In this document: in pieces, positions 1 to 64,000 of the stretch
Layout: every line of letters begins with the position of its first letter
Numbering within the stretch: the first letter of the stretch is position 1
Assembly (NCBI GenBank): GCA_013349405.1
Contig: DUZS01000007.1
Location: forward strand, 1-64,000
From: Desulfuromonadales bacterium
GTDB taxonomy: Bacteria > Desulfobacterota > Desulfuromonadia > Geobacterales > Pseudopelobacteraceae
Direction of reading: 5' to 3'
Length of the DNA stretch: 64,000 nucleotides
The notes under the pieces: model-generated
The model's input: only the letters and a program-made list of their open reading frames with translations
The model's database searches: none
Told to the model about the DNA's origin: nothing
Made by a program: the position numbers and the translations under genes

Positions 1-2
1 AT

Positions 3-290
3 AAAACCATCAAAACTGAATGCATCCGTCCAGGCACTCCGCTTTCACTTGACGATGCCCGCCGGATAGTAGAAAAGTACATCGAACACTACAACACCGT
101 CAGACTGCACAGCGCCATTGGCTACGTGACACCGTCTGACAAGCTGAATGGCAGAGACAAAGAAATATTCAAAGAGCGTGATAGAAAACTTGAAGAAGCA
201 AGAGAATTAAGAAAGCAAAAACGACAACGGGCTTATCCTGAGATCAGGCATTCAGGGGAAGCTGACTTACCCTTAGATCAAGCGGCCTGA
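3..290 (+). mobile_element. IS3-family transposase, C-terminal fragment
   Basis: An open frame enters from the left edge and stops at a TGA ending at 290, giving about 95 residues. Near its start it carries EHYNTVRLHSAIGYVTP, the characteristic end of the DDE integrase core (rve) of IS3-family OrfB transposases, followed by a charged, basic tail. The gene is cut only by the window edge as far as can be seen. About 25 bp after the stop the sequence reads ..GGCGGAACA, which could be the right terminal inverted repeat, but the left end is outside the window. The following sequence belongs to a separate, truncated minus-strand frame, consistent with the element having inserted there. Confidence 0.85.
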
Positions 291-317
291 AAGTCCAATT
301 CCGACTGAGGCGGAACA

Positions 318-426
318 CATTTGGGCATTCCTGTTTTGCTCTGTCATGGCAAATTGAAAATGATACTGCCGCTCCACACTCTACAAGCAGAGCTTCCTTC
401 CCACGTTTCTCGACTGTCATTGCCAT
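318..426 (-). pseudogene. Truncated small ORF next to the IS end
   Basis: A minus-strand frame starts at an ATG at 426 with an AGGAG ribosome-binding site upstream (MAMTVEKRGKEALLVECG...). It reads for about 36 codons before entering what looks like the IS terminal repeat, and continues as nonsense into the transposase region to 244. I do not recognise the protein. The good ribosome-binding site and the join to the IS suggest a small gene cut by the insertion. A chance frame is also possible. Confidence 0.3.
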
Positions 427-516
427 AATCTTGATCTCCTAAATGTTCGGAAATGAGTTAATTAAAGTCTCCCCTTTGCTCACGAAATACTATCAATCCG
501 AAGCATAACAACATCG

Positions 517-672
517 TTAATTCTTTCTGTGGATAAAGCCGGGTTCAGAGAGATCGCTATCAACAGTCGATGTAACCCCCATGTTTACTCCAAAATATGG
601 GCCATCCGCTGATATCGCAGGTGTAGACAGACATGCACAAAGACCAGCAAGTATAGCAACTTTTTTTAACAT
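517..672 (-). pseudogene. Outer-membrane beta-barrel protein remnant (51 residues)
   Basis: The frame starts at an ATG preceded by AGGGGAACAAG. It encodes a clear Sec signal peptide (MLKKVAILAGLCACLSTPAISA, cleavage near residue 22) and then a first-strand sequence, DGPYFGVNMGVTSTVDSDL. This is typical of the N-terminus of OmpA-like or opacity-type beta-barrel proteins. The frame then ends after SEPGFIHRKN, far short of the 180-250 residues such proteins need. The remainder of the barrel is not found downstream, so this is best read as a remnant truncated by rearrangement near the adjacent IS element. The export signal is clear; the family assignment is an inference from a few residues. Confidence 0.5.
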
Positions 673-884
673 CTTGTTCCCCTTTCACTTTGATTTTTAT
701 CTGCACCAGTTAACGCTATTGAGCAGTTACTTGTAAAGAAAATAAATTAATTTTGTATTAGGTAGCTGTTGAGTGCCAGGACATTGATAACGGAATGATG
801 TGCCAACACATCGCAAACAAAGTTCTCTGACAATCGAATAGCCATCTTGTCCGTTTCATTGGTCGTCTCCCAACGACAAATTAA

Positions 885-916
885 ACCGGACAGGTTATGT
901 GCTACAACACCGGACA
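885..916. repeat. Paired ACCGGACA repeats, possible IS terminus remnant
   Basis: The octamer ACCGGACA occurs at 885-892 and again at 909-916, 24 bp apart in direct orientation. On the opposite strand this reads TGTCCGGT...TGTCCGGT ahead of a short frame. Spaced terminal repeats beginning TGTCC are a feature of some IS ends (IS21- or IS481-like). No transposase is nearby, so only a remnant could remain. The stretch 673-1100 otherwise shows no convincing gene. Confidence 0.2.
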
Positions 917-1100
917 TATCATTAACTCGCGACAAGATACATCTGGATAATTGGCAAAAACCGTAAAAGCATATATAATGGATACTTGTATCCACAGGTA
1001 TATATATCGAGCTGACTGCTCAATAACAAGTTGGCCACCAAGACAAAGGCTCCGCCTTGGTGGTTGATGGGATTTCTTGGAGCCAAATAGGAGGAGAAAC

Positions 1101-1673
1101 ATGAAGACCTTCAGCCTCGACGACACGGCAGTGATCCTAATTGACCACCAGGTTGGGACGAACACCTGGGCAAGCACCACCCCGCTGCCACTGCTTCAGC
1201 GCAACGTCATCATTCTGGCCAAGTTCGCCAAGGGATGCGCCATACCGGTGGTCCTTACCTCTAGCCAGGAAACGAACTTGAACGTCCAGGGGCCGCTAAT
1301 GCCTGAGTTGCAGCAGGCCCTGCCAGAGGCTTTCGTAGCGCGCATCAAGCGACAGGGAGTGGTAAACGCTTGGGACGATCCAGCCTTTGCCGCCGCCTGC
1401 CGGAACACCGGGAGAAAGAACTTCGTGATGGCTGGCGTGACGACGGACGTGTGCATGGTGTCGCCGGCGATCAGCGCGGTCGAGGAGGGTTTCACAGTGA
1501 AAGTGGTGTGCGACGCCTGCGGGTCATCGAACCAGATCGCGGAGGAGATGGCTTGGCGGCGGATGGAAACCGCGGGGGTCCACCTGACGAGCACCAACGC
1601 AATCGTGGCCGAGTTGGTCAAGAACTGGGCGTCGCCTGCCGGCGCGGTCGCTTTCCCGCTGCTTACCACCTAA
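1101..1673 (+). CDS. Isochorismatase-family (YcaC-like) cysteine hydrolase
   Basis: This is a 190-residue protein of the isochorismatase-like hydrolase family, closest in pattern to YcaC. These are cytosolic hydrolases with a Cys-Asp-Lys triad whose substrates are often unknown. The likely triad is the Asp in ILIDHQ, the Lys in RIKRQGVVNAW and the Cys in TTDVCM. The start at 1101 is preferred over the in-frame codon at 1077 because AGGAGGAG lies just upstream and the conserved N-terminus begins there. The gene is visibly GC-rich beside its AT-rich neighbours, stands alone, and lies in a segment with IS debris, which suggests recent transfer. The substrate cannot be told from sequence; nicotinamidase-like or N-carbamoylsarcosine amidase-like activity is possible. 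Confidence 0.85.
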   Translation: MKTFSLDDTAVILIDHQVGTNTWASTTPLPLLQRNVIILAKFAKGCAIPVVLTSSQETNLNVQGPLMPELQQALPEAFVARIKRQGVVNAWDDPAFAAACRNTGRKNFVMAGVTTDVCMVSPAISAVEEGFTVKVVCDACGSSNQIAEEMAWRRMETAGVHLTSTNAIVAELVKNWASPAGAVAFPLLTT

Positions 1674-1921
1674 CGAGAGCCCCGAAGGGGTCTGCCCTTG
1701 ATACGAGACAAAAGTTAAAAGGCAGAAGTCTAAAATGATGAAGTCCCAGCCAGGCAGTTGGACACAGTTCGGGCGGAGAGGCAGCCCGAACGAGTCAACT
1801 GCGCGACCAAGTTGAAATAATACTGAACTTCAGAAAACCGAAAAGTCATTTACACAATCAAGTTGACAGGCCCGTTCTTTTGCGTATTAAAGGCGAAGCC
1901 ACATTCAATGGAAGAGAATTC

Positions 1922-2494
1922 ATGACCTGCCCATACTGTAAAGAAACCATCCAAGACGCTGCTATCAAGTGTAAGCATTGCGGTTCGATGCTGAATCTTG
2001 ATCCGTATAGCACAATCAACGTTGATAACATCTCCGCTGATGAAATTCGTACCTTCGTTGGATCAAACTCATACTACTACATCCAGAAATTCTCCAACTT
2101 CACCATGCTGGGGCAGGAGAAGTTCTGCGTCACATGGAACTGGAGTTGTTGCGGATTTACATTCCTTTGGTTTCTCTATCGAAAAATGTACGCTCTGGCT
2201 CTCATCACATTTATTGTGTTCTGTATACCAGGAATAAACTTTTTCTTGCATATAGTGGTCGGCTGCATCGGAAACTACCTTTACTACCGGCATGTCAAAT
2301 CAAAGATCATAGAAATCCGGTCAACAACGTCACCCCAGAACTTTGTGCCTGTTCTTCAGGAAATTGGTGGAGTAAATAGATGGGTTTACACGTTAGGTAT
2401 CGTTCTATGCATCCTAATGGCGATAATGTTCTTCATGTTCTTTGCCACGATCACCACATTTATGATTCACAGCATACCTAAAATCACGATCTGA
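1922..2494 (+). CDS. Zinc-ribbon membrane protein of unknown function
   Basis: The likely product is 190 residues starting MTCPYCKETIQ. An N-terminal zinc ribbon is formed by CPYC and CKHCG about 16 residues later. A linker is followed by hydrophobic segments around the WFLYRKMYALALITFIVF region, the PGINFFLHIVVG region and a final C-terminal TM helix. The layout (zinc ribbon, then a DUF2628-like membrane domain with a W-x-RKMY motif) is common in proteins of unknown role. The ATG at 1922 was chosen over the frame start at 1880 because the ribbon begins immediately after it and GGAAGAG lies upstream. Codon use is AT-rich, unlike the preceding gene, which fits an accessory region. Confidence 0.6.
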   Translation: MTCPYCKETIQDAAIKCKHCGSMLNLDPYSTINVDNISADEIRTFVGSNSYYYIQKFSNFTMLGQEKFCVTWNWSCCGFTFLWFLYRKMYALALITFIVFCIPGINFFLHIVVGCIGNYLYYRHVKSKIIEIRSTTSPQNFVPVLQEIGGVNRWVYTLGIVLCILMAIMFFMFFATITTFMIHSIPKITI

Positions 2495-2557
2495 TACGTT
2501 TCGGAAGCTTCAAGAAAGGCCAAATTATAGTACTAACCAAAGGAGTTCTAAATTTGT

Positions 2558-3403
2558 ATGTTTAGTAGAAGTACCCTTCAGCACAGGATTACTCAATTAT
2601 TTTTGACAGTCATATTGATATTTGCGTCAAACATACCCTACGCAAATTCCACAACGATAAATTGGTACACTGGCGGTGAAGCAAAGATAAGCATGAACCC
2701 CATACCAGACGATTCCTCAGCAAGTATATTCTTTTCAGGAAAAACAACACAAAAAACGTTGATTGTTAAAGTAGCTAAAAAAGACGCGCTTTTTCGCAGT
2801 AATCAGATACCGCTAACGCCCGATGGTTCATTTAAAGTCAAGTATCTCCTGAAAGATGGGGTTGGAAATTACACCATCACCTTCTTTGGCAGTGAGCAAA
2901 AGAATGCTACAAACTTTCAGGGATTGGGATCTTTTACAAAAACAGTGAACACGCCACTGAAACCTGATTTGGCTAACCTAGAGCTAAACAGTAAAGTGAT
3001 TGAATTCATTAACAAAGTAATTGGCACTACTGTTGGGAGGGGAGAATGTTGGGATGTTGCCCAAAAAGCACTTGATTTGACCCTCGCAGACTGGAATCGT
3101 CCTACAGCATTTGGACAGCCTATTGACCCAGATACATCAGAAGTCAAAGCTGGAGATATAATACAATTCAGTAAACTTACCACTGTCGAACATCTTCCTA
3201 GTGGAGTTGTAAGAACAGGGATTTTAGGATCACCAGACCATACTGCTGTTATTTACAAAGTTCTTGGCAAAAAGCAGTACACACTGGCACATCAAAATGT
3301 CAGGGGGAAGAGAAGTGTTATAACAAGTGACATCAACCTAGCAAACATGACCAGCGGAAAGTATTGGATTTATCGACCTGTTGCATTGATGATTCAACTA
3401 TAA
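2558..3403 (+). CDS. Secreted protein with NlpC/P60- or CHAP-like C-terminal domain
   Basis: The 281-residue product begins with a signal peptide (hydrophobic LFLTVILIFASNIPYA, cleavage near residue 31). A beta-rich region to about residue 135 resembles an immunoglobulin-like fold. The C-terminal half carries a GECWDVA motif, then VKAGDIIQF, SPDHTAVIYKV and LAHQN. A Cys followed by a conserved His in a D-H-T-A-V context, with a later His/Asn, is the arrangement of papain-like NlpC/P60 and CHAP amidases, so a cell-wall or amide hydrolase acting outside the cytoplasm is plausible. This is motif-based inference; the family is not certain. AAAGGAG lies 13 bp before the ATG. The gene is AT-rich and has no operon partner. 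Confidence 0.55.
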   Translation: MFSRSTLQHRITQLFLTVILIFASNIPYANSTTINWYTGGEAKISMNPIPDDSSASIFFSGKTTQKTLIVKVAKKDALFRSNQIPLTPDGSFKVKYLLKDGVGNYTITFFGSEQKNATNFQGLGSFTKTVNTPLKPDLANLELNSKVIEFINKVIGTTVGRGECWDVAQKALDLTLADWNRPTAFGQPIDPDTSEVKAGDIIQFSKLTTVEHLPSGVVRTGILGSPDHTAVIYKVLGKKQYTLAHQNVRGKRSVITSDINLANMTSGKYWIYRPVALMIQL

Positions 3404-3612
3404 TTTCCCACGTCATTAAAAATAAGGTTCACTAACGGGCTGTCCATTCTCTACAAATCCTCTCAGGTGGTCTCAGGACACTTCTGTTAGTGCTAATTGG
3501 TTCTAAACCACTGAGGTTGGCATCTATCAACAGAAAAGTCACGGTTCTGTGAATTTAAGTTTACTTCTTGACTCAGCTTAATGGTACTATCAGATTCAAG
3601 GAGAATGATATT

Positions 3613-3897
3613 ATGAGCATCAAGATTGGTTCAGAGTGCCTATTAATGGGGATTGATGGGGTTACCTATCAAACATTACTTGGAGATATTTCAGAACGAG
3701 GAGCATTAGTCTCAATGAGTAAAAATATTTCTCATGGCTTACAAATAGGAGAAATGTGCGGAATCATGTTATGTGACAAACCGAGTGCGTCTTCCACCAA
3801 GCATACTGGTATGATAATCAGTCTTGACTCTGGAAATGTGGGAATTAACTTTCATCATCAGGAACATCACCATCAAAAAAAGAAATTCACTACATAA
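3613..3897 (+). CDS. PilZ-like domain protein
   Basis: This is a 94-residue protein. The start at 3613 follows CAAGGAG with good spacing and is preferred to the earlier in-frame codon at 3568. The core reads IGSECLLMGIDGVTYQTLLGDISERGALVSM, and the DISERGA part matches the D/N-x-S-x-x-G signature of PilZ domains, which bind cyclic di-GMP. The N-terminal RxxxR arm that completes the c-di-GMP site is not evident, so it may be a PilZ-like fold that does not bind the ligand. The C-terminus is His- and Lys-rich (HHQEHHHQKKK). It stands alone in an accessory region. Confidence 0.55.
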   Translation: MSIKIGSECLLMGIDGVTYQTLLGDISERGALVSMSKNISHGLQIGEMCGIMLCDKPSASSTKHTGMIISLDSGNVGINFHHQEHHHQKKKFTT

Positions 3898-3913
3898 ACT
3901 TCCTAGCGTCCAA

Positions 3914-4112
3914 AGCCATAGTCTGACCGTTACTGCAAACGGAACTTCAAACGGACACTCAGGGTCAATCCTATGTCACTCTCACGGTAGTCGATCCACC
4001 ATTTAGCAGAAGATTCCAAATAATTTCTGATCATCTTCATCAAGATGACCTGAAAGTGCAGTTATCAGCAACAAAAAGTCTAGTGAGAGCATTGGCTTGT
4101 TTGTACAAGTGA
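3914..4112 (+). pseudogene. Frameshifted remnant of a repeat-domain (Ig-like) protein
   Basis: Two abutting frames make one plausible polypeptide. The frame through 3923-3956 gives SLTVTANGTSNG. The frame from 3957 gives TQGQSYVTLTVVDPP and runs to a TGA at 4110-4112. The joined text looks like the end of a bacterial Ig-like or adhesin domain plus a tail. There is no start codon or ribosome-binding site, so it would be a decayed fragment. The rest of 4113-4320 contains only the TTCGGAATCCGAATCCGAA inverted repeat and AT-rich sequence. Confidence 0.25.
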
Positions 4113-4320
4113 GTGTGAAGGCTTCTCTTAATTTCAGGTGTTGGAAAATATTGTTTCACATCCTTCGGAATCCGAATCCGAAGAAAATACACCTTATTTT
4201 TTTTAGCCAGATATAACAAAAAGGTTTCTCCGTATGTACCAAATTGCGTACCAACACACGGAAAAACCCTATTTTATCGAAAAATAACTTGTTTAAAATA
4301 AACTAAGTTACGTTATGTTT

Positions 4321-4397
4321 TGGGGTGGCTGGAGGGTATCGAACCCTCGAATATACGAGTCACAGTCGCACGTGTTAACCGCTTCACCACAGCCACC
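4321..4397 (-). tRNA. tRNA-His (anticodon GTG)
   Basis: Read on the minus strand the sequence folds as a full cloverleaf. It has acceptor stem GTGGCTG/CAGCCAC, a short D arm, an anticodon stem TGCGA/TCGTA around loop CTGTGAC (anticodon GTG, His), a GAGGG/CCCTC T-stem with TTCGATA loop, discriminator C and an encoded CCA. An extra G precedes the acceptor stem opposite the discriminator C, the G-1:C73 identity pair of tRNA-His. The 3' end faces the accessory segment on the left, the side on which integrative elements usually insert. Confidence 0.95.
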
Positions 4398-4465
4398 ATT
4401 TGAGGAGAGTCTTGATAACTTAATCCTGCCTTTAAAGTCAAGTTTTTTCTGTGCAAATCATATAA

Positions 4466-7120
4466 CTACTCTCCGGAAAGCAGGCTTTTACTTACCACTT
4501 CATATACATCGCGCGGCAGATTTGCAACAGCCTGAATACGCTGTAACTGCTGGCGCATCAAACGACTTCGTTCTGCTTCATAACGCCGCCAGGTAGTCAG
4601 CGGTCCCAGTAAGCGAGCCGATACCTGGGGATTAACCGGAATGAGACGCAGCAATTGATCCGTGAGGAAACGGTACCCCTCGCCACTCGGGTCATGAAAA
4701 CGCACCTGATTTCTCTGACTGAATATTCCGACCAGAGAGCGGAAGCGGTTGGGATTGGTCAATTCAAAGTCAGGATGATGCAACAGCAGCTGCACCTCTT
4801 GCAGAGTTCCGGGGAGCGTGGATGCAGCCTGAAGCGCAAACCATTTATCGACCACAAGGCGGTCCCCCTGCCAGCGCCGGTAGAAATCGTCGAGAGCTGC
4901 AATCCGCTCAGGGCAATCGCAGGAAGCAAGAGGAATCAAAGCACCGATGGCATCAGTCATATTATCCGCCCGGTGATACTGTTCCAGACAGAGTTCGATA
5001 TGGCTCTGATCACCACTGCTCATAAGATACGCACGGCAGAGGTTGGCCAGACGCCGCGTGCCGGAGCGGCCATCGTTGGGGCTATAGGGAACATCGCTCC
5101 GGTTGGCATTCAGTACCTCAGCAAAATCATCCCTGAAAAGATCCGCCAGAGTGCGAATAACGAACTGCCGAGCTGAATAAATAGCAGCCGGATCAATAAT
5201 GTGAACGAGTTCAGCAAGGTATTTTTCGTTTGGTAATGTCAACGTTTCGGCCAGAAAGGCTCGATCCGGATAACTGCTCACAAGCGCTGTTCTGAAGGCT
5301 TCGGCAAAGGCAGCATCAAGAGTCAGCACCTTCCCCTGCTGCACATCTGCAACCAGACGGAGGATAACCGTTGCCGCCATACGCTGCCCCGCCTCCCAGC
5401 AGCAGAATGGGTCAGATTCATGGGCCATCAGCAGGGCGAGCTGGTCATGCCGGTATGGATACTCCAGCTTGACCGGTGCCGAAAACCCGCGTAACAGAGC
5501 CGGGACAGGCTCCTCGGCAATATTGGTGAAGCAGAAGGACTCCCCGGCAGCGCGGAGGTGGAGGGTTCGTGAGACAGCACCGTCGCCAGTCTCCCCGACC
5601 AGTGTCAGTGGCAACTGAGTCCCGTCCCGGCCAAGCAGACCGAGTGTCAACGGGATATGCAATGCTTGTTTATCCGGCTGGCCGGGGGTCGCCGGGCAAC
5701 ATTGAGCAACCGTCAGCGTAAAGGTTTTTTCGACGGTATTGTATGAACCGTTGGCAGCCAGTTCCGGAGTACCGGCCTGACAGTACCAGAGGGCAAACTG
5801 CTCCAGATTAATCTCACCCGCTTCGGCCATGGTCTGCACAAAGTCATCAACCGTCACCGCCTGCCCGTCAAAGCGTGTAAAATAGGTATCCATTCCGAGG
5901 CGAAAACGCTCCGCCCCGAGCATGGTATGCTGCATACGGACGAGTTCGGCCCCTTTGTTATACACGGTCGAAGTGTAGAAATTATTGATATCAATATACG
6001 AATCCGGCCGAACCGGATGGGCCATTGGACCGCCATCTTCGGCAAACTGGGCCGTACGGAGATTACGCACATCTTCGATGCGTTTTACCCCGCGCGACTG
6101 CATGTCAGATGAAAATTCCTGGTCACGAAAGACGGTCAGCCCCTCTTTCAGCGATAATTGGAACCAGTCGCGACAGGTCACCCGGTTGCCGCTCCAGTTG
6201 TGGAAATATTCATGGGCGATCACCGTTTCGACGGCATGGTAGTCATCATCTGTTGCGCTTTCAGGGCTGGCAAGGACGTAGCAGGAGTTGAAAACATTGA
6301 GCCCCTTGTTTTCCATGGCCCCCATATTGAAATCATCGACCGCTACAATCATATAGCAGTCGAGATCATATTCCCGGCCATAAACCTCTTCATCCCAGCG
6401 CATCGCCTTTTTAAGTGAGCGCATGGCGTGATCGCACTTGCCGCGGTTCTGCTGGTGCACGTAGATCCGCAATGCCACTTCCCGACCGGAGCAGGTTGTA
6501 AAACGGTCTTCAATACAGACAAGTTTACCGGCAACCAGAGCAAAAAGGTAGCTCGGCTTTCTGAACGGGTCATGCCAGACCGCAAAGTGACGACCGTCAG
6601 ACAATTCACCCTGAGCAGTGAGGTTGCCGTTGGAGAGCAGCACCGGATAACGGAGGCGATCAGCGATGATTGTTGTGGTAAAGAGCGTCAGGACATCGGG
6701 GCGGTCGGGATAATACGTGATGGCACGAAATCCTTCCGCCTCGCATTGAGTGCAGAACATCCCGGCTGACCGGTAGAGCCCTTCAAGGGAAGTGTTTTCC
6801 TGCGGGCGCAGTTCGGTCTGAACCTCAAGAGAAAATACGGCCGGCACTTCATAGATGGTCAGCAATTCACCAGTTGCACTATAGCGGGCGGGGTCCAGAG
6901 TTACACCGTCAAGGTTCAATGTCCGCAACGTAATGTGCTTGCCGTTCAAGACGAGGGGACGCATGCCCTGAGAAGCATCATATGATGCGCGTAGTGCAAG
7001 GCGGGAGGTGACGATGGTGGTTTCATCGCCAAGTTCAAAACGGATATCGATACTGTCGATGCGATAATCCGGGGCGCTGTAATCATTACGGTAGATGGTA
7101 CGGTGAGTAGTCTGGGACAT
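4466..7120 (-). CDS. pepN: Aminopeptidase N (M1 family)
   Basis: This is an 884-residue zinc aminopeptidase of the M1 family, close in length to the 870-residue E. coli PepN. It removes N-terminal residues from peptides in the cytoplasm. The exopeptidase motif GAMEN is at about 267-271, the zinc motif HEYFH at 303-307 and the third zinc ligand Glu in KEGL near 326. The C-terminal half is the alpha-helical PepN domain. The start at 7120 follows an AGGAAA site; two earlier in-frame starts (7141, 7168) lack one. The gene is transcribed alone toward tRNA-His. Confidence 0.95.
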   Translation of the reverse strand: MSQTTHRTIYRNDYSAPDYRIDSIDIRFELGDETTIVTSRLALRASYDASQGMRPLVLNGKHITLRTLNLDGVTLDPARYSATGELLTIYEVPAVFSLEVQTELRPQENTSLEGLYRSAGMFCTQCEAEGFRAITYYPDRPDVLTLFTTTIIADRLRYPVLLSNGNLTAQGELSDGRHFAVWHDPFRKPSYLFALVAGKLVCIEDRFTTCSGREVALRIYVHQQNRGKCDHAMRSLKKAMRWDEEVYGREYDLDCYMIVAVDDFNMGAMENKGLNVFNSCYVLASPESATDDDYHAVETVIAHEYFHNWSGNRVTCRDWFQLSLKEGLTVFRDQEFSSDMQSRGVKRIEDVRNLRTAQFAEDGGPMAHPVRPDSYIDINNFYTSTVYNKGAELVRMQHTMLGAERFRLGMDTYFTRFDGQAVTVDDFVQTMAEAGEINLEQFALWYCQAGTPELAANGSYNTVEKTFTLTVAQCCPATPGQPDKQALHIPLTLGLLGRDGTQLPLTLVGETGDGAVSRTLHLRAAGESFCFTNIAEEPVPALLRGFSAPVKLEYPYRHDQLALLMAHESDPFCCWEAGQRMAATVILRLVADVQQGKVLTLDAAFAEAFRTALVSSYPDRAFLAETLTLPNEKYLAELVHIIDPAAIYSARQFVIRTLADLFRDDFAEVLNANRSDVPYSPNDGRSGTRRLANLCRAYLMSSGDQSHIELCLEQYHRADNMTDAIGALIPLASCDCPERIAALDDFYRRWQGDRLVVDKWFALQAASTLPGTLQEVQLLLHHPDFELTNPNRFRSLVGIFSQRNQVRFHDPSGEGYRFLTDQLLRLIPVNPQVSARLLGPLTTWRRYEAERSRLMRQQLQRIQAVANLPRDVYEVVSKSLLSGE

Positions 7121-7267
7121 TCCGGTTTTCCTATCACTCATAAAATGGTTTCTGCTTTTTTGATACATAGCACAAACTTCTGCGTCATATTCATAATTTT
7201 TATTGGTAAGGAGGTCATGATTCTGGTAACTGTTGATTCATGACACCATTAGTACGGAGGGGAGCAG

Positions 7268-7849
7268 ATGGAAGAGACACTTACGTTTTGGCTCGACAAC
7301 AAAATATGTTCCGGCTTTAAAATCGCTGAAATCGGTAACCAGGCCCTGGTGTCATATCGTGAAAAATACTACATCGTTGTTGACGGGGCTGCGCGAATGA
7401 ATGGAGTACGGCCGCTGCACTATTCGAAGACATCGCTGCCGCTGCTCTGGAAAAAGGCGCTGAGAGGGATACTGCCGCCTCCGGTTGCCGTGACTGAATA
7501 TGCAGAAGACGAATTTCTTCCGATTACAACTTCAACGAAAAAGGAGCGCAAACCAATGCAGAAAGATACACTTGTATCAGAGTTTACCGAGGCAACCCCA
7601 GGCGCGGTAAAGCCAGCACCGGCTGTTGCAAAAAAGCCAACGACAACAGCAGAAGTAAAACCGGTGAAAATCAGTCAGGCTGTTGTCGCAGCAACGTGTC
7701 CCTACTGCAGTCACAAGCAGGATCTCCCCTTTGAAAAGGGGAAGAATGGCAAACCGTTCTTTGTGGCATGTATCAGATGCAGCACAGAATTTGCCGTGCG
7801 CTTTGTTCCGGTAACGATGTATCAGGCCCAGGTTGCCGCATTCAAATAA
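7268..7849 (+). CDS. Conserved hypothetical protein with C-terminal zinc ribbon
   Basis: The 193-residue protein is preceded by GGAGGGGAG. The N-terminal 70 residues are a compact domain I do not recognise. A linker rich in Ala, Pro, Lys and Thr (about 95-140) leads to a C-terminal zinc ribbon formed by CPYCSHKQ and, some 25 residues on, CIRCSTEF. The ribbon suggests metal binding with structural, protein- or nucleic-acid-binding roles. It is followed after 32 bp by a YehS-like gene with its own ribosome-binding site, so the two may be co-transcribed. Function unknown. Confidence 0.7.
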   Translation: MEETLTFWLDNKICSGFKIAEIGNQALVSYREKYYIVVDGAARMNGVRPLHYSKTSLPLLWKKALRGILPPPVAVTEYAEDEFLPITTSTKKERKPMQKDTLVSEFTEATPGAVKPAPAVAKKPTTTAEVKPVKISQAVVAATCPYCSHKQDLPFEKGKNGKPFFVACIRCSTEFAVRFVPVTMYQAQVAAFK

Positions 7850-7881
7850 CAAACCGGAAAGCACCTGAGGAGAATAAACCG

Positions 7882-8370
7882 ATGAACAACAACGACGTAT
7901 TACGCCGGATCCGCTACGCACTGGACATCAGCAACCCCGGCATGATCGACATATTCAAACTGTCCGGGTGCACGTTGGAGCAGCCTACCCTGCTCAAATT
8001 GCTGAAAAAGGAGGAAGAGGAGGAGTTCATTTCCTGCAGCAACCCGTTGCTGTCGTTCTTTCTCGACGGCTTGATCGTGCATAAGCGAGGCCGACGCGAC
8101 TCCGCAGGAACACCAAAACCGGATGCATCCTTGAACAATAACGCAATTTTGAAAAAACTCCGCATAGCGCTTGACCTGAAAGAAGAGGATATGCTGGCAC
8201 TGATGAAGCTGGCGGGCGTTACCATGTCAAAATCAGAACTGAGCGCCCTCTTCAGGAATAACGGGCACAAGCATTACAAGGAGTGCGGCGACCAGTTCCT
8301 GAGAAATTTTTTGCAGGGACTGACGGTTCGGCAGAGAAATGTTACTCCTGAACAAATTTTAGGAGAATAA
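7882..8370 (+). CDS. yehS: YehS-like DUF1456 protein
   Basis: The 162-residue protein is built from two copies of an approximately 70-residue helical unit. The repeats open with NNDVLRRIRYALDI and NNAILKKLRIALDL, and both end with a short LxGL segment (FLDGLI, FLQGLT). This is the tandem DUF1456 arrangement of E. coli YehS, whose function is not established. The ATG at 7882 follows GAGGAG at normal spacing and matches the usual MNNNDVLR start; the longer frame start at 7768 lies inside the preceding gene. No catalytic motif is visible. Confidence 0.85.
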   Translation: MNNNDVLRRIRYALDISNPGMIDIFKLSGCTLEQPTLLKLLKKEEEEEFISCSNPLLSFFLDGLIVHKRGRRDSAGTPKPDASLNNNAILKKLRIALDLKEEDMLALMKLAGVTMSKSELSALFRNNGHKHYKECGDQFLRNFLQGLTVRQRNVTPEQILGE

Positions 8371-8391
8371 CGGTCAACAAAGTCATTTTGT

Positions 8392-8420
8392 TTGACACAT
8401 CCGGCTATCTATATTATTCT
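8392..8420 (+). promoter_or_regulatory. Predicted sigma-70 promoter for ilvD
   Basis: TTGACA at 8392-8397 is separated by exactly 17 bp from TATTCT at 8415-8420. It lies 71 bp before the ilvD ATG in a non-coding gap. The 5' leader shows no T-box or leucine-codon leader peptide that I could see. Confidence 0.55.
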
Positions 8421-8491
8421 CCACAACCCGTAAAATCTTACCAATCAAGGGTTTAGCGGCATCAAACCAATTCCACACCAAGGACAAGACC

Positions 8492-10153
8492 ATGCGTAGC
8501 GATATGATTAAAAAAGGGCTTGAACGGACTCCGCATCGTGCCCTGCTGAAAGGCACCGGCGTACCGCACAATCAGATGGACAAGCCGTTTATCGGCGTAG
8601 CAACCAGTTTTACCGACCTGATCCCCGGACATGTCGGTATGCGCGACCTGGAGCGTTTTATTGAAAAGGGGGTTCACTCAGGCGGCGGCTATGCATTCTT
8701 TTTCGGAATTCCCGGAGTCTGCGACGGCATGGCGATGGGCCATAAAGGGATGCATTACTCCCTGCCGACCCGTGAACTTATCGCCGACATGGTTGAATCG
8801 GTTGCAGAGGCGCACCGTCTCGACGGACTGGTGCTGTTGACCAACTGTGACAAAATCACCCCCGGCATGCTGATGGCGGCTGCCCGGCTGAACATCCCCT
8901 GCATCGTCGTTACCGCAGGACCGATGATGAGTGGCCGCGGCACTGCCGGACGCAAATATTCTTTCGTTTCTGATACCTTTGAGGCGATGGCCCGCTATAA
9001 AGCCGGAGTCATCAACGATAAGGAACTGCAGGTCTGTGAAGATAACGCCTGCCCCGGCATGGGCTCCTGTCAGGGGCTCTTTACCGCCAACACCATGGCG
9101 ATTCTCACCGAAACGATGGGGATGAGTCTGCCGCGCTGCGGCACTGCACTGGCGGTTTCGGCGCTGAAACGCCGCATCGCCTTTGCTTCCGGCGAAAAAA
9201 TCGTCGAACTGGTGCATAATGACGTCAAGCCGCGCGACATTATGACCCGCAAGGCCTTTGAAAACGCTATTCGCGTTGATCTGGCCCTCGGCGGCTCGTC
9301 AAACACCGTCCTGCATCTCCTCGCTATCGCCCATGAAGCCGGTGTTGAACTGCCGTTGGAACTGTTTGACGAACTGGGAAAGGACACTCCCCAGATTGCT
9401 TCAATGAATCCGGCCGGGGAGCATTTTATGGAAGATCTCGACATCGCCGGCGGCGTCAGCGGTGTGTTGAAACAGCTAGGCAGCAAAATTAATGACACGC
9501 CCACTCTGTTCGGTCTCACCACGCATCAACTGGCTGAAAGTGTTCAGAATGTCGACGAGGAGGTTATCCGCCCGCTTGGGAATCCGATAAAGAAGGAAGG
9601 TGGCATCGCCATTCTCTCCGGAAATATCGCTCCCAAAGGGGCGGTCGTCAAGCAGTCGGGGGTTTCTGCCCCTATGATGGTGTTCAAGGGCACGGCTCGC
9701 TGTTTTGATGCTGAAGAGCTCGCTATGGCAGCCATCATGGAAGGCAAAATCAAATCCGGTGATTGCGTGGTCATTCGCTATGAAGGGCCGAAAGGTGGTC
9801 CCGGCATGCGTGAAATGCTCGCCCCAACCGCCGCCATAATGGGAATGGGCCTCGGGGACAGCGTCGCCCTGATTACCGATGGCCGTTTCTCGGGAGGTAC
9901 GCGCGGCCCCTGTATCGGACATATATCGCCCGAAGCCGCAGAGGGGGGGCCGATTGCGCTCGTGAAGGATGGCGACATTATTGAGCTTGATATTCCGAAC
10001 CGGCGGTTGGAGCTGCTCGTAGACGAGGCGACTCTTGCAACCCGCCGGTCCGCCTGGAAAGCACCTGAGCCAAAAATAAAGGGCGGTTGGCTGGCACGGT
10101 ACGCTAAGGTGGTTACATCGGCTCATACTGGAGCAATTACTACTGCAGATTAA
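8492..10153 (+). CDS. ilvD: Dihydroxy-acid dehydratase
   Basis: The 553-residue IlvD dehydrates 2,3-dihydroxy-isovalerate and 2,3-dihydroxy-3-methylvalerate to the 2-oxo acids that precede valine, leucine and isoleucine. Family motifs are intact: the [13 protein letters not shown] region (Cys77), [12 protein letters not shown] (Cys119, signature 1) and CPGMGSCQG (Cys193), the cysteines that fit the Fe-S cluster, plus the C-terminal [20 protein letters not shown] signature 2. It opens the ilvD-ilvB-ilvN-ilvC cluster, with a predicted promoter directly upstream. Length and motifs are normal. Confidence 0.97.
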
Positions 10154-10160
10154 AATGATG

Positions 10161-10192
10161 TCAGACCAGTCAGACTTGTCTGACATGTCTGA
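10161..10192. repeat. Nested palindrome between ilvD and ilvB
   Basis: The 32-bp sequence alternates TCAGAC and GTCTGA units. TCAGACCAGTCAGAC is followed by TT and then GTCTGACATGTCTGA, so the two halves are inverted copies with a short mismatch in each arm. In RNA it would form a long hairpin in the ilvD-ilvB intercistronic space. It lies just after the ilvD stop and before the ilvB ribosome-binding site. Read as protein in the ilvB frame it gives an SDxSDxSD pattern. Confidence 0.6.
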
Positions 10193-10229
10193 GAACGGAA
10201 AAACTACACAAGTTCACACGAGGTTTACA

Positions 10230-11930
10230 ATGAAAATGAACGGCGCACGAATAATGCTTGAATGCTTGAAAAAAGAGGGAGTAGATACAATTTTCGGCTA
10301 TCCCGGAGGCACCGTCATCAACCTCTATGACGCCCTCTTCGATTTTAAAGAAATTCATCACATACTTCCCCGGCACGAGCAGGCGGGGACTCATGCTGCT
10401 GACGGCTATGCCCGGGCAACCGGAAGAGTTGGCGTCGTTATCGCGACATCCGGACCGGGAGCCACCAATACCGTCACTGGTATCGCCACCGCCTATATGG
10501 ATTCAATACCGATGGTAATCATCACCGGACAGGTACCTACCGCGCTCATCGGTAATGATGCCTTTCAGGAAGTTGATATTATCGGCATCACCCGCCCCTG
10601 TACGAAACACAGCTTTTTGATTCGCGATGTCAAAGACATTGCACTGACCATGAAGAAAGCTTTTTATATCGCTCGCAGTGGACGTCCCGGCCCGGTTCTG
10701 GTTGATTTCCCCAAAGATATTCAGATTGCCCAGGGTGAATTTCATTACCCGGAAACCGTTGAAATCCGTGGCTACAAACCAACTCTTTCCGGGCATCCCC
10801 GCCAGGTGGAAAAGGCTGTCGCCATGATTCTTGACGCACGTCGCCCGGTCATGTACGTCGGCGGCGGTACGGTACTGAGTGATGCCGCCGAACCTTTGAC
10901 CGCTTTGGCACGCAAGCTGTTACTGCCGGTCACGACGACATTAATGGGGCTCGGCTCCTTTCCGGAAAGTGATGAGCTGTCACTCGGCATGCTTGGCATG
11001 CACGGTGCCTATTGCGCCAATATGGCAATGAGCAACAGTGACCTTATCATTGCCGTCGGGGCACGTTTCGATGACCGTGTTACCGGTAAACTCTCGACAT
11101 TTGCTCCCCACGCAAAAATAATCCACATCGATGTCGACCCGACATCCATTAAGAAAAATGTGCCCGTTGACCTGCCGATAGTCGGTGACGTCAAAGATGT
11201 GTTGTTAAAGATGATCAAACAGGCGGAAAAAAGTGCTGAAAAGCTGTCCGGGTTTGTCGCAGCTCTGGCTCCATGGCATACCGATATTACCGCCTGGAAG
11301 GAGAAGCATCCGCTCGGCTATAAGCAGAGCAGTACGGTAATCAAGCCGCAGTTTGTTATTCAGAAACTGCGTGAGCTGTCTGATGACGACGCCATCATTT
11401 CAACAGATGTCGGCCAGCACCAGATGTGGACGGCCCAGTTTTTTAAATTCAACAAGCCCCGGACACTGCTTACCTCCGGTGGTCTTGGCACGATGGGGTA
11501 CGGTCTGCCGGCAGCAATGGGAGCTCAGGCAGCCTTTCCGCAGCGCCAGATTATTACTATCTGCGGTGATGGCGGCATTCAGATGAACATTCAGGAGATG
11601 GCGACACTGGTACAGAACAGGCTTCCGGTCAAAATCGTCATTCTCAACAACAACTTTCTCGGCATGGTACGCCAGTGGCAGGAACTGTTCTTTGACAAGC
11701 GCTATTCCTCAACCTGCATGGAACTGCCGATCGACTATGTCAAACTTGCCGACGCCTATGGCGCCAAAGGATTTCTGGCGACAAAACCGGGTGATGTTGA
11801 GTCTGTCATCAAGCAGGGCTTCGAGGAGAAGGGACCGGTCATCATGGAATTCATGGTAGCCCGCGAGGAAAAAGTGCTGCCGATGGTTCCGGCCGGAGCA
11901 TCGCTGAATGAAATGGTACTCAACGCCTAA
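10230..11930 (+). CDS. ilvB: Acetolactate synthase, large (catalytic) subunit
   Basis: The 566-residue thiamine-diphosphate enzyme condenses two pyruvates to acetolactate, or pyruvate with 2-oxobutyrate, the first common step to Val, Leu and Ile. The catalytic Glu of RHEQAG is at about residue 50. The central FAD-binding domain and the C-terminal ThDP motif (GDGGIQMN ... [13 protein letters not shown]) are intact. The ATG at 10230 follows ACGAGGT and gives the family-typical [11 protein letters not shown] start. The open frame extends upstream to 10155, but that part is only a low-complexity SDxSD stretch made by the intergenic palindrome. ilvN follows after 15 bp. Confidence 0.95.
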
Positions 11931-11945
11931 GGAGAGGAAAGATAT

Positions 11946-12437
11946 ATGAAACATACAATTTCGGTTATCGTAGAAAATGATTTTGGAGTACTCTCCCGCG
12001 TCGCGACACTTTTTTCCGGTCGCGGGTTCAATATTGATTCACTCTCTGTAGCGCCCACGAATGAAGAAGGGTTGTCGCGGATGACCATTGTTACCCGGGG
12101 CGATGACCAGATCCTTGAGCAGATCAACAAACAGCTCAACAAGCTGATTGATGTGTTGAAGGTGCTTGATTTCACTGATGGCAGCGCCATTGAGCGGGAA
12201 CTGGCGCTGATAAAAGTCGCTGCCGAAGATGATGCCCGTGCCGAGGTTTTAAGGGTCGTCGATATATTCAGGGCCAAGATTATTGATGTCACACCAAAGT
12301 CCTATACCCTTGAAGTAACCGGCAATCCGCAGAAAATAGACGGCATACTGGAACTTTTGCGACCGCTTGGCCTGAAAGAGGTCGTGCGGACCGGCGCAGT
12401 TGCCATCGGCAGAGGTGCCAAAGGGTGGAACGGGTAG
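11946..12437 (+). CDS. ilvN: Acetolactate synthase, small (regulatory) subunit
   Basis: The 163-residue ACT-domain protein (also called ilvH) binds the large subunit and confers valine feedback control. An ACT domain spans residues 4-75 (HTISVIVENDFGVLSRVATLFSGR start) and is followed by the second, ACT-like half that activates the catalytic subunit. It starts 15 bp after ilvB with GGAGAGG, so the two are almost certainly co-translated. The length matches the usual 160-170 residues. Confidence 0.95.
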   Translation: MKHTISVIVENDFGVLSRVATLFSGRGFNIDSLSVAPTNEEGLSRMTIVTRGDDQILEQINKQLNKLIDVLKVLDFTDGSAIERELALIKVAAEDDARAEVLRVVDIFRAKIIDVTPKSYTLEVTGNPQKIDGILELLRPLGLKEVVRTGAVAIGRGAKGWNG

Positions 12438-12519
12438 GGAGAAACATTGACAGTATCAGTTGAATGTAGTATCAGTTTCGCTCATTTTATGGAGTGCGTT
12501 CGACCGGTTTACCGGATAA

Positions 12520-13554
<1,035 letters not shown>

Positions 13555-13573
13555 TTCTACAGCGCGAATCACA

Positions 13574-13601
13574 ACACCCCTCTTCCTCCGAAGAGGGGTG
13601 T
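13574..13601. other. Stable hairpin between ilvC and psd
   Basis: ACACCCCTCTTC and GAAGAGGGGTGT form a perfect 12-bp stem around CTCC. No T-run follows (CTCGCATCAG), and psd begins 18 bp downstream. It is therefore not a classic intrinsic terminator and may instead protect the ilv mRNA 3' end or reduce read-through. Confidence 0.6.
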
Positions 13602-13619
13602 CTCGCATCAGGCAGGTAC

Positions 13620-14276
13620 ATGAATAATTCCTCCCCATTTGCCCGAGAAGGGTATCCATTTATAGCGTACAGCGTCGGGTTAACGGCATTACTTACGGTT
13701 GCCGGTACACGAATTTCAACCGGACTGTATGTACCAGCGGCCCTTTCTCTTGTTTTGACGCTATTTGTCCTCTATTTTTTTCGTAACCCGGAACGGGTCA
13801 CTCCTTCTGACGCCACTGCGGTCATTGCTCCGGCTGATGGCGTTGTTATTGTCGCCGAACAGGTTCCGGAAACGCCGCTCGGTGTTGAGGCGTTAAAAAT
13901 CAGTATTTTCATGTCTGTATTCAGTGTCCATGTCAACCGTGCTCCATTTGACGGCACAGTTATTGACACATTCCATCATGCGGGGAAATTTTTTGATGCC
14001 CGTGACGGGCGCGCTTCCTGTGAAAATGAGCGGAATGGCATAGTACTTGAGGTTGCCGGCGGCATTCGGATTGCGTTTGTTCAGATAGCCGGACTGGTAG
14101 CTCGTCGTATTATCAGTTACCCGCTTGTCGGAGATATCCTGGTGCGTGGCGCACGCTACGGCCTGATTCGCTTCGGATCGCGCGTTGATGTGTATCTGCC
14201 GGTTGGAGTCGTCCCACTGGTAAAACCTGGTGATAAAACGGTGGCGGGTGAAACTGTATTGGCAAGAATGTGCTGA
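13620..14276 (+). CDS. psd: Phosphatidylserine decarboxylase, short PSD-A type
   Basis: The 218-residue proenzyme yields phosphatidylethanolamine from phosphatidylserine at the inner membrane. Two hydrophobic segments occupy residues 15-53. The FRNPERVTP and APADGVVI motifs follow, and the self-cleavage site RFGSRVDVYLP has Gly186-Ser187, where the Ser becomes the pyruvoyl group. The start at 13620 was chosen because the family N-terminus begins there; the frame open from 13371 lies inside ilvC. The ribosome-binding site is weak (CAGGT). pssA follows immediately, so synthesis and decarboxylation of phosphatidylserine are encoded together. Confidence 0.93.
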   Translation: MNNSSPFAREGYPFIAYSVGLTALLTVAGTRISTGLYVPAALSLVLTLFVLYFFRNPERVTPSDATAVIAPADGVVIVAEQVPETPLGVEALKISIFMSVFSVHVNRAPFDGTVIDTFHHAGKFFDARDGRASCENERNGIVLEVAGGIRIAFVQIAGLVARRIISYPLVGDILVRGARYGLIRFGSRVDVYLPVGVVPLVKPGDKTVAGETVLARMC

Positions 14277-14292
14277 TCAAGGAATCGACATC

Positions 14293-15099
14293 ATGAGTTT
14301 TGAAACACCGGATACGGTCACCGGTCGGAAAGAAAACATCAAGCGGGGTATTTATATTCTCCCCAATTTGATAACCGCCGCAAGCCTTTTTGCCGGTTTC
14401 TACAGTATGGTTGCCACCCTGAACGGCACCTACAAAACGGCGGCAATCGGGATTTTTATCTCTGCAGTATGCGACGGGCTTGATGGCAAAGTAGCCAGGA
14501 TGACCGGCTCAACCAGTAAATTCGGTGTCGAATTTGATTCTCTTGCTGATCTTGTGGCCTTTGGCGTTACCCCGGCCTTCCTCATGTATGCCTGGGCTCT
14601 CAAACCGTTCGGCAGACTCGGCTGGGTTGCCGCGTTTCTTTTTCTTATCTGCGCTGCATTACGACTGGCTCGCTTCAACGTGCAGGTTGACACCGTTGAA
14701 AGTAAACGCTTTGTCGGCCTCCCTACTCCGGCGTCCGCATGCATGGTCGCCTCAACGGTACTTCTTTTTTATCATTTCGGCTGGCCCAGCTCGTTTAAGA
14801 AACTCGCTATTTTAGTGCTTATCTATTTGCTGGCGTTCCTGAATGTTTCCAACTTCAGATACAATTCTTTTAAAGACCCGGCCTTTATAAAACGGCAGCC
14901 ATTCGGATTTTTACTGCTTGCCGTCGTACTGTTGATTGTTGTGGTTTCCGAACCGGTGGTGATGACATTCAGCATCCTGCTGCTGTACACCCTTTCCGGA
15001 CCGATAGATTATATCATTTCCTGGCCGCGGCGTCGCAGATTAGAGAAAGCGGTGCATAAACGACGAGAGGCGATGCATCGGGAAGGTGATACTTCTTAA
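14293..15099 (+). CDS. pssA: CDP-diacylglycerol-serine O-phosphatidyltransferase
   Basis: The 268-residue integral membrane enzyme makes phosphatidylserine from CDP-diacylglycerol and serine. The CDP-alcohol phosphatidyltransferase signature is complete: D61-G62, D64-G65-x2-A68-R69-x8-G78-x3-D82-x3-D86. Six to eight hydrophobic helices follow. The start at 14293 follows AAGGAATCG; the frame open from 14230 overlaps psd. It is 16 bp from psd and converges with a minus-strand phosphodiesterase gene, the two stop codons overlapping by 4 bp. Confidence 0.94.
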   Translation: MSFETPDTVTGRKENIKRGIYILPNLITAASLFAGFYSMVATLNGTYKTAAIGIFISAVCDGLDGKVARMTGSTSKFGVEFDSLADLVAFGVTPAFLMYAWALKPFGRLGWVAAFLFLICAALRLARFNVQVDTVESKRFVGLPTPASACMVASTVLLFYHFGWPSSFKKLAILVLIYLLAFLNVSNFRYNSFKDPAFIKRQPFGFLLLAVVLLIVVVSEPVVMTFSILLLYTLSGPIDYIISWPRRRRLEKAVHKRREAMHREGDTS

Positions 15100-15566
15100 G
15101 CAATATCGTACTGTTGAACGGTTATACCGTCCGGCAAGAGATTTAAAACGGCATAGCTGCGACGGAGTCCGTAATTTGAAAGTGTGCCGGGGTTAACCAA
15201 GAGAAGACCTGACTGATTTTCAAGCACCGCCTGGTGCGTATGACCGAAAAGAACCGCGTCAACCCCGATTTCTTCCGCTCTCTGCCGTAACCTGATCAAA
15301 TCAGACTTTACCGTATAGGCATCCCCGTGGGTTAATAGTATTCGTTTCCCTTCACACTCCCACACACGTTCTCGCGGGGCATGTGCACAAAGGTCACAGT
15401 TTCCGGCAACAGTTATGACCGGTACTCCGAGAGCATCACAGAGCAGATCTGCATCGGCGCAACCATCTCCCAGATGTATAATGACATCGACCGGCTCAGA
15501 TAAAGCGTGAGCTGTCAAGGCGCGATTGATGTCACCATGTGTATCAGAAATAATAAGCGCTCTCAT
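15096..15566 (-). CDS. YfcE-like metallophosphodiesterase
   Basis: The 156-residue calcineurin-like phosphoesterase of the YfcE/MJ0936 type hydrolyses small phosphodiesters. The two-metal motifs appear in order: SDTHGD near the start, HLGDGC, GNCD, LTHGD and GHTHQ. The length is typical for the small cytosolic members. It is divergent from sppA, whose open frame overlaps its 5' end, and convergent with pssA. The biological substrate is unknown. Confidence 0.88.
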   Translation of the reverse strand: MRALIISDTHGDINRALTAHALSEPVDVIIHLGDGCADADLLCDALGVPVITVAGNCDLCAHAPRERVWECEGKRILLTHGDAYTVKSDLIRLRQRAEEIGVDAVLFGHTHQAVLENQSGLLLVNPGTLSNYGLRRSYAVLNLLPDGITVQQYDIA

Positions 15567-15626
15567 AGTCAGACTGTAGCAGATGTCCTTCTTTCTCTAA
15601 AGAAAATATTTCAGCAAGGTGCCGAC

Positions 15627-16502
15627 ATGTCAAAAAAAATAGTCATTATCACTGCGGGCGTGCTTCTTTCGCTTTCGCTTCTGTTTGCATTTTCCGTGAA
15701 GATTGCTTCAAAAATTATCGGCTCTGATGTCGCGACGAGTAAAGAAGGGGTCGGCTTGATTGAGGTTAAAGGGATGATTCTCGACTCCAAAGAAACGATA
15801 CGGCAGTTGAAATATTTTCTTAAACAGGATTCTGTCAAAGCTGTTGTACTTCGTGTTGATTCTCCTGGAGGAATTGTAGCCCCTTCACAGGAAATATATG
15901 CCGAAGTCAAAAAGTTTGCCGCGAAAAAGAAGATCATCGTCTCTATGGGGAGTCTTGCCGCTTCCGGCGGTTACTACATTTCAGCACCATCAACCATGAT
16001 TTATGCGAACCCCGGTACGATTACTGCCAGCATCGGCGTCATTCTCAAACTGTCCAATATTGAAACATTAATGGATAAAATCGGCATTAAATCTCATACG
16101 CTCAAAACCGGTAAGTATAAGGATTCCGGCTCACCTCTGAGGGAATTTACCGCAGAGGACCGCGCCATGCTGCAGGCGGTGATCGACAATACCCATGAAC
16201 AGTTTATCAAGGCTGTAGCCGATGGGCGTAAATTGCCGGTTGATGAGGTACGCAAAATTGCCGATGGACGAATATTATCTGGAGAGCAGGCATTGCGATA
16301 CAAGCTGGTGGATCGTCTCGGCACTTTGCAGGATGCCATTGACGAGGCGGGCAGGCAGGCCGGAATTTCAGGAGATCCCGAACTGCTGCTGCCGCCGAAG
16401 AAGAAAGTAAATTATCTGGATCTGCTGGCTGAAGGTGCTGAGGAAACGTTTAACGGGCCTCTGGGACGGGCAGCAGGCGGGCTGAAGATGGTGTACGAGT
16501 AA
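15627..16502 (+). CDS. sppA: Signal peptide peptidase SppA (short, 36K type)
   Basis: The 291-residue membrane-anchored serine protease degrades cleaved signal peptides. An N-terminal TM anchor spans residues 5-30. The crotonase-like core carries VDSPGG near 78 and the nucleophile in SLAASGG (Ser113). The general-base Lys lies in TGKYKDSGSP, about 52 residues later (Lys165), which is the spacing of the Gram-positive-type short SppA. The ATG at 15627 with AAGGTG upstream is preferred; the frame open from 15507 runs over the divergent phosphodiesterase gene and lacks the signal-anchor layout. Confidence 0.92.
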   Translation: MSKKIVIITAGVLLSLSLLFAFSVKIASKIIGSDVATSKEGVGLIEVKGMILDSKETIRQLKYFLKQDSVKAVVLRVDSPGGIVAPSQEIYAEVKKFAAKKKIIVSMGSLAASGGYYISAPSTMIYANPGTITASIGVILKLSNIETLMDKIGIKSHTLKTGKYKDSGSPLREFTAEDRAMLQAVIDNTHEQFIKAVADGRKLPVDEVRKIADGRILSGEQALRYKLVDRLGTLQDAIDEAGRQAGISGDPELLLPPKKKVNYLDLLAEGAEETFNGPLGRAAGGLKMVYE

Positions 16503-16529
16503 AAACACACGCCGTACGTCACCATAACA

Positions 16530-17582
16530 TTATTGTCGTTGCTTCAACCGGGCGTGAGCACCAAGGAGAATCTCTTCCGTTTTTTCCCAGTCGATACAGG
16601 AATCGGTTATTGATACGCCATACTTCAGCTGGGTGATGTCGGCCGGTATTTTCTGGCTGCCGGCTTTAAGGTTACTTTCAATCATAACCCCCGAGATTGA
16701 ACTGTTACCGTTCAGAATTTGATCAACGACACTCTCGAGAACTTCCGGCTGTTTTTGATAATCCTTACTCGAGTTTCCGTGGCTGCAATCGACCATCATG
16801 GTCGAAAGGAGACCGTTCCTGGCAAGCTGTTCTTCAGTATGGAGAATATCCTCGTGGTGATAGTTGACTTTTTTTGAGCCGCCCCGCAGCACGATATGCA
16901 CATCCGGATTACCGCTGGTTTGTATGATGGAAGTCCGTCCCTCACGGTTGATACCGAGAAAACTGTGCGGATGCTGTGCTGCCTTCATGGCATCGATAGC
17001 AATTTGCAGATTGCCGTCGGTGCCGTTTTTAAAACCGACCGGAAATGAAAGGCCGCTGGACATTTCACGATGTGTCTGGGATTCGGTGGTGCGGGCTCCG
17101 ATAGCGCCCCAGCTGATAAGGTCAGCCACATATTCCGGGGTGATCGGATCGAGCATTTCGTTGGCGACCGGAACACCAAGTGAAGTCATGTGGCTGAGCA
17201 GGCCACGGGCAATACCGAGCCCCTTGGAAATGAGGTGGGTGCCATTCATGTCCGGATCATTGATCAGCCCTTTCCAGCCGATAGTTGTGCGCGGTTTTTC
17301 AAAATATACCCGCATGATCAGGAGAAGCTGGTCATCAACTTTACGCGAAAGTTCTGCCAGTCTTCCGGCATATTCGATTGCCGCTTGAGTGTCGTGAATC
17401 GAGCAGGGGCCGACGACTACCATTAAGCGTCTGTCCCTGCGCTGCAGGATCTCTTTGATCTGCTCTCTGCTTCTGCTGACAAAAGCACGGTCTTTTTCTG
17501 ACAGTGGAAAAACCTGGCGCAGGTCGGCAGGGGCGATTATCGGGGTAATTCCGGTAATTTTAAGATTATTGGTCTTTATCAC
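16530..17582 (-). CDS. aroG: 3-deoxy-7-phosphoheptulonate (DAHP) synthase, class I AroG type
   Basis: The 350-residue protein condenses phosphoenolpyruvate and erythrose 4-phosphate, the first step of the shikimate pathway. Hallmarks are VVGPCSIHD (metal Cys), RVYFEKPRTTIGWKG, GARTTESQTHREM, the GGSKKVNYH segment and VDCSHGNSSKDY. The length equals E. coli AroG/AroF (350). The start is a GTG at 17582 with GGGAG about 10 bp upstream. A good promoter lies 33-62 bp further up. Which aromatic amino acid inhibits it cannot be told here. Confidence 0.95.
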   Translation of the reverse strand: MIKTNNLKITGITPIIAPADLRQVFPLSEKDRAFVSRSREQIKEILQRRDRRLMVVVGPCSIHDTQAAIEYAGRLAELSRKVDDQLLLIMRVYFEKPRTTIGWKGLINDPDMNGTHLISKGLGIARGLLSHMTSLGVPVANEMLDPITPEYVADLISWGAIGARTTESQTHREMSSGLSFPVGFKNGTDGNLQIAIDAMKAAQHPHSFLGINREGRTSIIQTSGNPDVHIVLRGGSKKVNYHHEDILHTEEQLARNGLLSTMMVDCSHGNSSKDYQKQPEVLESVVDQILNGNSSISGVMIESNLKAGSQKIPADITQLKYGVSITDSCIDWEKTEEILLGAHARLKQRQ

Positions 17583-17614
17583 GTGACACGTCTCCCTTTC
17601 TGTTAGTGGATGGT

Positions 17615-17644
17615 GTTATAGTTGTATACCGGCTGAGTTGTCAA
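17615..17644 (-). promoter_or_regulatory. Predicted sigma-70 promoter for the DAHP synthase gene
   Basis: On the minus strand, TTGACA (17644-17639) is followed after 18 bp by TATAAC (17620-17615). It sits in the divergent gap between the DAHP synthase gene and gmhB, properly placed for the former. Confidence 0.6.
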
Positions 17645-17716
17645 TGCTTCTGTGCATTATTTGCCCACTAAATCAGCAAGTTAATTATTACGAAACCAAA
17701 GTTTACGGAGGATTCG

Positions 17717-18259
17717 ATGAAACGCGCCGTATTTCTGGATCGCGATGGCACCATTAATGTCGAAAAAGAGTATTTGTATCAAAGAACAGACTTTGAATTT
17801 ATTCCGGGAACCCCTGAAGCGATTAAAATTCTCAACCAGGCTGGATTCATGGTCATTGTCGTCACCAACCAGTCCGGCATAGCGCGTGGCTATTATAGCG
17901 AAGAAGATGTAGAAATACTGCATCGCCATATTGCCCAAGAGCTTGAGCGTTGCGGTGCTCACGTAGACGCGTGGCTTTTCTGTCCTCATCACCCTGACGG
18001 TCGCGGCAGCTATGCCTTGCCGTGTGAATGTCGAAAACCACTGCCGGGAATGCTGAAAGATGCCTCCCGGCGCTATGACATAGATCTGCAGAATTCGACC
18101 ATGATTGGTGACAAACGCGTAGATATGGCAGCAGGAGAAGCCGCCGGCTGCCGCACAATTCTGGTTCGAACCGGTTACGGTTCAGAAGAAGAACCGTACG
18201 CCGGCCCTCAGACTACCGTATGTGATGACCTGCTTGCAGCAGTAAAGTGCGTCGTTTAA
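17717..18259 (+). CDS. gmhB: D-glycero-D-manno-heptose 1,7-bisphosphate 7-phosphatase
   Basis: The 180-residue HAD-superfamily phosphatase acts in ADP-heptose synthesis for the lipopolysaccharide inner core. The HAD nucleophile pair is in FLDRDGTINVE (Asp8, Asp10) and motif II is in VVTNQSGIARG. The diagnostic GmhB zinc loop is CPHHPDGRG...PCECRKP, and motif IV is MIGDKRVDM. GGAGG precedes the ATG. It is followed by rfbA after a 70-bp gap, both serving surface-polysaccharide precursor synthesis. Confidence 0.93.
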   Translation: MKRAVFLDRDGTINVEKEYLYQRTDFEFIPGTPEAIKILNQAGFMVIVVTNQSGIARGYYSEEDVEILHRHIAQELERCGAHVDAWLFCPHHPDGRGSYALPCECRKPLPGMLKDASRRYDIDLQNSTMIGDKRVDMAAGEAAGCRTILVRTGYGSEEEPYAGPQTTVCDDLLAAVKCVV

Positions 18260-18329
18260 TCAGATTTGACACTGCTCCGGATAACATGCTATCTAGGTCA
18301 GCTATAAAAAACGTGTGAGGTAACTGCTT

Positions 18330-19223
18330 ATGTCCAAAGGAATTAAAAAGGGAATTATTCTGGCAGGCGGCGCCGGTAGCCGGCTTTTCCCGCTGACTCT
18401 GGTCGCCAGCAAGCAGCTGCAGCCGGTGTATGACAAGCCGATGATCTATTATCCTCTGGCTACACTAATGACTGCCGGAATTCAGGATATCCTGCTGATA
18501 TCAACACCGCTTGACACGCCGCGTTTTGAGGCACTTTTAGGTGACGGCTCCCGCTGGGGGATAACAATAACATATAAGGTTCAGCCGGAGCCGAAGGGGA
18601 TTGCCCAGGCATTTCTGGTTGGAGAAGAATTTATTGACAACCAGCCGGTCTGCCTGATCCTGGGTGATAATATATTCTACGGGAAAATGAATCTTGACAG
18701 AATTGTTACCGAATTTAAAACCGGAGCCCGGGTTTTTGGCTACCAGGTCAATGATCCGGAGCGTTATGGTGTTGTTGCCTTCGATGCAGAGGGAAAAGTT
18801 CTCAGTATCGAAGAAAAACCGAACTCACCTAAATCGCATTTTGCAGTACCCGGACTGTACCTGTACGACAAAAACATCGTTGCTGTGGCCAAATCCATAC
18901 AACCATCTCCCCGTGGCGAACTCGAAATAACCGACGTGAACCTTGAATATCTGCGGCGAGGCGAATTGATGGTAGAGCGCCTTGGTCGCGGCATTGCCTG
19001 GCTTGATACCGGCACACACAAGAGTCTGCTGGAAGCCAGCAACTTTATCGAAACCATCGAATCCCGACAGGGTCTTAAGATTGCCTGCCTTGAAGAGATC
19101 GCTCTACGACGCGGCTTTATCACATGTCAACAGATGGAAAAAGTTATTGCAGCAACACCCAACTCTTCTTACAAGGAGTACCTCCAGCGCGTTTACAACG
19201 AAACCGATTTGTGTGGAATATAA
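18330..19223 (+). CDS. rfbA: Glucose-1-phosphate thymidylyltransferase
   Basis: The 297-residue nucleotidyltransferase (RmlA) makes dTDP-glucose, the precursor of dTDP-rhamnose and related O-antigen sugars. The motif [11 protein letters not shown] with K ([18 protein letters not shown]) at residues 12-41, GDNIFYG near 111, and EEKPNSPKS are family-typical. The ADP-glucose or UTP-glucose families lack the [17 protein letters not shown] pattern. The other rml genes are not in the window. mreC begins 18 bp downstream. Confidence 0.93.
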
Positions 19224-19241
19224 TTAATTCGAGTACTTTTT

Positions 19242-20063
19242 ATGGATTTTCTGAAAAAATATATGTACCCGCTATTGACCGGCGCTTGTATCCTGGCTGC
19301 ACTGCTGGTCTTTTCGCTGAATGTTCCTCGTAATCGCGAGGCGAATGTAATTGAACGTATTGTTCTAAATGCTTTATCACCGCTCCTTAAACCGGTTTAC
19401 CGAATAAGTGGTATTGTTGAGGATATATGGGACCGTTATATACGCCTGGTTGATACTCATAGCGAAAACATCCGCTTGCAGGAAGATATCCGTGCTCTCA
19501 ATCTGAGGGTGCAGGAGGCTAATGAAGCGCTTTTGGCAAACAAGCGCCTGGAACAGCTTCTAAATATGAAAAAGAGTATTAAAGAGCCGACGATAGCGGC
19601 GACAGTTATCGGAGAAGATGTGACCTCATGGTTCAGGTCGCTGATTATTGATCGAGGCAGTTCGAGCGGCATTCGCGAAGGAATGGCAGTTATCTCTGCT
19701 GAAGGTGTTGTCGGTCAGACAGTGAAAGTTTCTTCGACAACTTCCCGTGTTCTTCTGCTGACGGACCATGCCAGCGGCATCTCGGCAACAATTCAACGTT
19801 CTCGGGCCAGGGGTGTTGTCAAGGGCAAAAGTGAAATGAACTGTACGCTCGAATTCACAACCCGAGCAGAGGATGTAAAAGTAGGCGACACGGTGATTAC
19901 ATCCGGAATCGGCGGTGTTTTTCTCAAAGGTATTCCTATAGGCGAAGTTACTATGGTAAAGCGCGGGGAATACGGGATTTTTCAAACCGTATCGATTCGC
20001 CCTGCCGTTAATCTGCCTCATCTTGAAGAAGTACTGATAGTTCAGCGGGGCGGTTATGAATAG
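19242..20063 (+). CDS. mreC: Rod shape-determining protein MreC
   Basis: The 273-residue periplasmic scaffold links MreB filaments to cell-wall enzymes. An N-terminal TM helix (about 8-26) is followed by a coiled coil (about 65-110) and the two beta-barrel C-terminal domain with SSGIREGMAVISAEGVVG and TDHASGISA. It overlaps mreD by 8 bp, and mreD overlaps mrdA by 4 bp, so these are one translationally coupled unit. mreB is not present in this window. Confidence 0.94.
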   Translation: MDFLKKYMYPLLTGACILAALLVFSLNVPRNREANVIERIVLNALSPLLKPVYRISGIVEDIWDRYIRLVDTHSENIRLQEDIRALNLRVQEANEALLANKRLEQLLNMKKSIKEPTIAATVIGEDVTSWFRSLIIDRGSSSGIREGMAVISAEGVVGQTVKVSSTTSRVLLLTDHASGISATIQRSRARGVVKGKSEMNCTLEFTTRAEDVKVGDTVITSGIGGVFLKGIPIGEVTMVKRGEYGIFQTVSIRPAVNLPHLEEVLIVQRGGYE

Positions 20064-20550
20064 ACGTGGCGTCCTGTTGCTGCTCTGTATTGTTGTTGCA
20101 TCAATTGTGATTCAGGTATCACTACTCCCTGTCTTTATTCGCCCCTCATTTAAGCCGGATCTGCTGCTCGTCATTATGGTTTTCATAGCACTGCGCGGGT
20201 CAGTTGAATCAGGAGCACCTCTGGCCTGGATACTTGGCCTGCTTAATGACGTCTGCAGCGGCTTATTCCTGGGCCTGAATGCCGCCACCTACCTGATATC
20301 ATTTCTCATCATAAAGAGTATCTCTGATCGTTTATATGCCGAAAGTGCCTTCCTGTTTGTCCTGACAGTTGTCGGCGTAACATTTGTCAACTTCACGCTA
20401 AACCTGCTCCTGATAGCCCTTTTTACGACTTCCCCCGGTGTTGTGTATTCAATGTTTTCAGAGTTTTTTCCCCGGCTCCTGGTAAATGCATTTGTCGCAT
20501 CACTTGTTACCGCATGCCTCGGTTTTGACGAAAATGTGCCGTCGACATGA
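20056..20550 (+). CDS. mreD: Rod shape-determining protein MreD
   Basis: The 164-residue polytopic membrane protein has about five hydrophobic segments, including the conserved FKPDLLLVIMVFIALR stretch near residue 32 and GLLNDVCSGLFLGLNA near 60-75. It is the partner of MreC in the elongasome. Its start overlaps the end of mreC and its stop overlaps the mrdA ATG. Sequence conservation of MreD is low, so the operon position is a major part of the assignment. Confidence 0.92.
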   Translation: MNRRGVLLLLCIVVASIVIQVSLLPVFIRPSFKPDLLLVIMVFIALRGSVESGAPLAWILGLLNDVCSGLFLGLNAATYLISFLIIKSISDRLYAESAFLFVLTVVGVTFVNFTLNLLLIALFTTSPGVVYSMFSEFFPRLLVNAFVASLVTACLGFDENVPST

Positions 20551-22481
20551 AAGAGCGTCGTTTTGTCAGAGAATTAGTCGAGTCAAAACAGCGTGTTGTG
20601 ATACTTTCGTTTGTAGTGGGTATTGCCTTTCTATTTCTGATTATTCGGCTATGGCATCTGCAAATACTGAGCGCGGAAGATTATCACGCAATGTCGGAAA
20701 ACAATCGGCTCCGTTTCGTACCGGTGGCTGCTTCGCGTGGCGCAATACTTGATCGCAGCGGAAAAGTGCTGGTGAGCAACCGGCCATCGTTCAGTCTTGC
20801 CGTCATTCCTCAAGAGGTAAAGGATAAGGAGGCGCTTCTCACACTTCTCTCCACACTGCTTGGACTTGATCGCACCGAAATGGCAGAACGATGGGAAAAA
20901 AGCACGGGACGTGCCAAGTACTATCCGCTTGTTTTGGCCTCCAATATATCTCGCGACCATGTTGAGATGGTTGAAGAAAATCGCTTGCACCTGCCGGGCA
21001 TCGAGATTGAAATGAAGCCGGTCCGTGAATACACAAGCAGCCAGCTTGCAGCACATCTCCTCGGCTATATCGGAGAAGTTTCTGAAAAGGAACTGGATTC
21101 AGAGGGGTTTGAAGATTACAATCCCGGCGACTATGTTGGCAAAAACGGAATTGAACGCGCTCTGGAGAAGGAGTTGCATGGCAGTGACGGTGGCCGCCAA
21201 CTTGAAGTTGATGCGCGCGGCAGGATATTACGAACTATCTCCGAAAGCAGCCCAACTGTCGGCAATAGCGTTATTTTGACAATTGATGCTGCTATGCAAA
21301 AACAGGCTGAAAGGGCTTTTGCTGATCAAGCAGGGGCAGCAGTTGCGATGGAAGTCACAACCGGCGAAATTCTTGCTTTTGTCAGCAACCCCGGCTTCGA
21401 CCCTGCACTGTTCAGTGGCAAGTTGCCGGCAGACGTGTGGCAGGGCTATCTGGACGACAAACGTCATCCTCTTGAGAATAAAGCTCTCAGCGGTCAATAT
21501 CCTCCCGGCTCCACATTTAAAATGATTACCGCTCTCGCAGGGTTGCAGGAGAACAAGATCAATGAAACAACATCGATAAATTGTTACGGCAGTTATGATC
21601 TTGGGACTTCTACATTCAAATGCTGGAACAAGAAAGGGCACGGAGCGACGAACCTGAACAAATCATTACGCGAGTCGTGTGATGTATTTTATTACCAACT
21701 GGGGGAAAAACTGGGCGTGGATAAAATTGCCGCCACCGCGCATGCATTCAAACTTGGCGCTCCGCTCGGGGTTGAACTGCTTAATGAGAAGAGCGGACTT
21801 ATTCCAACCTCGGAGTGGAAACAGAGGCGCTTCGGCAAACGGTGGTATCATGGTGAAACGCTTCCGGTTTCAATCGGTCAGGGTGCTGTTCTTCTGACCC
21901 CTATCCAGCTTGTTTCAATGGCTGCAACAATTGCCAATGAAGGAACAATTTATCGCCCTCATCTGGTTAAACGGATTGTTGATGCGGACGGAAAGACCCT
22001 CAGGGAGACCAAAAATGAAATCATCGGCACCGCATCATTTCCGAAAGAATCGTTTCGACTGGTTAAGCTGGGGATGCTGGCAGTTGTCAATGAACCGGGA
22101 GGGACCGGAGCTATGGCGAGACTGTATGACGTAAAAGTAGCTGGCAAAACAGGCTCATCCCAGGTAGTAAAACTTCGTGACAGTAAAAAGAGCACCCCGT
22201 ACCAATACCGTGATCATGCCCTCTTTGTTGCTTTTGCACCTTTTGACAAACCTGAAATAGCCGTTGCTGTTGTTGTTGAACATGGAGAGCATGGCGGAAC
22301 TGCGGCCGCCCCGATTGCTGGAAGAATACTGAGGGCCTATTTTGATGGTAAAAAGCCTCCCCGCAAGGAGTCAAGCGGTTCGGCACTGGAAGAAGATGAG
22401 GATGATGGAGACACCGTAGAAAATAACGCGCCGGCGGCTGTGAAAGAACCTCGCGTAAATGGAGACTCTGCCAATGATTGA
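20547..22481 (+). CDS. mrdA: Penicillin-binding protein 2 (elongasome transpeptidase)
   Basis: The 644-residue class B PBP crosslinks lateral-wall peptidoglycan. A TM anchor spans about 17-37, followed by the dimerisation domain with RG(A)ILDRSG near 64-71. The transpeptidase has the active Ser in PPGSTFKMI (SxxK, Ser322), an SCD motif as SxN equivalent, and KTG in AGKTGSSQ. The C-terminal tail of about 40 residues is acidic and low-complexity (EEDEDDGD). rodA begins inside its last codons (ATGATTGA overlap). Confidence 0.95.
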   Translation: MKERRFVRELVESKQRVVILSFVVGIAFLFLIIRLWHLQILSAEDYHAMSENNRLRFVPVAASRGAILDRSGKVLVSNRPSFSLAVIPQEVKDKEALLTLLSTLLGLDRTEMAERWEKSTGRAKYYPLVLASNISRDHVEMVEENRLHLPGIEIEMKPVREYTSSQLAAHLLGYIGEVSEKELDSEGFEDYNPGDYVGKNGIERALEKELHGSDGGRQLEVDARGRILRTISESSPTVGNSVILTIDAAMQKQAERAFADQAGAAVAMEVTTGEILAFVSNPGFDPALFSGKLPADVWQGYLDDKRHPLENKALSGQYPPGSTFKMITALAGLQENKINETTSINCYGSYDLGTSTFKCWNKKGHGATNLNKSLRESCDVFYYQLGEKLGVDKIAATAHAFKLGAPLGVELLNEKSGLIPTSEWKQRRFGKRWYHGETLPVSIGQGAVLLTPIQLVSMAATIANEGTIYRPHLVKRIVDADGKTLRETKNEIIGTASFPKESFRLVKLGMLAVVNEPGGTGAMARLYDVKVAGKTGSSQVVKLRDSKKSTPYQYRDHALFVAFAPFDKPEIAVAVVVEHGEHGGTAAAPIAGRILRAYFDGKKPPRKESSGSALEEDEDDGDTVENNAPAAVKEPRVNGDSAND

Positions 22482-23574
22482 TCGCCGCCTTTTGACCAAT
22501 ATTGACTGGGTTTTGGCCGGACTGGTGGTAGCGATTTGCCTGCTGGGTATTTTAAATATATATAGCGCCACAACTCCCTACAAGATTGTTGGTTTGGCCT
22601 ATTATATAAAACAATTTTACTGGATGCTCGTAGGAATTACCATTTCACTGGCAGTCTGCAGCCTTGATTATCACATTCTGGAGGATCTTTCCTACTGGTT
22701 TTATGGTTTTTTGATACTTCTGTTGCTCGCGGTGCTTGTCTTCGGCCGACGGTCAATGGGGGCAACCCGCTGGTTGAATATCGGTTTTTTCAATGTACAG
22801 CCGTCTGAACTCATGAAGATCGTCATAATTGTGACGTTTTCCCGTTTTTTTAATAATTTTCAGTCGGTCGGCGGCCTGACGGTCAAGGACGTGCTCATTC
22901 CACTGGGTCTTCTTGCCTTACCGGCAGTTTTGATCGTGAAACAGCCGGACTTAGGGACAGCCACTCTGGTCATTCTAATTGCTCTGTCCATGACCATATA
23001 TGTCGGCCTACGCTGGACCACCATTGTTACATTTGCCTGTGTGACAATACCAATGGCCTGGATCGGCTGGGCGTTCGTGTTCCGGCCATACCAGAAAAAC
23101 CGTGTTCTTGACTTCCTGAATCCTGAACGGTCGCGACTAGGCAGTGGCTATCATATCATCCAAAGTAAAATAGCGGTCGGCTCAGGCGGGCTTACCGGAA
23201 AAGGCTTCGTCAGAGGCACCCAATCGCAGCTTCGTTTTCTCCCTGAACAGCATACTGACTTTGCTTTTTCGGTCTTTGCGGAAGAATGGGGCTTCATCGG
23301 CTGTCTGCTGCTCATTGCCATCTACTTTATGCTGGTACTGTGGGGGCTTAATATTGCCCATCGCTGCAATGACCGTTTTGGCGGACTGCTTGCGGTAGGG
23401 GTAACCGCCATGATCTTCTGGCATACTGTCATTAACATGGGCATGGTGATCGGCATGTTTCCGGTAGTCGGAGTACCCCTGCCGTTTTTTTCCTACGGAG
23501 GCACGTCTATGATCACCTCCATGGTTGGAATCGGCCTGCTGCAGAATATCAGTATGCGCCGCTTCATGTTCTGA
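22474..23574 (+). CDS. rodA: Peptidoglycan glycosyltransferase RodA
   Basis: The 366-residue SEDS-family protein polymerises glycan strands with PBP2. Ten hydrophobic helices are visible. Conserved segments include RRSMGATRWLNIGFFNVQPSE, KQPDLGTA, the PERSRLGSGYHIIQSKIAVGSGG loop, FLPEQHTDFAFSVFAEEWGF and GVPLPFFSYGGTS. The start at 22474 (MIDRRLLTNIDW) overlaps the mrdA stop by 8 bp. The frame continues five codons further upstream, but the overlapping ATG fits the family N-terminus. Confidence 0.95.
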   Translation: MIDRRLLTNIDWVLAGLVVAICLLGILNIYSATTPYKIVGLAYYIKQFYWMLVGITISLAVCSLDYHILEDLSYWFYGFLILLLLAVLVFGRRSMGATRWLNIGFFNVQPSELMKIVIIVTFSRFFNNFQSVGGLTVKDVLIPLGLLALPAVLIVKQPDLGTATLVILIALSMTIYVGLRWTTIVTFACVTIPMAWIGWAFVFRPYQKNRVLDFLNPERSRLGSGYHIIQSKIAVGSGGLTGKGFVRGTQSQLRFLPEQHTDFAFSVFAEEWGFIGCLLLIAIYFMLVLWGLNIAHRCNDRFGGLLAVGVTAMIFWHTVINMGMVIGMFPVVGVPLPFFSYGGTSMITSMVGIGLLQNISMRRFMF

Positions 23575-23634
23575 GAATTCGAGCTTGCAAACCGCTATGC
23601 GGATGCGGTACACTTCAGACCATGGAGGTGTCAC

Positions 23635-23826
23635 ATGGACACTAGCTCAATTGCAGGTTCTTCACTTCTGTTGAAAACGGCGCAGTCGCAGCAGGCATTA
23701 TCAGCGACAATGATGAAGCAGATGGCTGATCAACAGAACAAAATGGCTGAGTTGCTTTCCCAGAACACCAGGCAGTCACCCCAGCCTGCCGCAAACAGCG
23801 GCTTCAACTTTTCAATCTTCGCCTGA
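23635..23826 (+). CDS. YjfB-like putative motility peptide
   Basis: The 63-residue protein is preceded by TGGAGGTG. Its pattern, a short N-terminal MDTSSIAGSSL, a Gln/Met-rich helix (SATMMKQMADQQNKMAELLSQ) and a Pro/Asn tail, resembles the YjfB family of small proteins often annotated as putative motility proteins. The match is weak because of low complexity. It lies 60 bp after rodA and before a terminator, so it may be the last gene of the mre unit. Confidence 0.6.
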   Translation: MDTSSIAGSSLLLKTAQSQQALSATMMKQMADQQNKMAELLSQNTRQSPQPAANSGFNFSIFA

Positions 23827-23946
23827 AGCGTTTTACACAAAAGAGAGACGGTTCGGCGTTACCAGGCGGTTTTTTTTACACCCACATGAGGCGTTCAGCG
23901 CTCGAGCGGTTTACCAGTTACGAAGACTATGGTGGCATCTTTATTA

Positions 23947-23977
23947 GACACTTTCTTCCTGAAAGCGTCTTTTTTTT
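23947..23977 (+). terminator. Intrinsic terminator upstream of the MgtE-N/CBS gene
   Basis: GACACTTTC and GAAAGCGTC form a 9-bp stem with one mismatch around TTCCT, followed by eight T residues. It ends transcription from the rodA/YjfB side. It also sits only 23 bp before the next ATG, so it could be part of a 5' attenuator; no known metal riboswitch aptamer was recognised in 23830-23946. Confidence 0.75.
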
Positions 23978-23999
23978 GTTTTTGCGAAGGGCTTGAATT

Positions 24000-25262
24000 A
24001 TGCCGATTGAAATTTCCGAAATCTATCTCAGCTCAGTCATCGGCCGCTCGGTAATCAACAGTAACGGCGACCAGATCGGTACCCTGCGTGATTTGATCAT
24101 GATCCCGGGTGAAGTGTTTCCGGTGGTTTCCCATATTGTGATCAAGACGCGCACCGGGATTAAAATCCTCCCCTGGAGTGAGGTTACGCTCTTTACTCAC
24201 GTGGTTATTTCAACCGGCAGCACCAGGCCGCTCGGCCTCACCGCATATCTCCCCGAAGAGGGATATATACTCGTCAAGCGCGACCTCCTTGACAAACAGA
24301 TTGTTGACGTGGAAGGTGCCAAAGTTGTCCGGGTTAATGACATAAAGCTCGGCAAGTTTAACCAACAGCTCTGCATATTCTCTGTAGATATCGGTTTTCG
24401 CGGGCTACTGAGGCGCCTCGGCTATGAACGCTTTGGCGAGCGTTTTGCCCGTGCTGTCAGGCGTGATATACCTCACGCCGAGATCAGCTGGTCCTATGTC
24501 CAGCCGTTGGAGGCCAACTCATCGAGACTTGCGCTTAAAATTGCCCGCGATCAGATGAATGAGATGCATCCTGCCGACCTTGCCGATATCATCGAGAATA
24601 TTCCGATCCAGAGCATCCGCACCGTACTTGATTCGATCGACACCGAAACCACCGGGGAAACTCTCTACGAACTCGAATCAGACATGCGTAATCTGGTCAT
24701 CAATCAACTGGACAATGAACAGATTACCGACATTCTTGAAGAGATGGAGCCAGACGAAGCCGCCGATGTGCTGAGTGATCTGCCGGAGCAGAAAGCACAG
24801 GAACTGCTCGACATGATGGATCAGGAGGATGCCGAAGACATCCAGGAACTGCTGGAACACGAGGAGGATTCGGCGGGTGGCCTCATGAACCCCGACTACC
24901 TGAGACTCACGTCGGATATCACCGTCGGTCGGGCCCTGGAAATTATCAGAGCGTGTGCCGATGAAGTCGAAACGATCTTCTACGGCTATGTCGTTACTGC
25001 AGAAGATTGCTTGGAAGGCGTTGTCTCCATCAAAGGTCTGATCATGAATCCACTCGAAACAATCATCTCAGATATCATGGAAGAGAACATCAAATCGGTG
25101 CGTATCGATGCGGAATTGGAGGATATGCTGGAAACATTGGCCAAGTATGACCTGATTGCCATCCCGGTACTCGATGCCGAAGACAAAATGGCCGGTATCG
25201 TCACCGTTGACGATGTGCTGGCACATTACCTGCCGCAGATCATCAAAATAAAGCGTCGTTAG
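24000..25262 (+). CDS. Soluble PRC-barrel / MgtE N-domain / CBS protein
   Basis: The 420-residue protein has no membrane helix. It starts with PRC-barrel-like segments (about 10-80 and 95-170; SVIGRSVINSNGDQIGTL). An MgtE intracellular N domain follows (about 180-300), with the repeated ...HPADLADIIENIP..., ..MEPDEAADVLSDLPEQ.. and MMDQEDAEDIQELLEHEEDSAGGLM pattern, and then a CBS-domain pair (about 300-415). In MgtE the N domain and CBS pair bind Mg2+ and gate the channel, but here the channel domain is absent. The NRAMP-type gene starts 11 bp downstream, so this is inferred to be a metal-sensing regulatory partner acting in trans. Confidence 0.85.
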   Translation: MPIEISEIYLSSVIGRSVINSNGDQIGTLRDLIMIPGEVFPVVSHIVIKTRTGIKILPWSEVTLFTHVVISTGSTRPLGLTAYLPEEGYILVKRDLLDKQIVDVEGAKVVRVNDIKLGKFNQQLCIFSVDIGFRGLLRRLGYERFGERFARAVRRDIPHAEISWSYVQPLEANSSRLALKIARDQMNEMHPADLADIIENIPIQSIRTVLDSIDTETTGETLYELESDMRNLVINQLDNEQITDILEEMEPDEAADVLSDLPEQKAQELLDMMDQEDAEDIQELLEHEEDSAGGLMNPDYLRLTSDITVGRALEIIRACADEVETIFYGYVVTAEDCLEGVVSIKGLIMNPLETIISDIMEENIKSVRIDAELEDMLETLAKYDLIAIPVLDAEDKMAGIVTVDDVLAHYLPQIIKIKRR

Positions 25263-25273
25263 AACCGGTACCC

Positions 25274-26572
25274 ATGCTTAACTACATTTCACAATTCAGA
25301 TTTTTAAAACCGCTCAAAAGCTTCAGCCCCCGGAACGTCATGATCTTTCTGGCAATCCTCGGACCGGGCATCATTACCGCCAATGTGGATAACGACGCCG
25401 GCGGTATCACCACCTATTCGCTGGCTGCGGCCAATTACGGCTACTCTATCCTCTGGATGATGATACCCACAACAATCGCACTGGTTGTCATCCAGGAGAT
25501 GTGCGCCCGCATGGGGGCGGTCACCGGCAAAGGGTTGTCAGACCTGATACGTGAATCATTCGGCGTCAAGGTCACGTTCTACGTCATGATCGCCCTGCTG
25601 TTGACCAATATGGGCAATTCCATCTCCGAGTTCGCCGGTATCGCCGCCAGTCTTGAGATATTCGGCATCAGCAAATATCTATCAGTGCCGGTTTGTGCAA
25701 TTCTGGTCTGGCTGCTGATTGTCAAAGGATCGTACAAGGTTGTCGAAAAAGTATTTCTGGTTGCGTGTCTCGTCTACATCGCGTATCCGATTGCCGCATT
25801 CATGGCTGGTCCAGACTGGAATATCGTCTTGAAGGCGAGCGTTACCCCCACATTCAAAACAGACAGCACCTACCTGATGACCCTGATAGGAATTGTCGGC
25901 ACGACCATTGCCCCCTGGATGCAGTTCTACCAGCAGGCTGCTGTCGTTGAAAAAGGGATTACTGCCGATCAGTACAATTTTTCCCGGATCGATGTAATTT
26001 TCGGCTGTATCATGGCCATCGTGGTGGCGTTCTTCATGATGGTTGCCTGCGCCTCAACGATTCATCTGCATGGATTGAAGATTGAAACTGCTGCTGATGC
26101 GGCACTGGCGTTGAAACCGCTGGTCGGTCAATACGCTTCATCGCTGTTCGCTTTCGGACTGTTCAATGCATCACTGTTTGGCGCATGTATTCTGCCGCTT
26201 TCAACGGCGTACTACATCTGTGAGGGAATGGGATGGGAATCGGGAGTAAACAAGGACTTCGAACAGGCTCCCCAGTTTTTCTGGTTGTTCACAATCATAA
26301 TCGTCATCAGTGCCGGCCTGATACTCATCCCGAATGCCCCGCTCATGACCATCATGTTCGTTTCACAGGTCGTCAACGGTGCGGTTCTCCCGTTTGTCCT
26401 GATGTTCATGATTAAGCTTATCAATGACAAAAATCTTATGGGCACCTATGTCAACGGGCCGGTATTTAACAGTATTGCCTGGTTGACAGTCGGTATAATG
26501 ATTGTTTTGACGGTAATCATGACGGTCGATACCGTATTACCCGGATTGATCAAGCGGGCGTTGTCATTTTAG
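25274..26572 (+). CDS. NRAMP-family divalent metal transporter with variant metal site
   Basis: The 432-residue protein has about eleven hydrophobic segments in the NRAMP (LeuT) fold. In helix 1 the canonical DPGN is replaced by D39-N-D-A-G-G. In helix 6 the usual methionine metal ligand of the MPH motif is replaced (GTTIAPW, Ala213). Loss of the methionine is known in NRAMP-related magnesium transporters. Together with the upstream MgtE-N/CBS protein this favours Mg2+ or Mn2+ transport over iron. That is inference. The stop lies 3 bp from the convergent HIT gene, with no terminator between them. Confidence 0.85.
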   Translation: MLNYISQFRFLKPLKSFSPRNVMIFLAILGPGIITANVDNDAGGITTYSLAAANYGYSILWMMIPTTIALVVIQEMCARMGAVTGKGLSDLIRESFGVKVTFYVMIALLLTNMGNSISEFAGIAASLEIFGISKYLSVPVCAILVWLLIVKGSYKVVEKVFLVACLVYIAYPIAAFMAGPDWNIVLKASVTPTFKTDSTYLMTLIGIVGTTIAPWMQFYQQAAVVEKGITADQYNFSRIDVIFGCIMAIVVAFFMMVACASTIHLHGLKIETAADAALALKPLVGQYASSLFAFGLFNASLFGACILPLSTAYYICEGMGWESGVNKDFEQAPQFFWLFTIIIVISAGLILIPNAPLMTIMFVSQVVNGAVLPFVLMFMIKLINDKNLMGTYVNGPVFNSIAWLTVGIMIVLTVIMTVDTVLPGLIKRALSF

Positions 26573-26575
26573 CTG

Positions 26576-26920
26576 CTACCCCGGAGGCCAGACCAGGTTT
26601 CTCCCTGCCAGCAGATGAAAGTGAATGTGAAAGACCGACTGGCCGGCCCCTGACCCGTTATTCTGCACAATCCTGAAACCTGATTGGGCGTACACATCCT
26701 TACTGGCAATCTCGCCAGCCTTCCTGAAAATATACCCGACGAGCGCATCTTCCTCAGCAGTCATATCCAGACAGTTGACAAAATGCTTTTTCGGTACCAG
26801 CAGCAGGTGTAACGGCGCTTGAGGGGACACATCTTCAATTACAAGCAGATGTTCATCTTCATACACCTTCTTTGACGGTATTTCGCCACGAATTATTTTG
26901 CAGAAAATACAGTTCTCCAA
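26576..26920 (-). CDS. HIT-family (histidine triad) nucleotide-binding protein
   Basis: This is a 114-residue HINT-type protein. Such proteins hydrolyse AMP-linked phosphoramidates. It has the zinc-like CIFCKI N-terminus, FRIVQNNGSGAGQSVFHIHFHLLAG with the HxHxH triad, and a Trp-Pro C-terminus. I prefer a TTG start at 26920 because GGGAGG lies about five bases upstream and the product then begins ENCIFCKI like other family members. The ATG at 26941 lacks a ribosome-binding site and sits against the tlyA stop. Confidence 0.9.
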   Translation of the reverse strand: MENCIFCKIIRGEIPSKKVYEDEHLLVIEDVSPQAPLHLLLVPKKHFVNCLDMTAEEDALVGYIFRKAGEIASKDVYAQSGFRIVQNNGSGAGQSVFHIHFHLLAGRNLVWPPG

Positions 26921-26945
26921 GGTAGCCTCCCGGTTTTTCATAAAA

Positions 26946-27680
26946 CTATCGTAGTTGCAGCAGTATTAAAAACTCGCGGTTTCCATCCGCCCCGGTTATC
27001 GGTGATGCGCAGAGACCGGAGACGGTCAGCCCAAGTTCATATGCAGTGTGACGGATATTTTCAATAACTTTTTCGTGGACGGCAGGATCACGCACCACCC
27101 CGCCCTTCCCTACTTCGCCTTTACCGACCTCAAACTGCGGCTTGATCAGGGCAATGATCCGGTCGCCCGGCTTTAGCAGACTAACTGTCGCGGGCAGCAC
27201 CTTGGCCAGTCCAATGAACGAGGCATCAATGACGGCAAATGACAACTCACCGTCAAATTGATCCGGCGTTACAGAGCGGATGTTGGTTTTCTCCATACTG
27301 ACGACACGTGGATCCTGCTGCAGCTTCCAGGCTAACTGACCATACCCGACATCAACGGCAAAAACCTTGACTGCACCAGCCTGCAACAGACAGTCGGTGA
27401 AGCCGCCGGTGGAGGAACCGACATCAACAACAGTCAATCCCGTCACATCAACGCCGAATTCATCGAGCGCTTTACGAAGTTTGATCCCGCCGCGACTGAC
27501 ATACGGAAGAGCCTGGCCCCGGAGCCGAATATCCGCATCGACTGCCACCTGATGGCCGGCTTTGTCAACGGTATGATTACCCACTACCACCTGACCGGCC
27601 ATTATCAAGGCTCGTGCCTTTTCAAGCGACGGAGCCAGATCGCGCAGCAAAATCAGTGTATCGAGGCGTTGTTTGGTCAA
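26946..27680 (-). CDS. tlyA: TlyA-family rRNA 2'-O-methyltransferase / hemolysin A-like
   Basis: The 244-residue protein joins an S4 RNA-binding domain (about 3-62, RLDTLILLRDL...) to an FtsJ/RrmJ-like SAM methyltransferase (VVDVGSSTGGFTDCLL near 84-99). TlyA 2'-O-methylates cytidines in 16S and 23S rRNA in several bacteria; the hemolysin name is historical. A Lys in SRGGIKL, the Asp in VIDASF, the Lys in ALIKPQFE and a C-terminal Glu fit the K-D-K-E tetrad of 2'-O-methyltransferases. It sits 5 bp after pyrE in the minus-strand block. Confidence 0.9.
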   Translation of the reverse strand: MTKQRLDTLILLRDLAPSLEKARALIMAGQVVVGNHTVDKAGHQVAVDADIRLRGQALPYVSRGGIKLRKALDEFGVDVTGLTVVDVGSSTGGFTDCLLQAGAVKVFAVDVGYGQLAWKLQQDPRVVSMEKTNIRSVTPDQFDGELSFAVIDASFIGLAKVLPATVSLLKPGDRIIALIKPQFEVGKGEVGKGGVVRDPAVHEKVIENIRHTAYELGLTVSGLCASPITGADGNREFLILLQLR

Positions 27681-27685
27681 TAATC

Positions 27686-28237
27686 CTACTCGCCAACCAA
27701 CTGGCTCTTGGTAAAGAGCGCTCTCAACCAGTACCCTTCCGCCTCGATATTCTCGCGGCCACCCTCTTCACGGTCAACCAGCGTCACAATGCCAAGCACC
27801 ACCAACCCCTCTTCCTCTGCACGGCGAACCGCCTTCATAGAGGAACCGCCAGTGGTGACAACATCTTCCACGATCACGACTCTGGTGCCAGCCGGGAGGT
27901 TTTTGCGACCTTCCAGCCACTGGCCGGTACCATGCCCCTTTGGCTCCTTGCGAATGATAAAGGCGTGCATCGACTGTCCTGCCAAGTGAGCAGCAATTGA
28001 TGTTGCCGTAGCGATTGGATCAGCACCAAGCGTAATGCCGCCAACTGCCTGAACTCCTTCAACATCCTTGATGGCTTCATAGAACAGTTTGCCGACCAGA
28101 AAGCCACCTTCGGCATGGAGGGTGGTCTGTTTGCCATCAAAGTAAAAATCGCTCTGACGACCGGATGCCAGTGTAACTAGACGCTTTTCGTACGACAATT
28201 CCAAAATTATTTTCTTCAATAGTTCACGATCACTCAT
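27686..28237 (-). CDS. pyrE: Orotate phosphoribosyltransferase
   Basis: The 183-residue protein transfers orotate to PRPP to make OMP in pyrimidine synthesis. The PRPP-binding motif VVIVEDVVTTGGSS is at about 117-130, and the flexible loop RKEPKGHGTGQWLEG follows the usual position. Length and N-terminus (ELSYEKRLVTLASGRQSDFYFDGK) are typical of the short PyrE. It overlaps the purF stop by 8 bp, placing a pyrimidine gene in the purine transcription unit. Confidence 0.95.
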   Translation of the reverse strand: MSDRELLKKIILELSYEKRLVTLASGRQSDFYFDGKQTTLHAEGGFLVGKLFYEAIKDVEGVQAVGGITLGADPIATATSIAAHLAGQSMHAFIIRKEPKGHGTGQWLEGRKNLPAGTRVVIVEDVVTTGGSSMKAVRRAEEEGLVVLGIVTLVDREEGGRENIEAEGYWLRALFTKSQLVGE

Positions 28238-29657
28238 ACTCTACAGCCTCCTCTTCAAATAGTCCCATTTGGGGTTTCTCGACAGGTTTCGGGAATGCAA
28301 CCGGGTAATTTCCGGCAAAACAGGCTTTGCAGTAGTCGGTATTGCCATGACCGATTGAGGAAATCAGCCCCTCTTCTGAGAGATACCCCAGAGTATCTGC
28401 AGTAACATAGCGGCAGATTTCATCAATGGTATGCGATGACGAAATAAGCTCCTTGCGGTTCGGCGTATCTATGCCGTAATAGCAGGGATAACTCGTTGGC
28501 GGTGAAGATATCCGCAGATGCACCTCCAGCGCCCCGGCGTTACGCACCATTTTGACAATTTTACGCGAGGTGGTACCGCGCACAATCGAGTCGTCAATTA
28601 TAACAACACGTTTACCTTTGAGCAGCTCCCGTACCGGATTAAGCTTGATCTTGACCCCAAAGTGACGAATGGACTGTGCCGGCTCGATAAACGTCCGCCC
28701 GACGTAATGATTTCTGATCAGACCCAGCTCGAACGGGATACCTGACTCCTCGGCATACCCCATGGCTGCAGGAACACCGGAATCGGGAACGGCAATGACA
28801 ACATCGGCCTCCACCGGATATTCACGGGCCAGCTGCCGTCCCAGCTCTTTACGGGCCAGATAGACATTCCTGCCGAAGATGTACGAATCGGGACGGGCAA
28901 AATAGACAAATTCGAAAATACAGGGTGTCGGTACTATTTTTTTAAAGGGAAACAGTGACTTGACACCGCCATCTTTCGTACAGACGACCATTTCACCCGG
29001 CTCAATCTCGCGGATGAAATCAGCCTCGATCAAGTCAAGAGCACAGCTTTCTGAGGCGATAACCCAGGCATCACCGAGCTTGCCGAGACAGAGCGGACGG
29101 AAGCCATTCGGGTCACGCACTGCAATCATGCGGGACTCGGTCAGAAAGAGAAGGCAGTAGGCGCCCTGGATTCGCTTCAGCGCGTCAACGATGCGGTCTA
29201 CAAGTGAATTCGTTTTGGAAGCAGCAATAAGGTGAATAATTATTTCTGTATCCATCGTCGTCTGAAAGATCGAACCGTACGCCTCCAGTTCGGCCTTTAA
29301 CAACTGCGCATTCACCAGGTTGCCATTGTGCGCGACCGCAATCGAACCACGTGAATAATCGACCATGATCGGCTGCACGTTCTTTTCCACCGACGCACCG
29401 GCAGTTGAATAGCGTACATGGCCGATGGCCGATTTACCCGGCAATTTTTTAAAAACCTCCGGATTACTGAAGACATCAGCCACCAGTCCCATCCGCTTGT
29501 GAGCATGCAGGGAATTGCCATCTGAAGAGACGATCCCGCAGCTTTCCTGACCGCGATGCTGCAGGGCGTAGAGGCCGAGATAGGTCAGATTTGACGCCTC
29601 TGAATGATTGTAAATACCAAAAACACCACATTCTTCTTGAGGACGGGATAACTTCAT
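28230..29657 (-). CDS. purF: Amidophosphoribosyltransferase
   Basis: The 475-residue protein uses glutamine and PRPP to make phosphoribosylamine, the first committed purine step. A nine-residue propeptide ends at RPQEE, followed by the N-terminal catalytic Cys of CGVFGIYNH. The PRTase motif VVIIDDSIVRGTTS is present. Cysteines in PTPCIFEFVYF, YPCYYGID and DYCKACFAG match the four [4Fe-4S] ligands of the oxygen-sensitive Bacillus-type enzyme, suitable for an anaerobe. The start at 29657 with GGAG upstream is preferred over 29672. Confidence 0.96.
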   Translation of the reverse strand: MKLSRPQEECGVFGIYNHSEASNLTYLGLYALQHRGQESCGIVSSDGNSLHAHKRMGLVADVFSNPEVFKKLPGKSAIGHVRYSTAGASVEKNVQPIMVDYSRGSIAVAHNGNLVNAQLLKAELEAYGSIFQTTMDTEIIIHLIAASKTNSLVDRIVDALKRIQGAYCLLFLTESRMIAVRDPNGFRPLCLGKLGDAWVIASESCALDLIEADFIREIEPGEMVVCTKDGGVKSLFPFKKIVPTPCIFEFVYFARPDSYIFGRNVYLARKELGRQLAREYPVEADVVIAVPDSGVPAAMGYAEESGIPFELGLIRNHYVGRTFIEPAQSIRHFGVKIKLNPVRELLKGKRVVIIDDSIVRGTTSRKIVKMVRNAGALEVHLRISSPPTSYPCYYGIDTPNRKELISSSHTIDEICRYVTADTLGYLSEEGLISSIGHGNTDYCKACFAGNYPVAFPKPVEKPQMGLFEEEAVEYE

Positions 29658-29681
29658 AATTAAAAGCTCCATGCTTTTGAC

Positions 29682-30509
29682 TTAATTCAGATTTTTTCTA
29701 ACATACACTGCAGCATTTTTATACAGGATTAACCCGTCCCCCTCTTCCGGCAACTCTTCCCGCGTCCAGCGGGGATGCTGGGTATAATGCACAAACGCCT
29801 CCGGATGCGGCATCAATCCCATCAGGCGACCGCTTGGATCACACAGGGCGGCAATGGCGTTGGTCGAGCCGTTCGGGTTGGCAGGGAACTCCATCACAGC
29901 TTTTGCGTAGTCAGCATCGCTGTAGCGTAACACGGCAAGATGCCCCGTTTCAATCCTCGCAAGAGTGGCATCTGAATCGCAGAGGAATTTACCCTCACCA
30001 TGACGCACCGGCAGATAGATGCCCTTGTCGATCCCACTGGTAAACACGCAGGGTGAGGCGGCATCAACCTGCAGATACGTCCAGCGGTCCTGAAAACGGC
30101 CGCAGTCGTTATGAGTGAGCGTCACCGTCTGGTGCAGATACTGGCCGTCAAAGGCGGGCAGCATGCCCATTTTAACCATCAACTGGAAGCCGTTGCAGAC
30201 TCCGAGGATCAACTTGCCTGCCGCAATGAAACGGGTGAACTGGTCAACCAGTTTTTCATTACCACCTGCCACCGGAGCATGCTTCAAGCGATTGGCCTGG
30301 GCTTTGGCGCTCCCCAGATCATCACCATCGAGAAAACCACCGGTCAGGTTAAGGAAGTGAAAATCGTCCAGACGGATCTCACCAGAGAGGATTTCGGCAA
30401 TATGGGCAATAACAGTTTCGTCGAACCCTCCGAGGCGGCATGCATGAGCCGCCTCCATCTCGCAGTTGGTACCGTTACCGGTTATAACGATTGCGCGTGT
30501 TGGTTTCAT
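29682..30509 (-). CDS. purQ: Phosphoribosylformylglycinamidine synthase, glutaminase subunit (long PurQ)
   Basis: The 275-residue class I glutamine amidotransferase delivers ammonia to PurL. The nucleophile is in LGVCNGFQ (Cys105); the His-Glu pair is in LMPHPEAF. It is longer than the usual 225-230 residue PurQ, having inserts near residues 55-85 and 130-175. A long, separate PurQ paired with an approximately 1000-residue PurL is known from several Deltaproteobacteria and Bacteroidetes relatives. AGGAGAACAGC precedes the ATG, which overlaps the hepT stop by 4 bp. Confidence 0.9.
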   Translation of the reverse strand: MKPTRAIVITGNGTNCEMEAAHACRLGGFDETVIAHIAEILSGEIRLDDFHFLNLTGGFLDGDDLGSAKAQANRLKHAPVAGGNEKLVDQFTRFIAAGKLILGVCNGFQLMVKMGMLPAFDGQYLHQTVTLTHNDCGRFQDRWTYLQVDAASPCVFTSGIDKGIYLPVRHGEGKFLCDSDATLARIETGHLAVLRYSDADYAKAVMEFPANPNGSTNAIAALCDPSGRLMGLMPHPEAFVHYTQHPRWTREELPEEGDGLILYKNAAVYVRKNLN

Positions 30510-30868
30510 GTAGTGCTGTTCTCCTTGGTTGTTTCATTGATTTTGTGCAACCTCTCAAGTAATACGGGCACCTCGTCAACAGCTATTGTCCAGACAATTT
30601 CTACATCAACACCAAAATAATTATGAATCAGTCTGTCTCGTAAACCAGCCATACCTTTCCATGAAATTTCAGGAGTGTGTGATTTAAATGATTCGGAGAT
30701 ATTTTTTGTCGCTTCGCCAATAATTTCAAGATTTCTGACAACAGCGTCCACCGTTTTACTGTCATCGCAAAACTCATCAAAGGTCATGCAATCAACATAA
30801 CGGGATATTTTATCAGCTGATTCTTCAATATCTGCTAAAAAATCAACATCCTTCCTGCAATTAGACAT
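30506..30868 (-). CDS. hepT: HepT-like HEPN toxin (DUF86)
   Basis: The 120-residue HEPN-domain protein is the RNase toxin partner of an MNT-type antitoxin. The catalytic motif R-x4-H-x-Y is present as RDRLIHNYF. It is encoded directly after the MNT gene with an 8-bp overlap, the standard mntA-hepT order. Its stop codon overlaps the purQ start (ATGA), so toxin translation is coupled into the purine operon. In characterised systems the antitoxin adds AMP to the toxin Tyr of this motif. Confidence 0.88.
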   Translation of the reverse strand: MSNCRKDVDFLADIEESADKISRYVDCMTFDEFCDDSKTVDAVVRNLEIIGEATKNISESFKSHTPEISWKGMAGLRDRLIHNYFGVDVEIVWTIAVDEVPVLLERLHKINETTKENSTT

Positions 30869-31184
30869 ACAGAAGGCTCCTCTCTACAGTTTCGGCAATA
30901 TTTTTGTATCGAGGTTTTTTCTTGCTGTCTTCCATTTGGCGAAATGTTATAAGATCAACTTTCCTGCCAAGGCCGTTTTCAAGGTAATCTGAAAGTTCAA
31001 AAAACTTAAATCCAAGTGAATGAGATGATTCTATAAGCAGATCAACATCACTGGTTTCAGTTTGTGTTCCTTTGGCAAAAGATCCAAAAAGAGCCATTTT
31101 AGTAATGCCAAACTCACGTTGTAGTTTTGGCAATTCCGTTTGCAGAAACAAGAAGACATCTTCTCTTGTATTTACATAAGACAT
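30861..31184 (-). CDS. mntA: MntA-like minimal nucleotidyltransferase antitoxin
   Basis: The 107-residue protein has the nucleotidyltransferase signature GSFAKGTQTETSDVDLLIE (GS-x10-DxD). It is the predicted antitoxin that AMPylates the downstream HEPN toxin. AGGAG precedes the ATG, which lies 13 bp after recQ. It has more AT-rich codon use than recQ, fitting an inserted module. Confidence 0.88.
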   Translation of the reverse strand: MSYVNTREDVFLFLQTELPKLQREFGITKMALFGSFAKGTQTETSDVDLLIESSHSLGFKFFELSDYLENGLGRKVDLITFRQMEDSKKKPRYKNIAETVERSLLYV

Positions 31185-31196
31185 ATTATCTCCTGT

Positions 31197-33368
31197 TCAT
31201 CTCTGCCCGCTATTCCAGGCTCCCCGGACCAACCGGATATCTTCGTAGTTTATCGTCTCCGGCAAGCCTTCCTTGATTAATGACATACTACCAGAACCAA
31301 CCTCTTTCAACCTGGCACGAATGGTCGCAACTTTGTCGGCTTCAACAAACTTCAAGAAATCAACATCAGCTCCCAAGTTGTGCAACTCTTCCAGATGAGC
31401 AGCAATGGTTGAATTTTTCAGGCCACGTTGCGCGGCAATACCCGAAAGATCAAACCCTTCCCGACAAAGACGCAGCGTCTCTTTCTGAGTATCGCTCATG
31501 GTCAGCGCCAGATCTTTATCAGAAAGACTGGAAACCTTTTTAACAGAATTTGACGAGTCATAGCCGGAAATAACATCCATAAAGGCCGTACCATATTTTT
31601 GCAGTTTGTGCTCGCCGACACCGCTTACCTGCAGCATTTCCAGCGCATGCGTCGGTCTGCTCCGCGCCATTTCTGCCAGAGTTGCATCGGAAAACACCAC
31701 GAATGGTGGTACCTTCGATGCATCGGCAATCTGTTTGCGTAAGGCCCGTAGTGTGTCGAATAAAACCTGATCGTAATCTTTTCGACCACCGGCCCGTTTT
31801 TTGCTCTTTTCCACTGTTTTCACGGCATCACGCGGCAAGCCGAGGATGACCTGCGTTTCACCCTTGAGAACAGGACGCGCAGCAGCAGAGAGTCCCAGTG
31901 CACCAAAGCGGGTAAAATCCTGTACCAGATAGCCAAGATGGATCAACTGGCGCATGATGTTCTCCCACTGCACCGCCGACGTATCGGCACCGATGCCCCA
32001 GGTGGAGAGCCGGTCATGTTTCATATCCAGCACTCGCTGATTTTTGCTCCCCCGCAGCACCTCAATGACATACATCATACCAAAGCGTTCGCCAAGCCGG
32101 TACACACAGGAAAGCGCCTTGCGCGCCTGCTCCGTGGCATCGAAGCGCTGTGGCGGGTCGGTACAGATGTCGCAGTTGTCGCATTCGTGCTCGCGCAGAT
32201 CACCAAAATAGGATAACAGCGCCCGGCGACGGCAGGTCAGCGCTTCGGCATACCCCACCATGGCATTCAGTTTCTGCAGCTCTATCTTGACCCGTTCGGC
32301 ATTGTCACTGTTTTCAATCAGCTTGCGGGCGGTCATGACATCGCCCATACCAAAGAGCATCAGCGCTTCAGAAGGGAGGCCGTCGCGCCCCGCCCTGCCC
32401 GTTTCCTGATAATAGCTTTCAACACTCTTGGGCATATCATAATGCACCACAAAGCGCACGTTTGATTTATCGATCCCCATACCAAAAGCGATTGTGGCCA
32501 CGACAATCCGGATATCATCGCGCTGGAACGCTTCCTGAACCCGCCTGCGCTCCGCATCCGGCAGTCCGGCATGATAGGCGGCTGCGTTGAATCCGGCATC
32601 CCGCAACCGCTCCGCCACCTCTTCCACCCGTTTACGGCTCAAGGCGTAGACAATGCCAGCCTCGTCACGTCGCCCGCTCAGAAAGGAACCAAGCTGGGCG
32701 AGCGGTTTCTGCTTAGGAATAACCGTATAGGTGATATTGGGACGATCGAACCCGGCAACAAAAACGGCAGCGCCTGCCAACCCCAACTGGTTCAGGATAT
32801 CCTTGCGGGTCTCCGGATCGGCAGTGGCGGTCATCGCCACCATCGGAACCGACGGAAAGAGTTCGCGCAGGCGGCCGAGTTGTGTGTAGTGGGGACGGAA
32901 ATCATGCCCCCACTGTGAGATACAGTGCGCTTCGTCAATGGCGAACAGAGAGAGTTTTAATGTTCCCAGCTTATCCAGAAAATCCGCCATCATCAGACGT
33001 TCCGGAGCAACATATAGCAGATCAAGCGTACCGGCATCCAGTTGCCGATAAACACCGGCAGCCTCGGCAGAAGAGAGCGACGAGTTAAGGAGGGCGACAC
33101 GAACCCCGTTGGCAATCAGCGCATCAACCTGATCTTTCATCAGGGCGATCAGCGGTGACACAACGACAGCAACACCCTCCCGATGCAGCGCCGGTATCTG
33201 GTAGCAGAGAGATTTGCCGCCGCCGGTCGGCATGACGAGAAAGACGTCTTCCCCGGCCACGATCCGCTCGATGACCTCCTGTTGCGGAGAGCGGAATTCG
33301 TGGAAGCCGAAGATTGTTTTCAGGGTGTTGTGGATGGTTGGGGTCATGGGTGCTTTCTGGTTATTCAT
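31197..33368 (-). CDS. recQ: ATP-dependent DNA helicase RecQ
   Basis: This 723-residue superfamily 2 helicase acts in recombination and repair. The layout is: Walker A MPTGGGKSLC (near 45), DEAH box IDEAHCISQWGHDFRP, motif VI QETGRAGRDG, zinc-binding RQC region with C-x(16-17)-C-x2-C-x2-C in TCRRRALLSYFGD...CDNCDIC, an HRDC domain (about 535-605), and a further helical C-terminal domain with an HTH-like AAQRGLKNSTIAAHLEEL. The ribosome-binding site is unclear; a second ATG lies at 33347. It sits between two toxin-antitoxin modules. Confidence 0.94.
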   Translation of the reverse strand: MNNQKAPMTPTIHNTLKTIFGFHEFRSPQQEVIERIVAGEDVFLVMPTGGGKSLCYQIPALHREGVAVVVSPLIALMKDQVDALIANGVRVALLNSSLSSAEAAGVYRQLDAGTLDLLYVAPERLMMADFLDKLGTLKLSLFAIDEAHCISQWGHDFRPHYTQLGRLRELFPSVPMVAMTATADPETRKDILNQLGLAGAAVFVAGFDRPNITYTVIPKQKPLAQLGSFLSGRRDEAGIVYALSRKRVEEVAERLRDAGFNAAAYHAGLPDAERRRVQEAFQRDDIRIVVATIAFGMGIDKSNVRFVVHYDMPKSVESYYQETGRAGRDGLPSEALMLFGMGDVMTARKLIENSDNAERVKIELQKLNAMVGYAEALTCRRRALLSYFGDLREHECDNCDICTDPPQRFDATEQARKALSCVYRLGERFGMMYVIEVLRGSKNQRVLDMKHDRLSTWGIGADTSAVQWENIMRQLIHLGYLVQDFTRFGALGLSAAARPVLKGETQVILGLPRDAVKTVEKSKKRAGGRKDYDQVLFDTLRALRKQIADASKVPPFVVFSDATLAEMARSRPTHALEMLQVSGVGEHKLQKYGTAFMDVISGYDSSNSVKKVSSLSDKDLALTMSDTQKETLRLCREGFDLSGIAAQRGLKNSTIAAHLEELHNLGADVDFLKFVEADKVATIRARLKEVGSGSMSLIKEGLPETINYEDIRLVRGAWNSGQR

Positions 33369-33399
33369 TGGCGCTATAACTCATTTTCCTCTAACAAAC

Positions 33400-33768
33400 T
33401 TACACCGCAACCTCAAGCCTGAAACCTTCATAGTGCAATCTGGGGGCTTTGTTTTTGCCATGTTTTTCCATTTCAATCAGATCCATATCAAGAAGTATTT
33501 TTACATCTTCAGATATGTTCTTCATGTCGCGGTGTGTGATAGCGGCCAGTTCTTTTATTGACTCAGGCTGCTTTTCACGAATCACTTTTAGTAAGGCAAA
33601 CCGCTGTGGGGTCATGGCCTTACGGAATGCCTCAAAGCTGGTGAAGCTGTATTGCGGCTCTTCTAATTTAACTTTTTCCCCGCAGATTGCCGCATCACAT
33701 AGTGCCGCAAATTCAGACATTGTTTGTTCATGTGGCTTGATAGTGATTGTTTTAAAGGTCGCTTTCAT
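33400..33768 (-). CDS. TumA-like antitoxin (HVO_A0114-type DNA-binding protein)
   Basis: The 122-residue protein is preceded by GGAGACGACA. The N-terminal half includes EPQYSFTSFEAFRKAMTPQRF, typical of the HVO_A0114 family of winged-helix antitoxins. A winged helix follows (ALLKVIREKQPESIKELAAIT, then DVKILLDMDLIEMEK). It overlaps the end of the TumE-like gene by 17 bp. The pair forms a toxin-antitoxin module, with this protein as antitoxin and probable autorepressor. The longer frame to 33921 is read-through of the toxin gene. Confidence 0.8.
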   Translation of the reverse strand: MKATFKTITIKPHEQTMSEFAALCDAAICGEKVKLEEPQYSFTSFEAFRKAMTPQRFALLKVIREKQPESIKELAAITHRDMKNISEDVKILLDMDLIEMEKHGKNKAPRLHYEGFRLEVAV

Positions 33769-34063
33769 TGTCGTCTCCTTCAAGGTAGCGGGTGACATCG
33801 GCGTTGATTTCGGCAATAAGCTGCGCCATGTTGATAAAGGTATATGGTGTTTCAACACCCGCAAAGTGCCGATGGTCAACTTTACCGCGTTCATTGTCAT
33901 ACCCCACGACCCTGATTCCATTCACAATGTAGACAACAGAATATTTCAGTCCGTTCGGGGTATGCTCAGTTACGGGTACAATCCACGCTTTCAGCTCCGT
34001 GATGTGACCCTCAGCATTCCGTTCTTTTCTGTGAATAAGTAATTTCGCTTTAATAGTTGGCAT
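33752..34063 (-). CDS. TumE-like toxin (DUF6516)
   Basis: The 103-residue protein matches the DUF6516/TumE pattern: KAKLLIHRKE near the start, an Ile-Val-Pro strand, KYSVVYIVNGIRVVGYDNERGKVDHRHFAG, then a C-terminal helix (PYTFINMAQLIAEINADV). It is the predicted toxin of a TumE/TumA module. The ATG at 34063 lacks a strong ribosome-binding site. An in-frame TTG at 34090 would add nine residues without a family match. It starts next to a repeat-rich gap, which may mark its insertion. Confidence 0.8.
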   Translation of the reverse strand: MPTIKAKLLIHRKERNAEGHITELKAWIVPVTEHTPNGLKYSVVYIVNGIRVVGYDNERGKVDHRHFAGVETPYTFINMAQLIAEINADVTRYLEGDDNESDL

Positions 34064-34257
34064 AATATACCAATCGTTATCTGGCGTCAACTTCTGAAAT
34101 GGTTATAAATACCAATTGAAATCCGTTTTGAAGGGTGGCAGGATTCATTGCCCACCGGTTTTCGAAGCCAATTAAAACCATCTTACCGGTTGTTACATTG
34201 TTCCGCGTGGCATGGTGGGGGGGGGGAGTTATGAGCACCTTGCCTCAGATTTCATTC

Positions 34258-34281
34258 GTTGCGTCGTTGCGTCGTTGCGTG
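34258..34281. repeat. Tandem 8-bp repeat
   Basis: GTTGCGTC is repeated, giving GTTGCGTC-GTTGCGTC-GTTGCGTG. About 30 bp before it lies a run of ten G residues (about 34217-34226). Both are slippage-prone tracts in the gap between the TumE-like gene and purL. Confidence 0.8.
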
Positions 34282-34313
34282 AAACTGCTTTTTTAAGGTA
34301 AATAGGTTTTTAG

Positions 34314-34460
34314 CCCCCCTCCTGTCGTTAAGGAGGGGCTGGGGGTGGTCAGTTTTAGGTTCTGATTCTGTTTTATTCTTATGATTGATTAATGTCAAAA
34401 GCAACCACCCCTAACCCTTTAGGCCCCAGAGGGTCCTCCTTGAAAGGAAGGAGGGGGATC
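34314..34460. repeat. MITE-like imperfect inverted repeat between purL and tumE
   Basis: The left arm (34314-34350: CCCCCCTCCT...AAGGAGGGGCTGGGGGTGGTC) and the right arm (34404-34460: ACCACCCCTAACCC...GGAAGGAGGGGGATC) are imperfect inverted copies separated by about 53 AT-rich bases. Each arm is itself a hairpin (CCTCC/GGAGG). No coding frame is present. The structure is that of a small non-autonomous repeat, and on the minus strand it would fold strongly after the purL stop, perhaps acting as a terminator or processing site. The rest of 34064-34503 holds only the tandem repeat. Confidence 0.65.
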
Positions 34461-34503
34461 ACAAGCAAAAACTAAATGGACAACACTGGGTCAAATGAAG
34501 GTG

Positions 34504-37494
34504 CTACAGCTCCCGCAACGTCTTCTGCCATGCCTCTTTCAACTCAGCCAGACCGGCTTTGACAACGACAGTTCCATCCAAACCGGTAACCGTAAGAGTT
34601 GCCTCTTCCGTCACAACCCCAACAGAAGCAAAACAGTTCCCGCTCATGACCGCCTCGAATGCATCCCGATTCTCCGGATGCACCGTCACCAGATGGCGGG
34701 AAGCTGATTCGGAGAAGAGCAGCGCACAATCGTTTTTGCCCGCCGCATCACCCTTCCAGAGCACGCGAGAGAGGTCCAGAGATACGCCAAAACCACCGGC
34801 AAAGGCGCTTTCAGCGGCTGCTACCGCCAGACCGCCGTCGGAGAGGTCGTGGCAGGAGGCAACTGTCCGCTGATTGACCGCCTGATGATAGGCCTGGTAG
34901 CGCTGGTACGCCTTAGCAGTGTCAACGTGCGGCACTTTGTTACCGACCGCTCCGGAGAGCGCCAGATATTCGGAGCCACCCAACTCATCGGCCGTTTTAC
35001 CGAGGAGAAAGACGATATCGCCCGGACGTTTGACATCCATTGTTACCGCTTTCCGGGCATCATCGATCTTGCCGATAACGGAGAACAGCAGCGTCGGCGG
35101 GATCGATATCTTGGTGGTGCCGTCATAGAAGTCGTTCTTCATGGAATCCTTGCCGGAGATGAGCGGCAGGTTGTATGTCATGCAGACGTCGTACAACGCC
35201 TGATTCGAGCGCACCAACTGGGCCATTTTGTACGGCCCGTCCGGAGTTTTCTCGGACAGCACCGGGTCGCACCAGCAGAAGTTATCGAGGCCGGCAACGA
35301 GATCAAGGGAACCGCCGACAGCCACATAATTGCGCAACGCTTCGTCGACGGCATTGGCGGTCATGTGGTAGGTATCGATATCCGAAAAACGGGGGCAGAT
35401 GCCGTGTGCCGTCACCACACCTTCAAATGAATCGAGAATCGGCCTGACGACTGCCGCATCCGATGGGCCGTCATTGGCCACTCCAGTGAACGGCTTCACA
35501 ACCGAACCACCCTGCACTTCATGGTCGTAGCGACGCACCACCGATTCCTTGGAGCAGATATTCAGCGCAGAGAGCAGCCGCTTCAGATCATCCGTATAAT
35601 CGCTCTTTTCTTCAAGAAGCGGCTCATCGTGTTGCGGAGGGTTCCACTTGGCAGGGAGCTGCATCGGGGGGAGCCCTTCATGCATAAACCCCATCGGCAG
35701 CCAGGCGACCGTCCGTTCACCGTAGAGTATATGAAATACACCACTGTCGGTAAATTCGCCCAGCACCGTCGCCTCGACACCGAAGCGGGCGGCCATCGCC
35801 AGAAATTGATCGATCAGTTCCGGCGGCACGGCCAGGGACATCCGTTCCTGAGCCTCCGATATCAGTATTTCCCACGGATTGAGCCCCGGATATTTGAGCG
35901 GAGCCTTGGCAAGATCCATCCGGCAGCCGCCGCACTCTCCCGCCATCTCACCGATCGAGGAGGACAACCCTCCTGCGCCGTTATCGGTGATGAAACGGTA
36001 GAGCCCCTTGTCACGGGCGCGGATGAGGAAGTCGAACATCCGCTTCTGGGTGATCGGGTCACCGATCTGTACTGCGGTTACCGGCGAGTTTTCGTTCAGC
36101 TCCTCTGAAGAGAATGTCGCGCCATGGATACCATCCTTACCGATTCGTCCGCCGGTCATGACGATCAGGTCACCCGGCTTGATCGACTTTTCATGCGCCG
36201 GCAGGCCATTAACGGTTGTCGGCATCAGACCGGCGGTACCGCAGAAAACCAGCGGTTTGCCGGCAAAACGGTCGTCAAACACGAGAGAGCCGTTGACAGT
36301 CGGGATGCCGCTTTTGTTGCCGCCATGCTCAACCCCTTCAACGACACCTTCGTAGATCCGCCGTGGATGCAGCAGCCGGCTCGGGAGCGGCTTATCATAG
36401 AACGGGTCGGCAAAACAGAAGACATCGGTGTTGAAGATCAGCTTTGAGCCGATGCCGGTGCCGAACGGATCGCGATTAACCCCGACGATGCCGGTCAGCG
36501 CCCCGCCGTACGGGTCAAGAGCGGATGGTGAGTTATGGGTTTCAACCTTGAACACCAGTGAATGAGTATCATTAAACTTGATGACGCCGGCGTTGTCCTT
36601 GAACACGGACAGACAGAAATCCTTGTCTCCCATCCGTTCGCGCACATCTTTCGTGGTACGCTGGATGAACGACTTGAACAGTGATTTGATCTCCTGCCGG
36701 TTCCCCTTCTCATCCTCATACTGCACGGTGCCGGCAAATATTTTATGCTTGCAGTGCTCCGACCAGGTCTGAGCCAGACATTCCAGCTCAACATCGGTCG
36801 GCTGCGCGCCAAGACCGAACTCCTGCCGTGCCGCCAGAACGCTGGCATCGCGGTACTGTGCCTGAATGATCTTCATCTCATCGAGCGTCAGCGCCAGAAC
36901 CCCGTCCTTGCTGATTCGCATCAGCTCTTCGTCAGAGACTTCCAGATCAATTACATTCACTTCGGCTTTCGTTGCACCACTGACTTTCGGCACGTAGGCC
37001 GGAAAGCCACCCGCTGCAGAAAATTCGGCAGCGGAGAGGATGCTGTAGCGCTGAATCAGAGTATTGCAGAGCAGACCGGTAGCAATTTTTTCAACATCGG
37101 CAGCGGTGAGCCCCCCTTTCAGCAGATACTGCACGGCGTAGTAGATATTTTCCCCCTCCGCAAAGGAACGGCCGGTCAGATACGCCACCGCCTCGCGGGC
37201 GGTACGCCCGAAATTATCGGTTACACCGGGACGAAAGCCTATCTCCACGGCAAAATCGAATCCGGTGGCAGATGACCGATCAATACTCCAATTTTGAATC
37301 ACCGGATCGCTGAATGGTCCTGTTGCGGCCTGCTCAAGCTCCTGCGACGTGAGCACGGCATCAACCGTGTAGACGTCAACGGTACGAACTTCTTCTACAT
37401 TGAGGTGCAGAAAATGTTCTATTTCTCGCTTAACCCGCTCGCCTCGAGCGTCTCGAACTCCCTGTTTTAGTGTTATTTCTATACGGTTTGCCAT
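34504..37494 (-). CDS. purL: Phosphoribosylformylglycinamidine synthase, PurS-like/PurL fusion
   Basis: The 996-residue protein converts FGAR to FGAM with ATP and PurQ-supplied ammonia. Two PurS-like units fill residues 1-175 (IEITLKQGVRDARGERV... and a second with VTDNFGRTAREAVAYLTGR). The PurL linker carries the SEHCKHK motif near 240. Two AIRS-type catalytic halves follow (FNDTHSLVFKVETHNSPSALDPYGGA; later GVANDGPSDAA and LISGKDSMKNDF). There is no glutaminase domain; that is the separate purQ 4 kb downstream. AAGGATAA precedes the ATG. Confidence 0.93.
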   Translation of the reverse strand: MANRIEITLKQGVRDARGERVKREIEHFLHLNVEEVRTVDVYTVDAVLTSQELEQAATGPFSDPVIQNWSIDRSSATGFDFAVEIGFRPGVTDNFGRTAREAVAYLTGRSFAEGENIYYAVQYLLKGGLTAADVEKIATGLLCNTLIQRYSILSAAEFSAAGGFPAYVPKVSGATKAEVNVIDLEVSDEELMRISKDGVLALTLDEMKIIQAQYRDASVLAARQEFGLGAQPTDVELECLAQTWSEHCKHKIFAGTVQYEDEKGNRQEIKSLFKSFIQRTTKDVRERMGDKDFCLSVFKDNAGVIKFNDTHSLVFKVETHNSPSALDPYGGALTGIVGVNRDPFGTGIGSKLIFNTDVFCFADPFYDKPLPSRLLHPRRIYEGVVEGVEHGGNKSGIPTVNGSLVFDDRFAGKPLVFCGTAGLMPTTVNGLPAHEKSIKPGDLIVMTGGRIGKDGIHGATFSSEELNENSPVTAVQIGDPITQKRMFDFLIRARDKGLYRFITDNGAGGLSSSIGEMAGECGGCRMDLAKAPLKYPGLNPWEILISEAQERMSLAVPPELIDQFLAMAARFGVEATVLGEFTDSGVFHILYGERTVAWLPMGFMHEGLPPMQLPAKWNPPQHDEPLLEEKSDYTDDLKRLLSALNICSKESVVRRYDHEVQGGSVVKPFTGVANDGPSDAAVVRPILDSFEGVVTAHGICPRFSDIDTYHMTANAVDEALRNYVAVGGSLDLVAGLDNFCWCDPVLSEKTPDGPYKMAQLVRSNQALYDVCMTYNLPLISGKDSMKNDFYDGTTKISIPPTLLFSVIGKIDDARKAVTMDVKRPGDIVFLLGKTADELGGSEYLALSGAVGNKVPHVDTAKAYQRYQAYHQAVNQRTVASCHDLSDGGLAVAAAESAFAGGFGVSLDLSRVLWKGDAAGKNDCALLFSESASRHLVTVHPENRDAFEAVMSGNCFASVGVVTEEATLTVTGLDGTVVVKAGLAELKEAWQKTLREL

Positions 37495-37498
37495 CCAT

Positions 37499-37807
37499 TT
37501 ATCCTTTCAAGGCTTCCTGAATTACTTCATTCCTGTTTTGAATTATGTTTCGAAAATTTTCATCTGTTGATGCCCAATCGACAATATCAACAGTAAACGG
37601 TAAATTTGAATCAGAAAAACTATCCTGCAAGGCAATTTTAGTTTCAACTGTCAGGGGATGCGTTGTCATGGCGACAAGATCAAGATCCGAAAATTTTCCC
37701 GCCCTTCCCGTAACCCGTGATCCAAACGCCCTCACTTCAATATCGGGAAGATACCGGTTAAGTATCCGCAGTACTTCAGCCTTGTCTCTTTCTTCGATAT
37801 CAAGCAT
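37499..37807 (-). CDS. MNT-type nucleotidyltransferase (HI0073-like)
   Basis: The 102-residue protein has the minimal nucleotidyltransferase core AFGSRVTGRAGKFSDLDLVAM (GSx..DLD), followed by a third acidic site in FTVDIVDW. It overlaps the upstream HI0074-like gene by 8 bp. Such pairs are annotated as nucleotidyltransferase plus substrate-binding subunit and are thought to be toxin-antitoxin-like. Its stop is 4 bp from the purL start, so it is transcribed with purL. Confidence 0.85.
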   Translation of the reverse strand: MLDIEERDKAEVLRILNRYLPDIEVRAFGSRVTGRAGKFSDLDLVAMTTHPLTVETKIALQDSFSDSNLPFTVDIVDWASTDENFRNIIQNRNEVIQEALKG

Positions 37808-38198
37808 CGGGCTTTTTCAATAAAGCAAGAAGGGTGGTTGCGTCATCAATAAAGCGACCTAAAACAGTATAAACCTCAATTGCCGTATCCTCGTTATAGG
37901 TATGAGAAGTCTTATTCCGTTTTTCACGGTATTCAAACCAGCTTTGCGGCGATTCAATAAAACCGTTGCGTGCCCCAAGCCTGATAACATCACGAAACCC
38001 CATCTGATCAAGCTCTTCGCTGCTTGGAAGGCTTTGCGCGAGAGTTCTTTTGAGCATCTTGAATGCCAGTTCGTAGGTATATTCAAATCGCTGAATACAG
38101 GCATCACGAATATCTTCATCTGCCGCTTCCCTTTGACTGCGCAGGTAGACGCGCACTAATGAAGACAGAGCATTTTCAAAAGCGGAAAGTTCAATCAT
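37800..38198 (-). CDS. HI0074-type nucleotidyltransferase substrate-binding protein (HEPN-like)
   Basis: The 132-residue all-helical protein of the NTase_sub_bind family has the signature IQRFEYTYELAFKMLKRTL and the C-terminal WFEYREKRNKTSHTYNEDTA, whose R-x(4-5)-H segment is HEPN-like. The start at 38198 (MIELSAFENAL) is chosen because AAGGAG lies 7 bp upstream; the longer frame to 38216 overlaps the MscS stop. With the overlapping MNT gene it forms the second NTase/HEPN pair of this cluster. Confidence 0.87.
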   Translation of the reverse strand: MIELSAFENALSSLVRVYLRSQREAADEDIRDACIQRFEYTYELAFKMLKRTLAQSLPSSEELDQMGFRDVIRLGARNGFIESPQSWFEYREKRNKTSHTYNEDTAIEVYTVLGRFIDDATTLLALLKKPDA

Positions 38199-38212
38199 GT
38201 CGATCTCCTTGC

Positions 38213-39352
38213 TCAATCAGCAGCAGTACAAGGCTGTTTTTCCATAATCACCGTTCTGGTAGGGAACGGAATTTCGATAGTATGTTCATTAAACCGCTTG
38301 ATGATGAGGGAGTTCACTTTGTCGGTAACAGCAAACAGGGCGCTGTACTCGGCAACCCAGAAGAAGAGCGCCATATTGAGGGCGGAGTCGCCAAAGCCGA
38401 TAAAATAGGCTTCCGCAGGAGGGTCAGCCAGCACAGATTCAACTTCGCCGGCGGTTGCAACCAGCAGAGCTTTCACCTGGTCAACATCACTGCCATACGC
38501 CACGCCGACATTTATCCGACCTTTGACCCGGCAATCGGGAAACGCCAGGTTAGTCAGCATAGTATTACAGAGGTCTGAATTGGGGATGATCAGCAACTGA
38601 TTATCCAGGGTCCGGATTTTGGTGCTCCGCAGGCCGATATCCGCGACATCGCCAATCTGTCCGCCGACCAGTTGAATCCGGTCGCCGATGCGAAACGGAC
38701 GATCGAGCATGATGGTAAAGCCGGAGATCATATGGGCCAGTGTATCTTTGGCCGCCATACCGATAGCAAGTGAACCGATGCCGAGTGCTGTGACGAGTGA
38801 AAAAATGTCGTAATTGAAATGTTTCAGTACCACCACCAGCGCGGCACCCATCAGGATCAGGGACACCAGCTTTTCAGCTACCGGCATCATCTGGCGCGAC
38901 ATAACTGCCCCGGCACCCTCCTGCTGACTGGCAACATACCATTTCATCAATTCATCAAGGGCGTGGTAGATAAGGTTGCAGACGAGCACGACCAGGATGA
39001 TGTAAATGATACCGGAGACAATCAGCACCAGCTTTTCGTGCAACGGCAGCGAACGGATGGCCAGATAAATTCCAGTCACGATAAACAATCGTGACACGTA
39101 CGGAATAACACGCTGCAGCACCCGATCATCGAGATCGGATGACGTAAAGGATGTCAGCCGCGTGCCCCACTTGTTCAGAATCATCACCACAAGCTGCGAC
39201 AGCACCCAGAACAGGGCCAGAATGAGCAACGCCATCAAGATCTCTTTGGCCCAAAACAGCAGCGCTCCATCCCCCTCCTGCGTCTCGATCAGCTCCCGTA
39301 TAAGTTCGACCAGGCTATTCACCGAATACCCGCCTGAAAATAGTGTCAACAT
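38213..39352 (-). CDS. MscS-family mechanosensitive channel
   Basis: The 379-residue protein has four hydrophobic helices (about 40-62, 88-108, 110-130, 160-180). The MscS pore and beta domain follow: LVTALGIGSLAIGMAAKDTLAHMISGFTIMLDRPFRIGDRI, GDVADIGLRSTKIRTLDNQLLIIPNS. It relieves osmotic pressure at the inner membrane. The frame overlaps the purB end by 38 bp. A GTG at 39322 with a weak GGCGGG upstream would reduce the overlap to 8 bp and may be the true start. Its place between purB and purL is not functionally explained. Confidence 0.9.
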   Translation of the reverse strand: MLTLFSGGYSVNSLVELIRELIETQEGDGALLFWAKEILMALLILALFWVLSQLVVMILNKWGTRLTSFTSSDLDDRVLQRVIPYVSRLFIVTGIYLAIRSLPLHEKLVLIVSGIIYIILVVLVCNLIYHALDELMKWYVASQQEGAGAVMSRQMMPVAEKLVSLILMGAALVVVLKHFNYDIFSLVTALGIGSLAIGMAAKDTLAHMISGFTIMLDRPFRIGDRIQLVGGQIGDVADIGLRSTKIRTLDNQLLIIPNSDLCNTMLTNLAFPDCRVKGRINVGVAYGSDVDQVKALLVATAGEVESVLADPPAEAYFIGFGDSALNMALFFWVAEYSALFAVTDKVNSLIIKRFNEHTIEIPFPTRTVIMEKQPCTAAD

Positions 39353-40610
39353 GCTTCAAATGGTAGGTGAGATCGAATGACTCGCGAATTTTTGCTTCGC
39401 CGAGTGCCCCGACAACCGCCTGGTCGGCCAGCAGTTCCGTCTGGAAATCGGCCCCCTGCTCCCAGACCTTCATGGCATTGCGCTGTACCATACTGTATGA
39501 CTCTTCACGCGAAACCCCGGCCTGTGTCAGGTCAAGCAGGATTTTCTGCGAGAAAACAAGCCCCTTCATCTGATGGAGATTTCTCAGCATATTGTCAGGA
39601 TAGACGACCAGATTTTTGATCAGGCCGTTGAGGCGACGCAGGGAGAAGTCAAGCGCCACAGTGGCATCCGGGGCGATGTAGCGCTCGACCGATGAGTGAG
39701 AAATATCCCGTTCATGCCAGAGTGCCACATTTTCTAGGGCGGGAATACAGAGTGAGCGAATGTAACGGGCCTGTCCGGTCAGGTTTTCCGAGAGGATCGG
39801 GTTCCGTTTGTGCGGCATGGCCGAGGAGCCTTTCTGCCCCTTGCTGAAAAACTCTTCCGCTTCAAGAACCTCGGTGCGCTGCAGATGACGGACCTCTACG
39901 GCAATTCGTTCCATCGACGAGGCGATAATGGCCAGGGTGCAGAAAAATTCGGCGTGGCGGTCACGCGGGATGACCTGGGTGGAAACCGGCTCCGGCGTAA
40001 GCTGCATATTTTTGCAGACATACTCTTCAACGTACGGATCAATGTTGGCAAAGGTGCCGACCGCACCGGAGATGGCACCGGTGGCGATGTTCTCGCGGGC
40101 GGCGGTCAGGCGGGTTCGATTGCGCTGCATCTCGGCATAAAAAGAGGCCAGCTTGAGGCCAAAAGTCACCGGTTCCGCATGTATCCCGTGGGAGCGCCCG
40201 ATGCAGACCGTATCTTTATGTTCCAATGCGCGCAGTTTGAGCGATGCCAGCAGCATATCCAGATCGGCGAGCAACTCATCGGCAGCCTGCACAAGCTGCA
40301 CCGACAGGCAGGTATCCAGTACATCCGAAGAGGTCATCCCCTGATGGATAAAACGGGCTTCCGGGCCGACATGTTCGGCAACCGATGTCAGGAACGCGAT
40401 GACATCATGTTTGACTTCAGCCTCAATGGCGTCAATGCGGGCGATATCGAAATTACCTTTGGCACGAATCACCGGAACGACCTCTTTCGGGATAACCCCC
40501 AACTCCGCCTGGGCTTCACAGGCGAGGGTCTCGATTTCGAGCCAGATACGGAAGCGGTTTGCAGCGGTCCAGATATGTGCCATTTCAGGGCGGGAATAAC
40601 GTTCGATCAT
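39315..40610 (-). CDS. purB: Adenylosuccinate lyase
   Basis: The 431-residue protein cleaves SAICAR and adenylosuccinate, acting twice in purine synthesis. The fumarase/aspartase-superfamily signature is intact in SSAMPHKRNPILSEN (catalytic Ser loop). HQGMTSSDVLDT and the IGRSHGIHAEP segment carry the other conserved His and Ser residues. Length is typical for the bacterial PurB type with an EMIERYSRPEM-like N-terminus. It is the first pur gene of the minus-strand block. Confidence 0.96.
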   Translation of the reverse strand: MIERYSRPEMAHIWTAANRFRIWLEIETLACEAQAELGVIPKEVVPVIRAKGNFDIARIDAIEAEVKHDVIAFLTSVAEHVGPEARFIHQGMTSSDVLDTCLSVQLVQAADELLADLDMLLASLKLRALEHKDTVCIGRSHGIHAEPVTFGLKLASFYAEMQRNRTRLTAARENIATGAISGAVGTFANIDPYVEEYVCKNMQLTPEPVSTQVIPRDRHAEFFCTLAIIASSMERIAVEVRHLQRTEVLEAEEFFSKGQKGSSAMPHKRNPILSENLTGQARYIRSLCIPALENVALWHERDISHSSVERYIAPDATVALDFSLRRLNGLIKNLVVYPDNMLRNLHQMKGLVFSQKILLDLTQAGVSREESYSMVQRNAMKVWEQGADFQTELLADQAVVGALGEAKIRESFDLTYHLKHVDTIFRRVFGE

Positions 40611-40641
40611 GTAAAAGCTCCTTAACTCTATACTATATATT

Positions 40642-41271
40642 TTACAACACTCCGGATTGTTTCAATTTTTCCGCCAGCCACTCCGGAACGTTAGCATCCG
40701 CCACATACTCGACATCTTCTTTTTCAAAAATTACCCGCAGATAAAATATCAGATCAGGAAAAATCCGTGAGGCAAAGGCATCGTGCCAGGCAAAGATGTC
40801 TGATTCACCATATCTACCGCTACCGGCAAGTAAAAACCGCTCCGCCGATTCATCGAGCGGGTTGACGATGATGTACTCACGCACTCCATGCTGCTGGTAG
40901 AGGTGCTTCTTTTCCCGGCGATCTTTCACACTGGTGGAGGGCGACAATACTTCAATAATCAGATCTGGCGCACCTTTGATATTGGCATCGGAAATCTTGT
41001 TTTTGTCGCAGACGACAAAAATATCAGGCTCCACTACATTGATGTCATCAAGCACAACATCCATAGGAGCAACGAACGGTGTGCACGCTTTCCCCTTGAA
41101 ATATCCATAGACCAGGGCGGCAAAAGCAATAACTATTTTTTGATGTTTCACCGACGGCGACGGCGACATGTCATAGACCGTTCCATCGATAATTTCCAAC
41201 CGTTCATCGCCATGATTTTCAAGATATTCCTGATAGGTGTACGGCTCTATTTTTCGTGCGGCATTTCCCAT
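40642..41271 (-). CDS. Uma2-family (DUF820) putative endonuclease
   Basis: The 209-residue protein has a PD-(D/E)XK-like fold. The features are TYQEYLENHGDERLEIIDGTVYDMSPSPSVKHQ, then VVEPDIFVVCDKNK, GAPDLIIEVLSPST and KKHLYQQHGVREYIIVNP, matching the E...D...ExK nuclease core of Uma2 proteins common in cyanobacteria and other genomes with many accessory genes. The start at 41271 follows GGAGATTCT. It is 31 bp upstream of purB. Substrate and role are unknown. Confidence 0.87.
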   Translation of the reverse strand: MGNAARKIEPYTYQEYLENHGDERLEIIDGTVYDMSPSPSVKHQKIVIAFAALVYGYFKGKACTPFVAPMDVVLDDINVVEPDIFVVCDKNKISDANIKGAPDLIIEVLSPSTSVKDRREKKHLYQQHGVREYIIVNPLDESAERFLLAGSGRYGESDIFAWHDAFASRIFPDLIFYLRVIFEKEDVEYVADANVPEWLAEKLKQSGVL

Positions 41272-41290
41272 AGAATCTCCATTCTTCCGC

Positions 41291-42061
41291 TCAAATCTCC
41301 ACCAACGCACTGGCTTGGTACTGGTCCCCAATGACAATGTGCGGCGCACAGATGTTCTGGTCACGTAGAAACGACTCCGTTGAACGCACCACATGCTCCG
41401 GGTGATTGTTCACCTCGGACAGATGCGCCATTACCAGCATCTCCAATCCACCATGGGCAAGTTCGTGAAGTAATTCAAGCGACTCCTCGTTGGAGATATG
41501 CCCGTGGCGGGATTTGATGCGCTGCTTCAATTCCCACGGATAGGGGCCGTTCATCAGCATATTGACATCATGGTTCGACTCCAGGTTAAGAAAACGGCAG
41601 CCGCGCAGCTTTTCGGTAATGAGTCGCGTGACAATGCCGAAGTCGGTAACAGAGGCAGCGCGCCCCTCACTCGATTCAAGCACAAAACCGACCGGATCAC
41701 AGCTGTCATGGGTAAGCGGAATCGGGTCAATCTGAATATCCCTGAAGGTAAAAGCCGAACCTGATTCGAACTCGGTGACCCGGCTCTTTATGAAATATCT
41801 GTCGGCCCTGGCGTGAACCAGATGACTGGCAAAAACAGGGATGTTGAACTTGCGGGCGAATGAACCGGCACTCCGGATATGGTCAATATGCTCATGAGTA
41901 ACGAATACCGCATGAACACCTGAAGGATCGATACCGACTTCGTCCATACGCAGCAGCGTCTCGCGGAGCGACAGGCCGACATCTATAAGAAGGCGGGTAT
42001 CACCCGTTTCAAGAGAGAGACAGTTGCCCTTGCTGCCGCTCGCCAGCGAACAGATTTTCAC
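41291..42061 (-). CDS. MBL-fold metallohydrolase (YycJ/WalJ-like)
   Basis: The 256-residue metallo-beta-lactamase-fold protein has the HxHxDH metal motif THEHIDH near residue 57 and a compact N-terminus (MKICSLASGSKGNC) typical of the YycJ group. YycJ is a predicted exonuclease in cell-wall or DNA-repair contexts. Other metal ligands are in TDFG and NHDVNML. It starts at a GTG (42061) five bases after GGAG. It precedes the Uma2 gene by 19 bp. Confidence 0.87.
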   Translation of the reverse strand: MKICSLASGSKGNCLSLETGDTRLLIDVGLSLRETLLRMDEVGIDPSGVHAVFVTHEHIDHIRSAGSFARKFNIPVFASHLVHARADRYFIKSRVTEFESGSAFTFRDIQIDPIPLTHDSCDPVGFVLESSEGRAASVTDFGIVTRLITEKLRGCRFLNLESNHDVNMLMNGPYPWELKQRIKSRHGHISNEESLELLHELAHGGLEMLVMAHLSEVNNHPEHVVRSTESFLRDQNICAPHIVIGDQYQASALVEI

Positions 42062-42222
42062 ACATACTCCAGGAATTTCAGATTAATGCCGCATCAGCAG
42101 TAAATGCCAACAGATTAGAGGTGTTACGACAGGTTACAGGCAAGCACCGGGATGTAATGGAGGGGCACTTTGTCAAGCGGTATTTATACACTGAAGCGGG
42201 GTTCAGTTTCAAGGTTTATCGT

Positions 42223-42504
42223 CTAAATTTCGGAGATATCAGAGCCGGTAATCTCCACATCCGGCCACCCTTCGTAAATCCAATCTTCTACCCGTTCCAG
42301 TACCTGGCGGGGGATAGTTTTATCAGAGCTGACGGTGACAAAGGCAAGCACTCCCACAGCAGCATTGTCCTGACGGTCAACCTCGGCGCAGGCAACATTA
42401 AAGCGGTTGCGCGCCCGTCCAAGGATACTTTTGACGATGCCGCGCTTCTCTTTCAGTGAGTGTGAGGGGAGAGAGAGGTGTATTTCAAGGCAGAAGATGT
42501 GCAT
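42223..42504 (-). CDS. DUF503 protein
   Basis: The 93-residue protein matches the DUF503 (YlxP-like) pattern: MHIFCLEIHLSLPSHSLKEKRGIVKSILGRARNRFNVACAEVDRQDNA. In many bacteria a DUF503 gene sits near rbfA and infB; here it does not. The start of this gene is duplicated about 1 kb upstream (see the repeat at 43490-43516). Function is unknown. Confidence 0.88.
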   Translation of the reverse strand: MHIFCLEIHLSLPSHSLKEKRGIVKSILGRARNRFNVACAEVDRQDNAAVGVLAFVTVSSDKTIPRQVLERVEDWIYEGWPDVEITGSDISEI

Positions 42505-42508
42505 GAGA
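42482..42508. repeat. Direct repeat, copy A (DUF503 5' end)
   Basis: ATTTC-A-AGGCAGAAGATGTGCATGA forms the start of the DUF503 gene on the minus strand and recurs at 43490-43516 with only two differences in 27 bases, including 19 identical bases in a row. The two copies flank the gene at 42621-43451. Confidence 0.85.
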
Positions 42509-42620
42509 CACCTGAAACAGTATCAATCTTTATTCTCGTTTTCAAGCTGGAGCTAGGAAAAAAATGGTGGTGTAGCTGAAGGTAAAAAAACTTGAACAGA
42601 GAGTAACAATAGTACGTTTC

Positions 42621-43451
42621 CTATTTTCTATTAGACGGACTATCAACTTGTAAATAATTCAGACTGCCTCCAAGAGCAGTGTAACCATCCAGTATGCGCC
42701 GAAATGCCTTTATTTCATCTTCAGTTAAGTCACGAGACACTTTGCCTTTCAATCCATTAATGCTCAGAACGGCCTTCTTAGCTTTCATTATAGCCTGAAC
42801 AGCTCTATACGTGTCTTGATCAAGGGGGACATCGTACCATTCTGCTACACCCTTTTCGATGTTCTTGGATTCATAGGAAGGTACCTTTAAGCTCATAGTT
42901 TTTGAGTCTGCTGTTATGGTTATTTCGGTCATCTGCAGATGCTGCTGTAATGCTATCTGCACGCAGAAACGTGGAATAAGAACAGTGGAAACATCAACGA
43001 AGTAAATATATGCAGCATCTGACGATCTGTCCCGAGGTGTAGATTCGTCTATATACCGTATTATTTTTTTTGAATCAGTAGCTTCTTTACGAACGCCGCC
43101 AGCTTTGCGTCTTTTCGATTCATCTTCAAGCATTTTCTTTAACTCTTTATATTCAGGAGAATTAGTGTCCATATTACCAATTTGCATGTATGGAGTTAAA
43201 GAATTGCCTTTTTTTATCGCATCTCTGACCGAGCTAACAACGGACTGTCGAGCTTTCTTTTGACGGATCTGCTCTTTTTTAGCTTTCATTATAACGACCG
43301 TATTCTGTTCATCTTCCTCACGGTCAGCTGTTGGTCTTTCTTGCAAAAAATAGCTTACTATGACCATAACGAGTAATACTACCAGTAAGCTCAGGATAAA
43401 TAATCCTGTCAATTTGGTTTCTTCTGTGACTACTATTATCTTTTTACGCAT
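42621..43451 (-). CDS. Single-TM protein of unknown function
   Basis: The 276-residue protein is not recognised. A short basic N-terminus (MRKKIIVV) is followed by a TM helix at about 14-36, then a charged, Lys- and Gln-rich region (about 45-75), probably coiled. A C-terminal domain (about 140-270) carries a strand-rich FCVQIALQQHLQMTEITITADS segment and YDVPLDQDTYRAVQAIMKAKKAVLSI. The topology suggests a membrane-anchored extracytoplasmic protein. Codon use is AT-rich and the gene lies between two copies of a direct repeat, which suggests a recent insertion. Confidence 0.65.
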   Translation of the reverse strand: MRKKIIVVTEETKLTGLFILSLLVVLLVMVIVSYFLQERPTADREEDEQNTVVIMKAKKEQIRQKKARQSVVSSVRDAIKKGNSLTPYMQIGNMDTNSPEYKELKKMLEDESKRRKAGGVRKEATDSKKIIRYIDESTPRDRSSDAAYIYFVDVSTVLIPRFCVQIALQQHLQMTEITITADSKTMSLKVPSYESKNIEKGVAEWYDVPLDQDTYRAVQAIMKAKKAVLSINGLKGKVSRDLTEDEIKAFRRILDGYTALGGSLNYLQVDSPSNRK

Positions 43452-43489
43452 AATTGATACCTGTATATGTCGAAACTGTTAACAGTGAG

Positions 43490-43516
43490 ATTTCGAGGCA
43501 GAAGATGTGCATGATA
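43490..43516. repeat. Direct repeat, copy B (orphan DUF503 start)
   Basis: This is the second copy of the repeat at 42482-42508. On the minus strand it encodes MHIFCLEI, the first eight residues of the DUF503 protein, then diverges and stops within 23 codons. Confidence 0.85.
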
Positions 43517-43632
43517 GTATTAGCGTTCCAGATTGTTACGTTATTTTGCTGACTAGGAATACAACTGTCTGTATTTGTTATACATTATTCTACACATAAC
43601 CATTAAAATTTGACACTGCGAGACTGCACCGT

Positions 43633-44136
43633 CTATTCAGCCAGTAGGGTATTGGCCTGTTTTTCAATAAGCTTCATGTTTATCTCACTGTACCCCCGAA
43701 AGTAGCCTGCGACAATTCCTTTTTTATCAATCAGCAGAAAGGTGGGGACAGAATACGCGCCAATAGTTTCATAGATTGTTTTACTGTCAGTAAACCCCAT
43801 TGGGAAATGAACATCGTTACTATCTATATATCTTTTCAGAGCTTCCTTACCAAAACCGGGGCCGGCGATCAAACCCTGAACATGCATTGCCGATTTTCCG
43901 TAATGCTCATTGATACGGTTCAGATAAGGTATGGCGGTTTTGCAGTAGGTACAATATTCTGAGGCAATCATTAACAACAGCACTTTGCCGCTGTAGGCGG
44001 TGGAAGTAACCTTGACGCCGCTTGCCGCAGTAGATGAAAAAGCAGGCAGTTGTGTGCCTTTTTTAATGACAGCATAGCTCGTTGTTGGGAGGGAAATACA
44101 TAGTGCGGCAATAGCGATAATCAGAACATTATACAT
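43633..44136 (-). CDS. Periplasmic thioredoxin-like redoxin (TlpA/AhpC-TSA type)
   Basis: The 167-residue protein has a signal peptide (about 1-22, ending TSYA), then a thioredoxin fold with active site C62-TY-C65 and cis-Pro in YSVPTFLLIDKKG. It is likely a periplasmic thiol-disulfide oxidoreductase. The ATG at 44136 has GAGG upstream; a GTG four codons earlier is less likely. The final stretch (GYFRGYSEINMKLIEKQANTLLAE) is closely similar to the redoxin at 50733-51251, so the two are paralogues flanking this accessory region. It is separated from the upstream surface-protein gene by a strong terminator. Confidence 0.85.
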   Translation of the reverse strand: MYNVLIIAIAALCISLPTTSYAVIKKGTQLPAFSSTAASGVKVTSTAYSGKVLLLMIASEYCTYCKTAIPYLNRINEHYGKSAMHVQGLIAGPGFGKEALKRYIDSNDVHFPMGFTDSKTIYETIGAYSVPTFLLIDKKGIVAGYFRGYSEINMKLIEKQANTLLAE

Positions 44137-44184
44137 GAAAAACCTCACTCATACGTAGGTGACCAAACGTGTACCACCTTAAAC

Positions 44185-44217
44185 GAAAAACGCCCGGCAG
44201 TCAAAAGACTGCCGGGC
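44185..44217 (-). terminator. Intrinsic terminator after the PQQ/DUF11 gene
   Basis: On the minus strand, GCCCGGCAGTC and GACTGCCGGGC form an 11-bp GC-rich stem around TTTT, followed by GTTTTTCGTTT. It lies 24 bp after the stop at 44241 and isolates that gene from the redoxin downstream. Confidence 0.9.
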
Positions 44218-44240
44218 ATGGCATTTCAAAGGATTGTAGA

Positions 44241-46325
44241 TTACTTCACGGTGATTTTGCTGGCAGTTGCTGAGGTGTTGTTGGTTTCAATTTTTTCTGT
44301 AATTACCGCAGGACTATCGGCAAAGGCACCAAGATAATAGCTGCTAGCCGAAAGAAGTGAAGTAGGCACAGCAACATTCAGCGTGATCGCTTTGCTGGCA
44401 CCGGCGGCAAGACTGGTTACAGCTGCTGTGCCGATTTTGTAATCGCTGCTGTCAATGGTCGTGTTTGTTGAGAAATAGAAGCCAAGGGTCGATGCGGCAC
44501 ATGTTCCTGTCCCCTGGTTTTTAACTGTGGCAATGAAGTTGTATTTAGTAGTTCCACGGGTTACGGAAGTTGTGCTGGTGCCGGTGGAAGTGGTGATCTT
44601 CGGAACGACGCTGACAACCAGGTCACATGAAACAGGAAGTGTTACTGGAACGGTGATTGTCTTGGAGTTATTCGTTGTTATCGGGTCTGGAACATCGCTT
44701 TTTGTAGTAGCGGTAAAGGAGGCGTTGCCGACTGTTGCGGGAGCAATTCCCGTGAATGTTACTGATGCACTTGTTGAAGCAACAATTTCACCAAGAACAC
44801 AGCTGGCCACCCTTGAACTGTTCATGATGCAGTTGGCCGGAGCAACAAAGCTTGCAGAACTGCTGAATCCGCTTGGCAATGTTACTTTAACAATGCTGGC
44901 AACTGCTTTGTCGGGACCGGCGTTTGTAACGGTGGCGGTGACGCTGAGTGGAGCATTAGTGGTTACCGGGCTTGGGGAGGCAACAACGTCCACTGAGAGG
45001 TCAGCCGTTCCGCCAATAGCAACAAGTGAACCGTCTATGATGACGTAGAGTGTTCCATCCATGCCGATGATCGGACGACGCAGGTCGTTGCCAAGAATGG
45101 TACCTTTTGAATAGGTAAACACTTTGACACCGGCAGGTGTGAACATGTTGACATTAGCCATGAAATCAACGCCGTCTGCTTTCTGAATGGTTCCGACATA
45201 TACGGAACCAGTGTTGTCGATGATCGGATTGGCATACTCACCTGCGCCTGGCAGGACTGCCGACCATGTTACTGATGCACCTGTAGGATTGATGGCATAG
45301 AGCATGCTGCTTTCGGCGTTTTCATCAAAGCTTCTGGCTCCCGTTACGGGGTCTATGGTGACAGGATGGGCTGTCGCATACAGTGTTCCGCCATTGTTGG
45401 CAAAATTGGAAACCTGATAGCCGGGAGTCAAGGCGATCGTTTGTACCGCCAAGGTAGTGGGGTTAATGGAAATAACCTTCTGGTCATCAGCAATGTAGAT
45501 GTTGCCGTTTGCAGCTATGACCGGATTTGACTCACGATCATTGATAATAGTTTTGAACCATTTTGTTGCAGCATAAAATTTGCCGTCATCAGGATTGAGG
45601 GTCAGGTTGTTTGGATCAATTGCAACCAGTTCACCGCTGTAGTTTTCAGCATAAACGGTAGCTCCGTCAGGGGTAACGGCAGCAGACCAGTCAGCACCTC
45701 TCTCGTTATAGATCCACTTGGGAGCTACAATTTTGGCACTTAGAGGATCGGAGTTAGTCGGGTCAAGAAAAACCAGGTTGTTGACATCAAAGGCGTGCAA
45801 CCAGCCGTTACCGACAATTACAGTGCCGTCATCAGCCACGGTAATGGCACCGCAGCAGTTGCCGCCATCCGGATAATAAAATTTAATCGAGAAATCGGGG
45901 TTAAGTGCCCAGAGGCCATTTCCGGAGAAATAGATAGTGCCGTCTTTACCTACAACTGGCGGCGCACAGCAGACACCAACGCCGTCAAGCAGATACTTGA
46001 TTGCACCGGTACGAGGATCAAATGCATAGGCGCGGCCATCGTCGCCGGCAGCGTAAATAGTACCGTCAGTCCCTTCAGCAACGCCGGCAGTAAACGACTG
46101 GTCGGTGGTCCAAAGGTTGTTCGGATCATTTGGGTCGGTGAATGTTTGTGAAGGCGCCTGGTACTGCCATTTGATTACCGGTAAGGATGGGCCTTTAACC
46201 GGGGCTTTACCGGAGTGCTGGGCATTGTACTGGTAGGTAGCCCAATTGGCCGATGCGTTGGGAGCAGGTGCCAGTGCCACGGAAAGTGCTACGAGTGAAC
46301 CACTCAGAATGATGCGTTTAAGCAT
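44241..46325 (-). CDS. Secreted PQQ-like beta-propeller protein with DUF11 and CARDB domains
   Basis: The 694-residue protein has a signal peptide (about 1-26, ..APNASA). An eight-bladed PQQ-like (quinoprotein) propeller spans roughly residues 28-440, seen as repeated blades such as DGTIYAAGDDGRAYAFDPRTG and DGTIYFSGNGLWALNPD. A DUF11-type conserved repeat (about 445-560, TVTNAGPDKAVAS) and a C-terminal CARDB-like domain (about 565-690) follow. It is predicted to act at the cell surface or in the periplasm, in adhesion or binding rather than as a dehydrogenase. The Cys-Cys pair GVCCAPP and GGNCCGA are unusual. It probably lies downstream of the c-di-GMP riboswitch and the small secreted gene. 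Confidence 0.85.
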   Translation of the reverse strand: MLKRIILSGSLVALSVALAPAPNASANWATYQYNAQHSGKAPVKGPSLPVIKWQYQAPSQTFTDPNDPNNLWTTDQSFTAGVAEGTDGTIYAAGDDGRAYAFDPRTGAIKYLLDGVGVCCAPPVVGKDGTIYFSGNGLWALNPDFSIKFYYPDGGNCCGAITVADDGTVIVGNGWLHAFDVNNLVFLDPTNSDPLSAKIVAPKWIYNERGADWSAAVTPDGATVYAENYSGELVAIDPNNLTLNPDDGKFYAATKWFKTIINDRESNPVIAANGNIYIADDQKVISINPTTLAVQTIALTPGYQVSNFANNGGTLYATAHPVTIDPVTGARSFDENAESSMLYAINPTGASVTWSAVLPGAGEYANPIIDNTGSVYVGTIQKADGVDFMANVNMFTPAGVKVFTYSKGTILGNDLRRPIIGMDGTLYVIIDGSLVAIGGTADLSVDVVASPSPVTTNAPLSVTATVTNAGPDKAVASIVKVTLPSGFSSSASFVAPANCIMNSSRVASCVLGEIVASTSASVTFTGIAPATVGNASFTATTKSDVPDPITTNNSKTITVPVTLPVSCDLVVSVVPKITTSTGTSTTSVTRGTTKYNFIATVKNQGTGTCAASTLGFYFSTNTTIDSSDYKIGTAAVTSLAAGASKAITLNVAVPTSLLSASSYYLGAFADSPAVITEKIETNNTSATASKITVK

Positions 46326-46392
46326 GGATGAATATCCTCCTGTATTTTTATTTTTAATTGTTGAAGCTAAATTTCGTTCCGAATATATTTAA

Positions 46393-46695
46393 TTAGTTTT
46401 CTGAGTGTTTTCCGTGGTCATGAGCAGCCTGTTTGTCGTGGACAACCAACTTCTCCTCGCCACTTACGATACCTTTCCGGGCGTGTATCTGCTTCCTCTT
46501 CTCAGTAGCTGCCGCCCCTTTTACCGGCCCCTTATTTTTGCCGGTAACAACACAGTCAGCAGGCGTTGCAATCACCGGTTTCGGTGCAGCAACAGCAGCT
46601 TTTGGTGCATCCACGCCCTGTTCTACTGCAAAACCTGCCACCGGAAGAGCCAGGGCACCTGCCAAAAGTACCATCGTCAACTTTTTCACCATCAT
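46393..46695 (-). CDS. Small secreted protein of unknown function
   Basis: The 100-residue protein starts at an ATG at 46695 with AAGGAGG well placed upstream. It has a signal peptide (MMVKKLTMVLLAGALALPVAGFA, about 1-23), an Ala/Pro/Lys-rich middle, one Cys in PADCVVTGKNKGPVKG, and a His-rich, charged tail (HDKQAAHDHGKHSEN) that could bind metal. I do not recognise a family. It lies 67 bp before the propeller-protein gene and about 450 bp after the riboswitch-terminator, so these two genes may be its regulated unit. Confidence 0.65.
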   Translation of the reverse strand: MMVKKLTMVLLAGALALPVAGFAVEQGVDAPKAAVAAPKPVIATPADCVVTGKNKGPVKGAAATEKRKQIHARKGIVSGEEKLVVHDKQAAHDHGKHSEN

Positions 46696-47140
46696 CTTCG
46701 TTCCTCCTTCTGTCATATATCCCATCCATCTGAACGGGGTTGTTAAAGCATTTTTATTTTTCTAGCTTACGGGTACTTACCTTGCTAATGCAGGTAAAAT
46801 GCCAATATTATAATTTATTGCATACGCTGTTTTTTGTTATGCGCATAAAGCTGTTTAGCCTTTTACCATCAGCATTTGCGGTACCCATGTCGACAGCACG
46901 AGATAACATAAACCAATCCACTGGCGTAAATGCCTGATTATTAAGGCTTTGTACGCTAAATGCCTAGTAAGCAGATGTAAAGAAACGTCAAAAGACGATC
47001 AAAACATCGCTGCACCTAACGGCTGAGTTTTGGGTACGGGGGGGAGTGCTTCATGTGGTGGAAGCGGAGATATGAATCTGAAACTGCTGACTTGGCTACT
47101 GTCGAATGACATGGCTACCGTCCTTTCGACTCAACAAATA

Positions 47141-47174
47141 AAAAAGTCGAGTCTTCTTTTGAGAAGGATTCGAC
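47141..47174 (-). terminator. Terminator of the c-di-GMP riboswitch
   Basis: On the minus strand, GTCGA-A-TC-C-TTC and GAAGACTCGAC form a stem with loop TCAAAA, followed by six T residues. It begins immediately after the predicted aptamer, as expected of an expression platform that terminates transcription. Confidence 0.85.
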
Positions 47175-47176
47175 AT

Positions 47177-47241
47177 TTCGGCGACCCGGCTGTCTCAGTG
47201 AGACCCTTTAGGTTTTCCGTCCTGCCCTCGCGAGCAGTTTA
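47177..47241 (-). promoter_or_regulatory. GEMM-I (c-di-GMP-I class) riboswitch
   Basis: Read on the minus strand the element begins with a CTGCTC/GGGCAG stem capped by a GCGA (GNRA) tetraloop. It continues with the conserved GACGGAAAACC join and a second arm (GGGTCTC ACT GAGAC). It closes with AGCCGGGTCGCCGAA, matching the AGCYGGGTTACCGA tetraloop-receptor end of the GEMM-I consensus. A terminator follows at once. GEMM-I RNAs sense c-di-GMP, or cGAMP in some Geobacter. Which ligand is read here cannot be told by eye. Confidence 0.85.
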
Positions 47242-47371
47242 GTATTATCGTATATCGTACTGCTTAAAACAGGAATACCCGTATTAAACGTGCGACTTTC
47301 TAACATACTGTTTTGATAAATTGCAACATTTATTTATCATGCTGATATTATTGTATTTTCTGTATATATTG

Positions 47372-48367
47372 CTAACCGGATTTAAATGACGAGACGGCGG
47401 CTTGATATGTTACCAGGGTAAGATAGATGGTAAAACTGACCGCTGCAAAGATGGCAAGACGCCGTTGCAAAGGGGGGATGACTCTGGTCAAACCTGGTTT
47501 TGTTTTGTGCCGTTCCAGCGCGCCGCTACCACAGCCAGTTATCACTCCTGCGATAAGCAGCCCGTAAAGGAGAAAACCGATCCGCCCATATTCGGGCTGT
47601 AGCAGGCAAAATGGGCAGTGGTGGGTGGGAATTTCGTAGTAATAGAGGCAGAAAAAAGCGATCAGAGCTGCGATGCCTGTTATAAAGGTGGCAACGCTGC
47701 CAACCGCTAGAATCCTGCTGCCACGACCGGTGCGCCAGGTATACAGGCTGCTGATCAGGGTAGCTATCGCTGTTATGTAGAATACGAGGGCCGTTGGCAG
47801 TGGTGTCAGTCCGGCCAGAACGCTTGACAGGGTCGCTTGACCGCCGTCAAAGAGACTGCCGCAACACGACGTGATAACATTCGGCTTCAGTTTCATGAAA
47901 AAGGTAACCAACGCTACTGATTCAAATGTTGCCAGCGGTGCCAAAGCCAATAGCCAGAGAAACCTGGTTCTGGTGAGGGGGGAACTGCTTGAGCGGTTAT
48001 CAGCGCGGTTCAGGATCAGCCAGATTCCGGAGATTACAGTACAGGCCAGTTTGGCAAGCAGCGTCGGGTAACCGAAGGGATTCACATTGAGTGTGCCCAC
48101 TGCGCACATTGATCCGGTAAAGAGGGGGTGGAGGGCGTCTGCAGTGTAGATGAACAGTGCCAGGGTGGCTATTTGAAAACCGAGCAGAATGGCAATGATC
48201 GATGAGACAAGAGCCGTTTTCCGCTCCAGCATCAACTGCTGTTCGTTGCTGCTGGTGACATCCCATCCTCGCAGAATTTGAATACCAATACCGGCAGCGT
48301 AGAGAAGCAGTCCCGTAGTCCCGAGTGAGGCGAGCAGCAGGGCGATGACGCCGGGCTGAAGAATCAT
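47372..48367 (-). CDS. Polytopic membrane protein with conserved cysteines (ABC operon)
   Basis: The 331-residue protein has about eight hydrophobic helices. Cysteines stand in striking contexts: C88 (GSMCAVGTLNVNPFGYP), C168-C169 (ITSCCGSLFDGG) and C251/C254 in THHCPFCLLQPEYG. A CxxC facing a membrane with adjacent His residues recalls VKOR- or DsbB-like redox proteins or a metal site, but no family is recognised. Its start overlaps the ABC ATPase stop by 4 bp. It is the last gene of a four-gene operon (50518 to 47372). Confidence 0.75.
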   Translation of the reverse strand: MILQPGVIALLLASLGTTGLLLYAAGIGIQILRGWDVTSSNEQQLMLERKTALVSSIIAILLGFQIATLALFIYTADALHPLFTGSMCAVGTLNVNPFGYPTLLAKLACTVISGIWLILNRADNRSSSSPLTRTRFLWLLALAPLATFESVALVTFFMKLKPNVITSCCGSLFDGGQATLSSVLAGLTPLPTALVFYITAIATLISSLYTWRTGRGSRILAVGSVATFITGIAALIAFFCLYYYEIPTHHCPFCLLQPEYGRIGFLLYGLLIAGVITGCGSGALERHKTKPGLTRVIPPLQRRLAIFAAVSFTIYLTLVTYQAAVSSFKSG

Positions 48368-49092
48368 AGCTCCGTGTCCGTAGTGACAAGCACGCCGTCC
48401 CGCACGACGATGGTTCGATCGGCCAGGTCTGATTCATAGACGAGCGGATCGTGGCTGGCAATAATCAGCGTCGTGCCCATTTTCTTGAGTTGAGCCGCTA
48501 TTTCCATGAATTCCCGCGACAGAACCGTGTCCAGGTGAGCGGTAGGCTCGTCGGCAATCAGTACGGACGGTTTGTTGATGAGTGCCCGTGCTATGGCGAC
48601 CCGCTGCTGTTCACCCCCGGAAAGATGTTCGACCAGTGCCGTCTGGCGGTGGCCTACGCCCAGTGAAGCAAGCAGCTCCGCCGCATCATGCTGGATCTGG
48701 CGTCGTGGTATACCCACCGGATAGGCCGGTTGCATGACATTTTCCAGAGCGGTAATTCCGCGAATCAGATTGAACTGCTGAAAGACAAAGCCGAACATCC
48801 TACGTCGAATTGCCGTGAGAAAGCGCTCCGGCAGCGACGTAACTTCAACAAACCCGGAAGCATCGGTGTCTACAAGTCCGGCGATTGTCTCGCCCGTCAG
48901 GCGAATTCGGCCACTGGTGGGTCGATTCATGCAGCCGATCATGGAGAGCAGGGTGGTCTTACCCGAACCGCTCGGTCCTTTGATGATGAGACTCTCCCCC
49001 GCCGCCAGTTCAAGAGTAATCCCCCGTACTGCCCGGTATTCATTTGCCGCACCACGATTGAATGTTTTGGTGACATCTATCAGTTCGATCAT
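48364..49092 (-). CDS. ABC transporter ATPase (LolD/MacB-type)
   Basis: The 242-residue protein has Walker A GPSGSGKTT, Q-loop FVFQQFNLI, signature LSGGEQQRVAIARAL, Walker B VLIADEPTAHLD and H-loop IIASHD. It belongs to the LolD/MacB/FtsE class, which energises mechanotransmission by FtsX-type permeases and not membrane passage. It overlaps both neighbours by 4 bp (ATGA), so the stoichiometry is probably coupled. Substrate unknown. Confidence 0.93.
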   Translation of the reverse strand: MIELIDVTKTFNRGAANEYRAVRGITLELAAGESLIIKGPSGSGKTTLLSMIGCMNRPTSGRIRLTGETIAGLVDTDASGFVEVTSLPERFLTAIRRRMFGFVFQQFNLIRGITALENVMQPAYPVGIPRRQIQHDAAELLASLGVGHRQTALVEHLSGGEQQRVAIARALINKPSVLIADEPTAHLDTVLSREFMEIAAQLKKMGTTLIIASHDPLVYESDLADRTIVVRDGVLVTTDTEL

Positions 49093-50234
49093 GCGCCACC
49101 CCGCATGGCATTGTCCGGATCAATAATTGCGGCCCGCCATGAAGGCACGATGGTGGCCAGCAGGAAGGGAAAAACTGAAAGGACGAACAGTATGGCAACC
49201 TGATAATAGTCGATAAACGGAGTGAGGCGGAAACTGGGGTAGAGGGTTGCCCACCCTTTCAGCACCGAAGTAAAAAGCGGTGCGGAAAAAAAGAATATAT
49301 GGATGTACGCCCCGATAAGACCGAGCAGAAAAGAGGTCAACGAAACGATGATCCCCTCCCAGAGTTTGAGCAGCAGGATGTCCTCCGTGGCCCAGCCGGT
49401 TGATTTCAAAATACCGATTTCCTGCCGCTCGCTGGCAGAAATGCCACTGGCTCTATCCCAGGAAAAAATCACAAACGCCCATATCGCCATGCTGGCGGTA
49501 ACCAGCAAAATCCCGCTACGCCAGTCAAAAACTGCCGTATAGGTACGCTGGATGTCTTCTCGTGTAATCGGTCGGCAGTCAGGAAATAGTTCAACAATCC
49601 GTTCTGCAACCGTTTGAACCTCTCGGGGGTTACGGACAGCGACCGACAGGTCGGTTGCGGTCCCTTTTGAAAAATTAAACAACTCGCGCAGGTCCCCCTC
49701 GGTGGTCATGATCAGATCCGTTGTAAGTAGGTCGCTGGCAGGAGAAAATACTCTGCTTACCGTAAATGTCCGTGGTTGTCCATCGGAACCCCAGAGAGAA
49801 AAAGCGTCTCCGTTGCCGAGGCCACGCAGCTGTGCCAGGCCGGCACCAATGGCAATGTTCCCCGTCTGGAGCGAGTTGTCGCTTACCGCCTGCAGGGTGT
49901 AGTTGGCACCAAGGTCGGCATCGTAATAATACCCCCAGAAACGGGGCTGAACTCCGGAAACTCCGCGGATTTCACTAATCGCCACGGCATATTCAAGGGG
50001 AATGGGATCATGGCGACCGCCAACCATACGCTGGACAACCAGCTCCGGAGCATCGGCGAGGAGTATTTGCGCTTCACGGCGCAGAGCGTGGGTAAAAAAC
50101 ATGATGGATGCAAGGACAAATACCACTGTGCTGTAAATGAAAACAAGCGACAGGAGTTTGCCGCGTCGTCGCAAGAGACTGCTCAGGGTAAAGTCGAGAA
50201 TGTTGCGCTGTCGATCAAGAGCTGGCGTCATCAC
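49089..50234 (-). CDS. FtsX/MacB-type ABC permease
   Basis: The 381-residue protein has an N-terminal TM helix (about 28-48), a large extracytoplasmic domain (about 50-240) and three C-terminal TM helices (about 255-275, 297-325, 345-370). This is the FtsX-like permease topology (MacB_PCD plus FtsX domains), with ISASERQEIGILKSTGWATEDI matching the coupling-helix region. It pairs with the ATPase at 48364. Confidence 0.9.
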   Translation of the reverse strand: MMTPALDRQRNILDFTLSSLLRRRGKLLSLVFIYSTVVFVLASIMFFTHALRREAQILLADAPELVVQRMVGGRHDPIPLEYAVAISEIRGVSGVQPRFWGYYYDADLGANYTLQAVSDNSLQTGNIAIGAGLAQLRGLGNGDAFSLWGSDGQPRTFTVSRVFSPASDLLTTDLIMTTEGDLRELFNFSKGTATDLSVAVRNPREVQTVAERIVELFPDCRPITREDIQRTYTAVFDWRSGILLVTASMAIWAFVIFSWDRASGISASERQEIGILKSTGWATEDILLLKLWEGIIVSLTSFLLGLIGAYIHIFFFSAPLFTSVLKGWATLYPSFRLTPFIDYYQVAILFVLSVFPFLLATIVPSWRAAIIDPDNAMRGGA

Positions 50235-50518
50235 TTTTTTCCTGGTGGTGGAATGAACGCTCCGGTGGGAAAGTGCTCCAGTGCGCCGGGATGTTCCTGA
50301 AATGCCGAATGCCGGTCAGACTGTGACGGGTGGCGTGTATAGCGTGCTTCGGTACAGAGTGCCAGATCGGTTAATCCGAGTTGCCCGGCGAGCCTGGCAT
50401 GTTTTTTCAACAGAGGAAGGTCTGCAGCACTCCGCATCTGTGCGTGTACAAACAGAAAACAGACTATACAGATGCCCGAGAAGAGAAGTGACATAAAAAT
50501 GGTTGAGGGACGGAACAT
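50231..50518 (-). CDS. Small membrane-anchored protein, first gene of the ABC operon
   Basis: The 95-residue protein has an N-terminal TM or uncleaved signal (about 7-25) and a soluble tail with LALCTEARYTRHPSQSDRHSAF and EHFPTGAFIPPPGKK. I do not recognise a family. It begins at an ATG five bases after GGAG and overlaps the permease start by 4 bp, with a good promoter upstream (50571-50599). This supports it as a real gene and likely accessory subunit of the transporter. Confidence 0.65.
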   Translation of the reverse strand: MFRPSTIFMSLLFSGICIVCFLFVHAQMRSAADLPLLKKHARLAGQLGLTDLALCTEARYTRHPSQSDRHSAFQEHPGALEHFPTGAFIPPPGKK

Positions 50519-50570
50519 GATTCTCCAGCCAGAGGGCGTGTTGCTTTAATCGAGACGAACGTAACGAGTC

Positions 50571-50599
50571 TTTATATACGATGAGACCTTACCCTTCAA
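50571..50599 (-). promoter_or_regulatory. Predicted sigma-70 promoter for the ABC operon
   Basis: On the minus strand, TTGAAG (50599-50594) and TATAAA (50576-50571) are separated by 17 bp. It lies 53 bp before the first operon ATG. Confidence 0.6.
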
Positions 50600-50655
50600 A
50601 TGAAATTTAGCTGCCTGCGGTGTAAATCATAACCGACAGCACCTTTGTATTACGA

Positions 50656-50685
50656 TTGACACCGGGCCGGAGTCGGTGCTATGAC
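50656..50685 (+). promoter_or_regulatory. Predicted sigma-70 promoter for the second redoxin gene
   Basis: TTGACA (50656-50661) and TATGAC (50680-50685), 18 bp apart, with a TGC just before the -10 (extended -10). It is divergent from the ABC-operon promoter about 57 bp away. Confidence 0.55.
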
Positions 50686-50732
50686 CCAATTCAAAAATAC
50701 TGATACCAAAAGAAAAGACGAGGTAAACCTGT

Positions 50733-51251
50733 ATGCAAAGAAATTCCGTACTGAAGAATGTTCTGCTGCCGCTGCTAATACTGTTTGCGGTCATTCCAAG
50801 CCTGGTTTTTGCGGCTCCGATGAAGGGGAAAAAACTGCCGGAGTTTGAGGCAACAGCTATTGACGGAAAAAAAGTATCTCAGGCGAGCTATGCCGGCAAG
50901 GTCGTGTTGATTGCCGTTACCAGTGATGCCTGTGACGCCTGCAAAAAGGCGGCACCCATGTTCAATGAATTGACAAAAAAATACGATAAACAGGGTTTTC
51001 AAATGCTTGGCCTGCATTACGGCGCCAAGTACGGAATTGAAGATCTCAAGAGGTTGATCAAGGACTACAATATCGGCTTCACGATGGCCCTTATTGAAGA
51101 GAAAGTCGTCAAGAATACGCTGGGTATTTTCAGTGTCCCCTGTTACGTGGTGCTGAACAAGAAAGGCACCATTGCCGGAGTGTACCGGGGCTACAATGAA
51201 GTTAATTATCAGCTTATGGAAAACCAGGTAAAGAATTCACTGGCAGAATAA
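50733..51251 (+). CDS. Periplasmic thioredoxin-like redoxin (paralogue)
   Basis: The 172-residue protein has a signal peptide (about 1-27, ..LVFA), a thioredoxin fold with C67-DA-C70 and a cis-Pro preceded by FSVPCYVVLN, which adds a third Cys next to the cis-Pro. The end (GVYRGYNEVNYQLMENQVKNSLAE) parallels the redoxin at 43633. It is divergent from the ABC operon and separated from it by only about 210 bp, suggesting co-regulation. A role in disulfide chemistry of the cysteine-rich membrane protein is possible. Confidence 0.86.
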   Translation: MQRNSVLKNVLLPLLILFAVIPSLVFAAPMKGKKLPEFEATAIDGKKVSQASYAGKVVLIAVTSDACDACKKAAPMFNELTKKYDKQGFQMLGLHYGAKYGIEDLKRLIKDYNIGFTMALIEEKVVKNTLGIFSVPCYVVLNKKGTIAGVYRGYNEVNYQLMENQVKNSLAE

Positions 51252-51323
51252 GTCGGTGTGTTCATTACGATATTCTCGCTAAAGTCACCCGTGTTTGAGA
51301 TCATGCAACTGTGTTCTTCCTCC

Positions 51324-52703
51324 TTAAAACTCACAATGCCTCGGCGTACGTGGAAACGGGATGACATCGCGGATGTTTTCCATCCCGGAGAGATACATGA
51401 CCAGCCGCTCAAAGCCGAGGCCAAAGCCGGCATGCGGGCAGCTTCCCCAGCGACGCGAGTCGAGATACCACCAGAGCGGTTCGCGGGCGATACCCATCTC
51501 AGTCATACGCGCTTCAAGCCGTTCCAGGCGCTCTTCGCGCTGACTGCCGCCGATAATCTCACCCACTTTCGGCACGAGCAGGTCCATGGCGGCTACCGTG
51601 CGGCCATCATCGTTCTGCCGCATATAAAACGCTTTGATATCCTTCGGATAGTTGAGAATAAAGGTCGGGCCGCCGACAATCTGTTCAGTAATATAGCGTT
51701 CATGTTCCGTCTGCAGATCCAGTCCCCACTCTACCGGATAGGCGAATGCACTTCCCGATCGGCGCAGATGCTCTATTGCTTCCCCATATTCCATCCGGGC
51801 AAACTCGGCCTCCGCAACTGCTCTGATCCGCTCAAGCAGGCCGTTTTCAACATGTCTATCAAAAAACGCCATGTCGTCGGCACACTCGTCAAGAGCAAAG
51901 CGGCAGAGATACTTGATAAACTTTTCTGCCAGATCGGCGTTGTCAGCCAGAGTGGCAAAAGCCATCTCCGGTTCAATCATCCAGAACTCTGAGGCGTGCC
52001 GGGCGGTGTTGGAATTTTCTGCCCGGAAGGTCGGCCCAAACGTATAAATATCTCCAAAAGCAAGGGCAAACAGTTCCCCTTCCAACTGGCCACTGACAGT
52101 CAAGCCGGTTTTCCGGCCAAAAAAATCCTGGCTGAAATCAGGTCGGCCATTCAGAACGGGTGGATTCGCTGCATCAAGAGTAGTGACGCGGAACAATTCT
52201 CCGGCGCCTTCGCAGTCGCTGGCAGTAATTATCGGGGTATGGACATAGAGAAAATTATTCTCGGAGAAAAAACGGTGGACAGCCTGCGCGAGTTTCGACC
52301 GAAGACGGAAGACCGCGCCAAACGTGTTTGAACGAGGACGCAGATGGGCGATGGTTCGGAGGTACTCGAACGTATGTCGTTTTTTTTGCAGCGGAAAGCT
52401 ATCGTCAGCTTCACCGATAATTTCTATTGCAGTCGCCACTACCTCCCATTTCTGACCGGCTGCAGGAGATTCGACCAACGCGCCTGATACCGTGAGGGCC
52501 GCTCCAGTGCCGATCCGGCTTATATGGCTGAAATTTAGGAGTGATGACTCGGCAACGACCTGAATACCTTCCACGGTGGAGCCGTCATTTAGAACGATGA
52601 AACATATCCCCTTCGACGATCTGATCGACCGCACCCACCCCGAAAAAGAGCAGCTGTCTGCACAGCTGCCCTGGTGAACAATCTCTTTAATACGAGTTTT
52701 CAT
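51324..52703 (-). CDS. asnS: Asparaginyl-tRNA synthetase
   Basis: The 459-residue class IIb aminoacyl-tRNA synthetase has an N-terminal OB-fold anticodon-binding domain (about 12-95). Motif 2 includes RAENSNTARHASEFWMIEPEMAF, where class II motif 2 Arg binds ATP, and motif 3 is GLGFERLVMYLSGMENIRDVIPFPR. The C-terminus FPRTPRHCEF is typical of AsnRS and separates it from AspRS. The start at 52703 follows AAGGTG; the frame extends 12 codons further upstream without support. Confidence 0.93.
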   Translation of the reverse strand: MKTRIKEIVHQGSCADSCSFSGWVRSIRSSKGICFIVLNDGSTVEGIQVVAESSLLNFSHISRIGTGAALTVSGALVESPAAGQKWEVVATAIEIIGEADDSFPLQKKRHTFEYLRTIAHLRPRSNTFGAVFRLRSKLAQAVHRFFSENNFLYVHTPIITASDCEGAGELFRVTTLDAANPPVLNGRPDFSQDFFGRKTGLTVSGQLEGELFALAFGDIYTFGPTFRAENSNTARHASEFWMIEPEMAFATLADNADLAEKFIKYLCRFALDECADDMAFFDRHVENGLLERIRAVAEAEFARMEYGEAIEHLRRSGSAFAYPVEWGLDLQTEHERYITEQIVGGPTFILNYPKDIKAFYMRQNDDGRTVAAMDLLVPKVGEIIGGSQREERLERLEARMTEMGIAREPLWWYLDSRRWGSCPHAGFGLGFERLVMYLSGMENIRDVIPFPRTPRHCEF

Positions 52704-52735
52704 TGAGATGCACCTTTTTTTCCCTGGAATGATAG

Positions 52736-53365
52736 TCAACCAAACATCTTGAACAGCTGAAGGACCAGCAGGGTAATAACTGAACCGAGAATTGCACCGA
52801 TAATAACTTCACGCAGCGTATGAATTTTCATCAGCAGTCGCGAGTGGCTCACCATGACGGCCAGCAGCAGAGACAGAAACGATATGAGCGGGTCACAGGT
52901 AATAAGCGATAACGCTGTAGCAATTGAGAATGCAACGGCTGCGTGTCCGCTCGGCACTCCCCCGTGAAGAGGCGTACCGGTACCGGTGGCACTCTTTACA
53001 ATAACCACAACGATCACCACTATCAGTATGGAAACAATCGTTCCCATATCAGAGACGGTACCAAACATTGCGAGCACCTCCGCGTAGAGTGGCATTACAT
53101 ACTTTGCCAGAATCAGATACCCCATGATGCCGGCGCCGCAGGCAGTTATCAACACGGCTCCGGCAGCCGTATCTTTGGCAATTTTTGCCAACGGATGGAA
53201 GTCGGGAGAAACGAGATCAACGACCGCCTCAATCGCCGTATTGAACATCTCGGCACAGAGGACTGACAGGATTGACAGGGCCAGGAACGCGAACTCCGTC
53301 GGAGTTACCTTCAGGAAAAGGACGGCGAGCAGCACCACGATGGCAGCAGCGAAATGAACGCGCAT
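52736..53365 (-). CDS. dgkA: Diacylglycerol kinase / PAP2 fusion, start unresolved
   Basis: From the first ATG (53365) the frame gives 209 residues. A diacylglycerol kinase domain (about 1-85, SVLCAEMFNTAIEAVVDLV with the second metal Glu) is followed by a PAP2-like C-terminal domain (PLHGGVPSGHAAVAFS ... VSHSRLLMKIHTLREVIIG). Conserved DgkA sequence clearly continues upstream in the same frame (KPDRFIESANCAVEGIL, then ARTERH) to about 53440, including the Glu that corresponds to E. coli Glu28. There is no ATG, GTG or TTG there before a TGA. See findings. It recycles diacylglycerol at the inner membrane. Confidence 0.8.
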   Translation of the reverse strand: MRVHFAAAIVVLLAVLFLKVTPTEFAFLALSILSVLCAEMFNTAIEAVVDLVSPDFHPLAKIAKDTAAGAVLITACGAGIMGYLILAKYVMPLYAEVLAMFGTVSDMGTIVSILIVVIVVVIVKSATGTGTPLHGGVPSGHAAVAFSIATALSLITCDPLISFLSLLLAVMVSHSRLLMKIHTLREVIIGAILGSVITLLVLQLFKMFG

Positions 53366-53421
53366 ATGCCGTTCAGTACGGGCCGCGTGCAGAATCCCTT
53401 CAACAGCACAGTTGGCGGATT

Positions 53422-53892
53422 CTATAAACCGGTCGGGCTTAACAACCCTTCCTTCTTCAGAATTCTGAATAGCTGCTGCTCCTTTTGTTCCATTTTTGCC
53501 GCCTCTGCGGCACCGCTCCGTTCATGATCATAGCCGCAGAGATGCAGAATTCCGTGCATCAGCAGAAAAGAGAGGCGTTCAAAGAACTCCAAACCACCAT
53601 CTTCGGCCTCGCGTGCGGCAGTGTCCGCAGAAATTATGACATCGCCAAGAGCATGAGGGCTGACCCCGCCGAAGTCACCTTCCTGCAGAGAGAACGAGAT
53701 TACATTAGTGGGGCGGTCCTTGCCGAGATAGTCCCGATTTATGATTCTGATAGAGCGGTCGCCGACAATGGAAACCGAAAGCTCAGTAGCATCAGGACAT
53801 CCCAAGGCGCTTAAGATTTTCTCCGCTACTTTTTTGAGCTTGCGGATCTTGAAAGGCTGGCGTCTCTGACGATTGTTCACTAGTAGTATCAT
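53422..53892 (-). CDS. ybeY: Endoribonuclease YbeY
   Basis: The 156-residue protein takes part in rRNA maturation and quality control. The catalytic zinc motif HGILHLCGYDH is present near residue 114, with GDVIIS and DRPTNVISF upstream. MILLVNNRQRR is the usual N-terminus. Its start lies 101 bp inside the end of the upstream HD-domain gene, and its 3' end overlaps the conserved N-terminal coding of dgkA. Confidence 0.93.
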   Translation of the reverse strand: MILLVNNRQRRQPFKIRKLKKVAEKILSALGCPDATELSVSIVGDRSIRIINRDYLGKDRPTNVISFSLQEGDFGGVSPHALGDVIISADTAAREAEDGGLEFFERLSFLLMHGILHLCGYDHERSGAAEAAKMEQKEQQLFRILKKEGLLSPTGL

Positions 53893-56233
53893 GGGGCACT
53901 ACTCCCTGTTCGATTTTGCCATTTTCACGTGCGGCACTCTTTTTTAACCGGTCTCCGCCTTTGTGGGCAGGTTCGGGGTATTCAACGCGATGATGAAATA
54001 TGCCGTTGAGAATGGTGGTAAAACTCCGGGCTATTTCGTGCAGGTTTTTAAGAGTCAGCTCGCATTCATCCAGCTGACCATCAATAAATACATTATTTAT
54101 CAGCTTTTGCACCAAGCCCTGAATGCGATCAGATGTTGGATTGGCAAGTGTCCGGGAAGCAGCTTCTACGCAGTCGGCAAGCATGACGATGCCGGCCTCG
54201 CGAGTCTGCGGTTTGGGACCGGGATAGCGGAAATCTTTTTCCTCAACGATCTGATCCGTTGCTTTTGCCTGGTTTTTGGCCCGCTCATAAAAGAATTTGA
54301 TCAATGCGGTACCGTGATGCTGACGTATGATATCAATTATCGGCTGCCCCAGCCTGTGTTCACGGGCCAGTTCAGCCCCTTCCTTGATATGTGAAATCAG
54401 GATGAGCGCACTCATGCTCGGCAGGAGTTTATCATGCCGGTTCTCTTCACCGGATTGATTCTCAATAAAATAGAGCGGCTTTGCCGCTTTACCGATGTCG
54501 TGATAATAGGCAGAAACCCGAGCAAGCAAAGGATTTGCGCCAATTGATTCGGCGGCAGCTTCCACCAGATTACCGACCACAATACTATGGTGATAGGTTC
54601 CGGGGGCCTTTACCATAAGTTCTCGAAGCACCGGAGAGTTAAGATTTGCCAACTCAAGCAGCTTGATATCGGTTGTGTACTGAAAGAGCGTTTCAACAAG
54701 GGGAATGAAGCTTGAAACAAAACCGGCGCAGATAAAACCGCTGAACAGAGCAAACAAGGCAACATACAGCGTCTGCATGGAAAAAATTGCATTATTCAAC
54801 GTTTGGAACGACAATGCCAGCGCCAGATTGACGATAGAAACCTTGATACCGGCAGTGTAGAGAGTACCGCGGCTGGTGCAGTGGCGCACGGCATGAGCGC
54901 CGACAATTCCTCCCAGCAGCGAATAAATAATCACCAGCATGTTGTTTTCAAACATGATCCCGAGTAGCGGAGCCAGTATGGCGCAATAGACCAGAGCGAC
55001 TTCAGAGTTGATAAAAATCCGGACGATCATCGCACCTGCGGCAAACGGAAACAGATAAAAATAATTTGAAGCATCGACCGAGGGGAATACTGCGCCAATA
55101 TTATGGGTGATCAGAAGGGCGGTCTTAAAGCAGATAAAACTGATGGTGATCAGCAAAGAAATGATAAGAACATCTTTGTCGGTCGGGTTGAATTTACGTA
55201 TATTTTTGCAGGCAAACCGGTAGGGGAAATAAAACAGCACAATAATTAGTATGCACGTCCCTAAAGCCTTGAAAAACCAGTCGCCACTATGCTGACCAAC
55301 GAATATGGCGTCGAGTTTTTGGGCCTGTTCGGCGGTAATCCGCTCGCCCACCCGCACGACCATTTCACCTTTTTGCAGCTTAAAAAGTACCGGTCGCACC
55401 GTTTCCATAACGCTGCGGGAACGGACTTCGGAGGCCTCCCTGTTGTAAAAGAGATTCGGGAGCATGATTTTGGCAATCATGGACGCAATGTGGATATTAT
55501 CTACACTGTTCCCAACTCCTTTGAAACTCCAGCGACTGACTATGCGTCGCGCATCGTCGATACCGATAAAACTCGTCGTAACATCGCCGCCACCAATTTT
55601 ATGACCATTGTTATCAGTGATTTCGAGACCGCGACGGATATCCATCTGAAAAACATTGACATCCAGAACAATCTTGCGCTGAAACAGTTCACCAAGTAAT
55701 TCGGCGGCATTCGCCAGAAAAAGTTTATCTGAAGTGACGCGGGTCAACGCCATTATTTCAGCATCGCTCAAATCTGTATCAAGCAGCGGCGAGAGTGCTG
55801 CACGTAACGTGGAAATTTTTTTCCTGTTTTTTTCATCACCGGATGCACGTACGATTACAAGAGCCTGCTGCAGCTTGTCGTGCAGTGCCCCCGCCAGTTG
55901 GTCACTCAGGTTATACACTACCGGTGCATTGTTAGCAGCATCTTTACGGCGCTGTTCCGTTAATGCTTTGGCTTCAACAAGCAGGTCCTGAGGCACCCGA
56001 ATATCGGATGAAGCAATATCACCAACTTTATAGGAGAGAGTAAAGGTATGCTGACTGGGAAGTATTGTTATGGTAAGCAGCAGTGCCGTAGTGACAAGAA
56101 GAACGCTCCTGTTGCGCCGGGACGTAGCGGGGTTGGAAAATTTTCTGATCAGGGAATCAAGCAGATTCGACCCAAACCGGCTTAGTTTTATCAGTAAATT
56201 CCGTTCCTGTGTACTGCCGCTTTGTTCAGCCAT
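53792..56233 (-). CDS. 7TM-HD family phosphohydrolase (PgpH/YqfF-like)
   Basis: The 813-residue protein has an N-terminal TM helix, a large extracytoplasmic 7TMR-HDED domain (about 70-320) and seven TM helices (about 325-520). A cytoplasmic HD domain follows with APGTYHHSIVVGNLVEAAAESIG (near 545) and YHDIGK, and a second HH/D set in RQHHGT. This is the architecture of the c-di-AMP phosphodiesterase PgpH (YqfF), though the ligand here is inferred. The C-terminal tail is low-complexity and overlaps ybeY by 101 bp. The start at 56233 (MAEQ) is preferred over a GTG at 56245. Confidence 0.88.
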   Translation of the reverse strand: MAEQSGSTQERNLLIKLSRFGSNLLDSLIRKFSNPATSRRNRSVLLVTTALLLTITILPSQHTFTLSYKVGDIASSDIRVPQDLLVEAKALTEQRRKDAANNAPVVYNLSDQLAGALHDKLQQALVIVRASGDEKNRKKISTLRAALSPLLDTDLSDAEIMALTRVTSDKLFLANAAELLGELFQRKIVLDVNVFQMDIRRGLEITDNNGHKIGGGDVTTSFIGIDDARRIVSRWSFKGVGNSVDNIHIASMIAKIMLPNLFYNREASEVRSRSVMETVRPVLFKLQKGEMVVRVGERITAEQAQKLDAIFVGQHSGDWFFKALGTCILIIVLFYFPYRFACKNIRKFNPTDKDVLIISLLITISFICFKTALLITHNIGAVFPSVDASNYFYLFPFAAGAMIVRIFINSEVALVYCAILAPLLGIMFENNMLVIIYSLLGGIVGAHAVRHCTSRGTLYTAGIKVSIVNLALALSFQTLNNAIFSMQTLYVALFALFSGFICAGFVSSFIPLVETLFQYTTDIKLLELANLNSPVLRELMVKAPGTYHHSIVVGNLVEAAAESIGANPLLARVSAYYHDIGKAAKPLYFIENQSGEENRHDKLLPSMSALILISHIKEGAELAREHRLGQPIIDIIRQHHGTALIKFFYERAKNQAKATDQIVEEKDFRYPGPKPQTREAGIVMLADCVEAASRTLANPTSDRIQGLVQKLINNVFIDGQLDECELTLKNLHEIARSFTTILNGIFHHRVEYPEPAHKGGDRLKKSAARENGKIEQGVVPHDTTSEQSSETPAFQDPQAQKSSGENLKRLGMS

Positions 56234-56356
56234 AAATACATACACCAGAGGACAAAAGGACTGCAGAATTTATATCCGGAGCGGAATAGTAATCTGAAAG
56301 CAAAAAGGTGTCAATAGAACTGCATCGAAACACGGTGGCAGGCAGATGGACAGTCA

Positions 56357-57244
56357 TCACCCGCGCGGATGAATCTGCTGGTGCAGGCGTTTCAGCCGCT
56401 CTCTGGTGACATGGGTATAAATCTGTGTGCTGGCCAGATCGGCATGGCCGAGCATGACCTGAACGCTGCGGAGATCAGCACCGTTTTCGAGAAGATGGGT
56501 GGCAAACGAGTGCCGCAGGGTGTGAGGCGAGATATTTTTCCGGATTGCCGCCAGAAGTGCCCGTTTCTTGATGATATTCCAGAACGCCTGGCGGCTCATC
56601 GGGGCACCAAGACGGGAAAGAAAAAAGAATTTATTCTGCCGCAACGGATCATGTCTGAAGCGCTCCGCCTCAAGGTAAACAGCGGCATGAACTCTGGCCG
56701 GCTCGCCGATCGGCACCAGACGCTCTTTATTGCCCTTGCCGGTTGTCATCAGATAGCCGGAGTCAAGATTGACTTCCCGCAGCTTCAGATTAACCAGTTC
56801 TGATACCCGCAGACCGGTCGCGTAGAGAATTTCCAACATCGCCCGGTCGCGCAGATCCTCGCCACGGTCACCGACACAGGCGGCAAACAGGGCATCTACC
56901 TCGCGGCCATCGAGAAACTGCGGCAGCTTGTGGAGTGTGCGCGGCGCTTCAATAATCGTCGCCGGATTACTGTCGGCGTAGTTCTCGATCTGCAGAAATT
57001 TGTGAAACATGCGGATCGCCGACAGGCAGCGGGCACGACTGCGCGGACTAATAACCCGTTTCTGCAGAACAGCCATAAAGGCAGCAATATCTGCTGAACG
57101 GATATCTGCCGGTTTCTGCCGTCCCTCCTTTTCAAGAAAATTCAGATACCGCACAAGATCAAGGCTATAGGCACTCCGGGTATTGTCCGAGAGCCCTTTT
57201 TCCACGACAAGATACGATAAAAAAAGATCGAGGTAATCGTTCAA
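56357..57244 (-). CDS. xerD: Tyrosine recombinase XerD/XerC
   Basis: The 295-residue protein resolves chromosome dimers with its partner at dif. An N-terminal SAM-like domain (about 2-85, DLFLSYLVVEKGLSDNTRSAYSLDL) is followed by the catalytic domain with ATGLRVSELVNLKL, HTLRHSFATHLLENGADLRSVQVMLGHADLASTQIYTHV (HxxR, H and the Tyr nucleophile). Both the length and the HADLASTQIYTHV end favour XerD, but XerC cannot be excluded. It stands 32 bp from glnD. Confidence 0.9.
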   Translation of the reverse strand: MNDYLDLFLSYLVVEKGLSDNTRSAYSLDLVRYLNFLEKEGRQKPADIRSADIAAFMAVLQKRVISPRSRARCLSAIRMFHKFLQIENYADSNPATIIEAPRTLHKLPQFLDGREVDALFAACVGDRGEDLRDRAMLEILYATGLRVSELVNLKLREVNLDSGYLMTTGKGNKERLVPIGEPARVHAAVYLEAERFRHDPLRQNKFFFLSRLGAPMSRQAFWNIIKKRALLAAIRKNISPHTLRHSFATHLLENGADLRSVQVMLGHADLASTQIYTHVTRERLKRLHQQIHPRG

Positions 57245-57275
57245 TCAGATTCTCCGTCCATCATCCTTCACCCAT

Positions 57276-59987
57276 TCACACCCACTCATCAATCGCAGTA
57301 ATAAGTCTGCCACATATTTCGCTCAGCTTTTCAGGCGCGGTGATTTTATGGCTGAAGATATCCCGCACATAAAACACATCGGCAACCTGATCAACCTTGG
57401 TGGATATCTTGGAGACGCCGATATAGAGCCCCATTGCAGCGAGAGTGCTGGTGATCAGATAGAGCAGTCCGACCTTGTCGTGCGTCAGGATATCGATGAC
57501 GGTATACTCTTCTGACACGTCATTATCGATATCAACTCTGGTTGCAAAGCGCGGTGCAGGGCGTGCCGTCAGGAGGGTCGGGCGCTTCCGTTGCGCAACA
57601 AGAGATGCAATCTGCACTTCGCCATGGATAACCTGGTGCATATCCTTGTCAATTTTTTCCCAGCGGGCCGCATCGGTAACCAGATTTCCCTGTGGAGAAT
57701 TTACCTGTAGAACATCGAGAACCTTGCCGTTTTTACTGGTGTTAATCTGAGCACCGAGAATATTTATGCCGTTGGCAGCCATAACTCCGGTGATCCGCGA
57801 GAAGAGCCCCGGCATATCATGGGCACAGATGGTATATTCCGAATAGCCGCTCTCCGCCTGGTGAGTCAGGCGCAGTAATATATCGCAGTGCTCCAGGCCA
57901 AGCAGCAGACGAACCTGCTCCGCAATGAGCGGGGCTGGCGTAGAGAGGAGCAGTCGCACCGGCATCGCTTTCAGCTCATGGCGTATCTCGGTAACAGGGA
58001 AATCGTTTTCCAGTAAGGTGGTGACTTTTCTTATCATGGAGGTTACCCGCTCGCTGCGCGCCTCCTGCTGGAAGCCGCCACGATCGAGAATCGCAAAGGC
58101 TTTTTCAAACAGCTCCTGAAAGAGTGAGGCTTTCCAGGCCGTCCAGACATCCGTGCCGACGGCACGAACATCGGCAACTGAAAGCAGATAAAGCATTTTG
58201 AGATTTTCACTGCTTTCCATCTGGCTGGCAAACTGGGCAATCATTTTTTCATCATTGAGATCACGGCGCTGTGAAATATGAGCGAACTGCAAATGCTGCC
58301 GCACCAGAAACTCCAGTCGTTCGCTATCCTCGCGGGAGAGCCCCATCCGCCGTGCAATTGTCGGGATCATGGCGGCACCCTTTTCGGCGTGCCCCCCTCC
58401 AGAGCCTTTACCGATATCATGAAACAGTACTGATAAAACAAGCAGCTCCGGCTTGCCGATCTCTGCAGCAATCCGGCAGGGGATCGGCATGATTTTCCTG
58501 AATTCACCGTTCAGCATCTTTTCCGTCTGCTCAACGGCAAAAAGCGTATGAATATCAACGGTATAGATATGATATAGGTCATGCTGGACCTTGCAGTAAA
58601 TATGCTCAAGCTCGGGAATATATCGATTCAGAAACTCCAGATGATGCATCAATCGCAGTGTGTCGGCGACCCCCTTCGGTGAACGCAGAATATTCATGAA
58701 TGAGTGATTTACATCGCGACTGCGGCGGAATTTATCGTTAATCAGAGCAAGATTCTTTCTGATAAGACCCTTGGCCCGAACATTAAAGGTAACGCCATGT
58801 TTCTGAGAGTACTCGAACATTTTCATCATGATATCCGGATTTTCTTCAACAACGGTCTCGTCCGGAACAATCAACTCACCTTTGATGACAAAACAGCCGT
58901 CTCCGACCGGCCTCCGGATGAAATAGCCCAATATTTTCAATGCGCCCTCATCGCGCCAGACACAGCGGGATATGAGACTGGAGGCAAAATGTTCCACCTT
59001 GTTTCCCTGACGGTAGTAGTCCCTCATGAAATCTTCCACCGCCAGTACTCTGCCGTTGTCCGTATAGCCGAGAAAGCCGGCCAGATGCACCTGGGCATCA
59101 AAGGTCAACTGATCGTTTTTTCGTCCGTTAAAATAATGCAGCTCGTTACGGATGCGCCAGAGATAGTCAAGCGCCGCGAGATAACTTTCCAGTTCCTCAT
59201 CGTTCATGATCCCCTTGATGATCAATTCACGCAGCTCGGTAAACTTGTACTTGACGCGGGCAACCCAGATGGCGGTCTGGAGATCGCGAAGTCCCCCCTC
59301 ACCCTCTTTCAGGTTCGGTTCCAGAAGATACACGGTTGAGCCGTATTTTTCGCGGCGGTTTTTCATATCCGCCATTTTCTCTTTTATAAATGAGTCACTT
59401 GATTTTGGCAGAATCTGGCTAAAAATAACCTTGGTAAGAGTGGTGAAAAGAGACCGACTACCGGAGAGATACCGGGCATCCATCAGCGCCGTCTTGACCG
59501 TGCCGTCAGCTGCCGCCATTTCGACGCAATCAGCAATCAAACGCACCGAATACCCGACATCCAGGCGCATGTCCCACAAAAAATAGAGTAATTTCTGGGC
59601 AATATCTTCGACCGTCGCAGCCGGGAGGACACCGTCATGCAGAAACATGATGTCAATATCTGAATAAGGGTTCAGCTCTCCCCGCCCGTAGCCGCCTACC
59701 GCAACCAGCGCGATATGATCGAGCATTTCCTCGCCGCCGCCGATGTCATAAATAATGGAAAGAAATAATTTGTTATGTAATTCGTCCATCATATCACTGA
59801 TGAGGTGTGTGACATCAGTGCCGCTGGCACCATTCCGATGAAGCTGCCTGATTTCTTCCCGATATTTAGCCAGAAAATTTTTGCAGCCGGAAAGGTACAG
59901 CGGACGTTTTTCATCAAAGCCGGCCATGCCGGCGTCACCAACAGCGGTTATGGAGTCGGGGAAATAGGGGTCGATAAAAAATTGCAT
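57276..59987 (-). CDS. glnD: Bifunctional uridylyltransferase / uridylyl-removing enzyme GlnD
   Basis: The 903-residue nitrogen sensor uridylylates and deuridylylates PII proteins. In order: nucleotidyltransferase domain with GGYGRGELNPYSDIDIMFL (near 95), GlnD PII-uridylyltransferase helical domain, HD domain with LSVLFHDIGKG (near 505), and two C-terminal ACT domains (about 690-770 and 800-890) that bind glutamine. The start at 59987 follows AAGGATC; the frame extends 14 codons further up. No glnB is in the window. Confidence 0.94.
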   Translation of the reverse strand: MQFFIDPYFPDSITAVGDAGMAGFDEKRPLYLSGCKNFLAKYREEIRQLHRNGASGTDVTHLISDMMDELHNKLFLSIIYDIGGGEEMLDHIALVAVGGYGRGELNPYSDIDIMFLHDGVLPAATVEDIAQKLLYFLWDMRLDVGYSVRLIADCVEMAAADGTVKTALMDARYLSGSRSLFTTLTKVIFSQILPKSSDSFIKEKMADMKNRREKYGSTVYLLEPNLKEGEGGLRDLQTAIWVARVKYKFTELRELIIKGIMNDEELESYLAALDYLWRIRNELHYFNGRKNDQLTFDAQVHLAGFLGYTDNGRVLAVEDFMRDYYRQGNKVEHFASSLISRCVWRDEGALKILGYFIRRPVGDGCFVIKGELIVPDETVVEENPDIMMKMFEYSQKHGVTFNVRAKGLIRKNLALINDKFRRSRDVNHSFMNILRSPKGVADTLRLMHHLEFLNRYIPELEHIYCKVQHDLYHIYTVDIHTLFAVEQTEKMLNGEFRKIMPIPCRIAAEIGKPELLVLSVLFHDIGKGSGGGHAEKGAAMIPTIARRMGLSREDSERLEFLVRQHLQFAHISQRRDLNDEKMIAQFASQMESSENLKMLYLLSVADVRAVGTDVWTAWKASLFQELFEKAFAILDRGGFQQEARSERVTSMIRKVTTLLENDFPVTEIRHELKAMPVRLLLSTPAPLIAEQVRLLLGLEHCDILLRLTHQAESGYSEYTICAHDMPGLFSRITGVMAANGINILGAQINTSKNGKVLDVLQVNSPQGNLVTDAARWEKIDKDMHQVIHGEVQIASLVAQRKRPTLLTARPAPRFATRVDIDNDVSEEYTVIDILTHDKVGLLYLITSTLAAMGLYIGVSKISTKVDQVADVFYVRDIFSHKITAPEKLSEICGRLITAIDEWV

Positions 59988-60135
59988 CCAAGATCCTTGT
60001 AAAACAGTTAATGTATGATCGGAAGGCAATCGCAGTTGCCGGCCGGGGTGCGGATTATACGTCAGACACCTGATTGAGTCAAAAACAATAGCGTTATTAA
60101 TTTAGACACTTGCTCTTATCTCCATTTTATTCATA

Positions 60136-61152
60136 ATGGCCGGTATGCGCATTGCCTTAATAGCTCCCTATTCCATCGGCCCCCGGCGGGGCAACATTAC
60201 CACCGTTTCCCGCATCAGCCGCCTGCTTCGCCAGGCCGGGGCAGAACTGCTCGTACTCCCTGCGGATGCCGTAACAGCAGCAGAGATGGAGCAGCAACTT
60301 ACCTCCTTCACCCCGCAGTTGCTCCACGGCTTCCATGCCCGCTACTGCGGCGGACTGACCAGGCACTTGGCAGCAAATTTTAACGTGCCGAGTGTGCTGA
60401 CCTTCACCGGCAGCGACGTATATGATCCACTGCTGCGCAAACACCCCGATACGATTACAGCCATAGAAGCAGCCAGCGCTGTGGTCTGTTTCCATGAGAG
60501 TGAGGCGGCAGAAGTGGTTCGCTCTTTCCCGCTGGCAGCAAAAAAAATTACCGTGATCGCCCAAAGTATTGAAGAGCTCCCTGTCAATTCGGCGGTAAAC
60601 TTCGGCTTTGCACACGACGCCTTTGTGCTGTTGCTGCCTGCCGCGTTCAGACTGGTTAAACAGATTGAGTTCCCCCTGCTGGCGCTGAAGTCGCTGGCGG
60701 ATCAACTGCCTGCCATTCGGCTGGTAATCGCAGGCGGCATTATTGATCAGGATTATGCCGCCACAATTCGCTGCCTGCTCGATGACGCACCCTTCGCAAC
60801 GTGGCTCGGAGAGATACCCCGAGAACAGATGGGTGCCCTCTATACCCGGGCAGATGTCGTGCTCAACTGCTCTCACTCGGAATCGATGCCAAACACGCTG
60901 CTGGAGGCCATGGCTTTAGGGCGACCGGTACTGGCAAGCGACATACCGGGCAATCGGACTGTCGTCCAACATGGCGATACCGGTCTGCTGTACCACGATC
61001 AGGAATCATTCAGGCAGTGCGTTATCAGACTGGCAATGGACGCAGAACTGCGGGACGGTCTCGGCGGTCGTGCCGCACAATATATGCGCACCTCATTTTC
61101 ACCGCAGGCTGAAACAGCAGCACACCTTCGCCTGTATCATGCGCTGATCTGA
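60136..61152 (+). CDS. GT4-family glycosyltransferase
   Basis: The 338-residue retaining glycosyltransferase has a GT-B fold. The N-terminal domain begins MRIALIAPYSIGPRRGN. The C-terminal nucleotide-sugar domain has SHSESMPNTLLEAMALGRPVLASDIPGNR, where the two Glu form the E-x7-E motif. It is unusually short, suggesting a compact N-domain. The acceptor is unknown. No ribosome-binding site is evident; ATG at 60136 or 60145 are both possible. It is flanked by minus-strand genes and stands alone. Confidence 0.85.
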   Translation: MAGMRIALIAPYSIGPRRGNITTVSRISRLLRQAGAELLVLPADAVTAAEMEQQLTSFTPQLLHGFHARYCGGLTRHLAANFNVPSVLTFTGSDVYDPLLRKHPDTITAIEAASAVVCFHESEAAEVVRSFPLAAKKITVIAQSIEELPVNSAVNFGFAHDAFVLLLPAAFRLVKQIEFPLLALKSLADQLPAIRLVIAGGIIDQDYAATIRCLLDDAPFATWLGEIPREQMGALYTRADVVLNCSHSESMPNTLLEAMALGRPVLASDIPGNRTVVQHGDTGLLYHDQESFRQCVIRLAMDAELRDGLGGRAAQYMRTSFSPQAETAAHLRLYHALI

Positions 61153-61160
61153 AGAATCTT

Positions 61161-61198
61161 AAAAAAAACGCCCCGCTTCCAAAAAGAGGCGGAGCGTT
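61161..61198 (-). terminator. Intrinsic terminator of the pyruvate carboxylase gene
   Basis: On the minus strand, AACGCTCCGC and GCGGGGCGTT form a stem around CTCTTTTTGGAA and are followed by a long T run. It lies 22 bp after the stop codon. Confidence 0.85.
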
Positions 61199-61220
61199 GC
61201 ACGTTCATATCAATGGGAAA

Positions 61221-64000
61221 TTATTCCGTTACCACAATCACCAGATCTTCCTTCTCGACCGTTTCACCCTCTTTAAACTTGACTTCCGCCACCACACCAT
61301 CAGCTTTGGCCTTGATATTGGTCTCCATCTTCATCGCCTCGGTGACCATCAGAACATCCCCCGCTTTAATGGTATCACCGGTCTTGATGTTTATTTTCAG
61401 CACTTTACCCGGCATCGGCGCCGCGATGTGACAGGGGTTGCTCTTTTCGGCCTTCACCCGGACGGCCTGATCATTTTGAACCGACCGGTCCCGAATAACA
61501 ACTGAACGATTATTGCCGTTCAACTCGAAATAGACCGCCCTGGTGCCGTCGCTCTGAACTTTGCCGACCGCATTCAGCTTGATGATCAGCGTTTTGCCCG
61601 GTTCAATGTCCAGTGAAGTCTCCTGGCCCGGTTCAAGACCGTAAAAGAAAATCGGCGTCGGAAAGACCGATATATCGGAAAACTGCTGGCGATGACGGTC
61701 AAACTCCGGATAGACATTCGGATAGAGTATCGCAGAAACCAGCGCCCGGTCATCAACCCGGTGACCCAGTTTTTCTTCCAGCTTCAGTTTCTCTTCAACG
61801 AAATCGACCGGTTCAAGCAGTTCACCCGGACGACAGGTAATCGGCTGTTCACCTTTCAGAATAATTTTCTGCAGTTCCTGCGGCCACCCCTGGTACGGCT
61901 GGCCGAGCATCCCTTTGAACATACCGACAACCGATTCAGGGAAGGCCAGATCCTCTTTGGCAGTGAAGATATCTTGCGGCTCCAGATTGTTTTTGACCAT
62001 GAACATCGCCATGTCACCGACGACTTTGGAAGAGGGAGTGACCTTGACAATATCGCCGAACATCATGTTGACCTTGTGGTACATCTCCTTGCAGTCATCC
62101 CAGCGCTCGATCAAGCCCAAACCGGCAACCTGCGGCTTGTAGTTGGAGTACTGGCCACCCGGAATTTCGTGATGATACACCTCGGCGGTGCCGCTTTTAA
62201 GACCGGATTCGAAGGGGGAATAGTAATCCCGCACCGTTTCCCAATAGTTGGCCAGCTTCTGCAGTCCCGGCGCGTTGACAAGCGGGTCGCGTTCGGTCCC
62301 TTCCAGCGTTGCCACCAGCGCGTTCAGGTTCGGCTGGGCAGTCAGGCCGGAAAGCGATGAAAGAGCGGCATCGACGATATCCACGCCCGCTTCACTCGCC
62401 ATAAGCAGCGTGGCACTGCCGTTTGATGAGGTGTCATGGGTATGCAGATGAATCGGAATGCCGACATTTTCCTTGAGCGCCTTGACCAGTTTATAGGCGG
62501 CGTGTGGCTTGAGGAGGCCCGCCATATCCTTGATGGCCAGAATGTGCGCACCCATCTTCTCCAGCTCTTTCGCCATATTAACGTAGTACTCAAGCGGGTA
62601 TTTATCACGTTTCGGATCAGTGATATCACCGGTATAGCAGATAGCCGCTTCACAGATTTTCCCCGATTTACGCACCGCATCCATCGCAACCTTCATTCCG
62701 GTCGTCCAGTTAAGCGAGTCGAAAACACGGAAGATATCGACGCCGGAATCGGCCGCCTCTTCAACGAATTTCTGCACGACGTTGTCAGGATAATTGGTGT
62801 AGCCGACTGCATTTGAACCGCGCAGCAGCATCTGGAACAGCACGTTCGGGATCAGTTCAGACAGCTTATGCAGGCGCTGCCACGGATCTTCCCGCAAAAA
62901 GCGCATGGAGACATCAAACGTCGCTCCGCCCCAACATTCCAGAGAGAACAGGTCTGACCCGAGATACGAAGTCGGTTCGGCTATCTTGAGAATGTCATAG
63001 CTGCGCACCCGGGTTGCCAGATTGGACTGATGGGCATCGCGCATGGTGGTATCAGTGATCAGCAGTTTTTTCTGCTCCAGAATCCATTTGGAGAGCCCTT
63101 CAGCGCCGAGCTGCATGAACAGGTCCTTGCTGCCGGACGGGCGCGGCCTGGTACTGTCAACATACGGAGCCCTGGCCTCGATCAGTTCGGCGGATTTAAG
63201 CGGCTTCGCCACTCCAGGCGAACCGTTGACGATAACTTCACCCAGGAAGTTGAGTACTTTGCTGGCGCGATCGAGTTTCTCCCTGAAGCGGAGCAGTTCC
63301 GGGTGCTTTTCGATAAAGGAGGTATCACACCCGCCCCGGAGAAACACCGGATGCGTGATGACGTTTTCAAGAAAACCGATATTGGTCTTGACCCCGCGAA
63401 CGCGGAACTCCTGCAGAGCCCGGTGCATGATATTGGCGGCCTCTGAGAAGGAAAGCCCCCATGCGCAGATTTTGACCAGCATTGAATCGTAATGAGGGGT
63501 GATTTTGGCGCCGGTAAAGGCATTACCCGCATCCAGACGCACTCCGAAACCGGCAGCCGAACGGTAGGTGGTCAGGGTGCCGAAATCGGGTGCAAAGTTG
63601 TTGGCCGGATCCTCAGTGGTGATGCGGCACTGAATGGCGTAACCGCGCATGTCGATGGCGCTCTGGGACGGGATATTTATTTCGGGATCGGAAAGTTTAT
63701 GACCGCAGGCGACCAGAATCTGGTTCTGCACCAGATTGCGCCCGGTGATCATTTCGGTGACGGTATGCTCTACCTGAATACGGGGATTCATCTCGATAAA
63801 GTAATGCTTGCCCTCACTGTCCACCAGAAACTCGATAGTTCCGGCATTGCGGTACTTAACGTGCCCGGCTATCTTAAGCGCCGCTGTGCAGAGCTCTTCC
63901 CGCTGTGACTGGGTCAGTGACAGGGACGGGGCGAATTCGACCACTTTCTGATGACGCCGCTGTACGGAGCAATCGCGGTCGAAGAAGTGTACCAGGTTGC
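61221..64000 (-). CDS. pyc: Pyruvate carboxylase, C-terminal ~926 residues (partial)
   Basis: The gene enters from the right edge; 926 codons are visible and the full protein would be about 1150 residues. It carboxylates pyruvate to oxaloacetate. Visible parts: the end of the biotin carboxylase domain (KHYFIEMNPRIQVEHTVTEM), the carboxyltransferase with MRDAHQSNLATRVR and the GSDLFSLECWGGATFDV segment, the PYC_OADA domain, and the C-terminal biotinyl domain with EAMKMETNIKAKADG (the Lys is biotinylated). In anaerobic acetate users it replenishes the TCA cycle. The 5' end is outside the window. Confidence 0.97.
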   Translation of the reverse strand, partial: NLVHFFDRDCSVQRRHQKVVEFAPSLSLTQSQREELCTAALKIAGHVKYRNAGTIEFLVDSEGKHYFIEMNPRIQVEHTVTEMITGRNLVQNQILVACGHKLSDPEINIPSQSAIDMRGYAIQCRITTEDPANNFAPDFGTLTTYRSAAGFGVRLDAGNAFTGAKITPHYDSMLVKICAWGLSFSEAANIMHRALQEFRVRGVKTNIGFLENVITHPVFLRGGCDTSFIEKHPELLRFREKLDRASKVLNFLGEVIVNGSPGVAKPLKSAELIEARAPYVDSTRPRPSGSKDLFMQLGAEGLSKWILEQKKLLITDTTMRDAHQSNLATRVRSYDILKIAEPTSYLGSDLFSLECWGGATFDVSMRFLREDPWQRLHKLSELIPNVLFQMLLRGSNAVGYTNYPDNVVQKFVEEAADSGVDIFRVFDSLNWTTGMKVAMDAVRKSGKICEAAICYTGDITDPKRDKYPLEYYVNMAKELEKMGAHILAIKDMAGLLKPHAAYKLVKALKENVGIPIHLHTHDTSSNGSATLLMASEAGVDIVDAALSSLSGLTAQPNLNALVATLEGTERDPLVNAPGLQKLANYWETVRDYYSPFESGLKSGTAEVYHHEIPGGQYSNYKPQVAGLGLIERWDDCKEMYHKVNMMFGDIVKVTPSSKVVGDMAMFMVKNNLEPQDIFTAKEDLAFPESVVGMFKGMLGQPYQGWPQELQKIILKGEQPITCRPGELLEPVDFVEEKLKLEEKLGHRVDDRALVSAILYPNVYPEFDRHRQQFSDISVFPTPIFFYGLEPGQETSLDIEPGKTLIIKLNAVGKVQSDGTRAVYFELNGNNRSVVIRDRSVQNDQAVRVKAEKSNPCHIAAPMPGKVLKINIKTGDTIKAGDVLMVTEAMKMETNIKAKADGVVAEVKFKEGETVEKEDLVIVVTE

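Follow-up and report, generated by a model that had tools for sequence, protein, structure and literature searches.

A gene pair for a probable NRAMP-family magnesium importer and a soluble protein similar to the magnesium-sensing gate of MgtE

The closest described relatives of the gene pair considered here were reported by Shin et al. in 2014 (PMC4072509), and, in the part of that paper drawn on here, most members of the NrmT group are said to adjoin a gene resembling the cytoplasmic domain of MgtE, a neighbor for which a role in cytoplasmic feedback or as a chaperone was speculated. The same part of the paper tells us that two carriers of C. acetobutylicum gave Mg2+ rescue in B. subtilis without the partner, that co-expressing the partner of Acidobacterium capsulatum did not improve Mg2+ rescue, and that the A. 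capsulatum carrier rescued a manganese (Mn2+-uptake) mutant. A second relative, EleNRMT, moves Mn2+ too in vitro, according to the portion of PMC8806188 at hand, which also defines the NRMT signature as DxxG in helix 1 together with TxxA/T in helix 6. What the MgtE-like gene does beside NRMTs was left open in 2014 (PMC4072509), and a search of the literature (open-licence coverage, with few subscription journals) found no later test of partner function.

In other words, the layout has been known since Shin et al., and the feedback idea was proposed there as well; an earlier, sequence-only reading of our DNA, which did not know the layout to be characterized, was overtaken by the part of the 2014 paper cited above (PMC4072509). 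What is new here are the co-occurrence counts, the near exclusion of the MgtE channel, the association with a riboswitch, and the retained Mg2+-site residues.

The window (the whole stretch of DNA that was analyzed, 64,000 nucleotides from genome G000, a Desulfuromonadales bacterium) holds two open reading frames, of 420 and 432 aa and separated by 11 bp. The first encodes a soluble protein resembling the Mg2+-sensing gate of MgtE, which we call the partner, and the second a probable Mg2+ importer that belongs to the NRAMP family (Table 1).

Table 1. Features of the gene pair and its leader, in window coordinates
Feature	Position	Strand	Basis or remark
Leader with no recognizable M-box	23827..23999	+	alignable to the M-box leaders seen in relatives, for the most part over the terminator
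Hairpin with T run, like an intrinsic terminator, immediately ahead of the partner start codon	23946..23977	+	by eye and alignments
Partner protein, PRC1 - PRC2 - hinge - MgtE_N - CBS pair, lacking the MgtE channel domain	24000..25262	+	
PRC-barrel 1, residues 1-90	24000..24269	+	Pfam PRC, 1.8e-6 at residues 7-35; AF2 strands
Second PRC-like barrel (PRC2), residues 91-171	24270..24512	+	AF2 model; Pfam PRC in relatives
Probable flexible hinge, residues 172-181	24513..24542	+	pLDDT under 50
MgtE_N domain	24564..24869	+	residues equivalent to Mg7 E59, Mg4 D91 and Mg6 D95 of Thermus MgtE
CBS pair	24873..25226	+	residues equivalent to Mg4 D247 and Mg5 D226
NRMT-type NRAMP transporter, 432 aa	25274..26572	+	
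Helix-1 metal-site motif DNDAGG (D41xxG44)	25388..25405	+	replaces DPGN
Helix-6 metal-site motif TTIAPW (T210xxA213)	25901..25918	+	GTTIAPW, Ala at the Met position

The sequence-only reading had described the second gene as an NRAMP protein lacking the DPGN and methionine motifs, and so it is: Pfam assigns it to Nramp (6e-101), helix 1 and helix 6 carry the DxxG-TxxA signature of NRMTs, and the classic NRAMP/MntH motifs (DPGN in helix 1, Met in helix 6) are absent. The same reading spoke of an NRAMP "pore," where the family name holds and the word pore is loose, NRMTs being described as carriers, not channels. As judged by E-values of matches in the PDB, the carrier lies closer to NRMT than to classic NRAMP, with EleNRMT (7qia) first at 2e-123 and the best classic NRAMP next at 9e-31. 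Across 114 high-scoring NRMT rows (108 distinct sequences), helix 1 reads DNDAGG in 105, a one-residue variant that keeps DxxG in 8, and is cut there in 1, and helix 6 reads GTTIAPW in 105, GTTITPW in 8, and GTSITPW in 1; the named loci among these rows had been fetched with patterns made from these motifs, which biases that part of the count. The substrate of the window carrier would be Mg2+, and its genome encodes a separate MntH-like protein (L003) with the classic DPGN and Met.

Two other carriers deserve a word. A further NRAMP paralogue of the window genome (L002, G000:C4, a 578-aa open reading frame) has the motifs GNDASA and GATISPY and a 177-aa N-terminal extension that has no Pfam match and, among 58 genomes searched, is present in 4, one of which is G000; from its look we had suspected a PRC domain fused to this protein, and Pfam gave no support. 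An NRMT 61% identical to the window's (L096, CALQBJ020000045.1) comes from a record whose title names a Bifidobacterium breve MAG; the bin may be contaminated or wrongly labelled.

The first gene was read from sequence as combining PRC-barrel, MgtE N and CBS domains with no channel, and Pfam agrees: PRC at residues 7-35, MgtE_N at 189-290, CBS in two stretches (the best at 356-409), and no match in the partner to the MgtE channel domain (PF01769). Unmentioned in that reading was a second PRC-like barrel, at about residues 91-171. It appears in an AF2 model of the partner built from 48 sequences (the window's and those of 47 named loci; mean pLDDT 88.8, pTM 0.58), in which the strands of barrel 1 and the second PRC-like barrel are followed, after a hinge of low confidence, by MgtE_N as a helical domain and by the CBS pair with a terminal helix, the modest pTM meaning that the relative placement of these domains is not fixed. 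The window's own PRC2 segment, searched alone, has no Pfam match; among relatives, Pfam does report PRC twice in L074 and in L089, and once at the PRC2 position in L020. Foldseek places the model closest to 2yvy (E 2.5e-21, TM by target 0.82), the structure of the T. thermophilus MgtE cytosolic domain with Mg2+ bound.

Mean conservation among partners falls from MgtE_N (0.61) through PRC2 (0.55) and CBS (0.50-0.53) to PRC1 (0.39), and about half of the columns kept in at least 95% of partners lie in PRC2, where D98, Q100, D103, R111, V112, N113, D114, D130, R138, R139, and W164 are invariant or nearly so. Because so many of the best-kept columns gather there, we propose that PRC2 may be the surface by which the partner docks on the carrier. 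Several partners end in a short basic C-terminal tail.

How much of the MgtE sensor has been retained? We aligned 93 distinct partners with T. thermophilus MgtE, whose Mg2+-site assignments are those given in the consulted part of PMC5882242, keeping 6 partners of a divergent class apart and using 26 MgtE proteins as controls. The Asp of Mg6 is present in 93 of 93 partners, and E or D occupies the Mg7 position in 83. At Mg4, 72 partners have the pair D/D and 16 have S/N, the Mg4 residues being replaced in about a fifth of partners. Mg5 (D226) is D in 16 and N in 40, a position that varies in the MgtE controls too (D 10, N 16), where the Mg4 and Mg6 Asp residues are found in 24 to 26 and E or D at Mg7 in 21. 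In the divergent class, Mg6 and D247 are kept in all six and D91 in none. The two Mg4-site residues change together in the partners.

The sites of the MgtE plug helix are another matter, being missing in the partners because the C-terminus comes 6-28 residues after the L249 position, the end of the CBS pair. The window partner stops 11 residues past its CBS pair, without plug helix or channel, and by a hand count past the end of the alignment its positions matching D250, E258, and D259 are A, K, and I. The partner may bind Mg2+ through the sites that remain, and here some caution is in order, since the conservation of the Mg4 positions is equalled or exceeded by 56 of 230 columns, 3 of which are gap columns; the Mg residues sit in a generally conserved module, so their conservation may be partly structural and is not in itself proof of Mg2+ binding. 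A claim for an ATP site was dropped, the MgtE residues being mixed: among the 93 partners, 72 have Tyr170 and 81 have R or K at Arg187, the corresponding counts for the 26 MgtE controls are 21 and 23, and the other four vary in both groups.

Loss of the neighborhood among relatives had been named beforehand as one of the findings that would sink the sequence-only reading, and the reading survives. In a phylum sample of 395 genomes, with NRMT counted at 50% identity at least and fragments included, NRMT occurs in 83 genomes and the partner in all 83 of these (7 as a partial match). The main search gave the partner in 82 of the 83 (6 of the 82 as partial matches), and the remaining genome (G344) holds the last 98 residues of a partner at a contig edge. 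The partner lies upstream on the same strand in 57 genomes, convergent in 13, and on another contig in 13, part of which may be assembly breaks. One such genome (G306) has partner and NRMT well inside contigs of 108 and 124 kb, with no second carrier in the 7.3 kb around the partner (L045). Seen from the partner's side, the listed partner matches extend into the PRC region in 89 genomes, of which 82 have an NRMT of at least 50% identity, 6 have a carrier of 34-37% identity, and 1 (G042, 67% complete) is an orphan. The six are a divergent class with the same signature, whose partner adjoins on the downstream side. (Loci L034-L039 and L201 belong to this class, whose identity within the phylum sample is about 34-37%.) The other 11 low-identity carriers listed have no adjacent partner, and the 8 of them that were read (all except G330:C116, G170, and G119:C23) have other motifs at one or both sites.

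A wider set of named genomes, the best 80 of 578 confirmed loci, with titles that include Geobacteraceae, Nitrospirae, Omnitrophota, Acidobacteria, Firmicutes, and others, has the partner adjacent at 65 of those 80 loci (61 upstream, 3 convergent, 1 downstream). The remaining 15 of these best 80 comprise 6 cut at a contig edge, 7 with the partner elsewhere, and 2 others (L124 and L128) with no partner within the 0.7 and 0.95 kb of upstream sequence examined. All 7 genomes that were followed up have a near-full partner elsewhere in the genome, at E 1.4e-109 or better. In one of them (G400, with the L086 carrier) the partner adjoins a second, divergent carrier, to which it may belong instead of to the L086 carrier, and in the other 6 there is no carrier within 1.5 kb beside the partner. 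The pairing is far beyond chance. No open reading frame was matched by both the partner and carrier models (135 and 131 matched frames), and long open frames, among them those of L013, L012, and L027, had the look of open extensions or of other frames and not of fusions. Five genomes of the genus (G414:C119, G432:C350, G405:C81, G433:C17, and G421:C725) have a second partner copy of about 70% identity, and at L202 and L204 the second partner copy adjoins an NRMT.

The MgtE channel domain (PF01769) is present in 229 of the 395 genomes and occurs together with NRMT in 11, compared with 48 expected (Fisher 4e-21, a P value that overstates independence, the genomes being related). Ten families contain both states, with 37 genomes NRMT-only, 45 MgtE-only, and 1 with both, which suggests that NRMT and MgtE have been exchanged repeatedly. 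CorA, taken as a control, is not excluded, being found in 66 of 83 NRMT genomes and 166 of 312 others. The window genome itself has no MgtE channel (PF01769) and two CorA matches. The partner and NRMT together would thus do the work of MgtE, and this replacement argues for Mg2+ as the substrate.

A riboswitch points in the same direction for part of the family. Scanned with Rfam at gathering scores, 22 of 56 chosen loci have an M-box (8 of 18, 11 of 20, and 3 of 18) and 34 have none. Within the genus, a partner orthologue of at least 75% identity is found in 26 of 39 genomes, 25 of them assessable (G432 is cut), and an M-box lies just upstream of the partner in 22 of the 25 (with a contig end cutting into two of these). 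NRMT and partner are unlinked in two Firmicutes genomes (L097/L163 and L102/L164), and there an M-box stands before each gene. At L126 (848-4721) an M-box heads a row of CorA, partner, and NRMT and so does not directly precede the partner; this is a case of two kinds of Mg2+ importer and a sensor behind a single riboswitch. G416 and G426 each have a 32% partner with an M-box about 1.8 kb ahead of it, a gap that in G426 is filled by a carrier with DNDAGG.

The window is one of the exceptions, no M-box having been found in its leader or elsewhere in the G000 sequence. The M-box is also absent in G430 (L177) and G405 (L189), and all three keep the terminator-like hairpin before the start codon, which in relatives is the conserved closing element of the M-box leader. 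The likeness of the window and G430 leaders makes an assembly error unlikely. Compared with leaders L054, L056, L092, L057, and L059, the window leader with its terminator beats dinucleotide shuffles (0, 0, 0, 0, and 1 of 300 reach its score). The idea of a degraded M-box aptamer was given up, the part before the terminator not rising above shuffles (72, 20, 17, 137, and 118 of 300), and we therefore claim homology for the terminator part only. In its folding the leader does not stand out (z -1.5). Between a rodA-like gene (named by eye) and the leader is a 63-aa open reading frame (23635-23823, + strand) with a weak resemblance to YjfB_motility (PF14070, E 0.028, below the cut-off).

We favor, as the rather likely reading, a two-protein substitute for the MgtE channel, in which one protein imports Mg2+ and the other gives Mg2+ feedback in trans. 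NRMT would carry Mg2+ into the cell, the ion being thought to travel partly hydrated (according to the portion of PMC8806188 at hand), and the partner would be a soluble Mg2+ sensor composed of two PRC barrels and an MgtE gating module that lacks plug helix and channel. At high cellular Mg2+, the ion would bridge the N domain and the CBS pair, the module would compact, and the PRC part (we favor the second barrel) would dock on the cytoplasmic face of the carrier and slow uptake, as the MgtE module does in cis; the M-box, in that part of the family that has it, would be a second, transcriptional brake. Direct regulation of the carrier by the partner is what we infer, and the physical contact and the sign of regulation are presumed with it. 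On a broader proposition we are evenly divided: that evolution, through PRC barrels, transferred a channel's Mg2+ gate to a carrier of the unrelated LeuT fold, where it serves in trans as an obligate subunit, and that the resulting two-protein machine has been exchanged repeatedly with the MgtE channel across bacteria.

PRC barrels are known assembly domains, and constant co-occurrence fits a required subunit as well as it fits a brake, so that the partner might activate, assemble, or stabilize the carrier, or hand Mg2+ on to it as a chaperone, rather than close it by feedback. The chaperone role was the alternative that Shin et al. themselves named (in the part of PMC4072509 drawn on). We think this whole reading unlikely, since the retained MgtE Mg2+-site residues point to sensing and the carriers that worked without a partner in B. 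subtilis (same part of PMC4072509) indicate that it is not strictly required. Distinctly less probable is a pair devoted to Mn2+ (or to several divalent ions), whose partner would sense the ion in question; the rescue of the Mn2+-uptake mutant by the A. capsulatum carrier and the Mn2+ moved by EleNRMT (PMC4072509 and PMC8806188, in the portions cited above) would fit, but an M-box precedes the same operon in close relatives, the MgtE channel is nearly excluded, and G000 owns its separate, classic MntH-like protein. As for a free Mg2+ sensor with other targets, merely co-regulated with NRMT, unlinked genes in several genomes and the M-box on both in two could be explained by co-regulation alone, but a partner that is almost never seen without an NRMT-signature carrier (one orphan in 89 genomes) makes this very improbable indeed.

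The in-trans feedback reading is strengthened by constant co-occurrence, MgtE exchange, and matched riboswitches, and the Mg2+-type NRAMP with a separate Mg2+-sensing subunit that was first read from the letters of the window draws its support from the closest relatives, the DxxG-TxxA site, the M-boxes of relatives, the near exclusion of MgtE, and the Mg2+-site residues. In the genomes sampled, the partner is no optional neighbor, for it accompanies the carrier even when unlinked and shares its riboswitch class in two such genomes. Should direct control prove true, transporters of two unrelated folds would be gated by the same kind of Mg2+ sensor, and work on NRMTs in isolation would have left out their regulator. 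The feedback hypothesis of 2014 is now directly testable.

Among known systems, the NrmT pairs of C. acetobutylicum (Ca_c0685) and A. capsulatum (Acp2976-2977) offer the same kind of carrier beside an MgtE-cytoplasmic-domain-like gene (in the part of PMC4072509 drawn on). There, an M-box is upstream of some operons and is not defining, and the window operon lacks one; the C. acetobutylicum partner is split in two genes, whereas the window partner is one gene, and the main text of the paper has no mention of the PRC barrels that the window partner has ("prc" occurs 0 times). With classic NRAMP and MntH, the window carrier shares a superfamily (Pfam Nramp) and not the DPGN and helix-6 Met. EleNRMT of Eggerthella lenta (PDB 7qia; PMC8806188) belongs to the same clade and has the same DxxG-TxxA metal site, but was studied alone, as far as the portion of that paper at hand goes, whereas the window carrier is paired with a partner gene. 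The partner, for its part, shares with T. thermophilus MgtE (PDB 2yvx, 2zy9, and 2yvy) the MgtE_N and CBS module and the Mg4, Mg6, and Mg7 residues; unlike MgtE, it lacks the plug-helix sites and the channel domain, has two added PRC barrels, and has as its neighbor a transporter of unrelated fold, encoded by another gene.
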